Part shown: positions 1 through 41,971 of the stretch, one piece after another | Position numbering within the stretch: the first letter of the stretch is position 1 | Layout: each line of letters starts with the position of its first letter | NCBI GenBank assembly: GCA_027449865.1 | Contig: DAIDKV010000107.1 | Location: 1-41,971 of the forward strand | DNA from: Planctomycetales bacterium | Lineage (GTDB): Bacteria > Planctomycetota > Planctomycetia > Isosphaerales > Isosphaeraceae | DNA: 41,971 bases | Direction of reading: 5' to 3' | Notes under the pieces: generated by a model | Database searches by the model: none | The model's input: the letters and a program-made list of their open reading frames with translations, nothing else | Told to the model about the DNA's origin: nothing | Made by a program: the position numbers and the translations under genes

Positions 1-744
1 CAGGCCGGCGCGCCGACCTTTGAGCCCGAACACGCCAAGATCCTGGAGGGTACCTCGGGGTTCGACCAGTCGCAAGTTTTCTCCGGCGGCGACGGCGTGA
101 TCTACATGGTCACCCCTGGCGGCAAACTCTTGTGGCTTCGCCACGCGGGGTGGCGGACCGGCGCGCCGACCTTTGAGCCCGAACACGCCAAGGTCGTGGG
201 CACCTCGGGGTTCAGTCAGAAGTACGTCTTCTCCGCCGGCGAAGGCGTCATTTACCTGGTCACCGAGAACGACCAGCTCTTGTGGATCAAACACACGGGG
301 TGGCAGGCCGGCGCGCCGACCTTTGAGCCCGAACACGCCAAGGTTCTGATCCCGAATTTTAAGCCAGAGAGTGGCGTGTACACGCATGTTTTCTCCGGCG
401 GCCAGGGCGTGATCTACATGGTCACCAGCGACGGAAAGCTGATGTGGGCGAGGCACCTTGGCTGGAGGACCGGCGCTACGGGCCACGACCAGTGGGAGAA
501 GGGCGGGGCCGACACTGTCGTGGGCACCTCGGGGTTCAACCAGAAGCACGTCTTCTCCGCCGGCGAAGGCGTCATCTACATGGTCACCGAGAACGGCAAC
601 CTCTTGTGGATCAAACACACGGGGTGGCGGACCGGCGCGCCGACCTTTGAGACCGAACACGCCAAGATCCTGGAGGGCACCTCGGGGTTCAATCAGATGC
701 ACGTCTTCTCCGGTGGCGAGGGCGTCATCTACATCGCACCCTAG
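1..744 (+). CDS. Tachylectin-like repeat protein, 3' part only
   Basis: The frame is open from base 1, so the start lies outside the window; 247 residues and a TAG stop are present. The protein is built of roughly 50-residue units, each carrying VFSxGEGVIYMVT, a LLWIKHTGW stretch and the end GAPTFEPEHAK. This GVIY...L.W..H.GW pattern is that of tachylectin-2-type beta-propeller lectins, which bind sugars such as GlcNAc; the carbohydrate role here is inferred. DNA repeats are near-identical, with the GCGCGCCGAC core at 8, 161, 311 and 635. The third unit is longer, with a GHDQWEKGG insert near base 480. It points away from the adjacent minus-strand virion operon, so it could be a phage receptor-binding or accessory gene, or a flanking host gene. 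Confidence 0.75.
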   Translation, partial: QAGAPTFEPEHAKILEGTSGFDQSQVFSGGDGVIYMVTPGGKLLWLRHAGWRTGAPTFEPEHAKVVGTSGFSQKYVFSAGEGVIYLVTENDQLLWIKHTGWQAGAPTFEPEHAKVLIPNFKPESGVYTHVFSGGQGVIYMVTSDGKLMWARHLGWRTGATGHDQWEKGGADTVVGTSGFNQKHVFSAGEGVIYMVTENGNLLWIKHTGWRTGAPTFETEHAKILEGTSGFNQMHVFSGGEGVIYIAP

Positions 745-759
745 GACGGTATCGAATAG

Positions 760-799
760 AACACGCCTGCAAGCCCGGTGAGCGGACTTGCGGGGTGTT
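760..799 (+). terminator. Hairpin after the tachylectin-like gene
   Basis: AACAC pairs with GTGTT and, across a small internal loop containing CC/GG, GCAAG pairs with CTTGC. It starts 15 bases after the TAG stop. There is no following T-tract, so terminator function is only inferred. Confidence 0.4.
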
Positions 800-851
800 G
801 GCCCTTGGGTAGAGAGCACCGTCGCAGCTGCTGCTTAGGGTTTCTAAGGCT

Positions 852-885
852 GACCGTCCCGCTTCGGGTCCGAATCGGGACGGTC
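852..885. terminator. 34-bp near-perfect palindrome between convergent units
   Basis: GACCGTCCCG (852-861) pairs with CGGGACGGTC (876-885). Inside it TTCGG (863-867) pairs with CCGAA (870-874), with one C/T mismatch between the two stems. It lies between the plus-strand tachylectin gene and the end of the minus-strand operon, a usual place for a bidirectional terminator. A protein-binding palindrome is the alternative, since no T-tract follows on either strand. Confidence 0.5.
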
Positions 886-959
886 AATCGTCCGCCTCCT
901 CGCTCTGAACGTCCCCCGGCTTACCGTTCTCATTTAACGGACGTTAACTGAGACACGAC

Positions 960-1011
960 GGGGCCTGTCTCGCGACCGGGCGAGACGGCCCCTCGTCCAG
1001 GAAACTGGACG
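960..1011. other. Two further stable hairpins downstream of the minus-strand operon
   Basis: GGGGCC-T-GTCTCG (960-972) pairs with CGAGAC-GGCCCC (981-992), with one bulged base. Immediately after it CGTCCAG (994-1000), a GAAA loop and CTGGACG (1005-1011) form a perfect 7-bp stem. Together with the 852-885 palindrome these explain the 359 bases between genes (745-1103), where I see no coding region. Likely roles are transcript end formation or 3'-end protection. Confidence 0.4.
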
Positions 1012-1103
1012 GCAGAGCGTTGGATTTTGCTCCGCTGCTAGCGGCACTCCTACGTCGCGGGCGCGTTCGCGGTGAACGGGACCACCACGTTGGACGGAGT
1101 CGT

Positions 1104-1208
1104 CTAGTGCGTGCCGGTCGCATTGAGTTCGGCCGCCAGCTCGTTCGCCACATCGACCGACGACAGGGCGAGGGCGAGCGCGTTCTTGGTCTGGCGTGAT
1201 AGGGCCAT
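1104..1208 (-). CDS. 34-residue hypothetical protein, last gene of the minus-strand operon
   Basis: The frame runs ATG to TAG and gives a short peptide beginning MALSRQTKNALALALSS and ending AAELNATGTH. It is Ala/Leu-rich and probably one or two amphipathic helices. The start follows an AAAGGCAGAG stretch that could act as a weak ribosome binding site, and it lies 40 bases after the stop of the preceding gene. From memory, similar short peptides with an SxxTKNxLxxALA start occur near structural genes of phages and in planctomycete genomes; that resemblance is not verified here. The function is unknown, and a chance ORF cannot be excluded at this length. Confidence 0.4.
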   Translation of the reverse strand: MALSRQTKNALALALSSVDVANELAAELNATGTH

Positions 1209-1244
1209 CGGTCTCTGCCTTTCTGGTGAGGAGGAAAAGCGACC

Positions 1245-1260
1245 GGGCTCAGAAGAGCCC
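1245..1260 (-). terminator. GGGCTC/GAGCCC hairpin at a gene end
   Basis: A perfect 6-bp stem with an AGAA loop overlaps the stop codon of the minus-strand gene ending at 1249. On the minus strand it is followed by GGTCGCTTTTCC, a weak T-rich tail, so termination may be partial and the 34-residue ORF beyond could still be transcribed. Confidence 0.4.
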
Positions 1261-1809
1261 CGCCATGCCCCCCATACTTGGGGAGTTGTCGAAGGGGGCG
1301 CCCGAGCTTCCCGCGCCAGGAGATCCCCCCACGCCCATCTGTGCGAGGGCGAGCGCCTGGAGCATCTGCTCCAGCCCCATGTTCGGGTCGCCGGGGCCGA
1401 CGTTGAGGCTCGGGGGGAACCGGCCCTCGTCGTACGGGTCGCCACTCCCGCCGCCGATCGCGCCGGCCAGGGCCTGGAGCAGATCGGAACCTCCCATGTC
1501 GTTGTCGCCGTCCGGTCCCGGCGGCGGCATCGAACCGCCGATCGGGAGGCCGTTGCCGCCCATCGGGGCGAGGTGGCCCGGCGGCGACGGGGGCGAGAGC
1601 TGGCCCATGATGTCGGGGCCGAGGCCGTGCGTCATGGCGTGCGCCGGGTCCATGCCCTGCCCTGGCCTTGGCTGGGACGGGTGGGCCAGGAACGGCGGCA
1701 GTCCGTGGGGCGGTCCCTGCGGAGGCCCGGCCGGCGCACCCCCTTGGGGCGGCCCCTGTTGCGGGCCGCCCGGACCGATGCCGGGGGACGGTTTCTTCGG
1801 TGGGAACAT
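1249..1809 (-). CDS. Pro/Gly-rich disordered protein, probable virion component
   Basis: The product has 186 residues dominated by Pro, Gly, Met and Gln, with runs such as GPPQGPPHGLPP, and no folded domain that I recognise. A short helical segment (SDLLQALAGAIGG, near residue 110) and another (MGLEQMLQALALAQMG, near 145) sit in otherwise disordered sequence. The start is supported by AGGAG nine bases upstream. It is co-directional with the structural genes and only 17 bases downstream of the next gene, so a minor structural or ejected protein is an inference from position. No catalytic motif is visible. Confidence 0.7.
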   Translation of the reverse strand: MFPPKKPSPGIGPGGPQQGPPQGGAPAGPPQGPPHGLPPFLAHPSQPRPGQGMDPAHAMTHGLGPDIMGQLSPPSPPGHLAPMGGNGLPIGGSMPPPGPDGDNDMGGSDLLQALAGAIGGGSGDPYDEGRFPPSLNVGPGDPNMGLEQMLQALALAQMGVGGSPGAGSSGAPFDNSPSMGGMAGLF

Positions 1810-1826
1810 GGGGGCGATCTCCTGGG

Positions 1827-3116
1827 TCAGTAGGGGCTGATGCCGTACCTGTTGAGGATGCCGATCCTCTGCTGGGCCGCGTTGTAGTCGGACTGCGCGC
1901 TGAACGGGTTGGCCCCGATCCCGCCCGGGTTCCCGACGCCGATCAACCTCGCCGGGGCGTTTATTAGCCTAGCCCCCAGAGTGGCGAGGAAATCATGGAC
2001 CGGATACCCGCTCGGCTGGGGAGGCGAGTACCACATCCGCTGCCAGTCGCTGGGCCGGTTTCCGTACTGCTGCCGGAGCCAGGCGTCGAACGCCTGCCGG
2101 TGGGCGCTGTGCCGGTCGGCGAAGTCGGGGGACTGGGACGCCCTGGCCAGCTTGTCGTCGAACGAAAGGTCGGCGTCGTTGAGGATGTCGCCCAGCCCTC
2201 TATGGGTCGTGGCGAGGGCCTGGGCCACATTCCCCGCGTGGATGCCGCCGGGCCCCGGCGTGGGCGGCAGCGCGTTGATCGTCGCCGGGTCCACGCCCTG
2301 CATCGCCAGCGCGACGCTTCGGAGGTGAGGGTCTCCGGTGATCGCGCGGAGCAGGTCGATCTTCTTCATCGGGTCCTTGTTCAGTGCCTCGGCCCGGTCG
2401 TTCTCGGCCTGGGCGTTCATCTGATTGATCGACGCCGCCATGTACTCCGGGTTCTGGCGCGGGTCGAAGTGCTGGCCGCGCACGGCGCCGGCCTCGGCGT
2501 GGGCCGCGTCGTTCGCGAGGTGCGCGCCGGCGAACTGGCTGAGTGCCGCGGTGGCGTTCGCCACCTCATCAAGACTCGCCCGGCCTCCGTAATACTCATT
2601 CATCAGGGCGTGCATATTCGAGTCGATGCCCTGGATCATCTGGGCGCGCGAGCGGGCCTCGCGGTCGTGGGCCGCCTGCGAGGCGACGACCTGCTGCTTG
2701 GCCCTGGCCGCCGCGATCTGCTCCGGCGACGAGAACAGGTGCGTGGTCTGGCCGCCGATGGTGATCTCGCCCGAGCCCCATCCCTTCGGCACCGTGAGCT
2801 GGTTCGCCTCCTCCGGAGTGTACTCGCGGCTCGGGTCGGGCAGCCCGGACTTCGGGGCATAGGCGTTCGCCACTCCGACGCTCGCGGCCGGCGGCCTGGC
2901 CGGTGCCTGCTGGCCCGGCATGCCGATCCGGATGCCGGCGGCGGGCATGCCGGCGTTCATCCGCTTCATGGTGAGGCCCGCCTGGATCTCGGTAGCCTGC
3001 GGGTGATACGAGTAGTCGTGTCCCTCGATCGGGTTCTGGATGATCTGGGCGGCCGGTCGCATGTCCCGGAAGCCCGGGTCGGTTCGCGGCTGGACCGGCG
3101 GCTGTGCGTCTGCCAT
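1827..3116 (-). CDS. Candidate internal virion protein
   Basis: The product has 429 residues and matches no family I can name. The N-terminal 120 residues are Pro/Ala-rich (QPPVQPRTDPGFRDMRPAAQ). The middle is helical and Gln/Ala/Asp-rich, with segments such as AAARAKQQVVASQAAHDREA that could form coiled coils. The C-terminus (WLRQQYGNRPSDWQRMWY, then NPFSAQSDYNAAQQRIGILN) looks folded. A GGAGGGGGAGCC stretch precedes the ATG. Large Gln/Ala-rich helical proteins near the distal end of podovirus tail operons are often ejected internal proteins, which is my inference here. Confidence 0.7.
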   Translation of the reverse strand: MADAQPPVQPRTDPGFRDMRPAAQIIQNPIEGHDYSYHPQATEIQAGLTMKRMNAGMPAAGIRIGMPGQQAPARPPAASVGVANAYAPKSGLPDPSREYTPEEANQLTVPKGWGSGEITIGGQTTHLFSSPEQIAAARAKQQVVASQAAHDREARSRAQMIQGIDSNMHALMNEYYGGRASLDEVANATAALSQFAGAHLANDAAHAEAGAVRGQHFDPRQNPEYMAASINQMNAQAENDRAEALNKDPMKKIDLLRAITGDPHLRSVALAMQGVDPATINALPPTPGPGGIHAGNVAQALATTHRGLGDILNDADLSFDDKLARASQSPDFADRHSAHRQAFDAWLRQQYGNRPSDWQRMWYSPPQPSGYPVHDFLATLGARLINAPARLIGVGNPGGIGANPFSAQSDYNAAQQRIGILNRYGISPY

Positions 3117-3132
3117 GGCTCCCCCTCCAAGA

Positions 3133-3159
3133 ATGCGATGTTCAAAATGGTCATCGCAT
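3133..3159. repeat. 27-bp dispersed palindrome, copy 1
   Basis: Arms ATGCGATG (3133-3140) and CATCGCAT (3152-3159) flank the 11-bp centre TTCAAAATGGT. It fills the gap between two minus-strand genes, and its outer base forms part of the TGA stop of the upstream gene (3159-3161). The centre differs by two bases from the commonest form (ACCAAAATGGG). Confidence 0.9.
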
Positions 3160-4379
3160 CAAGATAGCCCCCCGACGAGCTGGGCCAGGGCTCCCATCAG
3201 CCCGACCTGCCGGGTGATCTTGTTCTTCTCGCTATCAATGAGCACGCCCTGCTGGGCCTGCGTGGCGTTCACGGCGAGCTGGGTCGCCTTGAGGATCTGG
3301 TCGGCGTTCGCCTGTGCGGCCTGGACGCGGATCTGCGTTTCGGCATCGCAGTTGGCACGGAGGTTCTGTCCGAGGTAGCCGGTCGTCATCGCCTGCAAGA
3401 GCGGCGAGTTCGACGAGAATCCCCGACCGGCCAGCTCGGTCTGAGCGTTGAGGATCGCCGCCTGCGTCCGCGAGTCGTTCCGGGCCAGGGCCGAGTTGAC
3501 CTGCTGCTGGATCTGCCGCTCGGTCAAGACGCCTGCCAGCGAGACGTACGGGAACGGGGCCTGATGCCCGGTCGCGTCCGCGAGCCCCGGCGTGTCGATG
3601 CCGTTATCCAGAAGGAACTGCTGCACGACGGGCCAGAGCGCGCCGTATTTATCCTCGGCGTACGTGATCCGCTCGGTCTGCCGGGCTGACTCGGCCTGCT
3701 CGTGCGTCTGGGCGACCGCCAGGCTAGCGTTCGCCTCGGTCGTGGCGGCAGCGAGCGACTGGTCGGCGGCGTACGTCCTGGCCCCGAAGTCTTGCTGGGC
3801 CGAGAAGACCTGGGCGTCCTTGTTCGCGGAGGCCGTGAAGACCTTGGCGTCGTAGTCGATCTGGGCCGCGCCAAGCGAAGCCTGGGCTTCCACCTGGGCC
3901 GCCGCAACGCGAGCATTCGCGTCCGTCTCGGCCTCGGCGATCCGGGTCGAGATGTCGATTCCGGCCGCCGCAACCCGGGCCGCCGCATCGATGCCGGCCA
4001 CCTGGACCTGGGCGATCGCATCGATCTGCGCGACCCCTGCCCTGGACTGGGCATCCGTGTCGGCCGAGTACATCGCTCCCTGGAGCTGCCTGTCCGAGCC
4101 GTACGTGGAGGCGTTGTAGCTAGTGGCCGCCGAGTAGGTCGATGCGGCGAAGTCTACCTGGCTCCCGTAGAGGCTGGCCTGTGCCGCATATGAGGCGCAG
4201 TTCTCGGCGGCGGACGCCTTGGCTGCCTCGCTCGCCGCGAGGACTGTCTGGATGTAGTTCGTCTCGTAGCTGATCTGGGTGGCGTCGAACGCCGGCAGCG
4301 CAATACTAACCGGCTGGGGGAGCAGGTTTATCCCGTTTGTCTGGGGGATGCCGGGGGCTGTCGCTTGGGTAGCTGGCAT
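3159..4379 (-). CDS. Ala-rich helical protein, candidate internal virion protein
   Basis: The product has 406 residues and is extremely Ala/Gln/Asp-rich. Residues about 60-240 are low-complexity helical sequence with quasi-repeats of the type AGIDAAARVAAAGID and AETDANARVAAAQVEAQ, in an 11-15-residue rhythm expected of a long coiled coil or helical bundle. A globular segment follows (YGALWPVVQQFLLDNGID), then a second helical region. No signal peptide or catalytic motif is visible. GCAGGAGGGCGCC precedes the ATG. Position beside two other non-enzymatic structural-type genes suggests an internal core or ejection protein; the sequence alone does not prove it. Confidence 0.7.
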   Translation of the reverse strand: MPATQATAPGIPQTNGINLLPQPVSIALPAFDATQISYETNYIQTVLAASEAAKASAAENCASYAAQASLYGSQVDFAASTYSAATSYNASTYGSDRQLQGAMYSADTDAQSRAGVAQIDAIAQVQVAGIDAAARVAAAGIDISTRIAEAETDANARVAAAQVEAQASLGAAQIDYDAKVFTASANKDAQVFSAQQDFGARTYAADQSLAAATTEANASLAVAQTHEQAESARQTERITYAEDKYGALWPVVQQFLLDNGIDTPGLADATGHQAPFPYVSLAGVLTERQIQQQVNSALARNDSRTQAAILNAQTELAGRGFSSNSPLLQAMTTGYLGQNLRANCDAETQIRVQAAQANADQILKATQLAVNATQAQQGVLIDSEKNKITRQVGLMGALAQLVGGLS

Positions 4380-4391
4380 GGCGCCCTCCTG

Positions 4392-4859
4392 CTACACGTT
4401 GCCTGGCGGCCTGACGGCTTCAATCTTTCCGATGACGGTGCCGTATTGCTGATTGATCTTCGAGACCGCACTCTCGACCATGTTGTCGAACGACGTCGGA
4501 GCCTTCGAGTCGCCCGCTGCCGACGACGCGGAGATCGGCTTTGCGCCGCTTATGGTGCCGTTGTACTTCGCAAAGTCAGCCTGCTCGCTCGACTTGCCGC
4601 CCGCATAAGTCGAATCGCCTTTGGGTGCCATGCTTGTGTATGTGGTCTTGCTGGTCTTTGGGGCCGGTGGATCTGGGATCGACGGCGCCTTTGGCGGCGG
4701 GCTGCCCTGTTTCGCCCCCGTATGCCACGAGGGATACGAGGCGCTCACCGGCAGCCGGTCGGGCGGCAAGGGAAGCGAGCCGCGACCGTCCGGCCACTGG
4801 TCGTCAGCCCAAGGGTCGTCCCATAACGGGTCGGTCTTCGGGTCGTACAGGTCGCTCAT
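4392..4859 (-). CDS. Hypothetical protein, Pro/Ser-rich with helical C-terminus
   Basis: The product has 155 residues. The first 100 are disordered: an acidic/Trp-rich start (DPLWDDPWADDQWPDG) and a Pro/Ser/Lys linker. The end (SFDNMVESAVSKINQQYGTVIGKIEAV) is a probable amphipathic helix. CGGAGGGCTGCC supports the ATG. It lies 12 bases upstream of the Ala-rich helical gene and in the same direction. I recognise no family; a virion-associated or chaperone-type role is a guess from context. Confidence 0.65.
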   Translation of the reverse strand: MSDLYDPKTDPLWDDPWADDQWPDGRGSLPLPPDRLPVSASYPSWHTGAKQGSPPPKAPSIPDPPAPKTSKTTYTSMAPKGDSTYAGGKSSEQADFAKYNGTISGAKPISASSAAGDSKAPTSFDNMVESAVSKINQQYGTVIGKIEAVRPPGNV

Positions 4860-4896
4860 GGCAGCCCTCCGACCCTTTATCTAGCCAACGATCCGC

Positions 4897-5769
4897 CTAG
4901 ATCGTGACTCCATAGTGATCCGAGATGAGCTGAGCCAGTGCGTCCTCGTCGGCCTCGGAGCTGTCGCTGACCACACTGACGTCCATGCCGGCCCCTGTCA
5001 GGTCGGCGAGCGCAGCCTCTGCAGCGTCGTTCGTGGACTGGAATTCCGCGAACGTTGACTGAGACTGGATGGACTGGATCGTCGCCTTCACCTTGGCCTT
5101 CGCGTCGGTGGCCGACATCGTGGATGAGAATACGTTGACGTCCACGAGGGCTGAGCCGCTGTTGTTGCTCACGGTGTCGATCGCATCGCTGACCGACCCC
5201 CAGGCGGTGATGGCGTCCTGCACTCCGGGCGAGTCCCCGGGGATAGCCCCGGTCAACGGGTAGGCGTACACGGAGTATCCCGGGTACTTGGCCATGTCGT
5301 CCGGATGGCCGGAGCCGACGGAGTAAAGGATGCCGATCGCGATTTGCAGGTAGTCGCATCCGAGGACAGGCGTCGTGTCGTCCCCGATGGGCTCCGAGGG
5401 CGCAACGCTCCCGCTCGCGTACGGGGATCTCGCCAGGATCGCGTCGGGCATCGCAGCCAGCACTCTCGCCGAGAGCGAGGCCATGATGTCGGTGATCCTG
5501 GATCTCTCCCCGAATCCCGACTGCCAGGCGGGGACCTGCACCACAATGATCTTGCTGCCGCCGACCGCCTGCACCTGGACTGTCTGGGCGTACCCGCCCT
5601 CTACCAGCATGAGGTTGGACAGGTGAATAACCTTCGGCGTCCGGAGCAGGCTGCCGGCCTCGTAAGGGATCGCCCCTCCCAGCGCGATCCGGCCGCCGGA
5701 CGCCCTCATGCCAGAGAGACTTGGAAGTCGGCCCGCGAGGTTCCACCCGGGGAGCAAGATCGCGCTCAT
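4897..5769 (-). CDS. Hypothetical virion-associated protein
   Basis: The product has 290 residues. The N-terminal half is beta-rich (IIVVQVPAWQSGFGERSRIT; LGCDYLQIAIGILYSVGSG), and the C-terminal half is helical and acidic, ending SSEADEDALAQLISDHYGVT. No transmembrane segment or known catalytic motif is seen. It starts three bases after the stop of the preceding gene, so the two are very likely cotranslated. The family is not recognised. Its place between the tail nozzle genes and the internal-protein candidates suggests a tail or ejection component. Confidence 0.65.
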   Translation of the reverse strand: MSAILLPGWNLAGRLPSLSGMRASGGRIALGGAIPYEAGSLLRTPKVIHLSNLMLVEGGYAQTVQVQAVGGSKIIVVQVPAWQSGFGERSRITDIMASLSARVLAAMPDAILARSPYASGSVAPSEPIGDDTTPVLGCDYLQIAIGILYSVGSGHPDDMAKYPGYSVYAYPLTGAIPGDSPGVQDAITAWGSVSDAIDTVSNNSGSALVDVNVFSSTMSATDAKAKVKATIQSIQSQSTFAEFQSTNDAAEAALADLTGAGMDVSVVSDSSEADEDALAQLISDHYGVTI

Positions 5770-5772
5770 GGC

Positions 5773-6615
5773 TTACTCCAGCCAGACTGGCGGCTGATAG
5801 ATGTACTTGCCGCCGATCTGCAAGATGGGCCCGATTGCGGCGCCGACCGGGGCCGCCTCCGTCTCGGCGATATAAGGGATGTAGACCTGGACGATCTGCG
5901 GCGGGTTGTTCGGGTCTGAGAAGTCGGGAGGCGTGAGCGGGTCCGTCCGGAGTGCAACCACCCAGGGCTGACCCACGTTCCCGTTGTCGAGCCCGTTGTC
6001 CTGCACGTCGCCGAAGACGGCTGGCGTACTGTCGCCGCCGCCAAACGTCGCCTCCGTCCGGGCCAGGGCGTCCCGCACATATTGGTCGAGCGAGACGGGC
6101 ACACGCTTGCGGGCGTCGAGGATCATCGGCGGTCGGGCGAAGAACGCCCGGTCGAAGACGGCCGGGGCCGTGAATCGCGTCGGCGCGTCGAACGAGACGG
6201 ATGGGGCGGTCGCGTACTCCGAGGGGGCGGACCGCTCGCGGGGCCCGCCGTATCCCGATGGCGACGGCCGCCTCCCCTCGCTGTCGTCGGCGAAGCCGGG
6301 CGTCCGCCGGGCCCCGTCGTCCTGCGGCCTCGGCCTCGGCCTCGTGCCGGGGACCGCCGTCGCGGTCGAGGTCGAGTTCTTCGTGACGCCGAAGTTGTGC
6401 GTCGGCCCCTCGTTGACGATCGTGTCGCCGCCCTCCTGGATGATCCGCAAAGCGGGCTGGCCGGCCGGGACGCGGATCGTGAGCGTGTCGTTGATCTCCT
6501 TCGGCCCGCGCGCGGTGAACATCGCGTAAAGCTCCTGGGCGAGCGCGGTCGGCGTCTGCCATTGCTCGCGCAGGAGTCGGACCGGGGCGTTGATTCCGAT
6601 GAGCGGGTCCATCAT
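5773..6615 (-). CDS. Hypothetical tail-associated protein
   Basis: The product has 280 residues. An upstream extension of the frame exists, but the double ATG at 6615/6612 forms an ATGA overlap with the stop of the large nozzle gene and is the natural coupled start (MMDPLIGINAPVRLLREQW). The order is a helical N-terminus (ALAQELYAMFTARG), a beta segment (INDTLTIRVPAGQPALRI), a disordered Arg/Pro/Ser-rich linker (about residues 85-150), and a beta-rich C-terminus (VQVYIPYIAETEAAPVG; GGKYIYQPPVWLE). I recognise no family. Tight coupling to the nozzle gene argues for a partner in the tail. Confidence 0.65.
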   Translation of the reverse strand: MMDPLIGINAPVRLLREQWQTPTALAQELYAMFTARGPKEINDTLTIRVPAGQPALRIIQEGGDTIVNEGPTHNFGVTKNSTSTATAVPGTRPRPRPQDDGARRTPGFADDSEGRRPSPSGYGGPRERSAPSEYATAPSVSFDAPTRFTAPAVFDRAFFARPPMILDARKRVPVSLDQYVRDALARTEATFGGGDSTPAVFGDVQDNGLDNGNVGQPWVVALRTDPLTPPDFSDPNNPPQIVQVYIPYIAETEAAPVGAAIGPILQIGGKYIYQPPVWLE

Positions 6616-9600
6616 GGTTGCCTCACGCCGTTGACGGTGACGCTGTAAACACGCTGCGGGTCGCGGGCCTGAACGCCAGCGATCTCCACGGAGACGAACC
6701 GCTCGCCTGGGGCGGTCGGGTCGCGGTGGCCGGTGAGCCGATGGGCCGCATACCCGGACCGGGTCGTCATATCGACCACTACCTCGGGCTGGCCGTCGGT
6801 GACCGCCACGCCGTCCTGATCGATGGTCCGGGCCCACTTCTTCGGCTCGGTGTGGTGGTCGAAGTACATCCGCATGCTGACCGAGGACTGGTTGCGGAGC
6901 GGCTGGAAAACCAGCTCCACGTCGCGGCTGTTGTCTTCCTGTTCGTCCGCGAACCGGAACCACCCCGACTGCCACGTCCAGTTGATCCCGCCGATCTGGT
7001 AGACGCTGCTCGCGTCCGGGGTCGTCAGCCATGGGCGATCGAGCTTGAGCTGTGTCGAGGTGTTCGACACGATCTTCCGCTGCTGACCGAACCCTCGCCC
7101 CTCGGCGATCGAGACCGGGGCACCGGCGAGGTTGGCCGGGAACGGTGCCGACGAGTCGTTCAGGGTCAGCGGGCCGGCTGAGGTCACGTAGCCGCGAAGG
7201 CCATTCCCGTCCGGGACCACGTCGAGCGCCCCTTCGCCGAGGCAGAGGACCCGGCGAGCCTCCGACCCCGCGATCGAGCGACGGAAGCCGATCGTACCGA
7301 CTGTGCTGCTGGTGACGACGAACGGGTACTCCTCGATCCAGAACCGCTTGCGGCGATAGTCGTAGGCGATGGCGTGCCGGGGGAACTCACTCCCAGTCAT
7401 CGCGACGAACCACCGGATCGTGTCCTTCACCGGGTCGTGGGCCGCATGCCAGAGCCGCTGGTCCGCCTGCCAGTTGACTTGCAGTCCGCCGAGGCTCGAC
7501 TGCTGGAAGATGGTCTGGATCGGCGTACTGATCGGCTCGGCGTCCTGGCCGTCGAAGGCGTACAGGCCGATCTCGTCGAGGAGATAGGCCGTGTCCTCCA
7601 CCTGGACGTGGCATCGGTTGTTGACGCACCCCCGGCGGGTCGTGAGGAACACGAAGCCGTCGCGGGCCGGTTCCGACTGGAAGGTGAACTTGTAGAGGTG
7701 CCGCTTCTCCAGGACGTACAGGAAGCTCCCCTTGATCATCAGGCCGGTGATCTCGTCCGAGTCCTCCGGCAGCGAGATCGCGTTCCACGGCGGCCACGCT
7801 TCGGGCAAGGCCGGCTCGCTGTAGTAGACGAACTTCCGCTCGCCCGGGGCTGGCCGGATCGAGTAGCTCGTGAACGGCCCGGTGGCATCCGTCACCGTCT
7901 CGATCGTGGTGATGATCTGGCTGACCGGATCGACCGAGGCGATCTCGTAGGAGCTGGTCGCCCCCGCCATGTAGATCATCCGTCCGGCCATCGTCGGCAC
8001 CCAGTTCGTGCCGACCCCCTGGATCGAGTTGGTGCCGAGGAGCGGGTAGCAGTTCCCCTTCGTGTACGCCACGTCGCCGGCCGCGAAGATCCGGCCGAGG
8101 TGGGCCGCGATCACCGCCTTGTGGGCCGGCGGGACTCCGTAACGGTTGGCGTAGGGCGTCTCGGTCGAGGTGAAGAGCGGGAGGGCTTGGCCGGCTGCAA
8201 GCTCCGGATCGGTCTTGGTCGAGGTGAAGGCCGGCGAGGTCAGATCCGTGGTGTCGATGTCCACGTAGAGCGTCTCGGCGTTGCCGTCCAGGTTGCGGAG
8301 GATCTGGCGACGGGCCACCTTGGGCTCGGTCGGCGTCGGCACCGAGCCGTACAGGACCGTGCTGATCCCCATGACCCACCGGCCACCGCCGAGCCACCGG
8401 AGGCTGCCGGTCGAGTATGGTATCGAGAAGTTGTCGGCGTCGATGACCGTAATCGGCCAGATGCCGTTGATCGGCAGCCCCCGCACGCCCTCGATGATCA
8501 CGGAGTCGCCGGCCGAGAGTCCATGTCGCGGCGAGGTGATCTGACCGCCCTGGCTGATCGCGGTGATGATCCCGTCGCTGCCAAAGTCCACCATGTTCGA
8601 GACGGGGCTGAGGTTCGAGACGTTGCCGTAGATGTCGATGAACCGGACGTACGCCACGCGGGGGCCGGTGATCATGCCGAGGCCCACGCCACCGAACTCG
8701 ATCGCCGTTGCCGGGGGCTGGACCCCGGCCGTGTCGGCGCTGCCGGCCAGGCCGTCCCAACGCTGCATCGGGTCGATCCCGTTGGCGACGAGGATCAGGC
8801 CGCCGGGCGTCTCCGCGAACGAGAATGGGAACTCGCCCGAGACTCCAGGAACGAGGACCGTACTCAACCCCGACTGGGCCCCGCCCGGGACGCCGCCGCC
8901 GGCCGGCAGCGAGATGGAGGCGTCGGCCCTGGTCGCGATCGAGAAGCCCGAGGACACCTCGGTCGCCGAGACGATCGAGACCGCCGAGACGGTGTAGACG
9001 AAGCCGCTCGACGCCGCGCCGTAGAGGAAGGTGTTCGACCCCTGGGCGGTCGCCAGATTCAGGGCGGTCGCCGCCGAGACCGAGATGTCGCGGCCAGACC
9101 ACACCGAGGGGCCGAAGGTGATCGTCGTGGCGGCAGCCGATGAGGTGTCGCGGCTCTCGGAGGCCGACGATCCGAGGATGATGCCGGATGCGGCTGAGGC
9201 CGAGAGCATCCGGTTCGCGATCGTGTCCGCAAGGGAGGCCAGGTTCAGGCTGGTCGAGGCCGTGACGACGTAGTTCCGGATCGCCCCCGGGGATGCTGAT
9301 GCTCCGAGCGTGATCCCGGTGGACGCCAGGAGCAGATAGGTGGCTGGCCCCTTGCCGACCGCCGCCACCGTGCTGGCCGGCTTCGCACCGAGGACGAAGG
9401 CCGTCGAGGCGATGACCGTATACGTGTTGCCGCGATAGCCCGAGACCGAGAAGCCGAGCTTCGTTGTGGCCTGGGCGTACTTGGACGAGTTGGCCACGAA
9501 GCTGTTGGGCGAGACAACCAGCGACGTGGTTGCCTGCACCTCGAAGTCGCCGCCGTTGAGCGGAATGGCCGCGAAGGCGATGGAGGATGCGGCCGAGATG

Positions 9601-9731
9601 TGCTTGACCGGGTTCGTCGCCCCGACTGTCCCCGCGAAGGCGAGCGTCGTCGAGGCGACGACCGGGATGCCGTTGTCCTTCGCCGTGGTACGGACGACTT
9701 CCACAACGATCTGGGTGACGCGAAGGCTCAT
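6612..9731 (-). CDS. Tail nozzle-like beta-propeller protein with N-terminal 20-residue repeats
   Basis: The product has 1039 residues. It opens with MSLRVTQIVVEVVRTTA, a start shared with the 611-residue protein further upstream. Residues about 26-275 are around 11 copies of a 20-22-residue unit of the type AASxIxFGSSASESRDxxxx. The rest looks like a podovirus tail nozzle/stabilisation propeller: VPGGAQSGL..LVPG, RVAYVRFIDIYGNVSNLSP, IAAHLGRIFAAGD, KFVYYSEPALPEAWPPWN, FLYVLEKRHLYKFTF, then RRGCVNNRCHVQVEDTAYLL and HAIAYDYRRKRFWIEEYPF. In T7 and P22 the equivalent protein closes the tail channel below the adaptor. It overlaps the upstream gene by one base (TGATG) and the next by four. A short N-terminal segment usual for this family is instead encoded at 14360-14554. 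The assignment rests on motif style and is fairly firm. Confidence 0.7.
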   Translation of the reverse strand: MSLRVTQIVVEVVRTTAKDNGIPVVASTTLAFAGTVGATNPVKHISAASSIAFAAIPLNGGDFEVQATTSLVVSPNSFVANSSKYAQATTKLGFSVSGYRGNTYTVIASTAFVLGAKPASTVAAVGKGPATYLLLASTGITLGASASPGAIRNYVVTASTSLNLASLADTIANRMLSASAASGIILGSSASESRDTSSAAATTITFGPSVWSGRDISVSAATALNLATAQGSNTFLYGAASSGFVYTVSAVSIVSATEVSSGFSIATRADASISLPAGGGVPGGAQSGLSTVLVPGVSGEFPFSFAETPGGLILVANGIDPMQRWDGLAGSADTAGVQPPATAIEFGGVGLGMITGPRVAYVRFIDIYGNVSNLSPVSNMVDFGSDGIITAISQGGQITSPRHGLSAGDSVIIEGVRGLPINGIWPITVIDADNFSIPYSTGSLRWLGGGRWVMGISTVLYGSVPTPTEPKVARRQILRNLDGNAETLYVDIDTTDLTSPAFTSTKTDPELAAGQALPLFTSTETPYANRYGVPPAHKAVIAAHLGRIFAAGDVAYTKGNCYPLLGTNSIQGVGTNWVPTMAGRMIYMAGATSSYEIASVDPVSQIITTIETVTDATGPFTSYSIRPAPGERKFVYYSEPALPEAWPPWNAISLPEDSDEITGLMIKGSFLYVLEKRHLYKFTFQSEPARDGFVFLTTRRGCVNNRCHVQVEDTAYLLDEIGLYAFDGQDAEPISTPIQTIFQQSSLGGLQVNWQADQRLWHAAHDPVKDTIRWFVAMTGSEFPRHAIAYDYRRKRFWIEEYPFVVTSSTVGTIGFRRSIAGSEARRVLCLGEGALDVVPDGNGLRGYVTSAGPLTLNDSSAPFPANLAGAPVSIAEGRGFGQQRKIVSNTSTQLKLDRPWLTTPDASSVYQIGGINWTWQSGWFRFADEQEDNSRDVELVFQPLRNQSSVSMRMYFDHHTEPKKWARTIDQDGVAVTDGQPEVVVDMTTRSGYAAHRLTGHRDPTAPGERFVSVEIAGVQARDPQRVYSVTVNGVRQP

Positions 9732-10867
9732 CAGCTCACCAGCTTAACGCCGGCCTCCATCCCCTCCACGTCGCTCCGGGAGAAGTACGAGCTAGTGGCG
9801 GGGTTGTTCTCCCACACGCTACGGACCGGGGCGTACGTGGCGTTGAGGTTGCCGGATGGGCTTCCGTCGTAGTAGACGCCGCCGATCCGGAGGCTGTTGT
9901 TCATCGTCCGCGTCGTCTCCCCCGCATCGACCCGGTCGAAGCTGGAAACGTGGACCGCGAATATCTGCTTCGGGGTGTCGGGCATCTTCCCGAGCGCGTA
10001 GGAGTCTCGGTTGCCGACGCCCGAGGTCGAGACGTACGTCGTGTCGCCGTCGAACGTCGCCTCGCTCACCTCAGCGTAGTTCGCCACGCCGCCCTGATTG
10101 GGAGTGAACTGCGTCGAAGAGCCGGCCCCGGCCGGCTCGATGCAGTTGACCGAGCAGGCCCCGAGGTAGACCGTGTTCACGCCGGTCGTCGCATCGATGA
10201 CGTACAGGTCGTCGATGCAGAAGATGGTCGTGTTCGCGGGGAATGTGCTGGCGCTGCCGAATGGCGAGCCGATCGCGACGCTGGCGTACGCCGACGCCCC
10301 GGAAGCCGCCGTGACTGTGGTTCCCACGGAATGGTTGACCACCTGGGAGCCGTTGCCATCCAGGTAATCGACGCGAATCTCGATCGACCCGGTGCCCGAT
10401 GTGACTGTCCCCCAGACCACCTTCATCTCGACGTAGTACCACTGGCCGGCGACGAGGGGGCTCGGGCCCGTCCAGTTGTCGCTGATCGCGCCGGATGCGT
10501 TCCTCATCCGGAGATAGCCGCCGCCATCGATGGTGAGAGCAGCGTCCGCGTCGTGGTATCCAGAGCCGCTATTATCTCCAAGGAAGACGATGATATTGTT
10601 GATCGCGTTGCTGCCCCCGGTGCCGCCCGTCGGCATGGCCTCGATCTTGAGCGCAAACCCAACAATCATCGTTGTCGTGTTCGCGATCACCGGGGACGCG
10701 ATGTATCCATAGAGGCTGCTGGCATTCGTCGTGAACGAGAGGCCGCCTCCCCCGGTGCGGGCCGCCGCCGAGGAGATCGCGTACTGCGTGAGGTACGAGT
10801 GCGGCCACTTGAGCGAGATGCTGCCCGTCGCGTAGAAGTCGAAGCTGTCCACGTAGACGACGCCCAT
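9731..10867 (-). CDS. LamG/jelly-roll-like tail protein
   Basis: The product has 378 residues and is beta-rich and Gly/Ser/Thr-rich. Residues 1-225 (VDSFDFYAT; MIVGFALKIEA; GQWYYVEMKVVWG; GSIEIRVDYLDGNG; FCIDDLYVIDATTG) follow the order seen in concanavalin A-like jelly-roll domains of phage tail proteins. The C-terminal part (PNQGGVANYAEVSE..FDGDTTYV) and the end FSRSDVEGMEAGVKLV are common in uncharacterised tail proteins. The likely role is surface or receptor binding, or fibre attachment, inferred from fold. The stop overlaps the nozzle start by one base. A strong hairpin lies just before its ribosome binding site. Confidence 0.7.
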   Translation of the reverse strand: MGVVYVDSFDFYATGSISLKWPHSYLTQYAISSAAARTGGGGLSFTTNASSLYGYIASPVIANTTTMIVGFALKIEAMPTGGTGGSNAINNIIVFLGDNSGSGYHDADAALTIDGGGYLRMRNASGAISDNWTGPSPLVAGQWYYVEMKVVWGTVTSGTGSIEIRVDYLDGNGSQVVNHSVGTTVTAASGASAYASVAIGSPFGSASTFPANTTIFCIDDLYVIDATTGVNTVYLGACSVNCIEPAGAGSSTQFTPNQGGVANYAEVSEATFDGDTTYVSTSGVGNRDSYALGKMPDTPKQIFAVHVSSFDRVDAGETTRTMNNSLRIGGVYYDGSPSGNLNATYAPVRSVWENNPATSSYFSRSDVEGMEAGVKLVS

Positions 10868-10889
10868 GGCGAACCTCCGCTTGCGGAAC

Positions 10890-10923
10890 GGGGCGAGAGT
10901 CGGCCGAAGCCGACTCCCGCCCC
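10890..10923 (-). promoter_or_regulatory. 15-bp hairpin in the leader of the jelly-roll gene
   Basis: GGGGCGAGAGTCGGC (10890-10904) pairs with GCCGACTCCCGCCCC (10909-10923) with a single mismatch. On the minus-strand transcript the loop is UUCG, an extra-stable tetraloop. A second small stem, TCCGC-AA-GCGGA, follows and overlaps the AGCGGAGG ribosome binding site. No T-tract follows, so attenuation, processing or translational control is likelier than full termination. Confidence 0.5.
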
Positions 10924-10943
10924 GCGAATCCCGGCCCCATGCA

Positions 10944-11555
10944 TCAGGACGAGGTGGCCGACACCGTGTACGTGACCTTCAGGGTGTCGCCGTTGTTCAC
11001 GGTCTGCGTGCCGCCGCTGAACGCGGCCGTCGCGAAGAGGTTGCCGGCCGTCCCATTGAGGGTGTTGTCCGAGGTGAGGAAGATCCCCCGGATCGTCGCC
11101 CCGCTCGTCGGCGTCATGGCGAAGTTGACCGTGGTCGTGTTGGTCACGCCCTGGTTGGCCGCAGCCGCCGCCGTCCACTGGGGCCGGTTGGTCCCGGAAT
11201 ACTGGATGTTCTCGACCCAGCCGGTGTGGCTGGTCATCGTGTCGGCCGCAGCGAACCCGGTATAGTTCGCGTTGTCCACGAGGCCGAGATACCAGTTGGC
11301 GGTCTGGGCCGTCCCGCGCAGGTAGACGTTGAGGATGTCGTTGAGGGCGTTGTTGGTCACGCCGTTCTCGGCGGTGTCCTCCCACTTGAGGTTCCCGTCC
11401 TTGTCGAAGCACTCGACGACGAAGTAGCCGCCGGCCTGGATGCCGCCCGTCAGACCGCTCAGGTCCAGCTGGATGCCGGGGACGTCGTAGCTGCCATCGG
11501 CGCGCTCGACGAGCGCATCTGCGTGATCGCAGAAGGCGAAGCCGTTGCCAGTCAT
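10944..11555 (-). CDS. Conserved phage tail/virion protein
   Basis: The product has 203 residues. The central order KWEDTAENGVTNNALNDILN, TAQTANWYLGLVDN, FAAADTMTSHTGWVE, RPQWTAA, then FLTSDNTLNGTAGNLFATAAF and a final GDTLKVTYTVSA matches a widespread family of uncharacterised phage structural proteins that I recognise by pattern, not by name. It is beta-rich with no signal peptide. AGGAGCGACCCAAC precedes the ATG. It sits between two tail-type genes; a fibre- or tip-associated role is likely but unproven. Confidence 0.7.
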   Translation of the reverse strand: MTGNGFAFCDHADALVERADGSYDVPGIQLDLSGLTGGIQAGGYFVVECFDKDGNLKWEDTAENGVTNNALNDILNVYLRGTAQTANWYLGLVDNANYTGFAAADTMTSHTGWVENIQYSGTNRPQWTAAAAANQGVTNTTTVNFAMTPTSGATIRGIFLTSDNTLNGTAGNLFATAAFSGGTQTVNNGDTLKVTYTVSATSS

Positions 11556-11595
11556 GTTGGGTCGCTCCTGAATGGGCCCTAGTTATGGGCCAGGT

Positions 11596-13431
11596 TCAGA
11601 TTCGAGGGCTACGCCCCTGGACGAGCTTGCCGGCCCCGAGCTGGGCCAGCACATAGTTCGACTCCGGCCGGTCGTAGCTGAACACCGAGATCACCGCACC
11701 GTTCGGGTCGCCGCCGGCCACCACCTCGAAGTAATCGACGCGGGCCCACGGCTGTCCCCCGCTCGTGTAGCGGTACGCCACCCTGTATCTACCCAACGGC
11801 AGCCGGAGATCGAGAAAGAGCGGGAGCGAAAAGATCGAGTTCGCCAGGTCGATCGCCGGAATCGAGAGCGTCAGGATCGCCGGAGCGCCGGAGTCGCCGT
11901 AGACCTTCGCGGTCGGCGGTGCGTCGGGCGTCACGATCCGGCCCTGGTAGCCGATCGTCCGGATCGTCAGGTTGACGATCTGCCCCTGCTGGTACTGGCC
12001 GAGGTAGTCGATGTCGTGCGAGGCCATGGGATTGCCTCCGGCTGCGCTCACGTAGAGGCGGGACATTGGGAGCCAGGCCCCGAGCGGGAACGCCGCGATC
12101 TGGCCGGTGTTGTACTCCAGCTCCCCGGTGTGGAGGGCGATGTTGTTCGAGGCGAAGGCGTTCAGGATGCGGATGCCCTCGATCGAGACGCCCATCGTCA
12201 GCTCTGTCAGGGCGGTCGCGTTGACGAACCGCATGCCGACACTGGAGTCGGCGAACGCAATTGAGCTGGCGGCGGACGGGAAAACATCGCGGACCCCGGT
12301 CGCCTGGCCGCCCGAGAGCGAGACCACTGACTCGGCCGACGAGAAGGCGTCCCGGTGGCTGACGCCGGACGGCGAGAGGGTGATCGTGCTGACTGCGTCC
12401 GGGAAGAGGTCGCGGACCTGGGACGACGCGGAGCCCAGCACAAAAGCCGAGGCAGCCCCGATCGGCAGGTCCCTTGCTCCCGGCGTGCTGGACGAAAGGA
12501 TCAGGTGATTGGCGGCGCTCCTGGGCATATCCCGCACGGCGGTCGCTGTCGAGCTGAACGTAATCAGCTCCGAGGCGAACCCGCGATTCTTGCCGTCGCC
12601 CGATCCTTGATAGGAGAAGCCGACCGTCGTGACGGCGGTTGCCGCCGCGTCTCTCGTCTCGGAGCCCGAGTCGGCGAGGGCGATCTGCGAGGCCGCGAGC
12701 CCGGTCACGTCTCGCTGCTCGGAGGCCGAAACGGCGAGGGCGAACGTGCTCGTCGCCGCCGTGAAGATGTCACGGACCTGGCCGGCCGTCGCGCCGAACG
12801 TGATCGTGGTAGCCGCCGCCGCGAACGCGCCCACGAACTCCGAGGATGTCGCGGAGAATGCCAGGGCCGAGACCGCCGAACCGTAATGGTCGGCCGGCCC
12901 GAGCGACGGGCACGCCAGAGAGAACGACGAGGCGGCGGACGGGAAGACGTCGCGACCCTCGGAGGACGCCGACCCGAGCGTCACCACACTGGATGCGGTC
13001 GCCACGCCGACCTTCGAGCCGCCGGCCGCCGGGCCGACCGTGATCGTCGAGGTGGCGGATGGGTAGATGTCGCGGACGGAAGATGTGCTGCCGAACCACG
13101 TAATCGTCGAGTTGGCCGACACCGAGGCGCCACGGAACTCGGCGGCCGAGTATCCGAGCTGGAAGAATGATGACGCCGAGGGGAAGGCGTCCTTGGGCGC
13201 GGAGCCCGAGCAGGCGAAGCTGATCTGACTGGAGGCGGACTGGAAGGCGTCCTTGGGCGCGGAGCCCGAGTAGACGAAGTGGATCGCGGACGCGGCGCCG
13301 ATCGTCGTGTCGCGGCTCTCGGACCCGACATACCCGAACGTGATCAGGTTCGACGCCGAGAGGTTGAACGCGACCTGGGCGGCGGACGTACGGAGGACTT
13401 CGACCGTGACCTGCGATGTCCGGAGTGCCAT
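11596..13431 (-). CDS. Tail protein made of about 21 tandem 20-residue repeats
   Basis: The product has 611 residues. The start MALRTSQVTVEVLRTSA parallels the nozzle protein. Residues about 24-440 divide into about 21 units, nearly all exactly 20 residues (one is 21, the first 22). The loose consensus is A-A-S-x-I-x-F-x-x-S-x-S-x-x-R-D-x-F-P-S, for example ASSVVTLGSASSEGRDVFPS and AASAFVLGSASSQVRDLFPD. The alternating hydrophobic strand followed by a small-residue turn suggests a beta-solenoid or beta-strand stack, probably a tail fibre or spike shaft. Residues 441-611 form a separate beta-rich head (FSLPLFLDLRLPLGRYRVAYRY; ARVDYFEVVAGGDP). No cysteine-rich or enzymatic motif is visible. Confidence 0.75.
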   Translation of the reverse strand: MALRTSQVTVEVLRTSAAQVAFNLSASNLITFGYVGSESRDTTIGAASAIHFVYSGSAPKDAFQSASSQISFACSGSAPKDAFPSASSFFQLGYSAAEFRGASVSANSTITWFGSTSSVRDIYPSATSTITVGPAAGGSKVGVATASSVVTLGSASSEGRDVFPSAASSFSLACPSLGPADHYGSAVSALAFSATSSEFVGAFAAAATTITFGATAGQVRDIFTAATSTFALAVSASEQRDVTGLAASQIALADSGSETRDAAATAVTTVGFSYQGSGDGKNRGFASELITFSSTATAVRDMPRSAANHLILSSSTPGARDLPIGAASAFVLGSASSQVRDLFPDAVSTITLSPSGVSHRDAFSSAESVVSLSGGQATGVRDVFPSAASSIAFADSSVGMRFVNATALTELTMGVSIEGIRILNAFASNNIALHTGELEYNTGQIAAFPLGAWLPMSRLYVSAAGGNPMASHDIDYLGQYQQGQIVNLTIRTIGYQGRIVTPDAPPTAKVYGDSGAPAILTLSIPAIDLANSIFSLPLFLDLRLPLGRYRVAYRYTSGGQPWARVDYFEVVAGGDPNGAVISVFSYDRPESNYVLAQLGAGKLVQGRSPRI

Positions 13432-13454
13432 CGGTCGATCCCCCGCTCACCTGA

Positions 13455-13760
13455 TCAGGTCACGATGAAGCTCTGCTCGTACGCCACTGGAGTCCCGAGC
13501 ACGAGGGCCTTGATGAACACCTTGTAGGAGGTGCCCACCTCGTAGCCGTTGCCGGGGTCAATACTGATCTGGAAGGCGTACAGGCCCGTCTGGGTCGCAT
13601 CCAGAACGGTCGCGATCCCGGTCCCGTACTGCATCAGCCCGGACGGGCCGTACACGCGGAACGTCGGGAGCGAGTCGGCGGCGACAGGCGACTCCTGCGA
13701 GTTCTTAACGATGAGCGATCCATTCAGGATCGCGTTAAGGTTCACGAATCCAATAAACAC
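13455..13760 (-). CDS. Small beta-rich virion protein with probable GTG start
   Basis: The product has 101 residues counted from the GTG at 13760. An ATG at 13766 directly abuts the AAGGAG ribosome binding site with no spacer; the GTG two codons later has the normal six-base spacing, so I prefer it. Sequence features are FRVYGPSGLMQYGTGI, TQTGLYAFQISIDPGNGYEVG and TSYKVFIKALVLGTPVAYEQSFIV, a single immunoglobulin- or fibronectin-like beta sandwich of the kind found in phage tail proteins. It lies between the plus-strand moron and the repeat protein. The function is unknown. Confidence 0.65.
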   Translation of the reverse strand: MFIGFVNLNAILNGSLIVKNSQESPVAADSLPTFRVYGPSGLMQYGTGIATVLDATQTGLYAFQISIDPGNGYEVGTSYKVFIKALVLGTPVAYEQSFIVT

Positions 13761-13871
13761 TTGCATCTCCTTGTGTGGGTGGTCCGCCGAGGAGCTTTAC
13801 GCCACGGGGCCCTGAGAAATCTGGCCCGCGAGTTCGGGGGTTGCTCGTGGCGACGTGAAGCTCGGGGTTGC

Positions 13872-13900
13872 TTGACAAGATTTAGCACGTGATCGAAAAT
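13872..13900 (+). promoter_or_regulatory. Sigma-70-type promoter of the moron gene
   Basis: A perfect -35 TTGACA (13872-13877), a 17-base spacer and GAAAAT (13895-13900, four of six matches to TATAAT) sit in an AT-rich stretch. It points rightward against the surrounding operon and toward the 74-residue ORF about 60 bases on. Confidence 0.7.
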
Positions 13901-13960
13901 GGACTGTGTCAGCCGCGGTGGCCGACATCTGTTTCTTTGGTTTCTGTGTGAGGAAGTAAA

Positions 13961-14185
13961 ATGGTCACGTTTCCTGGAGCATTGTTTTGTTCGAGCAGCA
14001 CAATTGAGGTTTGGATTCGTAATTGCAGGAAGAATGGTATTTCTTTTCGGGAGAAAGATACTATTGATAAACTTGTTAAGGGTGATATTTTCAACCTGCG
14101 GAATTACTGTCACGAACGGGGGTGCTTGTTTTATGAGAGTCGTACCCACTACATCCTCTCGGTGAGTCCATTGATTAAAATGTAA
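13961..14185 (+). CDS. Plus-strand moron gene, 74-residue hypothetical protein
   Basis: The ATG follows GAGGAAGTAAA, a good ribosome binding site with normal spacing. The protein starts MVTFPGALFCSSSTIEVW and continues REKDTIDKLVKGDIFNLRNY; it is basic and Cys-containing (four Cys), with no transmembrane segment. I recognise no family. It is on the opposite strand to its neighbours, in DNA clearly richer in A+T and with unlike codon use (ATT, TTT, AAA, TAT), and has its own promoter and terminator: the definition of a phage moron, a laterally gained gene that can be expressed independently. A longer overlapping frame from 13899 lacks a ribosome binding site. Confidence 0.65.
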   Translation: MVTFPGALFCSSSTIEVWIRNCRKNGISFREKDTIDKLVKGDIFNLRNYCHERGCLFYESRTHYILSVSPLIKM

Positions 14186-14218
14186 AAGCCAATCTGATGG
14201 ATTGTCTCGCGATCGCAT

Positions 14219-14260
14219 GGCCGGTGTAGACTAGCAGTCTACACCGGCCTTCTCTTTTTT
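14219..14260 (+). terminator. Rho-independent terminator of the moron gene
   Basis: GGCCGGTGTAGACT (14219-14232) and AGTCTACACCGGCC (14236-14249) form a perfect 14-bp stem with a three-base loop, followed by TTCTCTTTTTT. The T-tract is on the plus strand only, so the minus-strand operon can read through. Confidence 0.9.
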
Positions 14261-14359
14261 CGCTTGTGCTCTGGCCGGAACCTATTACGAAATTGCGATT
14301 TATGCCCAAAATCGTGGCTGCGGGACAGCCGGAGGAATTCGCTGCTTGCGCGCTATTGA

Positions 14360-14554
14360 TCAGTCGAACTGCACGATCCTGGTGCCGGGGCGGGCCCTAA
14401 GCTCGCCTGGCCGGATGCTCTGGGCGTTGATCTGCTTGATCGACGCCCCGGGCGGGAGGTCGTGCGGGTCTTCGTTGGAGACGAACCCGCCGAAGTCCCG
14501 AATGATGACCTGGCCCTCGGGCATCTTGGGGTCGCTGAAGGTCTGGCGAGGCAT
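14360..14554 (-). CDS. Short protein resembling the N-terminus of tail nozzle proteins
   Basis: The product has 64 residues from the ATG at 14554, which follows CGAGGGGGACTGACC; an in-frame upstream ATG has no such site and would overlap the preceding gene. The core GGFVSNEDPHDLPPGASI, then QINAQSIRPGELRARPGTRIV, is the pattern that opens many podovirus nozzle/stabilisation proteins (DLPPG...VNL...PG.L..RPG). Here it ends with a stop after VQFD, while the propeller part is encoded 5 kb downstream at 6612-9731. It may be a free structural subunit or one half of a split protein. Confidence 0.65.
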   Translation of the reverse strand: MPRQTFSDPKMPEGQVIIRDFGGFVSNEDPHDLPPGASIKQINAQSIRPGELRARPGTRIVQFD

Positions 14555-14556
14555 GG

Positions 14557-14676
14557 TCAGTCCCCCTCGTCGCATCGGCACCAGGGATGCGGCCGGAGGC
14601 ACTGGTCGCAGTGCCCCGGCTCATCCTTCTCGTCTTGCTCGTCCCGGTCGTCGGGCTCGTCGTACGGCGTGATCAT
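14557..14676 (-). CDS. 39-residue acidic zinc-knuckle peptide
   Basis: It starts at the ATG that overlaps the stop of the Acb2-like gene as ATGA, and ends two bases before the next start, so it is coupled on both sides. The first 21 residues are highly acidic (DEPDDRDEQDEKDEP). They are followed by CDQCLRPHPWCRC, with Cys at 23, 26, 33 and 35 and a nearby His at 30, enough for one metal site. No family is recognised. Being placed next to a putative anti-defence gene makes an accessory role possible. Confidence 0.55.
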   Translation of the reverse strand: MITPYDEPDDRDEQDEKDEPGHCDQCLRPHPWCRCDEGD

Positions 14677-14930
14677 CCGTCGTACTCCGGCTCTTCCTTG
14701 ATCTCCCGGGCGATCGAGGCGTTCGCCCAGAAGACGACGTTGTCGAGGTCGTTCAACGCCTGCTGGAGTTCTCGCCCGTCGGGACAGAGCTTCGCGAGTT
14801 CCTGGGCGAGTTGGCCGCACATCGCCCGGATGTGCTGGTATCGGCTCGCCTGGTCGCCCTCGGGCGCGTGGTACGTGAACCGGCGCGCGATCTCCTGGAC
14901 GAGCTTGCTGCTGGGGGCCTTGCGCTTCAT
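14673..14930 (-). CDS. acb2-like: Acb2-like cyclic-nucleotide sponge (anti-CBASS)
   Basis: The product has 85 residues, close to the usual length. RFTYHAPEGDQASRYQHIR (17-35), KLCPDGREL (47-55) and VVFWANASIAR (65-75) follow the family pattern F.Y..P..dQ..RY..iR, LCPdsRE and vmWANAaIAR of the Acb2/Tad1 hook domain. Acb2 of Pseudomonas phages is known to sequester cyclic nucleotide signals (CBASS di- and trinucleotides; some bind Thoeris gcADPR), so host effectors stay off. The protein acts in the cytoplasm as a helical multimer. It lies between the adaptor gene (three bases upstream) and the zinc-knuckle peptide, inside the structural operon. Binding specificity cannot be read from the sequence. 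Confidence 0.8.
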   Translation of the reverse strand: MKRKAPSSKLVQEIARRFTYHAPEGDQASRYQHIRAMCGQLAQELAKLCPDGRELQQALNDLDNVVFWANASIAREIKEEPEYDG

Positions 14931-14933
14931 GGC

Positions 14934-16289
14934 TTAGTCCGTATAACCGAGGTGAATCGGGTAGTCGCGGAGCCGCCTACGCAGCGGCCTCCGGATACCC
15001 ACGGCTCGACCCTGGAAGCTCCGCGAGTCCGCGGCCTTCGCGCGGTTCAGCTCTTCGAGGTACTGGTTGCGGGCGGATGGCTTGTCCTTGAGGGTCCGGA
15101 CCATGCCGAGGTGCATCTCGACGCACCGGAGGTAGGCGTTGAGCATCGCGCCTTCCTCGATGTCCACGCGATCCGAGATCGTGTAGGCGAGGCCGGTCAA
15201 GGTCTGGGTCGGCGCGTCGCAGGTCATCACGCTCGTCGCCGAGATCCAGGAGGTGATCAGCGACTCGAACGCGGCCGGGTTCTTCCCGATCTCGCTCGTC
15301 GGCAGGCAGAGCCCGGTGTTGGCGAGCCGGAGCACGCTGCCGACCATGTCGGGCGCGAAGGCCGTGCTCGTCCCGGTGATCACGTTCGAGCCGGCGGTTG
15401 TCGCGATCGTCCCGCCGGCCGCCAGGGCGGGCGTCGATCCGCCCGTCGTCCGGTAGATCCGGAGCGGCCTCGCCCTCCGCTTGTAGATGAAGTCGATCGT
15501 CTTCGACTCGTACGGCCAGGGGAACACCTTGAGCGTGAGCCGGCCGGGGTACTGCTTGTCCCCGGTGATCGTGTAATACTGCGGCGTCCCGGCGGCGAAG
15601 ACGTATCGGTTCTCGTACAGCCACTCGCGAGGGTGGGTGTAGTCCATGCCCCCGAAGTTCCGCTGGTAGAGGGCCTGGTCCTGGGCGATGAAGTCCTCGG
15701 GCAGGAGGTACGTGTCGCGGTAGAGCGTGAACGGCGTGCCGGCCGGCAGGTCGATGTCGAACGTGACCATCGGGTCGAGGGTCAGCACGGTGGCGCTCTT
15801 CATCTCGGCCACCCTGGCGTTCACCTCGCCAACCCGCAGGTATGCACCGTCGCCGGCCCACGCCGGCCAGGTCGTCCCCGAGAGCGTCACCTGGAATGGA
15901 TAGGTCCCAGATGACGACTGGTACTGAATCGAGGCGTTCGTGACCGTGACGCCCGGGTCCTCGTCGGCGCCGACATCCGAGTACCCGGTGCCTTCGACCC
16001 AGTACCCTCCGTCGGTTCCGTAGGCGTACCCCTCGATCGGGGTCGTGGTTGGGGAGGGCGTCGGCGTCGGGCTCGGCGAGGTGATGACGGGGATGGCCGC
16101 CCCGGCGAAGGCACCGCTCGTGATGATCCGGCCGTGCGTGTAGTAGCTCGACCAGTTGTGGGCGTTGATCAGCTCGCGGTACGCTTCGAGCGCCGCCCGC
16201 TTGCAGTCGCGGAGGGCAACGTCGCTCGGGTTGCCGCCCAGGTAGTCGAAGCCATGCTCGACGACATCCTCGAAGGTTGTGAAGCTCAT
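14934..16289 (-). CDS. Head-to-tail adaptor (tail tubular A-like) protein
   Basis: The product has 451 residues. The N-terminus (VVEHGFDYLGG..VALRDCKRAALEAYRELINAHNW) is the helical start of portal-binding adaptor proteins of podoviruses. A disordered SPSPTPTPSPTTTP linker (about 70-85) precedes a beta-rich region with DTYLLPEDFIAQDQALYQRN and KVFPWPYESKTIDFIYKRRARPL, also typical. The C-terminal helix (LNAYLRCVEMHLGMVRTLKD) ends in a basic tail. In the T7/P22 model a ring of adaptors joins portal to nozzle. CAGGAGTCGCAGCC precedes the ATG. It is larger than most adaptors because of the inserted linker and a TTAGSNVITGTSTAFAPDMV beta module. Confidence 0.7.
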   Translation of the reverse strand: MSFTTFEDVVEHGFDYLGGNPSDVALRDCKRAALEAYRELINAHNWSSYYTHGRIITSGAFAGAAIPVITSPSPTPTPSPTTTPIEGYAYGTDGGYWVEGTGYSDVGADEDPGVTVTNASIQYQSSSGTYPFQVTLSGTTWPAWAGDGAYLRVGEVNARVAEMKSATVLTLDPMVTFDIDLPAGTPFTLYRDTYLLPEDFIAQDQALYQRNFGGMDYTHPREWLYENRYVFAAGTPQYYTITGDKQYPGRLTLKVFPWPYESKTIDFIYKRRARPLRIYRTTGGSTPALAAGGTIATTAGSNVITGTSTAFAPDMVGSVLRLANTGLCLPTSEIGKNPAAFESLITSWISATSVMTCDAPTQTLTGLAYTISDRVDIEEGAMLNAYLRCVEMHLGMVRTLKDKPSARNQYLEELNRAKAADSRSFQGRAVGIRRPLRRRLRDYPIHLGYTD

Positions 16290-16316
16290 GGCTGCGACTC
16301 CTGAAGCGGCCGACGA

Positions 16317-16913
16317 TCAGACCGTGGCCGCGATGTCCGCCTCGGTGTAGTCGTCCACCAGCAGCGGGTTCGGGTCCTGGCCGCCGCTCCTCAGAGCATA
16401 GACCTGCTCCCGCATGTCCTCGCGACGGGCGCCGGGGTTTTCGATCATGAGGCTGTCCACCTCGCGCTCGACGATGTCGTCGGCGATCATCACGTCCGGC
16501 ATGGGCTCGGCCTCGCCCGGCTCGTACGTCACATACCCGTCCTTGATCCGGAGGCCCTTGGCCTCGGCGACTCGCAGCACATCGCCGCGATCGGAGACCC
16601 AGGCGGTCGGGTCGCCGGGAAAGCTGGCAAGGCCGGACAGGTAGTATTTGCCGGTCGTGTTGACCCCGGCGGCCTCGGCCTGTGCCCGGAGCCAGGCGCC
16701 CTGGGCGGGGCACTTGGCGAACTGGTCCTCTCCGCTGAAGCGGCCCTCGTTGAAGATGGAGTCGGTCTTGATCCCGGGGAAGCTCCGGCTCGCGAGGCAC
16801 GCGGCAAGATTCACGGAACAACCGTTCTCGCGGCACTCGATGTAGTGCTGGACCCTGGCGGGGGCCTTGATCCCATTGTCGAGCGCTTCGAGCATCAGAG
16901 GATTCAGGGGCAT
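16317..16913 (-). CDS. Hypothetical protein between portal and adaptor
   Basis: The product has 198 residues, starting MPLNPLMLEALDNG. Recognisable stretches are HYIECRENGCSVNLAACLAS, SIFNEGRFSGEDQFAKCPAQ and GAWLRAQAEAAGVNTTGKY. Five Cys residues, two of them close together at ECRENGC, could bind metal. I know the pattern only as an uncharacterised protein near phage portal genes. The C-terminus is acidic (PMPDVMIADDIVEREVDSL). It could be a connector, a head completion protein or a regulator of assembly. The ATG is preceded by GAGGCTCTCCC, a moderate ribosome binding site. The dispersed palindrome lies just upstream. Confidence 0.6.
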   Translation of the reverse strand: MPLNPLMLEALDNGIKAPARVQHYIECRENGCSVNLAACLASRSFPGIKTDSIFNEGRFSGEDQFAKCPAQGAWLRAQAEAAGVNTTGKYYLSGLASFPGDPTAWVSDRGDVLRVAEAKGLRIKDGYVTYEPGEAEPMPDVMIADDIVEREVDSLMIENPGARREDMREQVYALRSGGQDPNPLLVDDYTEADIAATV

Positions 16914-16934
16914 TGGGAGAGCCTCGTCAGTGAG

Positions 16935-16961
16935 ATGCGATGACCAAAATGGGCATCGCAT
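16935..16961. repeat. 27-bp dispersed palindrome, copy 2
   Basis: Arms ATGCGATG (16935-16942) and CATCGCAT (16954-16961) flank ACCAAAATGGG; the flanks G16934/C16962 extend each arm to nine bases. It lies between the portal stop and the start of the next gene. Copies 3 and 6 are its exact reverse complement. Confidence 0.9.
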
Positions 16962-16984
16962 CGGGGCCTGGGGGTGACGCCGGA

Positions 16985-18937
16985 TCAGCCCGGCGCCGGG
17001 ATGTTGCTCGCGGCCTGGGCCTGCTGGCCCGCCTGCGGGACGCCCGACCCTTGCTCCTTGCCGGGGATGACGGGGTTCATCGGCGGGAGCGAGGAGCGGA
17101 ACTGGTAGCGGCTGGGGTCGAGGTCGTTCGCCTTGGCCCAGTCGCCGAGCAGGTTGTTCATGGGCGTCACGTCGCCGGTCTGCTGGGAATACGCCTGGAG
17201 GAGCGGGGCGACGGTCGTCATCGCCATGCTCATCGTCCGCTGCTCCCAGTTCTTGTTGGGCCGCTGCGTGCTGCCCGCCTCGATCCGGTACTCCAGCTCC
17301 GTGCAAGCCTGGACGAGATCCTTGGTCGCGACGTACGTGCCCCACGCCCATGCCCCCATCGGGCCGAGGATCGGCTGCACATCGTCGCCGACGAGATGGT
17401 AACGGGCGGCGACCGCCTCCTTCTTGGCGACTCGCTTCATCCAGCCTTCGACCTGCTTCCGCATGTCATCGGGCCGGACGTTCATGTTGTCGCTGCGGAG
17501 GTTCGCCTCGCTGGCCGAGCGGATCTGCGTCTGGCTGGGCTCGCCGTACATCAGCTCGGTGAGGCCGACCCGCTTGTCGAAGTTGTTCTCGACCGCCTCG
17601 ATGACCCGCCAGATGTCGCCGTTCATCGTGGGATGCTGGAGGAACTGGATCACCTCCTGGATCGTCTTGTGCTCGGCGTCGATCTCCAGGAGCGTCAGGT
17701 CGCGGCCTTCGAGGATAGCGCTCTTGAGTTCCTCGCTGGCCGACTTGAGAACGGCGATAAAGTCGCGGCTCGTGTTCCGGATCTTGGACATCAGGAAGCT
17801 CATCGCCCAGTTGATGAACTTCAGCTCGCCCATGCCGGCCTTGAGATGGGCGAGAGGCCATGGGCAGTTGGGGACGACGTGGAAGTCCAGGACGGAGACC
17901 GGCCACTCGGCGTCCGCCCAGTACGGCGTCGGCCAGGCCACGCGGTCGAAGACGGCCTGTGGGTCCGAGGCGAAGCTCGGGTCTTTACAGAGGTCCGGCG
18001 AGAGGTTCAGAAGGAACGGCGTATTCTCCGCGACTTCGAGGTAGACGTAGTCGCCGAACATCTCCAGGGGTCCGCGCAGGTCACGGCGGATTCCCTTGAG
18101 CCGGCCGCCCATCCCCATCTTGGACCAGATTTTGTAGTAGACGATCAGGTCGTTTGTGAGCCCCTTCTTCCGCTCGAAGAGGGCCTCGTCGTCCGTCTCG
18201 ATGTCCGCCTGCTTGGCCTGCGACTCGCAGTTCCCCTTGAGTGAGCCGGGCCGGAGCCCACGCTCTCGCTCGACCTTCCAGACCGGCTCGACGCACCGCC
18301 TGGCGATCCACGTCGCCGCGTCGAACTTGTAGGCGTCGGGGTCCACGAGCAGGTTGTCGGTCGTGTCGAAGAAGCTCTTGACGACGGCGACCGTGGTGCC
18401 GGGAGGGGTGTACAGCTCCGTCCACATGCAGCCCCGGCCCTTGAGCAGCGTCTCGTCGATCGCCTGGCGGGACTCCTCGGCGAGCCCGTACTCGACCGGC
18501 GTGTAGTTGAGGTAGCTCTCCAGGAGCACCGAGCGAAGGCCGTCGGCCATGATCCGCTGGTTCTCCTGCTGCAAGACGGCCTGGAAGAGCATCGGATCGG
18601 GGAAAAGGGCCGGCGGAACGATGACCGGCATCCGGGGCTTGACCGTCCGCACCGGGTTCTCGGCGTACATCGCCGGGCCGAAGATGGTCACGAACTCGAA
18701 CGCCTTGTTGACGCTCATCTTGAAGCCCGGGTCCACCGACTCGTCGTCGGCGGACCACATCTCTCCCATCAGCTCGTCCCAGTCCCTGGGGCCGTTGAAG
18801 AACGACATGCACTCGTCGGCCGCCTCCTGGAACACCTTGCGCTTGTGGTCGCGGGCGTGCCGAATCTTCGTCATCCAGTGGCTCGCGACCACGCGGAGGA
18901 CGGGATCGAGTTCGTCGTCCGAGTACATGCCGTCCAT
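16985..18937 (-). CDS. Portal protein
   Basis: The product has 650 residues, in the range of podovirus portals. It starts MDGMYSDDELDPVLRVVASHW with GGAGGCCGCG upstream. Signature stretches: VNKAFEFVTIFGPAMYAENPVR near 90, LKGRGCMWTELYTPPG near 165, TDNLLVDPDAYKFDAATWIARR near 195, a helical region with SEANLRSDNMNVRPDDMRKQV near 480 and a Gln/Ala-rich C-terminal tail. A dodecamer of this protein forms the DNA channel at one capsid vertex and contacts terminase and adaptor. Neighbours are terminase upstream and adaptor downstream, as expected. No fused muraminidase or protease domain is present. Confidence 0.8.
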   Translation of the reverse strand: MDGMYSDDELDPVLRVVASHWMTKIRHARDHKRKVFQEAADECMSFFNGPRDWDELMGEMWSADDESVDPGFKMSVNKAFEFVTIFGPAMYAENPVRTVKPRMPVIVPPALFPDPMLFQAVLQQENQRIMADGLRSVLLESYLNYTPVEYGLAEESRQAIDETLLKGRGCMWTELYTPPGTTVAVVKSFFDTTDNLLVDPDAYKFDAATWIARRCVEPVWKVERERGLRPGSLKGNCESQAKQADIETDDEALFERKKGLTNDLIVYYKIWSKMGMGGRLKGIRRDLRGPLEMFGDYVYLEVAENTPFLLNLSPDLCKDPSFASDPQAVFDRVAWPTPYWADAEWPVSVLDFHVVPNCPWPLAHLKAGMGELKFINWAMSFLMSKIRNTSRDFIAVLKSASEELKSAILEGRDLTLLEIDAEHKTIQEVIQFLQHPTMNGDIWRVIEAVENNFDKRVGLTELMYGEPSQTQIRSASEANLRSDNMNVRPDDMRKQVEGWMKRVAKKEAVAARYHLVGDDVQPILGPMGAWAWGTYVATKDLVQACTELEYRIEAGSTQRPNKNWEQRTMSMAMTTVAPLLQAYSQQTGDVTPMNNLLGDWAKANDLDPSRYQFRSSLPPMNPVIPGKEQGSGVPQAGQQAQAASNIPAPG

Positions 18938-18949
18938 CGCGGCCTCCGC

Positions 18950-19255
18950 TTACTTCGAGGGCTTGTCGCTGGTCAGCGCGGAGTAAATCTCCGCGATCCG
19001 CTTCGACTCGTTGGTGAAGTCCCAGAACCCGTTCTCGGGGCTGATCATGGTCCGGGCCCGGGGGTCGTTGACGTGCAGGACGCCGCTCTTCGGGACGCCG
19101 ACTCGGCTCTCCGGCGGGAACACGATCACGTCGCAGGCGTCGCGGCCGGCCCTGGTCACGATGGCCGGGCTGGGCTCGCCGCCGGGGACGTGGAACCAGA
19201 GGACGGGCCCGAGGTCAGGGACGGGCGGCCGGTACTTCGGCTGGGGGGCTGACAT
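18950..19255 (-). CDS. Small conserved phage protein between terminase and portal
   Basis: The product has 101 residues: a Pro-rich start, then VLWFHVPGGEPSPAIVTRAG, CDVIVFPPESRVGVPKSGVLHVNDPRA and NGFWDFTNESKRIAEIYSAL. The order W...G...PAIVT...V.V.VF.P......GV.HV.DPR resembles a small beta-barrel protein common beside portal genes; I know no function. GGAGTACGAAG precedes the ATG. Its start lies 41 bases inside the preceding membrane-protein gene, so translation is probably coupled. Confidence 0.6.
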   Translation of the reverse strand: MSAPQPKYRPPVPDLGPVLWFHVPGGEPSPAIVTRAGRDACDVIVFPPESRVGVPKSGVLHVNDPRARTMISPENGFWDFTNESKRIAEIYSALTSDKPSK

Positions 19256-19472
19256 CTTCGTACTCCTTGCGGAACGGTTGGAATCGCCGGAACGGAAGCC
19301 GCTTCGGCTTCAGGGGTGTCCCGTCGGCCGGGGTCGCGTCCGGCGTCGGGATCAGCTTGAGCGGGGCGGGCGGGTACGCGACCTGCGAGAGAAGAAAGAT
19401 CGCGGCCACCGCCAGGGCCGCGATCACGACCACCTTTCCGCGATCGGGCTCGATCTCGTGCGGCTCGATCAT
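19215..19472 (-). CDS. Small single-pass membrane protein
   Basis: The product has 85 residues from an ATG that overlaps the stop of the previous gene (ATGA). Residues 13-33 (KVVVIAALAVAAIFLLSQVAY) form one transmembrane helix, preceded by an acidic, His-containing stretch and followed by a Pro/Lys/Arg-rich tail, so the N-terminus could be in or out. A pinholin/holin or inner-membrane spanin is possible from topology alone. There is no recognised lysis motif, and the position next to terminase rather than the peptidase gene weakens that idea. Confidence 0.55.
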   Translation of the reverse strand: MIEPHEIEPDRGKVVVIAALAVAAIFLLSQVAYPPAPLKLIPTPDATPADGTPLKPKRLPFRRFQPFRKEYEDVSPPAEVPAARP

Positions 19473-19780
19473 CTCGGGGGCTCCTTGGTCGCGGCGCCCA
19501 AGTCGCCGGTGGCGCCGCTCGTGGAGGGCGGCGGCAGGGTCACGCGGATGGTGTTCCGGCAGTATGCGCACGTCACCCGATACTCTCTCGGGGAGGCGAC
19601 ACTCGGGGCGGGGCACGAGCACGGCCGGGCCGGACCGCACTTGCAGGGCTCGACGGCCGGCGGCGCGGCCGGGAAGGTGCGGCCCCCGTCCATCGCCGGA
19701 AGGACGACGATCAGGACGGCGAGCAAGATGCCGGCCAGGGCGCCCGCCAGGGCCTGCGACTTGAGTATCTTGTCGAGCAT
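19469..19780 (-). CDS. Small membrane protein with Cys clusters
   Basis: The product has 103 residues. Residues 9-30 (QALAGALAGILLAVLIVVLP) form a transmembrane segment. The exported or cytoplasmic tail carries C46-K-C48, C54-S-C56 and C71-A-Y-C74, which could bind one or two metals (zinc-ribbon-like CAYCRNTI), then a Pro/Thr/Ala tail. GGCAGGAGACTCCGTC precedes the ATG. It is coupled to the next small membrane protein. No family is recognised; a two-component membrane complex made with its neighbour is inferred from the overlap. Confidence 0.55.
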   Translation of the reverse strand: MLDKILKSQALAGALAGILLAVLIVVLPAMDGGRTFPAAPPAVEPCKCGPARPCSCPAPSVASPREYRVTCAYCRNTIRVTLPPPSTSGATGDLGAATKEPPR

Positions 19781-19836
19781 GACGGAGTCTCCTGCCTGTT
19801 GAATGCTGAAGCGAAAGCGCGTTTGTCTGATTCTGT

Positions 19837-21687
19837 TTACCACAGCTTGACCGATCCGCCGTGGCCGGACTCCGTCCTTTTCTTGTGCGCCGCCCGCTTC
19901 CTTTTCATCTCCAGGTAGTCGGTCGCGTAGTTGCCCGACCGCTTGATCGGCCGGGGCTTGACCCACCGGAGCTTCGCCATCATCAGGTAGCGGAGGCAGT
20001 CCACCGCGTGGTCGTTGAGCTTGATCGGTTCGTCGGTGACGACGCCGTTCGGGCTCTTGCGGTACGAGTACCGTTCCATCTCCTTGAGGAAGTTCGGGAC
20101 CCGCTCCCACATGACCGCCAGCTCGGAGCGGCCGTCCACGATGTGCAGGGCGCCGTGGACGGCCTCGATGCCGCCCTTCACGTCGTCGCTCGACCACTGG
20201 AAGCGGTGCTCGCCCCGCACGAACTTGAAGCCGAGGGCCTTGAGCGCGTCGGAGTATTGCTGTTCGTGCGTCTTGCCCGAGCCGATCTCGGTGATCCGGC
20301 CGGCCCGGTGGTCGATGATCCCGAACTCGACCGGTCTATGTCCGATCTTGCCGACTAGCTTCTCGGCGAAGATCCGGGCGTTGCAGCTCTTGATGTACAG
20401 CTCGTCGAAGATGATCTTCCGACCGCCGAACGCCCGGTCGGTCGGCGGGGGCACGGCGCAGAAGAGCACGGCGCAGACCTGGCGGCCCGGGTCGATGGCG
20501 CAGTAGACCGTCCAGTCCTCGGGGATCGGGAAGCTCGGGATGCCGTGGCACCCCTTCGGCATGAACTCCGAGTAGACGCGCGAGCCGAACAGGGCGAACT
20601 GGCCCTCGATGCGGACCTTGTACTCGTCGGGCTTGTCCGCCCATTTCCGCTTCATCGCGTCCTTGGCGTGGGTGGCGATGAACGGGTTCGTGTCGATGCC
20701 GAACTGGAACACCTCGATCGACGCCGGGCCCGGGTCGTCCCCGCGCTCGATCGCGGCCTGGCGAGACTCAGCCTCCTCGATCGCCCGCGAGTACAGGTCG
20801 AAGAGCTGGACGGTGCCCGACTGCGGGGTGGCCGACCACATGAACTTGCCGGACTTCACCTTGCCGGTCTTGTGGTTCTTCTGGCGGCGGTCGGCGAGCC
20901 GGGCCGACATCTCGTGATACCAGCCCTCCCGCTCGATTTCCTCGTCGAACGCCACGCCGTCCACGTCCACGCCCTGCGGCCACTCGCCGCCGGAGGAGAA
21001 GAACCACAGCTCCCAGCCGTTCTTCAGCCGGATCGTCTTGGGGACCTCGTCCTTCTTGTTCTCCCACGAGATCGACTGGATGAACCGCTTCGGGATCAGC
21101 GGGGGCGCCTTGACCTTCTGCTCCTCCAGCTCGAAATCCTCGTCCGGCCGGAAGGTGCGCCACTGGCCCGTCGCCGGGTCCTTCACGATGTAGAAGGCCC
21201 CGGGCTTGAAGAGTTTCCGGTAGAAGACCTTCGCGCACTTCGCGAGATCGATGGCGACGAGGATGAAGATCCCGTCCTCCTTCGGATACTTGTCGTGCGG
21301 GTCCTGGCCCGTCACGGCCCTCGAAATCTCGACCATGGTCGTGGTCGTCTTGCCGCCTCGATTGCCGCCCAGGGCGATCCGCTCGTCCGCGTTCGACGAG
21401 AAGAACCGCTCCTGTTCGGGCATCGGCACGAAGAGGCGAAGGGCCTCCATCTGGCGGGCGGCGATCTCGGCGAGGACGCCCTTGAACTCGTCCGCCTCCA
21501 GTTCGCTCAGCCGGCCGGGGTCGGCCGGGGATTCCGGGATGACCGGCTCGAAGTCCGGGATCTCGATGGGTTCCTCGGGCTCGGCGCGGAACGAGGGCGG
21601 CGGGGCCAGGGCCGGCACCTCGCCGGCCACCGTCCGCTTACCCCTCCGCTTCCGGCCCAGGATCGGGTCCGGCGGGGGCGGCAGCAT
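19837..21687 (-). CDS. terL: Terminase large subunit
   Basis: The product has 616 residues. The ATPase half has Walker A GGNRGGKT (107-114), Walker B VDGVAFDEE (242-250) and the coupling motif SATPQSGT near 285. The nuclease half has D399 in YCAIDPGRQ, D459 in GIIDHRAG and D559/D563 in LNDHAVDCLRYLMM, the acidic residues expected of the RNase H-like fold. It is the DNA-packaging motor and headful or site-specific cutter, acting at the portal. The N-terminal 75 residues are Pro-rich and disordered. It starts inside the end of the small-subunit gene (50-base overlap). The packaging mode cannot be read from the sequence alone. Confidence 0.9.
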   Translation of the reverse strand: MLPPPPDPILGRKRRGKRTVAGEVPALAPPPSFRAEPEEPIEIPDFEPVIPESPADPGRLSELEADEFKGVLAEIAARQMEALRLFVPMPEQERFFSSNADERIALGGNRGGKTTTTMVEISRAVTGQDPHDKYPKEDGIFILVAIDLAKCAKVFYRKLFKPGAFYIVKDPATGQWRTFRPDEDFELEEQKVKAPPLIPKRFIQSISWENKKDEVPKTIRLKNGWELWFFSSGGEWPQGVDVDGVAFDEEIEREGWYHEMSARLADRRQKNHKTGKVKSGKFMWSATPQSGTVQLFDLYSRAIEEAESRQAAIERGDDPGPASIEVFQFGIDTNPFIATHAKDAMKRKWADKPDEYKVRIEGQFALFGSRVYSEFMPKGCHGIPSFPIPEDWTVYCAIDPGRQVCAVLFCAVPPPTDRAFGGRKIIFDELYIKSCNARIFAEKLVGKIGHRPVEFGIIDHRAGRITEIGSGKTHEQQYSDALKALGFKFVRGEHRFQWSSDDVKGGIEAVHGALHIVDGRSELAVMWERVPNFLKEMERYSYRKSPNGVVTDEPIKLNDHAVDCLRYLMMAKLRWVKPRPIKRSGNYATDYLEMKRKRAAHKKRTESGHGGSVKLW

Positions 21688-22039
21688 TTCCAGCCATCCT
21701 CTTCAGGTAGTTCATGGCGACGGCCGCAAGCTCCTCGTCCGACATGTCCGAGGGGTTCCGGCCCTTGCCGATCTCGTTGTTCGTGTTGTTGATGATGAGC
21801 CGCTGGACCATCTCGATGATCCGCTGCCGGGTCATCCCGCCCTTGGCCGCCGCCTGGAACTCCGAATGGATGTCCGCGGCCAGGCGATCGGTCCCGCCCC
21901 AACGCTCGATGAGCGAGGCCAGGAGCGCGCCCGAGTCGGTGTTCGGCTTGTGCCCCGCGAGCACCTTGGCGACGGCCGCCGGCAGCTCCGGCTGGGCGTT
22001 CACCGCTCGCTTGGGCCTGGTGGTCCGCTTGGTGGCCAT
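21638..22039 (-). CDS. Probable terminase small subunit
   Basis: The product has 133 residues, starting MATKRTTRPKRAVNAQPELP with a basic N-terminus. A helical core (LLASLIERWGGTDRLAADI; GGMTRQRIIEMVQRLIINN) is followed by a Pro/Gly-rich acidic tail. GCAGGAGCGAGACTC precedes the ATG. Size, charge and position directly upstream of, and overlapping, the large terminase support the small subunit that recognises phage DNA; no diagnostic motif is visible, so the call is mainly contextual. Confidence 0.6.
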   Translation of the reverse strand: MATKRTTRPKRAVNAQPELPAAVAKVLAGHKPNTDSGALLASLIERWGGTDRLAADIHSEFQAAAKGGMTRQRIIEMVQRLIINNTNNEIGKGRNPSDMSDEELAAVAMNYLKRMAGNAAAPAGPDPGPEAEG

Positions 22040-22563
22040 GAGTCTCGCTCCTGCTTCGCTCTCCCCGGGATGCCGGCTCGCGTGCGGCCCATCGGCATCG
22101 GCCCGGTTGAGGCTCGCCGAGAGTCTAGGCTGCCGCCCGGCGGGATCGAGATTTGCCCGGAAAATCGACTGAACGCATAAGCGAAAGGCTGATGCCATCG
22201 AGCGGTACATAAGGAAGCCATACCATGTATCCGAAATACCAGTGTCCATACCAAGGGACCGTACGTATGGCCGACGAGTAAGGAAACGGTAGGGTAAGCC
22301 CGGGATTCCCCGTCGCGTACGCCTGCGCGACACGCCCGCGAGGGGCACGACCCCATCGTCGTCCCCTCTTCACTCCGGCATGCGATGCCCATTTTGGTCA
22401 TCGCATCGTCGGCGACGACGGCCCGTCGCCGGATCGGCGCGATGCGTTTCGTAATCACCGGACGCATTCTCACGAAATTCGCCGCCTGGCTATCCGGACG
22501 GGCCGCGCCCGGTTGGCAAAGCTGTCTCGGAGTCCGATCCACCGATCTCGGCGGGAGAATGCT
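22040..22563. other. Divergent intergenic region between late and early blocks
   Basis: These 524 bases separate the leftward terminase operon from the rightward replication operon and should hold both promoters. I see palindrome copy 3 at 22380-22406, an AT-richer stretch at 22150-22280, a CTGGCTA motif at 22486-22492, and TTTCGT/ACGAAA arms about 20 bases apart near 22446-22476. A possible 18-codon ORF (22225-22281) has AAGGAAG seven bases before its ATG, but nothing else supports it. I cannot place -35/-10 boxes with confidence. Confidence 0.5.
22380..22406. repeat. 27-bp dispersed palindrome, copy 3
   Basis: Arms ATGCGATG (22380-22387) and CATCGCAT (22399-22406) flank CCCATTTTGGT. It is the exact reverse complement of copy 2 and identical to copy 6, and sits in the divergent control region between the late and early blocks. 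Confidence 0.9.
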
Positions 22564-23736
22564 ATGGTTCACATGAGTCCAACGCAGTTGCAGTTCTGGC
22601 GAGACCTGCTCGCTCCCTTCCCCGGCGAGGCGCTGTCCGTGAAGACGGTCGGCGGGAGGGAGCTGACCTACATCGACAAGCGGAGCCTGGCCAATCGGCT
22701 GGACAACATCGTCGGCCCGGACGGCTGGTACGCCGAGTATCGCGACGAGGGCGGCCGGGGGCTGGTGTGCCGGCTCCATCTGTACGTCCCGACCCGAGAC
22801 GGCTGGGCCTGGCGGCACAAGGAGGACGGCGGCTCGGACGAGGGCATGACGAAGAAGGCCGGCGGCCAGCAGGTCGAGGACACCGACAACTCGTTCAAGT
22901 CCGAGTTCACCAACGCCTTCCGCCGGGCCGCCCAGGACGCCTGGGGCATCGGGCGATACCTGTACCAGAAGGGCATCCCCGACTGGCTCGATCCCCGCTG
23001 CCCGGTCGAGGCGGTCTGCGGCCGGCAGGATCAGGCCGTCGTCGGCCATCCGCCCCGCGAGCCGGTCGAGGCGAGGCCCAACGGCGACGCGCCGGCCGCC
23101 GACCTCGCCCGAGAGGCCCGCGAGCAGCTCGCCGCCCCGACGCCGGCCGAGCGGCTCGACCTGCCCGCCGCCGGCCGCGACGTGTACGCCTGGGTCCGCG
23201 CCATGGAGCAGCGGTTCAAGACGAGCCTTTTGGGAGGTGTCCGTCAGGGGGCCGAGAAGCGCGGCCTGAACCCGGCCCAGCTCTACGCCTGGCCGCAGGA
23301 CAAGGTCAACGAGATCATCGGCGAGGCGATCGACTTCATCATGACGCTGCCCACGTACCGAGGCGAGTTCGAGCACGTCACGCCCGGGGCGCCCGTCCCG
23401 GTCGCCGCGCCGAGCGAGCCTCCGGCCCCGACGGCGGCGGCTCCCGCCAACACGGGCGACCCGCTCGCCCCGCAGAAGCGCGAGCTGATGGCCAAGATCG
23501 GAGCCCACATCGAGCGGCAGCTCGGCGTGAAGCCGACCAACGAGCAGCTCAAGGCGGCCTTCCAGACCGTCGCCGCCGAGTGCCAGACCGGCAGCGGACA
23601 CGTGGGCGAGGTGCCCGGGAGCCTCAAGGATCTGGCCGACGCCGTCTGGCTCCGGAACATGATCGCCCTGGTGGACGAGAACCTCAAAAGGCCGCCGGTC
23701 GCCGACCAGGCCGAGAGCAACGACATCCCTTTCTGA
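22564..23736 (+). CDS. Rad52/Rad22-like single-strand annealing protein
   Basis: The product has 390 residues from the ATG at 22564, which follows GGGAG; an earlier in-frame ATG lacks such a site. Residues about 20-140 have the Rad52-family order TYIDKRSLANRLDNIVGPDG, then GLVCRLHLYVP and DNSFKSEFTNAFRRAAQDAWGIGRYLY. The family anneals complementary single strands in phage recombination and repair. A Pro/Ala-rich linker and a second helical region follow. The extreme C-terminus is ESNDIPF, like the DIPF tip that bacterial SSB uses to dock repair proteins. It is the first gene of the early operon, next to primase and helicase genes. Confidence 0.8.
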   Translation: MVHMSPTQLQFWRDLLAPFPGEALSVKTVGGRELTYIDKRSLANRLDNIVGPDGWYAEYRDEGGRGLVCRLHLYVPTRDGWAWRHKEDGGSDEGMTKKAGGQQVEDTDNSFKSEFTNAFRRAAQDAWGIGRYLYQKGIPDWLDPRCPVEAVCGRQDQAVVGHPPREPVEARPNGDAPAADLAREAREQLAAPTPAERLDLPAAGRDVYAWVRAMEQRFKTSLLGGVRQGAEKRGLNPAQLYAWPQDKVNEIIGEAIDFIMTLPTYRGEFEHVTPGAPVPVAAPSEPPAPTAAAPANTGDPLAPQKRELMAKIGAHIERQLGVKPTNEQLKAAFQTVAAECQTGSGHVGEVPGSLKDLADAVWLRNMIALVDENLKRPPVADQAESNDIPF

Positions 23737-23848
23737 CTCTCAGGGGCGCCCAGGCCGCGAGGCGCCTCGGGTTCAAGGACCGGTTCGAGCGGCAGGTGTT
23801 CGAGGGTTTCGGGCGGAAGCTCCAACTTTGCGAGGTTGAGATAGACTT

Positions 23849-24340
23849 ATGGGTTACGGATCGAACAGCGGGTACGGTCAGAACGGCGGCGGCTACGGCA
23901 ACGGCGGCGGGTACGGCGGCAACCGGGGCGGCCACGAACCCGGATACGGACAGGGCTACAACCAGGACGGCGGACGCCAGACCTATCAGGGCGGCGGCGG
24001 GTACGGGGGCGGCGGCCAGGGCGGCAACACCGGGCGCGGGAGTGCCGGCGGCGGAACCTCCCTCCCCGACGGCTTCGACAAGGACAGCCCCTACAGGTCC
24101 CGAATCGAGGCGTGCCTGAACTTTGAGATGAAGTTCAGCCGCTACAAGGGCGCCAAGCTCGGCGAGCTGGCCGGGGACGACGAGGCCCTGCTCTTCTTCG
24201 ACTGGCTCCGGCAGAAGCCGGACTTCGGCGGGATCGCCCGCGACATGGTGACGGTATTTCTGCACCGGCCCGAGGTCGCGGCCCGGCTCGACGCGGCGAT
24301 CCAGGCCAAGCGGGCGAACGCCAGGAACCGCCAGCAATGA
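23849..24340 (+). CDS. Gly/Tyr-rich low-complexity protein with ExoX-like C-terminal domain
   Basis: The product has 163 residues. Residues 1-70 are almost only Gly, Tyr, Asn and Gln (GYGSNSGYGQNGGGYGNGGG), a prion-like disordered tract. Residues about 90-155 fold: MKFSRYKGAKLGELAGDDE, then LLFFDWLRQKPDFGG, the F.kyKG.kl.el..dd..yl.WL pattern of the small C-terminal domain found in exodeoxyribonuclease X-like and DUF3820 proteins. No exonuclease catalytic domain is present. The last four bases overlap the primase start (ATGA). I infer a replication or recombination accessory protein, perhaps binding ssDNA or the SSAP; this is not shown. Confidence 0.65.
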   Translation: MGYGSNSGYGQNGGGYGNGGGYGGNRGGHEPGYGQGYNQDGGRQTYQGGGGYGGGGQGGNTGRGSAGGGTSLPDGFDKDSPYRSRIEACLNFEMKFSRYKGAKLGELAGDDEALLFFDWLRQKPDFGGIARDMVTVFLHRPEVAARLDAAIQAKRANARNRQQ

Positions 24341-25323
24341 CGCCGTTCGATCGCGCCGCGAGGTGCATCGACCACTACCGAGAACTCGGCCTCTGCCCCT
24401 TGCCTTCCCGGATGGATCGCAAGGGGCCGATGCTTGCCACGTACGCCGACCACTACCAGGGGACGCCCGTCCCCGAGTCGGCGTATCGCGTCCGGACGAC
24501 GAACGTCCAGATCCTCTGCGGCGTCAAGACGCCGACGCCGGCCAAGATCCTCGTCGTGGACCTGGACGGCCCCGAGGCCCGCGACGTCTGGGGCCGGATG
24601 TGCGAGCACCACGGCAACGCGGCGGCCCGCAACTGGGTGTCGAGGACGGGGAGCGGCGGCTACCACCTCTACTACTCGGTCCCTCCCGGTGTGGACGAAG
24701 TCCCGTCCGGGATGCTTTGGGGTGAGTGGGACACGTGGGGCGACGACGGCAAGGGAAAGTGGGCGAAGCACAAGGAGATCCGCATCCTCGGCGACAACTC
24801 GCTCGTGGTCGCCCCGCCCTCGATCCACGTGGAGGCGAAGCGGCCCTACGAATTCCAGGGACTTAACGGACCGAGGCATGTCTGGCTGCCCGACCCGGCC
24901 CCGCGATGGCTCCTGGAGATGCCCCGGCTCCAGAGGCCGAGGTTCGAGGTCGAGGCCCCGAAGCCCGTCTATATTCCACGGCAGCCCCGCACGGGGAAAT
25001 TCTACGATCGAGATGAAGTGCTCGCGGCGGTCGGCGCGAACAAGCTGGCCATCGCGAAGGAATGGGGCCTGGTCACGAAGACGGACATCCCCAATCTCAA
25101 GGGATGGGTGAACTGCTACGTCCCGCGCCGCGAGGACCCGCGCCACTCCCAGCCCTCGGGCTCGTTCCACTTCCGCGATGGCGTGCTCCAGGACCGCAAG
25201 GATCTCTCCATCATCAAGTTCTTCGACCTGGGCGTGCTCCTTCAACCGGGCCGCTACAAGGACTGGCGAGAGGTCCGCGACGAGCTGGGCGACCGATTCA
25301 TCGGGCGACTGAAAAAAGCGTGA
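24337..25323 (+). CDS. Prim-Pol (archaeo-eukaryotic-type) primase-polymerase
   Basis: The product has 328 residues. Motifs of the bifunctional primase/polymerase domain are visible: ILVVDLDG with D75 and D77 for the metals, RTGSGGYHLYY with H110 for nucleotide binding, and IRILGDNSLVVAPPSIH near 148-164. It should make primers, or extend them, at the phage fork. The C-terminal region (YVPRREDPRHSQPSGSFHF..LSIIKFFDLG..PGRYKDWREV) looks like a primase zinc-binding domain that has lost its Cys ligands. No helicase domain is fused; a separate SF2 helicase follows two genes on. It is coupled to the previous gene by ATGA. Confidence 0.75.
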   Translation: MTPFDRAARCIDHYRELGLCPLPSRMDRKGPMLATYADHYQGTPVPESAYRVRTTNVQILCGVKTPTPAKILVVDLDGPEARDVWGRMCEHHGNAAARNWVSRTGSGGYHLYYSVPPGVDEVPSGMLWGEWDTWGDDGKGKWAKHKEIRILGDNSLVVAPPSIHVEAKRPYEFQGLNGPRHVWLPDPAPRWLLEMPRLQRPRFEVEAPKPVYIPRQPRTGKFYDRDEVLAAVGANKLAIAKEWGLVTKTDIPNLKGWVNCYVPRREDPRHSQPSGSFHFRDGVLQDRKDLSIIKFFDLGVLLQPGRYKDWREVRDELGDRFIGRLKKA

Positions 25324-25343
25324 TGAATGCTCGGCCGGCCTTC

Positions 25344-25368
25344 GCGATCGGGCGATCCCCGTTGCCTA
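25344..25368 (+). promoter_or_regulatory. Bipartite promoter-like motif before the ParB-like gene
   Basis: GCGATCGG (25344-25351), ten bases, then TTGCCTA (25362-25368), with 42 bases to the ATG. The same elements, spacing and distance to the start occur at 32367-32391. This suggests a promoter class read by host or phage sigma factor; boxes do not match sigma-70 consensus. Confidence 0.4.
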
Positions 25369-25410
25369 GCTATATGCCGGGATCTCAGCCCGGCTCAACC
25401 CGAGGGAACC

Positions 25411-26634
25411 ATGAAAGAGCAAGACATCACGTGCGTCGAGTGCAAGAAGGTGAGGCCCGCCAAGAGCGCCAAGAAGGGCCTGGCTCCCGCCGTGCTCGAT
25501 CAGCTCCACGACTCGATCTCGAAGGAGGGGCTGCTCAACCCGGTCTGCCTCCGGCCCGACCCGGAGAACCCGGGATGCTACCGGATCGTCGCGGGCGAGC
25601 ATCGGTTCTACGTCGTCTCCAAGATGATGAAGGCGGAGGTGGTCGCCGCCCGCATCTTCGACGAGATGAGCGACGAGGAAGCCGAACTCGCCGGGCTGAG
25701 CGAGAACGCCTGCCGGACCCACGCCAAGCCGACCGACCGCCTGCTGCACCTCCGGAAGTGGCAGGAGGTGTATCGCAAGCACTTCCCCGCCCTCGAAGGG
25801 TGCCGTGGCGCCGCGACCGCCCGGTGGGCCAACTCGACCAAGGCCGAGGCCAAGCAGAAGGCCATCGACGAGGAGCGGGCGAAGGACGCCGCCGAGGCCG
25901 CCGCTGCATGCGATGACCAGAATGGGCATCGCATCGAGGGCGATGCCGCGACGGCCGAAACGTCCGAGTCGAAGGAGCGGCCCAAGACCTTCCGCGAGCG
26001 GGTCAAGGCCGTGACCGGCATGAGCGAGTCGGCCCTCACTCGCGACCTGAAGATCAACAACAGCCTCGATGAAGAGCAGGTCTACGTGCTCGACCTCGTG
26101 CAATGCACGAAGCAGGGGATGATCCAGATCATCGACGCCACGAAGGACATCCAGAAACGCGGCGAGATCGTGAACCTCGTGGCGAGCGGGATGGAGATCG
26201 ACCGCGCGATCGTCGAGGTTCTCGGCGAGCAGGCCGGCGTCGGTGACAAGGCCGACGGCGACGAGGCGAACGCCGGGCCGAGGCGCGAGGAGACCGACGA
26301 GGAATGGTTCCTACGCGAGTGCGCCGAGTTCTCCGGCTACCTCGGCGAACCCGACCAGTTCCGCTCCGACGCGATCCTGTTCCGCCAGCTCTCCGAGGAG
26401 CGGAACCGGCACCGGAAGAAGGTCAAGAAGATCGTCGAGTCGTACAAGGAGTCGCGCAAGGGCAAGCGGATCGGCTGGTTCTTCCTCAACGTCTTCAACT
26501 ACCTCAACGTCTCGCACCCCAACTCGTGGGCGATCTGCGGGGCCTGCAAGGGCAAGGGCACCAGCGAGGCCGGCGAGGAGTGCTCGACCTGCCGAGGCGC
26601 CGGGTACAAGACCAAAACGGAGCGCTACGTCTGA
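25411..26634 (+). CDS. ParB-like N-terminal domain protein with C-terminal DnaJ-type zinc motif
   Basis: The product has 407 residues from the ATG at 25411 (GAGGGAACC upstream). Residues 25-110 are ParB/Srx-like: LDQLHDSISKEGLLNPVCLR, then YRIVAGEHRFYVVSKM (box II) and LAGLSENACR. A helical region with a possible HTH (VTGMSESALTRDLKINNSL) follows. The C-terminus has CGACKGKG and CSTCRGAG, two CxxCxGxG motifs as in one DnaJ zinc site. Residues 167-175 (CDDQNGHRI) are encoded by a copy of the dispersed palindrome, in an Ala-rich linker. ParB proteins act in DNA segregation, and phage versions also in transcription control; no parA gene is seen, so the role is open. Confidence 0.7.
   Translation: MKEQDITCVECKKVRPAKSAKKGLAPAVLDQLHDSISKEGLLNPVCLRPDPENPGCYRIVAGEHRFYVVSKMMKAEVVAARIFDEMSDEEAELAGLSENACRTHAKPTDRLLHLRKWQEVYRKHFPALEGCRGAATARWANSTKAEAKQKAIDEERAKDAAEAAAACDDQNGHRIEGDAATAETSESKERPKTFRERVKAVTGMSESALTRDLKINNSLDEEQVYVLDLVQCTKQGMIQIIDATKDIQKRGEIVNLVASGMEIDRAIVEVLGEQAGVGDKADGDEANAGPRREETDEEWFLRECAEFSGYLGEPDQFRSDAILFRQLSEERNRHRKKVKKIVESYKESRKGKRIGWFFLNVFNYLNVSHPNSWAICGACKGKGTSEAGEECSTCRGAGYKTKTERYV
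25908..25934. repeat. 27-bp dispersed palindrome, copy 4, inside the parB-like gene
   Basis: Arms ATGCGATG (25908-25915) and CATCGCAT (25927-25934) flank ACCAGAATGGG, one base different from copy 2. It is read in frame without a stop. Confidence 0.9.
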
Positions 26635-26636
26635 GC

Positions 26637-28262
26637 ATGGGCCACAACATCGAGTACCGTGACTATCAGGTCGAGGGCCGGGATGCCGCCTTCCGGGAGC
26701 ACGAGGCCGGGAACGACTCCGCGTGCGTCGTGCTCCCCACCGGCTGCGGCAAGACCGTCCTGGCCGGCATGTGCTTCGAGCGGGCCCTTGAGCGAGGACG
26801 CAAGGGCCTGTTCCTCGCCCACCGCGAGGTGCTGGTCCGCCAGGCTTACCGGACGCTCTGCGCGTTCGGGTTCGACGTGGCCGTCGAGATGGCGGGCGAG
26901 TCGGCCCGCGAGCAGGCCGCGATCCTCGGCCAGCCGCAGGTCGTCGTCGGCTCCGTGCAGTCCTTGCAAGGGAGCCGACTGGCGAGCTGGGACCGCGAGG
27001 CGTTCGGCTACGTCATCGTGGACGAGTGCCATCGCGTCCTCGGCGAGCAGCATCAGAACACCCTCGGCTACTTCCGGGGGTACTGGCACCTCGGCCTGAC
27101 CGCCACGCCGGATCGGGGCGACGACCGCAACATCGGCTCGCAGTACGTCAAGGCGTACGAGTACGGCCTCCGCAGGGCGATCGCCGAGGGCTACCTCGCC
27201 CCGATCCGCACGCGGACCTGCCCGACGAAGGTGGACCTTCGCGGGCTCAGGATGCACGGCGGCGACTTCGCACTGGACGAGCTGGTGAACCGGCTCACGC
27301 CCGACATGGAGCGGCTGGCCCGCGCGTTCTTCGACGAGATCGGCGATCGCCCGTTCGTCTACTTCACTCCGGACGTGGGCACGTCCAACCTGTTCGCCGC
27401 CATCGCCAACAAGCTCGGCCACCCCTGCGAATACGTCGCCGGGATGGGCGGCGAATGGGGCATGGGGAAGGCCGAGAAGGAGGAGAAGCTCGAAAAGCTC
27501 ACCGGCGGCGCGATCCAGGGGGTGGCCTGTTGCGAGCTGCTGACCGAGGGGTGGGACTTCCCGCCGATCGAGGCGGTCGGCATCGGCCGGCCGACCCGGA
27601 AGCGGTACAAGTACACCCAGATGGTGGGCCGGGGGACTCGGCAGAGCCCGGCCACCGGGAAGCGCGACTGCCTGGTCGTGGACTTCGACTGGGAGGCCGA
27701 CCCCCAGGTCAAGGATATCTGCGCGGTCGTGGACCTGTTCGACGACGGTTCGCTCGACTGGGAGGTCCGTGACTACGCCGTGAAGAAGGAGCGGGAGCGG
27801 AAGGGCAAGTCGCTCGACCCCGTCGAGCTGATCGAGGAGGCCGAGAACGCGATCCGAATCCGACGGACGCTCCACGTCTCGCTCACCGGGGCGAGGGAGA
27901 AGTACGAGGCGATCGAGTGCGACCCGGTCGGCGTCGGCAAGATCTTGGACATCGGGCTCAACCGGAAGTACGACATCGACAAGCAGGGCCGCAATCCGGC
28001 CAGCGAGCGCCAGAAGTGGAAGCTCAAGTCCCTGGGCGTCGATTGCCCGGAGACCATGTCGAAGTGGGGGGCCTCGAAGCTGATCACGAAGCTTGAGAAG
28101 CGGAAGGCCGATGGGTTCGCCGACCCCCGCGCCGTCCGCGACCTGCTCCGTGGCGGCGTCTCCGAGAATATCGCCCGCTCCCTTTCCGCCGAGCAGGCGG
28201 GCGAGTATCTCGCCGCGCTGGCCGAGCGGACCAACGAGACGAAGCAAGCGACCCTCTTCTGA
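26637..28262 (+). CDS. SF2 DEAD/DEAH-type helicase
   Basis: The product has 541 residues. Start: ATG two bases after the stop of the ParB-like gene; an open extension upstream runs through that gene and is ignored. Motif I LPTGCGKT (33-40), motif II DECH (129-132), motif III TATPDR (155-160) and motif VI QMVGRGTR (328-335) define an ATP-dependent SF2 helicase or translocase of the DEAD/RAD25-like group. The C-terminal 180 residues (KKERERKGKSLDPVELIEEA..GKILDIGLNRKYDI) are family-specific with no domain I can name. It probably unwinds DNA at the phage fork or in recombination, together with Prim-Pol and SSAP. Confidence 0.85.
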   Translation: MGHNIEYRDYQVEGRDAAFREHEAGNDSACVVLPTGCGKTVLAGMCFERALERGRKGLFLAHREVLVRQAYRTLCAFGFDVAVEMAGESAREQAAILGQPQVVVGSVQSLQGSRLASWDREAFGYVIVDECHRVLGEQHQNTLGYFRGYWHLGLTATPDRGDDRNIGSQYVKAYEYGLRRAIAEGYLAPIRTRTCPTKVDLRGLRMHGGDFALDELVNRLTPDMERLARAFFDEIGDRPFVYFTPDVGTSNLFAAIANKLGHPCEYVAGMGGEWGMGKAEKEEKLEKLTGGAIQGVACCELLTEGWDFPPIEAVGIGRPTRKRYKYTQMVGRGTRQSPATGKRDCLVVDFDWEADPQVKDICAVVDLFDDGSLDWEVRDYAVKKERERKGKSLDPVELIEEAENAIRIRRTLHVSLTGAREKYEAIECDPVGVGKILDIGLNRKYDIDKQGRNPASERQKWKLKSLGVDCPETMSKWGASKLITKLEKRKADGFADPRAVRDLLRGGVSENIARSLSAEQAGEYLAALAERTNETKQATLF

Positions 28263-28357
28263 GGGATCTTCTCGCGATGCGGCCCGCTCTCGTGGCTATA
28301 CTCCTGTTGTCCCAGAATGATGAAGTAGTGTTCACAATCTGAAAACACGAGGCATCC

Positions 28358-28615
28358 ATGCGAATTAAGGACTACCCGAAGACCGTCGCCGCGAAGGAGC
28401 AGTACACCTCGGGCGACATCGCCGTCCTCCTGGGCGTCTCGCTCCGCACCGCGAGCATCATGCTCAAGAACGGCGTGATCAAGTCGTTCCAGCTCCCCGG
28501 CCTGACCGGGCGCCGCGTGCTCCACAACGAACTCGTCGCCTTCCTGAACTCGTCCCCCGACTACGCCTACGCGGCGGCGAAGCTGGTGGACGAGATCGAG
28601 GAGTCCCACCCTTGA
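28358..28615 (+). CDS. Small HTH protein, excisionase/MerR-like
   Basis: The product has 85 residues. Residues 16-50 (YTSGDIAVLLGVSLRTASIM, then NGVIKSFQLPG) are a winged or MerR/AlpA-type helix-turn-helix ending in RRVLHNELVAFL, as in excisionases and small phage regulators. ACGAGGCATCC precedes the ATG. The 95-base gap upstream carries a TATACT box (28297-28302) preceded by TGG, and GCGATG at 28273, so a new promoter is likely here. No integrase is present, so a transcription-regulator role is favoured over excision. Confidence 0.65.
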   Translation: MRIKDYPKTVAAKEQYTSGDIAVLLGVSLRTASIMLKNGVIKSFQLPGLTGRRVLHNELVAFLNSSPDYAYAAAKLVDEIEESHP

Positions 28616-28863
28616 GCCGATCGTCCCTCACGCTCGCGGACGACTGCGAGCGAATGGTGGGGATTCTCGCGGACGCGCCGATCGACGGGCTCTCGCTCGA
28701 CGAGATCCGCGAGAAGACCCTCCATTCCGGCGATCCCTGGTCGCTGGCCACCGTCAACGACATCCTCTGCGAGCTTCGGTTCAAGCGGGGGGCTGTCCAA
28801 TGCCACAAGCTCCGGGTCCGACACGCCAAGGTCACGAAGTATTTCCTCAAGGGGAACCGCTAA
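28612..28863 (+). CDS. Small winged-helix-like protein with TTG start
   Basis: The product has 83 residues. The only coupled start is TTG at 28612, overlapping the stop of the HTH gene (TTGA). The order CERMVGILADAPIDGLSLDE, SLATVNDILCELRFKRGAVQ and HKLRVRHAKVTKYFLKG fits a small winged-helix fold (three helices then a hairpin). It is basic at the C-terminus and could bind DNA or RNA. No family is recognised. Coupling to the HTH protein suggests they act together. Confidence 0.55.
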   Translation: MSRSSLTLADDCERMVGILADAPIDGLSLDEIREKTLHSGDPWSLATVNDILCELRFKRGAVQCHKLRVRHAKVTKYFLKGNR

Positions 28864-28867
28864 CGCC

Positions 28868-29767
28868 ATGGTCACAGAATTCGACCACCACCGGATGGAC
28901 GACGACGGGGCGCCTCCGTACGACAACCGCCATGTCCTGCGGATCGGGATCGCCCCATCGGCCCCGCCCGGGACCGAGAAGCCGAGGCCGATCGTCGCCG
29001 GCTCGCCGTCCGGCAAGACGGTCGAGGCACGGTCCGTCGGCAACCTGATCCTCCCCGGCCGGCCCGAGGCCCCGGCCGAGAAGCCGGCCTTGATCCTGCC
29101 GATGTCGGCCCGGGCCGAGCCCGAGCCCTCGCTCACCTGGGCCGAGTATGCGGCCTGGCGGAAGACGAAGTGCGCGCCCCACGATCAGCCGGCCCGAGCC
29201 ACGCTCGAACTCGTCGGCGAGGTCGGCGAGCTGGCCGAGCTGCTGCTGACCAGGGGGCCGGCCACCTTCTACGGCGAGGATCGGGCCAAGCTCATCGACG
29301 AGTGCGGCGACGTCTTCTTCTGCGCCTCGTGGTGCTTCGACGAGTGGGGCAAGAACCCGCTGGTCGAGTCCGACGACTTGGAGCTGGTCCGCGTGGACGA
29401 GGACGACCCGATCCTCCTGTTCACGAGGGCACTGGCCGAGAACCCCCTCGAAGCGGTCCAGCACTCGCCCAACTTCGTGGGCGGCCTGGCCCGGCTCGTC
29501 TACAACGCCCTCGCGTCGATGCAGACCCAGGCGGCCCTCACCGCGAACGCCTGCAAGAAGCGCATCTTCCAGGGTCGCGAGCAGGACGCGGAGAAGCAGG
29601 TCGGCCGGATCGCCGCCGTGCTCATGACGGTCAACCAGATCCTCATCGTCGCCAACTCGAACGTCGAGGAGGCCCTCAAGGCGAACCGCGCGAAGCTCGA
29701 TGCCCGCTACCCCGACGGCTGGCACGCCAGCGTCGGCGGCGGCATCCGGGAAGGAGCGGGAAAGTGA
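28868..29767 (+). CDS. MazG-like NTP pyrophosphohydrolase
   Basis: The product has 299 residues. The N-terminal 80 residues are Pro-rich and probably disordered. Residues about 88-165 carry the all-alpha NTP-PPase signature: ELVGEVGELAELL with E114, E118 and E121, and KLIDECGDVFFCASW with E145 and D148 as metal ligands. Family members hydrolyse (d)NTPs to monophosphates; phage MazG enzymes clean the pool of unwanted nucleotides or lower (p)ppGpp. The C-terminal half is helical (QAALTANACKKRIFQGREQD; NQILIVANSNVEEALKANRAK) and resembles the second part of long phage MazG-like proteins. Substrate is unknown. Confidence 0.75.
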   Translation: MVTEFDHHRMDDDGAPPYDNRHVLRIGIAPSAPPGTEKPRPIVAGSPSGKTVEARSVGNLILPGRPEAPAEKPALILPMSARAEPEPSLTWAEYAAWRKTKCAPHDQPARATLELVGEVGELAELLLTRGPATFYGEDRAKLIDECGDVFFCASWCFDEWGKNPLVESDDLELVRVDEDDPILLFTRALAENPLEAVQHSPNFVGGLARLVYNALASMQTQAALTANACKKRIFQGREQDAEKQVGRIAAVLMTVNQILIVANSNVEEALKANRAKLDARYPDGWHASVGGGIREGAGK

Positions 29768-30162
29768 ACGAGCCCCACGACTGCGGATGCTGCAAGGGGG
29801 CCGTGGTCCTGGCCGTCCGGACCCTGTCCGAACGCAAGTTCGGATGGGGCGGCGGCGAGGAGCTGCCGATGCGGGAAGACTCGGCGATCACGGCGCTCCA
29901 CGTCTTCTCGCCGACGTTCCCCGTCTGCTTCGGCGGCTTCGGGCTCCCAACCGTGGAACTCGTCCACGACGGGACCGTCGAACTGGTCTTCATCCACGAG
30001 GGCCGGGAGCTGGTCCTCCTCTTCCAATGCCGCAACATCATCACCTACACGATGCTCGACGGGAACACCGAGGTCGAGATCGGCGGCAAGATCGATCTCA
30101 GCACCGGGATCGGCGTCGCGAGGCTCGACGAGTCGGTCGCCTGGCTTCGGGGGGAAGGATGA
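29764..30162 (+). CDS. Hypothetical beta-rich protein with GTG start
   Basis: The product has 132 residues; GTG at 29764 overlaps the MazG stop as GTGA. It opens with HDCGCCKGA (three Cys in a row that could bind metal), then beta-rich segments PVCFGGFGLPTVELVHDGTV, ELVFIHEGRELVLLFQCRNI and TEVEIGGKIDLSTGIG. No family is recognised. It lies between nucleotide-pool and recombination genes and shares their operon. Confidence 0.55.
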   Translation: MNEPHDCGCCKGAVVLAVRTLSERKFGWGGGEELPMREDSAITALHVFSPTFPVCFGGFGLPTVELVHDGTVELVFIHEGRELVLLFQCRNIITYTMLDGNTEVEIGGKIDLSTGIGVARLDESVAWLRGEG

Positions 30163-30165
30163 GCC

Positions 30166-30705
30166 ATGAGGAAGCTGGCCGTGATCGAGGCGTTCGGCGT
30201 AGACGTGGCCCCCTGGTCCGTGCCGGACATTGGCGTCAACCGCAAGACGAAGTCGGGCAAGCCGGTCCGGTTCGCCCGGCGGCGGAAGAAGTCGAACATC
30301 GATCGCGGCTCGGTTTCCCTGGAGCACTGGCAGCGGTTCGTGAGGGAGGCAGCCCGCGAGGTCTGGCCCGGAGAGCCGTTCGTCGGCCCGGTGTACCTGG
30401 AGATCGAGTTCTATGCCAGGACGCCGGCCGGGAAGAAGCAGGGCGAGCTGTGGGAGGTCCCCCTCAGGCGGAACAAGGACGGCGGGTGGGGCAAGTCTCA
30501 GCCCCGCCGCAAGCCCGAGCCCGACCTGATCAACATGTTCAAGGGGACCGAGGACGCGATCTGCGAGGTCGTGCTCGCGAACGATGTGCAGACACGAATG
30601 GTGGCGGCTGTCACGCTCTTCGGCCGGGCCCCCGGCGTCAAGGTGACGGTCTACGAGATCGAGGCGGACGATTTCCCCGGAGTGGGCGAACCCCTGGAAA
30701 TATGA
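30166..30705 (+). CDS. RusA-like Holliday junction resolvase
   Basis: The product has 179 residues, longer than E. coli RusA (120). The core PDLINMFKGTEDAICEVVLA, then ND (residues 119-140), aligns with the RusA block DLDNLLK...MDD: D120, N123, K126 and D140 are kept, but the position of RusA D72 is Ile122. RusA-type enzymes cut four-way junctions in phage recombination using three Asp. The N-terminal 70 residues are basic. If the Asp is truly missing, metal binding may differ or the enzyme may be weak. Context fits recombination: SSAP in the same operon. Confidence 0.65.
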   Translation: MRKLAVIEAFGVDVAPWSVPDIGVNRKTKSGKPVRFARRRKKSNIDRGSVSLEHWQRFVREAAREVWPGEPFVGPVYLEIEFYARTPAGKKQGELWEVPLRRNKDGGWGKSQPRRKPEPDLINMFKGTEDAICEVVLANDVQTRMVAAVTLFGRAPGVKVTVYEIEADDFPGVGEPLEI

Positions 30706-31463
30706 GCAACGCGAGCTTCTGGCAGAAGTACCCGCTGTTCCGCGCCTTCTGCGACAAGGGCCGGTCCCTGCCCGACGATCGGGACGGGGCCGATGTCCAC
30801 GCGAGAATCCGGTCGATCGGCGGATTCATGGTCCGCAAGGTCACGCGGTTCTATGAGTCGCTCAAGTCCCGCGAAAAGGCGAACTGCGACCCCGAGGACT
30901 TGCTGATCGAGCTGTACATCATGCTCGTCGAGAAGGACGGGCACTGGAATCCCGAGCGGGGGAAGTACATCACCTACGCCGGGAAGCTGATCCATCGGGA
31001 ACTGCTGGCGATCCGCGACCGCTCGCGGACCGTCCAGTCGCCCCGCAACGCCACCAGTCGGCTGAAGGAGTACCAGGCGAGCGAGATGGAGGGAAAGCTC
31101 TCCGACCGCCGCCGGGAGACCTACGGCCAGCTCTCTCGCACCGTCGAGAACGCCAGGTCGATGCCCTCGGCCGACCTGCTCTGGCTGGTCGCCGAGGATC
31201 ACGTCGAGGAGATCGAGCACCAGGACGCGGCCGAGCGGAGGCTTCAGCTCGTCGCCAGGGCCATCAAGCGGCTCGGCCCGGTCGAGTCCTGCGTGATCGG
31301 GTGGGCGTCGGGCCTCTGGGGCTCGGGCTCGCTCACCCACCAGGAGATCGCGGACAAGACGCGGCTCAGCGTCGAGGATGTCCGCGAGATCAAGGCGGCG
31401 GCCCACGCCAAGATCCGCTGGTACGTGAACTCCCGGATGAAGCGGGCCGGGTCGGCAGTCTGA
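30702..31463 (+). CDS. Phage sigma-70-family RNA polymerase sigma factor
   Basis: The product has 253 residues, starting at an ATGA overlap with the RusA-like gene. Region 2 spans about 40-112 (NCDPEDLLIELYIMLVEKDG, then YITYAGKLIHRELLAIRDRS), and region 4 about 180-245 has the HTH LTHQEIADKTRLSVEDVREI (211-230) followed by a basic tail. Regions 1.1 and 3 are absent or short, as in ECF-like and phage sigma factors. It should redirect host polymerase to phage promoters at a later stage. The dispersed palindrome starts within its stop codon. A candidate target motif (GCGATCGG-N10-TTGCCTA) lies upstream of two genes of this block. Confidence 0.75.
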   Translation: MSNASFWQKYPLFRAFCDKGRSLPDDRDGADVHARIRSIGGFMVRKVTRFYESLKSREKANCDPEDLLIELYIMLVEKDGHWNPERGKYITYAGKLIHRELLAIRDRSRTVQSPRNATSRLKEYQASEMEGKLSDRRRETYGQLSRTVENARSMPSADLLWLVAEDHVEEIEHQDAAERRLQLVARAIKRLGPVESCVIGWASGLWGSGSLTHQEIADKTRLSVEDVREIKAAAHAKIRWYVNSRMKRAGSAV

Positions 31464-31489
31464 TGCGATGACCATTTTGGACATCGCAT
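31463..31489. repeat. 27-bp dispersed palindrome, copy 5
   Basis: Arms ATGCGATG (31463-31470) and CATCGCAT (31482-31489) flank ACCATTTTGGA; G31462/C31490 extend the arms. It begins inside the TGA stop of the sigma factor gene, as copy 1 does for its gene. Confidence 0.9.
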
Positions 31490-31520
31490 CCCATCCTCAC
31501 CATGCTCCGAGGTTTTACTG

Positions 31521-32336
31521 ATGTCGGACTCCAAGGCCAGCGATGACAACAAGTTCGCCACCGGGGCGATCCGCTCGGCGGACGCGGACCACCTGGACTT
31601 CCTCTCGATGCCGCTCATCGGGCTGATCGGCATGGCGCGCACCACGTTCGAGGGGGGCGGGAAGTACGGGCGTTTCAACTACATGAAGGGGATACCGGCC
31701 CACGTGTGCGTCAACCACGCGATCCGGCACCTCGTCATGTGGGGGATGGGCGACCGGAGCGAGCCGCACTTGAGCCACGCCATGTGGAACTGCGCGGCGG
31801 CCGAGCAGTCGATGGTGCTCCACCCCGAGCTGAACGCCCCGCATCTCCCCGGCCCCGGCTACACGCTCACGCCCGAGATCATCAGGCACCTGGACGAGCA
31901 GGCCCCGATCCTCGCCGAGAGGCGGACGGACGGGGAGTGGCTGAAGAAGCTCGGAGGCTGGGTGATCACGGGGCTGGCCGAGATCCGGACGATCCTGCAC
32001 GAGCGGAAGACGGGGCGTCCCGGGCCCGAGCCGTCCGCGTGGCCGGTCAGCGAGGACTTCCGGAGGATCAGGGACGGAGCGGGCCGGGACTTCGTGGTCC
32101 GGCGGGACGCGGAGTGGGGGATGCCCGTCAGCGCGGCGAGCCCCCGGGCCCTGGAGATGAAGCCCGAGGTGACGCGGGCCGACGCCGGCGCGATCCCGCC
32201 CGAACTCCGGATCTACGCGGTCGGCCGCGAGGGCGTGCGCTACGAGGAAGCCTACGGCAACCCGACGCCCGGGCCCGGCGAGACCTGGTGCGAGTTTGAG
32301 GGTGGCCACCGGCTGTACTGGGAGAAGGGGACCTGA
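31521..32336 (+). CDS. dATP/dGTP diphosphohydrolase-type protein (DUF5664 domain)
   Basis: The product has 271 residues. Residues 23-105 (DHLDFLSMPLIGLIGMART, GGGKYGRFNYMKGIP, VNHAIRHLVMWGMGD, HLSHAMWNCAAAEQ) match the N-terminal domain of the dATP/dGTP diphosphohydrolase/DUF5664 family of phages, an all-alpha relative of MazG that strips pyrophosphate from purine dNTPs (the MazZ relative works in diaminopurine phages). The rest (residues 110-271) has no family that I know. With the MazG-like protein and DUF4406 protein it forms a nucleotide-pool module. No purZ is seen, so base modification is not implied. Confidence 0.7.
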   Translation: MSDSKASDDNKFATGAIRSADADHLDFLSMPLIGLIGMARTTFEGGGKYGRFNYMKGIPAHVCVNHAIRHLVMWGMGDRSEPHLSHAMWNCAAAEQSMVLHPELNAPHLPGPGYTLTPEIIRHLDEQAPILAERRTDGEWLKKLGGWVITGLAEIRTILHERKTGRPGPEPSAWPVSEDFRRIRDGAGRDFVVRRDAEWGMPVSAASPRALEMKPEVTRADAGAIPPELRIYAVGREGVRYEEAYGNPTPGPGETWCEFEGGHRLYWEKGT

Positions 32337-32366
32337 TCCCCGCTTCGACCTCCCGCGTGATCCCGC

Positions 32367-32391
32367 GCGATCGGCGTGTTCCCCTTGCCTA
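32367..32391 (+). promoter_or_regulatory. Bipartite promoter-like motif before the DUF4406 gene
   Basis: GCGATCGG (32367-32374), ten bases, TTGCCTA (32385-32391) and 42 bases to the ATG, exactly as at 25344-25368. The ten-base spacers both end in C-rich runs. Confidence 0.4.
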
Positions 32392-32433
32392 TCCTGGTAC
32401 GAGGAAAACCAAAACAAATGAGAGATTGATGCC

Positions 32434-32811
32434 ATGAGAAAAGTCGTCTACATCAGCGGGCCGATGTCCGGCCTGCCCGACTACAACTTCGCCGCGTTCA
32501 ATGCCGCCGCCGCCATGCTCCGGACGAGCGGGTTCCACGTCCTGAACCCGGCCGACTTCGGGGCGAACCCCGAGGTAGCGTGGCGGCGCTGCCTGGAGCG
32601 TGACCTCGTCACGATGTTCCACGCCGACGTGGTGGTGACGCTCCCCGGCTGGGAGAAGTCGAAGGGTGCCGGCCTGGAGACGCACGTCGCCCGCGAGCTG
32701 GGCATCCCGGTGATGACGCTCCGCGACTTCATCAACGAGACGGTGTTCGGCGGGAAGCCGGGGCCCGCCGAGGGACCCCGCGTCCCGAACCGGCCCGATC
32801 CCGACCGATGA
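32434..32811 (+). CDS. DUF4406 / nucleoside 2-deoxyribosyltransferase-like protein
   Basis: The product has 125 residues. The start MRKVVYISGPMSGLPDYNFA, then FHVLNPADFG and HADVVVTLPGWEKSKGAGLE, is the Rossmann-like pattern of the DUF4406 family: YISGPMtGlpdyN..aF..A..L, NPa and D.v..LpGWe.S.GA..E. The Glu after GAGL is the putative catalytic residue in the related deoxyribosyltransferases, which move deoxyribose between bases. It probably acts on nucleotides or their salvage in the phage dNTP module. The C-terminus is Pro-rich and disordered. Activity and substrate are not known for the family. Confidence 0.75.
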   Translation: MRKVVYISGPMSGLPDYNFAAFNAAAAMLRTSGFHVLNPADFGANPEVAWRRCLERDLVTMFHADVVVTLPGWEKSKGAGLETHVARELGIPVMTLRDFINETVFGGKPGPAEGPRVPNRPDPDR

Positions 32812-32852
32812 GCATCGCTCATGGTTGGCTAAATTCCCCAGGAGAAAAGGAC

Positions 32853-33089
32853 ATGGGGCATCTCATCAAGATCCTGTTCCAGCCGCCGCCCATGCCGCCC
32901 ATCGAGCTTCCCATGCCGGCGAGGCTCATCCCGGGGGTGAAGATGGCCATCGGCAAAGCCTTCGAACTGGCCTACTACCGAGGCGTCTATGACGGCTTCC
33001 TGGCCGGCGTGCTCGTGACCCTGCTGTTCCTCCCGTCCGTCCGCAAGACCATCGCGAAGGGCGTCTCCCATGCGATCGATTATTTCTGA
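32853..33089 (+). CDS. Small single-pass membrane protein, holin candidate
   Basis: The product has 78 residues from the ATG at 32853, chosen because AGGAGAAAAGGAC stands just upstream; an ATG at 32808 overlapping the previous stop gives a 15-residue-longer form. Pro-rich start, then one hydrophobic segment at 47-62 (YDGFLAGVLVTLLFLPSV) and a basic tail. The end overlaps the next gene by 20 bases. Pairing with a peptidase-like gene makes a holin or membrane partner plausible, but there is no defining motif. Confidence 0.55.
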   Translation: MGHLIKILFQPPPMPPIELPMPARLIPGVKMAIGKAFELAYYRGVYDGFLAGVLVTLLFLPSVRKTIAKGVSHAIDYF

Positions 33090-33729
33090 CTGGCTCCGGA
33101 AGAACTGGCGGTGGCTCCTGTACATCGCCCTGCACACGGCGGCGCACCACTACTGGATGACCCACTCCCACCGGATCTGGGCCGAGCCGGCGGTCGTGGG
33201 CGGCCCGTCGCACGACGGCGTCGAGCTGCAAATCGACCTGCCGGCCGGGCAGCACGTCCGGAACTTCGGGGCCCCGGCCGACGGCAAGGGGCTCTGCGTC
33301 TTCGCCTCGATGACGATGGCCTCGCGGTGGCACAACGTCCGGCCGCTCTTCGACGTGATCCACAAGATCAACGAGGGCGGCGGCTGGCCCGAGAAGGTGG
33401 ACGGCGTCTTCAAGCGATTCGCCCCGGACCTCAAGTACGTCCAGTACGAGGGGACCGACCCCAGCCTCCTGGACAAGGCGCTCTCCGAGGGCCGGTTGGC
33501 CTGCGTGACGTACGGCTACGGCGAGCGATACCAGATGCAGACCATCTATCACATGGTCTGCCTGGTTCACCTCGACGACAGGTACGCGGCCATCCTCGAC
33601 AACAACTTCCCCGGCACATACGAGTGGATGAGCCGGGCCGAGTTCCTGAAGCGGTGGAAGCATCCGAGTGGCAAGGGCTGGGCCTACGTGATGCTCACGC
33701 CCCCGCCGCCGCCAGTCCCTCACAACTGA
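33070..33729 (+). CDS. Membrane-anchored papain-like cysteine peptidase-type protein
   Basis: The product has 219 residues. The N-terminal 30 residues (WLRKNWRWLLYIALHTAAHH) could anchor it in the membrane. The rest has a C39/papain-like order: a Gly-Leu-Cys block GKGLCVFASMTMASRW with C76, then YHMVCLVHLDDRYAAILDNN with H161 and D177/N178-N179, followed by FLKRWKHPSGKGWAYVM. A Cys-His-Asn/Asp triad is thus visible. Such enzymes cleave peptides, including peptidoglycan cross-links or bacteriocin leaders; in a phage, lysis is a natural guess. The preceding small membrane gene overlaps it. It could instead act on phage or host proteins. Confidence 0.6.
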   Translation: MRSIISDWLRKNWRWLLYIALHTAAHHYWMTHSHRIWAEPAVVGGPSHDGVELQIDLPAGQHVRNFGAPADGKGLCVFASMTMASRWHNVRPLFDVIHKINEGGGWPEKVDGVFKRFAPDLKYVQYEGTDPSLLDKALSEGRLACVTYGYGERYQMQTIYHMVCLVHLDDRYAAILDNNFPGTYEWMSRAEFLKRWKHPSGKGWAYVMLTPPPPPVPHN

Positions 33730-33739
33730 GGAGAGTCCG

Positions 33740-34597
33740 ATGAGCCCGGTCATCCTGACGGCCGCGATCCTCGGCCAGTGCAGCGGCGGTAGCTGCCCGG
33801 CTCCAATCCCGATCGCCCCGAGCTATCCGGTCGTCCGCGTTGTTGATGAGCCCGCCCCGCTGGTCCGCCGATGGGTTTGCGAGTACGGCCTGCGGTTCGA
33901 GGTGATGGGCGTCCTGGAGGACGGCGGCCGTACCATCAACTGGAGTCGCGACCTCGACTTCAACCGGCGGTCGATCGCGTCGGCCAGGGCCGAGGCGGAA
34001 GCAAAGCGGCGGGAGCGGCCGGCTGAGCGGCCCGCCATCCAGAACTTCGGCCTGACGCCTGAGCGGATGGGGCTGCACCAGGATGCGTATACCGCGCCGT
34101 CGCACGAGGCCAGGCGGTTCGTCGCGCAGGCCAAGGGCGAGGCCGGCGAGCCGGCCAAGCTGCACGTGACCGTGATCGGCACCGAGGCCGAGTGCTCTCC
34201 GGTCGTCGGGGATCTCCGGACGCATCCCGCACTGGCCGGAGTCCGGGACCGCCTGATGGTCCAGGACTACCGCCCGGACGAATGGCCCGTCGATCCCAGG
34301 CTCGGCTTCCGGGTCAACGGCAGGCCAACGATCCTGATCCAGACCGCTCGCGGTCCGGGCGACGACAAGGGCGGCAAGGTCGTGCATCGCCAGATGAATT
34401 ACGAGGGCGGCCCCGAGCGACTCGCCGAGGCGATCCGCAAGGCCGACCCCCACTACAACCCGGCCCTCGATCCCGGCCCCGATCGGCCGCGGGCGGCCGG
34501 TTGCCCGCTCGGGTTCACCTCCGACCACTGGCTGCCGATCGCGGCTGCGGCGCTGGTCGTCTCCTTCATCTTCCGCCGCCCCAAGGTGCAGCCATGA
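33740..34597 (+). CDS. Membrane protein with thioredoxin-like domain
   Basis: The product has 285 residues. It opens with a short hydrophobic segment (SPVILTAAILG) and Cys at 14 and 19, perhaps a weak signal. The middle (residues 139-235) reads KLHVTVIGTEAECSPVVGDL, HPALAGVRDRLMVQDYRPDEW, FRVNGRPTILIQTARGPG, GGKVVHRQMNYEGGPERLAE: the beta-alpha-beta arrangement with a G-x-P-T turn of thioredoxin-like folds, lacking a CxxC active site. Residues about 263-277 (HWLPIAAAALVVSFIF) form a C-terminal transmembrane helix with RRPK after it. Its function is unknown; redox activity is not supported. Coupled to the next gene by ATGA. Confidence 0.55.
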   Translation: MSPVILTAAILGQCSGGSCPAPIPIAPSYPVVRVVDEPAPLVRRWVCEYGLRFEVMGVLEDGGRTINWSRDLDFNRRSIASARAEAEAKRRERPAERPAIQNFGLTPERMGLHQDAYTAPSHEARRFVAQAKGEAGEPAKLHVTVIGTEAECSPVVGDLRTHPALAGVRDRLMVQDYRPDEWPVDPRLGFRVNGRPTILIQTARGPGDDKGGKVVHRQMNYEGGPERLAEAIRKADPHYNPALDPGPDRPRAAGCPLGFTSDHWLPIAAAALVVSFIFRRPKVQP

Positions 34598-34911
34598 CCA
34601 ACAACCTGACGCCCTGGATCGTCCTCGGCCTGATCGTCGTCGTCAGCCTGTACGCCAAGGGGTACTTCCGGTTCCCAGGCCGGACCGCCTCGGCACCGCC
34701 GATGGCCGACGCCCCGCCGCTCCGGTCGATCCCCGAGATGACCAGCCACGAGTTGGCCTTGCTGATGGCCCAGGCCGCCCGACGCGAGGCCGAGCAGGAC
34801 GTGTCCCGGAAGATCGCCCTTGAGGCGGCCGACAAGCTCAAGGCGACCTTCTCGGCCCCTTTCTCGGCAGCCGGCGAGCCGGCCCCGGCCGACCTCAAGC
34901 CCGGCGCGTGA
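34594..34911 (+). CDS. Small N-terminally anchored membrane protein
   Basis: The product has 105 residues, beginning at an ATGA overlap with the previous gene. One transmembrane helix (residues 7-21, PWIVLGLIVVVSLYA) is followed by a Pro/Ala linker and an amphipathic helix (SHELALLMAQAARREAEQDV), ending in a disordered tail. The topology resembles an inner-membrane spanin subunit, but it could equally be an assembly-related membrane protein. No lysis motif is visible. Confidence 0.5.
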   Translation: MTNNLTPWIVLGLIVVVSLYAKGYFRFPGRTASAPPMADAPPLRSIPEMTSHELALLMAQAARREAEQDVSRKIALEAADKLKATFSAPFSAAGEPAPADLKPGA

Positions 34912-35000
34912 ACCACGGCGCGGGGCCCTGCACCGTGCACTTCGAGCCCTGCGACAACGACACCTGCGAGCTAAGGAGAAGCGTTCGATGCCAAATGTGA
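34908..35000 (+). CDS. Possible 30-residue Cys-containing peptide
   Basis: GTG at 34908 overlaps the preceding stop as GTGA. The frame gives a short peptide with Cys at 8, 15, 20 and 28 (GPCTVHFEPCDNDTCEL). It ends 12 bases inside the next gene. Four Cys would suffice for a metal knuckle. The overlap style matches true genes in this block, but at this length it may be only leader sequence. Confidence 0.3.
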   Translation: MNHGAGPCTVHFEPCDNDTCELRRSVRCQM

Positions 35001-35383
35001 TGGTCCTCGGCCCGAGCTTCGACAACCACGTCGAGCCGACCGCACCGCCGACCACGACGGGGACCGCCCCGGGCCGGCGGCAGTTCCAGTTCCAGGACGT
35101 GCCGACCTCGCCCGGCGGCAACGTCCACCTCCAAGTCCTCCCGGCCGCGAATCCCTCCGATTCGATGCCTATCAATATCTATGCTTTCTTCGTCCAACCG
35201 GTCGCCTCGGTCCCGCCGCCCGATCAGCGAACCCCCGACTGGTTCTTCAAGTCGGGGGCTCCGAACGCCTCGGTCCACGCCGCGACGATCGACAACGACG
35301 GGAAGGTCACGATCAAGGTCCCGAACGTCAGGCCGAGCGCCCAGCCCTATTTCGTCCAGACCATCCTGGAGCACGGCTCATGA
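34988..35383 (+). CDS. Hypothetical beta-rich protein
   Basis: The product has 131 residues, with AAGGAGAAGCGTTCG before the ATG. The sequence is Pro/Thr-rich at the N-terminus, then GNVHLQVLPAANPSD, INIYAFFVQPVASVPP and KVTIKVPNVRPSAQPYFVQT, consistent with a single small beta sandwich. No signal peptide or metal ligands are seen. It overlaps the following zinc-motif gene by four bases (ATGA). No family is recognised. Confidence 0.5.
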   Translation: MPNVMVLGPSFDNHVEPTAPPTTTGTAPGRRQFQFQDVPTSPGGNVHLQVLPAANPSDSMPINIYAFFVQPVASVPPPDQRTPDWFFKSGAPNASVHAATIDNDGKVTIKVPNVRPSAQPYFVQTILEHGS

Positions 35384-35586
35384 TCTTCGACGCCCATCAG
35401 CTCAAGGTGGCCCGCGAGAAGCTTCGGCGCGAGAACCGCCGCCACGCGTGCGTCGTCGCCGCGATCGAGAGCGAGATCCGCGAGTGCGAATCCCGATGCC
35501 ACCACAAGTACGACGTCGTCATGATCCCGACCGGCGGCGCGCCCACCGGCACCATCACCTGCAAGGTCTGCGGTCGCACGTGGTAG
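35380..35586 (+). CDS. Small coiled-coil zinc-ribbon-like protein
   Basis: The product has 68 residues from an ATGA overlap. Residues 7-38 (QLKVAREKLRRENRRHACVV, then IESEIRECESR) form a coiled coil with heptad-like spacing. CHHKYD (C40, H41, H42) and CKVCG (C61, C64) form a likely zinc site of Cys2/His type. The shape, a helix plus a C-terminal zinc knuckle, suggests a small nucleic acid- or protein-binding adaptor. No name is assigned. Confidence 0.55.
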   Translation: MIFDAHQLKVAREKLRRENRRHACVVAAIESEIRECESRCHHKYDVVMIPTGGAPTGTITCKVCGRTW

Positions 35587-35620
35587 CGCGTGGCCGCCCA
35601 ACACCGAGAGGCAGACTCCC

Positions 35621-36514
35621 GTGATCATCACCAAGCACATCGAGCAGGCGGAACTCGGCCAGCCGTTCTTCCGGCTCCTGATGTCGGACCTGCACCTCGG
35701 ATCGATCAACTCGGATCACGACGCCATCATCGCGGACCTGCAAAGGGCCAAGGAGATCGGCGCAAGGGTATTGATCAATGGTGACGTGTTCGACGCGATC
35801 GGTCCGAAGGACCGCCGGTACGACCTCGTGTCCCTGCACCCCTCCGTCGCCCGATCGAAGGATCTGACCAAGGCCATCGTCGAGATGGCGAAGGAGATCC
35901 TCGCCCCGTACGCCGGCATCATCGACGTCATCGGGATCGGCAACCACGAGGAAGCGTGGATCGCCTACTGCAACACGGACCCGGTCCGGCGGCTGATCGA
36001 GGAGCTGAACGCCGACGGCGGCAAGATCGTCCACGGCTCGTTCTGGGGGTACATCAACACCCTCTTCGCCGTGAGCGGCCACCGCAAGCGGGCCAGGCAC
36101 AAGCTCCTGTACCTGCACGGCACCGGCGGCGACTCGCCGGTCACGAAGGGCACGATCGACTTCAACAGGAAGGGCCGGTCGTGGCAGTACGACACGCTGA
36201 CCTTCGGCCACAAGCACAACATCGTGTGCAGCGTCGAGCAGATCGGCGACGTGAGCGAGAGGGGCAAGTACAGCGAGCGGCGGCAGCTCAACCTCCAGAC
36301 GGGCAGCTACTATCGGAACTACCGGCAGCTCTCCGACGCCGAGTGCCTGGACTACTCGTACGCGGCCCGGAGCGGCCATCCGCCCAAGCCGGTCGGCGGC
36401 CTGTTCCTCACCGTCCGGCCCGTCCTGGACGCGAACGGCGAGCTGTCGATCAAGCAGGACTTCGCCTCGGACATCGTCGCCCCCTGGAAGAAGCCCGCGA
36501 GGAAGGCGTCCTGA
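35621..36514 (+). CDS. Calcineurin-like metallophosphoesterase
   Basis: The product has 297 residues. GTG start with GAGAGG upstream. The metal-binding motifs are in the canonical order: SDLHLG (22-27), INGDVFD (52-58), GIGNHEE (105-111), LYLHGTGG with H166, and TFGHKHN (194-200). Family members hydrolyse phosphodiesters or phosphoesters, including cyclic nucleotides and RNA 2',3'-cyclic ends. Phage versions are found in nucleic acid metabolism or as anti-defence enzymes (tail-end neighbours here are a capsid-side gene on the opposite strand). It ends TGATCA, abutting the convergent gene. Substrate is not predictable. Confidence 0.8.
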   Translation: MIITKHIEQAELGQPFFRLLMSDLHLGSINSDHDAIIADLQRAKEIGARVLINGDVFDAIGPKDRRYDLVSLHPSVARSKDLTKAIVEMAKEILAPYAGIIDVIGIGNHEEAWIAYCNTDPVRRLIEELNADGGKIVHGSFWGYINTLFAVSGHRKRARHKLLYLHGTGGDSPVTKGTIDFNRKGRSWQYDTLTFGHKHNIVCSVEQIGDVSERGKYSERRQLNLQTGSYYRNYRQLSDAECLDYSYAARSGHPPKPVGGLFLTVRPVLDANGELSIKQDFASDIVAPWKKPARKAS

Positions 36515-36994
36515 TCAGGCCGCCCCACACACCCCGGGCCGGGCGGGCGCCTCCGACCGCTCGGCCTCCTTCTTGCGCGCCGACCACCTGGCGCGCTCGT
36601 CGTCGATGATCTCGCGCAACTTCCGCGTCCTCACCCCGGGGTCGCGCGCCATCCGGTCCCAACCGTCGGCCTCGGCGATGGCCCTGGCCAGCGCCGCCGT
36701 GTCGAACTCCTGGGTCTTCTCCAGGTCGATCGGCTCAACGTTCTTCGCGTATCCGATGCCCCGGGCGATACCCAGGATCTCCGAGAGCGTCGGGTAGCGC
36801 CTCCCGGTCCTCATCTTCCAGTCATCAACCGCCTTGAAGAACTCGACCTCCGACATGGTGTAGTCGATCTCCGTCGTGGCCGGGTGGCCCCGGCCATCCG
36901 TCTCCATCGGCTTCTTCGTCCGGGCGGCGACGGCCCTCTTGGCTTGCGCGACCCGGCCCTCGGCGTCCCTGGCGGCGAACTCAGCGGAAGTCAT
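36515..36994 (-). CDS. Hypothetical protein, last gene of the capsid operon or separate unit
   Basis: The product has 159 residues. The middle (YTMSEVEFFKAVDDWKMRTG, RRYPTLSEILGIARGIGY) is a known type of small uncharacterised phage/host segment, with EF..A.d.yK...gR.yPt.sEvL.v...LGY. A helical C-terminal half follows (DTAALARAIAEADGWDRM; RKLREIIDDERARWSARKKE). It is convergent with the phosphoesterase gene, with the two stop codons side by side. A 7-bp hairpin (37031-37051) lies in its leader. The function is unknown. Confidence 0.6.
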   Translation of the reverse strand: MTSAEFAARDAEGRVAQAKRAVAARTKKPMETDGRGHPATTEIDYTMSEVEFFKAVDDWKMRTGRRYPTLSEILGIARGIGYAKNVEPIDLEKTQEFDTAALARAIAEADGWDRMARDPGVRTRKLREIIDDERARWSARKKEAERSEAPARPGVCGAA

Positions 36995-37219
36995 CGTCGC
37001 ATCCTCGTAATTTCACGTCCCCATGAAGGCGAGCGGCGATCATTGCCGCTCTGCTGCTAAGTAAGCGCTATCCCCGCCCCTCTGTCCACAACGCATCAGA
37101 GAGTCCGTCGAGATTACGTTCTTTTGGGCCCGAATCCGCTTTTTTACGGTAGTGATACGGCCCGCCGAGTCGGGGCTGGGCGGGCCGCGCGGGACGGATC
37201 GATTGTAGCGAGTCGCCGA
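36995..37219. other. Intergenic region with hairpins upstream of the 159-residue gene
   Basis: Contains GAGCGGC (37031-37037) and GCCGCTC (37045-37051), a perfect 7-bp stem, and GGCCCGCC (37159-37166) and GGCGGGCC (37179-37186), an 8-bp stem. The latter may end the capsid transcript, though no T-tract follows on the minus strand. I see no ORF with a ribosome binding site. AT-rich runs (TTTTTT at 37140) may hold the promoter for the 159-residue gene. Confidence 0.45.
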
Positions 37220-37906
37220 TCAGGCGACCCCGCCCATGCGGATGACGGCCCCGAACTGGGCGTTGGCCGTGCTGTTGGCGGCTGCGGCGAAGCCGACCTG
37301 ATTCTGGATCTGGGCGAACAGCGCGGCCCCGGTCTGCGTGGTATCCTGGAGCGCCACGCGGCCGGCGGCGGGATCGACGCGGCCGGTCGCCGGTCCGCCC
37401 GTCACCGGATACGTGGTGCCGGTCGCGGCCGGGACGAGCCGGCTCTCGACGACGGTCGTGATCGGCGTGGCCGGCTGGGTGACGAGGGTCGGGCCCTCGG
37501 TCACGATGTAGAACAGGTCGTTCGGCACGACGCCGGCCGGGGGCAGGAACTCGTCCACGATCCCGGCGGGCCGGTCCGAAGCCTCGAAGCAGTAGCCGTC
37601 CACGCTGACCTCGTACCCGTTCGGGTCGCTGGTCGAGTAGTGGACGAGTCGGCCGGGCAGGAGGTTGACGCCGCTGGTGTTGCGGACCACCTTGACCCTG
37701 ATCGGCCGACCGGCCGGGTCGTTGACGCCGAGGGGATAACCCGTCTCCGCGTCCGCGCTGTTGGGCTCGAAGACGAACTCCTTGCCCTGGATGTTGATCC
37801 CGCCGAAGCCCGAGGCGTTGAGCGGGTTGTTCGCGTCGAGGATGTAGGCGTTGCCGTTCGCGTACGTCTCGCCGCGGGCGAACGGAGGACTGTCACCGCG
37901 AGCCAT
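37220..37906 (-). CDS. Capsid decoration/head-fibre-type protein
   Basis: The product has 228 residues, directly downstream of the major capsid gene. AAGGAGAGCCTTCC precedes the ATG. The order PIRVKVVRNTSGVNLLPGRL, VHYSTSDPNGYEVSVDGYC, GIVDEFLPPAGVVPNDLFYI and VTEGPTLVTQPA resembles small capsid-stabilising or decoration proteins (similar to DUF2190 style: LL.G..V.....G.V......GIV.e..). It is Gly/Ala/Pro-rich with no enzymatic motif, ending AQFGAVIRMGGVA. Function as a capsid cement or vertex protein is inferred. Confidence 0.65.
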   Translation of the reverse strand: MARGDSPPFARGETYANGNAYILDANNPLNASGFGGINIQGKEFVFEPNSADAETGYPLGVNDPAGRPIRVKVVRNTSGVNLLPGRLVHYSTSDPNGYEVSVDGYCFEASDRPAGIVDEFLPPAGVVPNDLFYIVTEGPTLVTQPATPITTVVESRLVPAATGTTYPVTGGPATGRVDPAAGRVALQDTTQTGAALFAQIQNQVGFAAAANSTANAQFGAVIRMGGVA

Positions 37907-37960
37907 GGAAGGCTCTCCTTTCTGGGAGTCGGTCGGTCGGGGCCCGTTGGTGTCTGGGAG

Positions 37961-37985
37961 CGGGGGAGTCGGTCGTCCTCCCCCG
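37961..37985 (-). other. Hairpin between major capsid and decoration genes
   Basis: CGGGGGAG (37961-37968) pairs with CTCCCCCG (37978-37985), nine-base loop. On the minus strand no T-tract follows. It may moderate read-through from the capsid gene or stabilise the upstream mRNA. Confidence 0.4.
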
Positions 37986-38006
37986 TCATGGTTGACTCGT
38001 CAGTCC

Positions 38007-39128
38007 TTACTCGGTCGTCCCGTTGAGCGGGTCGCTCGGGTGGGTCAGGTTCGCCAGCTTCACGAAGAACTTGACGTTCCACGCGCAGTTGCCGAAGAAG
38101 TCCACCGAGAACCGCCAGCTCTTCGTGGCGATGTCCTGGTCGGGCCCCTCGGGGACGAAGAGCTGGGCCTGCTGCGACCGAAGCTCCATCATGTCGCAGT
38201 TGAAGCCGTAGCCGGTGGCGGCCGGAATCCCGTACTCCCAGGTGATGTCCGTGCCGTCCTGATTGACCACGTCGCTGAAGCCGAGGGCGATCAGCGGCGA
38301 CTTCTCGGCGGTCCGTTCGACGAGGATGCGCTCCTTCTGCCGCATCTGACTGATGTAGATGCGGTACATCTCGTCGTCGATCAGGAACATGTCGAGCTGG
38401 CCCTTGGCCGACTTGCTCTTCTTGCTCTTGATGATGCCGAAGGAGATGGCCTCGACGCAGTTCGCCTCCCACGAAGGGGTGGCGCCGCCGAACAGCGAGT
38501 CGCCGTAATCGACGATCAGCGGGGCCCAGAAGTCGTACTGGGCATCGCCCCGGCCGTTCGGCCAGCCCGGCAGGCTGCCGCTGTTCCACTGGCCGCCGTA
38601 GGCGCCGGGGACGCAGGACAGGCCCGCGAAGCTCCCGGTCGGCGTGGCCGCCCCGTTGCCCGCGTTCTGGGTCGCGGACATGAAGGACTCGATGCCGTGG
38701 ATGCGCTTCGAGTTCCCGGCCGCGTAGCCGTTGACGTAGAACTCCTCGCCGAAGGCATCCTCCATGTCGTCGAGCAGGTCGCTCGCGATCTCGGAGTACA
38801 GCTTGATGATGGCCTCGGTCCCCCGGTTCTGGAGGAACTCGCCCTTCGTCATGCTGTCGGTCGCCGAGTAGCCCCGCCAATCCAGCGTGGCGGTCTTGTT
38901 GCGGTCCTTCCGGCTGAACTCCAGCGTGTCGCCGTCGGCGAACGGGGTCAGGCGGACCCGCTTGTACTTGACCTTCCAGTCCATGGCCGTACCGCTCCAG
39001 TTGAAGCTGATCCGGCCCTTCTTCTTCAGCATCGCGGCCAACTTGCGATTGCGAAGTACGTTGATCTCGCGCTCACGGATGTACTTCTTGATCGTGGAGT
39101 TGACCACTCGACTCCAGGGCGCGCCCAT
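38007..39128 (-). CDS. Major capsid protein (HK97-fold type)
   Basis: The product has 373 residues. The ATG at 39128 has GGAGGTCGCCA before it; a longer frame upstream lacks a ribosome binding site. The order is an N-terminal helix (WSRVVNSTIKKYIREREINV), a beta-rich region with ATLDWRGYSATDSMTKGEFL, ALIVDYG-like loops and FLIDDEMYRIYISQMRQKER, then LIALGFSDVVNQDGTDITWE and a C-terminal domain ending WNVKFFVKLANLTHPSDPLN. The length and position after a scaffold-like gene match major capsid proteins of short-tailed phages. No protease is obvious nearby. It is separated from the scaffold gene by a terminator. Confidence 0.75.
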   Translation of the reverse strand: MGAPWSRVVNSTIKKYIREREINVLRNRKLAAMLKKKGRISFNWSGTAMDWKVKYKRVRLTPFADGDTLEFSRKDRNKTATLDWRGYSATDSMTKGEFLQNRGTEAIIKLYSEIASDLLDDMEDAFGEEFYVNGYAAGNSKRIHGIESFMSATQNAGNGAATPTGSFAGLSCVPGAYGGQWNSGSLPGWPNGRGDAQYDFWAPLIVDYGDSLFGGATPSWEANCVEAISFGIIKSKKSKSAKGQLDMFLIDDEMYRIYISQMRQKERILVERTAEKSPLIALGFSDVVNQDGTDITWEYGIPAATGYGFNCDMMELRSQQAQLFVPEGPDQDIATKSWRFSVDFFGNCAWNVKFFVKLANLTHPSDPLNGTTE

Positions 39129-39227
39129 TGGCGACCTCCGTGGGGTATGGGGCCTAGTTGTGGCCCAACCGTGTCGGTGGTGGACGTGGGGCACTCGCCC
39201 CGCTGAGAAGGTTTAGCCAACGAAGAA

Positions 39228-39259
39228 GCCCCGCCGTTGACGGAATTCAACGACGGGGC
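39228..39259 (-). terminator. Intrinsic terminator between scaffold and major capsid genes
   Basis: GCCCCGCCGTTGA (39228-39240) and TCAACGACGGGGC (39247-39259) pair over 12 of 13 positions, with a six-base loop. On the minus strand TTCTTCGTT follows, a T-rich tail. The next bases TTGGCTAAAC (39220-39211) resemble the promoter-like motif seen elsewhere, so the capsid gene may be transcribed separately and more strongly. Confidence 0.7.
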
Positions 39260-39384
39260 CAAATGGTTTCATTGCTCGATGCCAGGGGCTGACGAGCCCA
39301 CCGAGACTCAACAGGGGCCGACGATCGTCTCCATGGGCTTTGGTAGGGCCCTGGACCGCGCGTATGGCCTGCGTGGCAAAGGCG

Positions 39385-40515
39385 TCATCCGATGCTTCGC
39401 GAGATGTCGTCGTCCGTCACGCCCTCGGCGGCCAGGCTCTCGCGGAGCATGTCGCTGAGAGTCTTGCCCGTTGCCGACGGCTCGGTGGCGCCCGGGTTGA
39501 CCCGGCGCTGGCTCGGCGGCTGGGCCTGCCCGGGGTTCACCGGGGGCGCGTTGGTCGCGGTTTGCCGCTGGGGATTCTGCGGGTTGCCGGGGTTCTGCTG
39601 CTGCTGCATCGCGTAGTGCTCGGCCTGCACGAGCTGCTTCGCCAGCCGGTCCTGCATCCGGGGGTCGGTGACGCCCGCCTGCTTCACGGCCTGGAGCTGC
39701 CGGACGTACATCGCGCCGACGGGGCTGAGCTGGGGCTGCCCCATGTAGTCGCGGGCCAGGTTGCCGGTGGCGTCCCGCGCGTACATCCACTCCGCGTTCT
39801 GGCTGACGATCGAGTTGATCGCCGACTGCCGCTCCCGCTCGGCGTACCGGGCGTCGAACCGCTCATCGGCGATCGTCCGGGCCCGCTCCTCGACCATCGC
39901 ATTCAGGACGGCGGCCGGGTTGCGGTCGTACTTCTGCTTCCACTCGGCGAAGGCGTTGACCTTCTGCGCATAGGCGGGGTCGGCGCCCGGCTTCGCCACG
40001 TAGATCCCGGTGGCGGGGTCGCGGTCCACGAGCTGGAGCCACCGCTCGTCGAACTCGGGGGCCTCCCACGGCTTCGGGGCCTGGGGGTTCGGCTGGGCCT
40101 GGGCCTGCTGCTGGAGATAGCCTTGGATCTGCGAGGCGTGCGGGGCGAGCTGCTGGCCGAGCCGGGCGTGGAACTCCGACTGCTGGGCCCGTTGCGCCTG
40201 CTGGAGCAGGTGCGTCAGGAAGGCCGCGTCGTCCTGGAACTGGCCGGCCGCCTGGAAGCCCTGGGACCTCGCGACGTCGCGGATCGACTGCCAGCCGGCC
40301 GCCTGCTGGGCCTGGCCAGGGGCCGCCGACGTGGCGCCGCTGACAGCCGGATCTTCCGTCCCGCCAGGCGTCTCGGTCGCGCCGGGGGTGTTCGTGCCAT
40401 TGTCCTCGCCGAACGTCGCGGGGGCGTCGCCCGCGCCGGCCGACGAGGGCGTCCCGCCGCCGCCGGCAAGCTCGCCCGCCTGGGGGTCGAGCAGGAGTCT
40501 GAGCCACCACTTCAT
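39385..40515 (-). CDS. Scaffolding protein
   Basis: The product has 376 residues from the ATG at 40515 (CGAGGTTCCC before it). It is Gln/Ala/Pro-rich: disordered N-terminus (GGGGTPSSAGAGDAPATFGE), long helical Gln-rich section (LLQQAQRAQQSEFHARLGQQ; PHASQIQGYLQQQAQAQPNP), charged helix (RARTIADERFDARYAERERQ) and a C-terminus ending TLSDMLRESLAAEGVTDDDI. Such helical, acidic proteins directly upstream of the major capsid gene are typically internal scaffolds, ejected or digested after head assembly. No protease motif is seen. The call is based on composition and place. Confidence 0.65.
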   Translation of the reverse strand: MKWWLRLLLDPQAGELAGGGGTPSSAGAGDAPATFGEDNGTNTPGATETPGGTEDPAVSGATSAAPGQAQQAAGWQSIRDVARSQGFQAAGQFQDDAAFLTHLLQQAQRAQQSEFHARLGQQLAPHASQIQGYLQQQAQAQPNPQAPKPWEAPEFDERWLQLVDRDPATGIYVAKPGADPAYAQKVNAFAEWKQKYDRNPAAVLNAMVEERARTIADERFDARYAERERQSAINSIVSQNAEWMYARDATGNLARDYMGQPQLSPVGAMYVRQLQAVKQAGVTDPRMQDRLAKQLVQAEHYAMQQQQNPGNPQNPQRQTATNAPPVNPGQAQPPSQRRVNPGATEPSATGKTLSDMLRESLAAEGVTDDDISRSIG

Positions 40516-40643
40516 GGGAACCTCGGTCGTCTGTGAAGCCGTCAAAGGTGTTAGCGCCAACAGGTAAAGCCTTACCAACGAAGCAGCGGAATCGAGATCG
40601 CCGAACGATGCTTTCTTCAACCTGTCCGCTAGTCCAGGTCGCC

Positions 40644-40673
40644 TTGACGTCCCCGGACCGAGGCCGGCATAAA
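40644..40673 (+). promoter_or_regulatory. Sigma-70-type promoter of the plus-strand Myb-like gene
   Basis: TTGACG (40644-40649), 18 bases, then CATAAA (40668-40673). It lies 66 bases before the ATG, between the divergent scaffold gene and the gene it would serve. Four of six -10 bases match the consensus. Confidence 0.55.
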
Positions 40674-40739
40674 AGAGATGCAGGTCTAGTATCACGCTCC
40701 CAGAGCGGAAGACATGCAACTTCAAGGAGGTGAGACGAG

Positions 40740-41135
40740 ATGCGCAACAACCAGAAGGTATTCTGGACGGAGGCCGAGAAGGCCATGGTCGTCGCGCAGG
40801 CCATAGAGGTCCGCCAGTGGAAGCTCCCGCCCAGCCCGCTGGATCTGTTCCGTGAAGCCCAGAAGGTCTTGCCGGAGAACCGACAGCGCAAGGTGCGGGC
40901 GATCGCCGAGGTTCCTTGGTTCGAGGAGATGGTCAACGCCTCGCTGTCCGAGCGTCGGAGCAGCCAGGCCAAGAGCGACCCGTCGATCAGCATCATGCGG
41001 GACGGGTACGCCGTGCAGCAGAAGTTCCTGGCCGAGATCCTTCTAGAGCTGAGGGAGCTGACCGACGTGATGAGGGAGGTGGGCGAGCGAGTCTCGAACC
41101 AGGTGTCGCCGCCTCACCCGGCCGGCAAGCCCTAG
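40740..41135 (+). CDS. Small Myb/SANT-like DNA-binding candidate
   Basis: The product has 131 residues. The ribosome binding site AAGGAGGTGA stands at ideal spacing before ATG, the best in the window, implying strong translation. Residues 8-55 (VFWTEAEKAMVVAQAIEVRQ, LPPSPLDLFREAQKVLP, ENRQRKV) follow a Myb/SANT-like helical pattern: W.e.E...l...i..lr...p.....lfreAq..Lp..Rqrk. A helical C-terminal part (AVQQKFLAEILLELRELTDV) may be a coiled coil for multimers. It likely regulates transcription early in infection. It is the only plus-strand gene near the right end and has its own promoter. Confidence 0.65.
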   Translation: MRNNQKVFWTEAEKAMVVAQAIEVRQWKLPPSPLDLFREAQKVLPENRQRKVRAIAEVPWFEEMVNASLSERRSSQAKSDPSISIMRDGYAVQQKFLAEILLELRELTDVMREVGERVSNQVSPPHPAGKP

Positions 41136-41274
41136 AAGCTCCCCTCCACATCCCGCCCCGCCTGAACCAAGCCTTTGCCACGAGACCAGCAGTCCATCGT
41201 CGGCTCTTTTTCGCACGCGGATACAAGTGCGCAGGGACGCGAAGTTGCGTCGCCTCCGAGGCCCCTGGCGACGT

Positions 41275-41301
41275 ATGCGATGCCCATTTTGGTCATCGCA
41301 T
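41275..41301. repeat. 27-bp dispersed palindrome, copy 6
   Basis: Arms ATGCGATG (41275-41282) and CATCGCAT (41294-41301) flank CCCATTTTGGT. It is identical to copy 3 and the exact reverse complement of copy 2. Confidence 0.9.
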
Positions 41302-41460
41302 CGCTGGCGAAGACGGCCCGCTTCGGGGTCGCATGCTTTTTGGTTGATGCGAAACCAGGGGCGTGAAAAACTCCAGGGAGGGAAGGTTAGCTCTATACGT
41401 GGGCGCGACGGGGGGACTCCCCGGGGTTTGATGTAAACCCTTGGATTGCAATGGGTTATA

Positions 41461-41490
41461 GCTGTCATGAACGGACATTGTCCTGACAGC
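41461..41490. promoter_or_regulatory. Operator-like nested inverted repeat
   Basis: GCTGTCA (41461-41467) and TGACAGC (41484-41490) are perfect arms; between them lies GGACATTGTCC (41473-41483), itself a palindrome. It sits in an AT-rich, gene-poor area, where a repressor or replication protein could bind. Confidence 0.5.
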
Positions 41491-41636
41491 CGGCATATCT
41501 GTTCAGTATCGTTTGTTGAATCTTCTCCCCACATTTGACCCAACCCCCTTTGCGACTTATCGCGTGCATGCCCGGCTTCAATATGGGCCGGCCGATTCGC
41601 TCCCGATCGGCCACCCCTGGCAAGGGGCTTTGGTCC

Positions 41637-41785
41637 GGTCGAGCCCCTGGCATCGGTCGAGCCCCTGGCATCCCTGGCATCGGTCGAGCCCCTGGCGGTC
41701 GAGCCCCTTCCCTGGCATCCTGGCGGGCCGGCCGACGGTCGAGCCGATGGGCCCGATGCAAGCCCCTGGCGGTCGAGCCCCTGGC
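41637..41785. repeat. Short tandem repeats, GGTCGAGCCCCTGGC
   Basis: The 15-base unit is present exactly at 41637, 41655, 41682 and 41771, with diverged copies at 41697 and about 41737; several are followed by ATC or ATCC. Spacing is irregular (18, 27, then 89 bases). It adjoins an AT-rich stretch to the right, as iterons do in origins, but low copy number and irregular spacing leave this open. Confidence 0.65.
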
Positions 41786-41971
41786 GGACGGTTTTCGGCC
41801 CGCACCAAGGAACCAGGCGCGTGTACGTGCCTGCGCGATTCCGCTTTAGAGATCGTCACATGTGGTAAATTATCAACATTTGACATTCTCCGATCAGGGG
41901 TCATAATCGAGTGTCGGCGGGCCGCAAGGCTCGACCGGCGGGCCGGCCCGAACGCGGGCCGGTCAACCCCG

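What the first reader, a model, noticed from the sequence alone, without database searches (positions are those of the whole stretch)
6612..13431. Shared 20-residue repeat in two tail proteins
The protein at 11596-13431 is about 21 units of nearly exactly 20 residues (A-A-S-x-I-x-F-x-x-S-x-S-x-x-R-D-x-F-P-S), and the N-terminal third of the 1039-residue nozzle-like protein has around 11 related, less regular units. Both open with the same LRxxQ(V/I)xVEV(V/L)RT motif. The strict period suggests a regular beta-solenoid or stacked shaft not matched to a named family here, and two paralogous uses in one tail.
Basis: seen in the sequence. Interest (0 to 1): 0.7.

Follow-up and report, generated by a model that had tools for sequence, protein, structure and literature searches.

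The report
Shared beta-repeat arms on phage tail
A phage of a planctomycete bacterium carries the same 20-residue repeat array, with the same short leader peptide, on two different tail proteins (the nozzle and a small docking protein), and related phages carry sugar-binding-type domains in the same places, so the arrays are probably interchangeable outward-pointing arms that help the phage meet its host.

Summary
The 611-aa protein (11596-13431, -) has about 20 units of almost exactly 20 residues (period-20 autocorrelation z=14.3). The first ~260 residues of the 1039-aa protein (6612-9731, -) carry about 10-11 looser units of the same type: a profile made only from the first protein's units scores 34.9 bits there, against 5.0 for the best of 200 shuffles. 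Both start with the same leader (9/18 identical). The 1039-aa protein is a T7 gp12/P22 gp10-type nozzle from residue 288 on. The 611-aa protein ends in an Ig-like domain that relatives encode alone (~140 aa). Most of 30 related nozzles start after the repeats. Repeat-linked nozzles form one clade, in three layouts: fused repeats, LamG+repeats fused, or a separate repeat gene upstream. In relatives the Ig-like domain carries LamG, Ig or propeller payloads instead. I read the repeats as an exchangeable beta-rich arm of the adsorption apparatus, used twice in one tail. No Pfam, PHROG, NCBIfam or PDB family matches the window's units. The fold is unresolved (AlphaFold: beta, pLDDT about 60); a beta-solenoid is plausible, not shown. 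The leader motif is widespread in phage tail-type proteins.

The parts
11596..13431 (-). Protein A, 611 aa: leader + 20-residue repeats + Ig-like domain
   Evidence: ORF; orthologue L033 40% identical over the whole length
13357..13431 (-). Leader of A (residues 1-25), RTSQVTVEVLRT motif
   Evidence: motif widespread
12094..13356 (-). About 20 units of 20 residues plus a partial one (A residues 26-446)
11599..12036 (-). Ig-like docking domain and C-terminal strand segment (A residues 466-611), a stand-alone ~140-aa gene in relatives
6612..9731 (-). Protein B, 1039 aa: leader + repeats + nozzle
   Evidence: (phrog_3287, E 4e-9)
9657..9731 (-). Leader of B (residues 1-25)
9012..9656 (-). About 10-11 looser repeat units (B residues 26-240; the last one less certain)
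6615..8870 (-). Nozzle body (B residues 288-1039)
   Evidence: VIA-align Z 20.7 to Pa223, 17.6 to P22 gp10
13455..13766 (-). 103-aa tandem paralogue of A's Ig-like domain, no repeats
   Evidence: hhalign probability 98.6, E 8e-16
14934..16289 (-). Putative adaptor (451 aa), upstream in the same order in relatives
   Evidence: gene order in L003, L008; function inferred from position only
10944..11555 (-). 203-aa virion-type protein, conserved neighbour
   Evidence: phrog_8123 E 2e-21; relatives beside tail genes of cultured podoviruses
9731..10867 (-). 378-aa protein, conserved neighbour
   Evidence: phrog_2448 E 1e-29, weak polysaccharide-lyase-fold hit below cut-off

Best explanation
A and B are two tail proteins of a short-tailed phage, each built as leader - beta-repeat arm - anchor. 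The anchor of B is the nozzle, which by analogy with T7 is a hexamer below the adaptor. The anchor of A is a small Ig-like domain that most likely docks onto the tail near the adaptor and nozzle. The repeat array is an accessory arm projecting from the anchor, with the leader at its free end. It takes the place that LamG, Ig or propeller payloads take in relatives and serves adsorption, as a stiff spacer and/or low-affinity multivalent contact surface. The array was probably linked to the nozzle gene first, then copied with its leader onto A's docking domain in the ancestor of the window phage, L033 and L035. Shown: the shared repeat and leader, the nozzle fold in a confident model, the docking domain's stand-alone existence and payload exchange, and the clade distribution. 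Inferred: docking site, outward orientation, adsorption role, direction of copying. Not resolved: the exact fold of the units.
For: Shared repeat. Nozzle fold. A's C-terminal domain exists alone in many related loci and carries other N-terminal payloads elsewhere: Big_3_5 Ig plus Laminin_G_3 in L056 (1079 aa), FG-GAP propeller in L037 (1013 aa), Laminin_G_3 in L058. Repeats next to the nozzle are fused (window, L033, L035), fused behind a LamG-like domain (L037, L049) or a separate upstream gene (L034, L048); these seven form one clade in the nozzle tree (support 0.95), while repeats on A occur only in window, L033 and L035 (support 1.0). Copy number differs between orthologues (611, 629 and 429 aa). 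In T7 fibres dock between adaptor and nozzle (PMC6702177).
Against: No experiment. The repeats were not modelled confidently, so orientation and stiffness are guesses. No binding site or enzymatic residue is evident in the units. Clade distribution also fits loss from A in L034, L048, L037 and L049. Ser/Ala-rich repeats could be passive.
Confidence: 0.5

Rival explanations
1. Passive spacer or structural collar: the arrays set distance or rigidity (a sleeve or collar around adaptor and nozzle) and bind no host molecule; copy number tunes length.
For: Strict spacing with diverged sequence; only two fixed large hydrophobics and an R-D pair per unit; copy number differs between A orthologues.
Against: Swapped in relatives with lectin- and propeller-type domains; absent from most relatives, so not a needed structural part.
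Confidence: 0.25
2. The leader (RVTQxxxEVL) is the docking element and the Ig-like domain or repeats are the exposed part, so the arms point the other way.
For: The leader is the part most widely shared with unrelated phage tail-type proteins and is present on both A and B.
Against: Relatives keep the Ig-like domain without leader or repeats; the nozzle body of B must be the anchor, with the leader at the far end from it.
Confidence: 0.15
3. Chance similarity: two low-complexity Ala/Ser/Thr-rich stretches that look alike by composition, not by shared descent.
For: Both regions are rich in A, S, T, G; mean unit identity between proteins is low (0.13-0.26).
Against: 34.9 bits against 5.0 for the best of 200 shuffles; in register after the same 25-residue leader; the arrangement is kept in L033 and L035.
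Confidence: 0.05

Closest known systems
Podovirus tail nozzle (T7 gp12, P22 gp10, SU10 gp17, Pa223)
   Same: Fold of B residues 288-1037 (Z 17.6-20.7) and position after the adaptor-like gene
   Different: B has about 287 residues before the matched region, mostly repeats; most homologous nozzles lack them
BppU-type baseplate adaptors (TP901-1 BppU N-terminal domain, PF10651)
   Same: Works like it, if right: a small Ig-like sandwich that carries exchangeable receptor-binding parts; TP901-1 and 80alpha baseplate chains are among fold matches (Z 8.2-8.4)
   Different: No sequence match; domain is C-terminal here, N-terminal in BppU; the fold match is tied with many unrelated Ig folds
[quoted passage not shown]
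   Same: L035's repeats reach 24.3 bits against a cut-off of 24.2; Ser-rich units with two alternating hydrophobics
   Different: The window's units give no match; the reversed L035 sequence still scores 13.7 bits; no membrane part or Toastrack cap seen
RV(T/S)QxxxEVL tandem motif of phage tail-type proteins
   Same: The leader of A and B is one copy of this motif; L034's separate repeat gene has three in tandem; L083 has the motif together with AASSxLxL units
   Different: Elsewhere usually repeated every 17-19 residues and attached to other domains; single here

Membership tests
T7 gp12/P22 gp10-type nozzle (protein B) | Nozzle fold with central beta-propeller and platform | tested here: met
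   Confident model; VIA-align Z 20.7 over 361 residues to Pa223, 17.6 to P22 gp10
T7 gp12/P22 gp10-type nozzle (protein B) | Hexamer below the adaptor, closing the DNA channel | not testable with these tools
   No particle data
BppU_N (protein A, residues 466-611) | Match to PF10651 or to a BppU profile | tested here: not met
   No match in 15 phage records or at A in the own genome; hhalign probability 0.1
BppU_N (protein A, residues 466-611) | Ig-like sandwich fold as in TP901-1 BppU | tested here: inconclusive
   Z 8.2, 105 residues, rmsd 3.6, tied with unrelated Ig folds
DUF2807 / Toastrack (repeat units) | HMM match over the units of the window proteins | tested here: not met
   No match to A or B; only orthologue L035 is at the cut-off
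[quoted passage not shown]
   Beta predicted at low confidence; handedness and topology not readable
Trimeric phage fibre shaft | Interwound homotrimer with repeating strands | not testable with these tools
   Only monomer prediction was available

The most novel reading that the evidence does not exclude
The 20-residue units form a beta-repeat fold not yet described, and one phage tail uses it on two different anchors whose leaders and units evolve in concert within a genome (in L035 the A and B leaders share 14/18 residues, against 8-9/18 for the A-B pairs of the other two genomes and 5-10/18 between genomes), implying a shared partner that both arms must fit.
Probability: 0.2. Interest if true: 0.65.

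Novelty: new variant of a known kind. Interest (0 to 1): 0.45.

Why it matters
No tail module of this repeat type was found in the 50,697 phage genome records searched, and the phage belongs to the planctomycetes, whose phages are little known (I found no paper on such a short-tailed phage in the library searched). It gives a clear case of a tail arm that is fused, split and copied between two anchors of the same particle. It also identifies a small Ig-like docking domain that can be used to find the host-contact payloads of this phage group, and names a lysogen with a deposited genome (Singulisphaera sp. GP187) in which the idea can be tested.

Tried and rejected
Curated families: no match for the units; A's weak DUF7185 hit (E 0.05) and L034's weak Glyco_hydro_68 hit (E 0.03) were taken as chance. 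tblastn of A, B, the L037 repeats, L034's repeat protein, a stand-alone core and a nozzle against 50,697 phage records: no match (BLAST's low-complexity filter was on, so a weak repeat match could be hidden). Repeat profile A6 against 392 planctomycete genomes: only the window's own genome plus two weak hits that overlap longer open frames, taken as chance. One alignment (A5) held hand-typed rows with letters joined wrongly and was not used. PDB profile search with the repeats gave only antibody light chains and OspA at E 0.07 and above, taken as composition. PDB fold searches did not test the repeat arrays, because the Ig-like domain and the nozzle filled the lists. BppU membership rejected by sequence. 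LamG C-terminal repeats of L041 and L063 look similar by eye but do not match the A-unit profile and are not counted. Literature searches for such tail repeats or planctomycete podoviruses found nothing relevant.

Full report
1. Check. Protein A (11596-13431, minus strand, 611 aa) is periodic at 20 residues with z=14.3 over residues 1-430 and has harmonics at 40, 60 and 80; its last 180 residues are not periodic. Unit starts run 26, 46... 346, then 366 (21 residues), 387, 407, with a partial unit at 427: about 20 full units. Per position over 19 units: Ala at 1 (19/19), large hydrophobic at 5 and 7 (19/19), basic at 15 (16/19), Asp at 16 (13/19). Protein B (6612-9731, minus, 1039 aa) has the same period more weakly (z=4.6 in residues 1-300). 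A profile built only from A's units scores 34.9 bits on B's first 300 residues, against 5.0 bits for the best of 200 shuffles. Leaders are 9/18 identical and the first unit begins at residue 26 in both. At DNA level the units are diverged (mean 46%) and no tandem array is called.

2. Setting. The window is one whole contig of an 8.48 Mb genome. A genome of the same family carries a related prophage at a place that matches the fetched record of Singulisphaera sp. GP187, so the host is inferred to be an Isosphaeraceae planctomycete. The contig encodes a terminase (19837-21687), primase, ParB-like protein and helicase and is a phage. A virus contig, L003/L033, has the same order: adaptor-like protein, 118-aa protein, A, 204-aa protein, 377-aa protein, nozzle.

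3. Anatomy of B. AlphaFold with 22 homologues gives a confident model for most of residues 301-1000. Residues 288-1037 match podovirus nozzles: Z 20.7 (361 residues, rmsd 3.8) to Pa223, 18.9 to SU10, 17.6 to P22 gp10, and T7 gp12 by Foldseek. Before residue 288 the model has about one strand of 9-14 residues per unit, mostly at pLDDT 55-79. In T7 the nozzle hexamer sits below the adaptor and fibres dock between the two (PMC6702177).

4. Anatomy of A. AlphaFold with 17 homologues gives a confident beta sandwich for residues 481-570 and low confidence (about 60) for the repeats, which are predicted as strands. The sandwich is Ig-like: best rows are macroglobulin domains (Z 9.1), with phage baseplate proteins of NF5, 80alpha and TP901-1 at Z 8.2-8.5, tied with many unrelated Ig folds. 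The gene upstream (13455-13766, 103 aa) is a paralogue of this domain (hhalign probability 98.6). A profile of BppU N-termini does not match it (probability 0.1), so it is not filed as BppU.

5. Comparative evidence. Of 30 nozzles compared, most begin at B residue ~301, without repeats. A tree of the nozzle bodies groups the repeat-linked ones (support 0.95): window, L033 and L035 with repeats fused; L037 and L049 with a LamG-like domain plus repeats fused (1412 and 1356 aa); L034 and L048 (Singulisphaera prophage) with a separate repeat gene (303 and 394 aa) upstream. The repeats of L033's and L049's nozzles and of L034 are divergent and fall below the strict A-unit profile cut; they were recognised by unit spacing or by the wider profile. 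A's C-terminal domain is usually a ~140-aa protein on its own; it is fused to repeats in the window, L033 and L035, and to Ig/LamG, propeller or other long N-terminal parts in L056, L037 and L058. So both anchors accept different N-terminal payloads, and the repeat array is one of them. The simplest history is nozzle-linked repeats first, then a copy with its leader on A; this is inference from presence and absence.

6. The leader. RV(T/S)QxxxEVL occurs, often in tandem every 17-19 residues, in many other phage tail-type proteins, in L034's repeat gene three times, and in L083 next to AASSxLxL units. It is a general phage element, not a private marker of this tail. In L035 the leaders of A and B are 14/18 identical, more than any other pair, which hints at concerted change but is one case.

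7. Fold of the units. No Pfam, PHROG, NCBIfam or PDB sequence family matches the window's units. One orthologue (L035) just reaches the DUF2807 cut-off (24.3 bits vs 24.2), but the reversed sequence still gets 13.7 bits and the window proteins none. [quoted passage not shown] So a beta-helix is plausible and unproven; an oligomeric shaft is equally open. The PDB fold searches did not test the repeats by themselves, because other domains filled the lists.

8. Reading. Leader, beta-repeat arm, anchor: two such proteins in one short tail, on the nozzle and on a small Ig-like docking protein, in a place where relatives carry carbohydrate-binding-type domains. The most likely role is in adsorption, as spacer and/or weak multivalent contact. 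Docking site, orientation and function are inferences and need particles.

Noticed in passing
L082:2386-3426, L083:1-1749, L084-L102: RV(T/S)QxxxEVL repeats every 17-19 residues in many different phage tail-type proteins, at N-terminus, middle or C-terminus, sometimes beside other short repeats such as FIxSxTxVYxPTL (L091, L093, L101). No curated family seems to cover them.
   Followed up: partly
L037:3167-7270 and L037:103-3144: Two very long proteins (1367 and 1013 aa) end in the same Ig-like docking domain as A; the second has an FG-GAP propeller, the first has no Pfam assignment and looks enzyme-like by eye. Possible host-surface enzymes of this phage group.
   Followed up: partly
L004:6579-7580: A LamG-type protein upstream of a repeat-free nozzle carries another repeat, TTSGGLALGGxxT..., a different module in the same place.
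   Followed up: no
window 3159-4379 (-): 406-aa protein with AQxxAGIDxxARV-type repeats, probably coiled-coil; a related, longer array is in the Singulisphaera prophage (L008:16693-17535).
   Followed up: no
window 6612-9731, B residues 400-450; L004:2518-5118: Segment resembling the E1_FCCH domain of ubiquitin-activating enzymes (E 3e-4, below cut-off) inside the nozzle; repeated three times in a neighbouring protein of L004. Likely a common phage beta-barrel insert.
   Followed up: no
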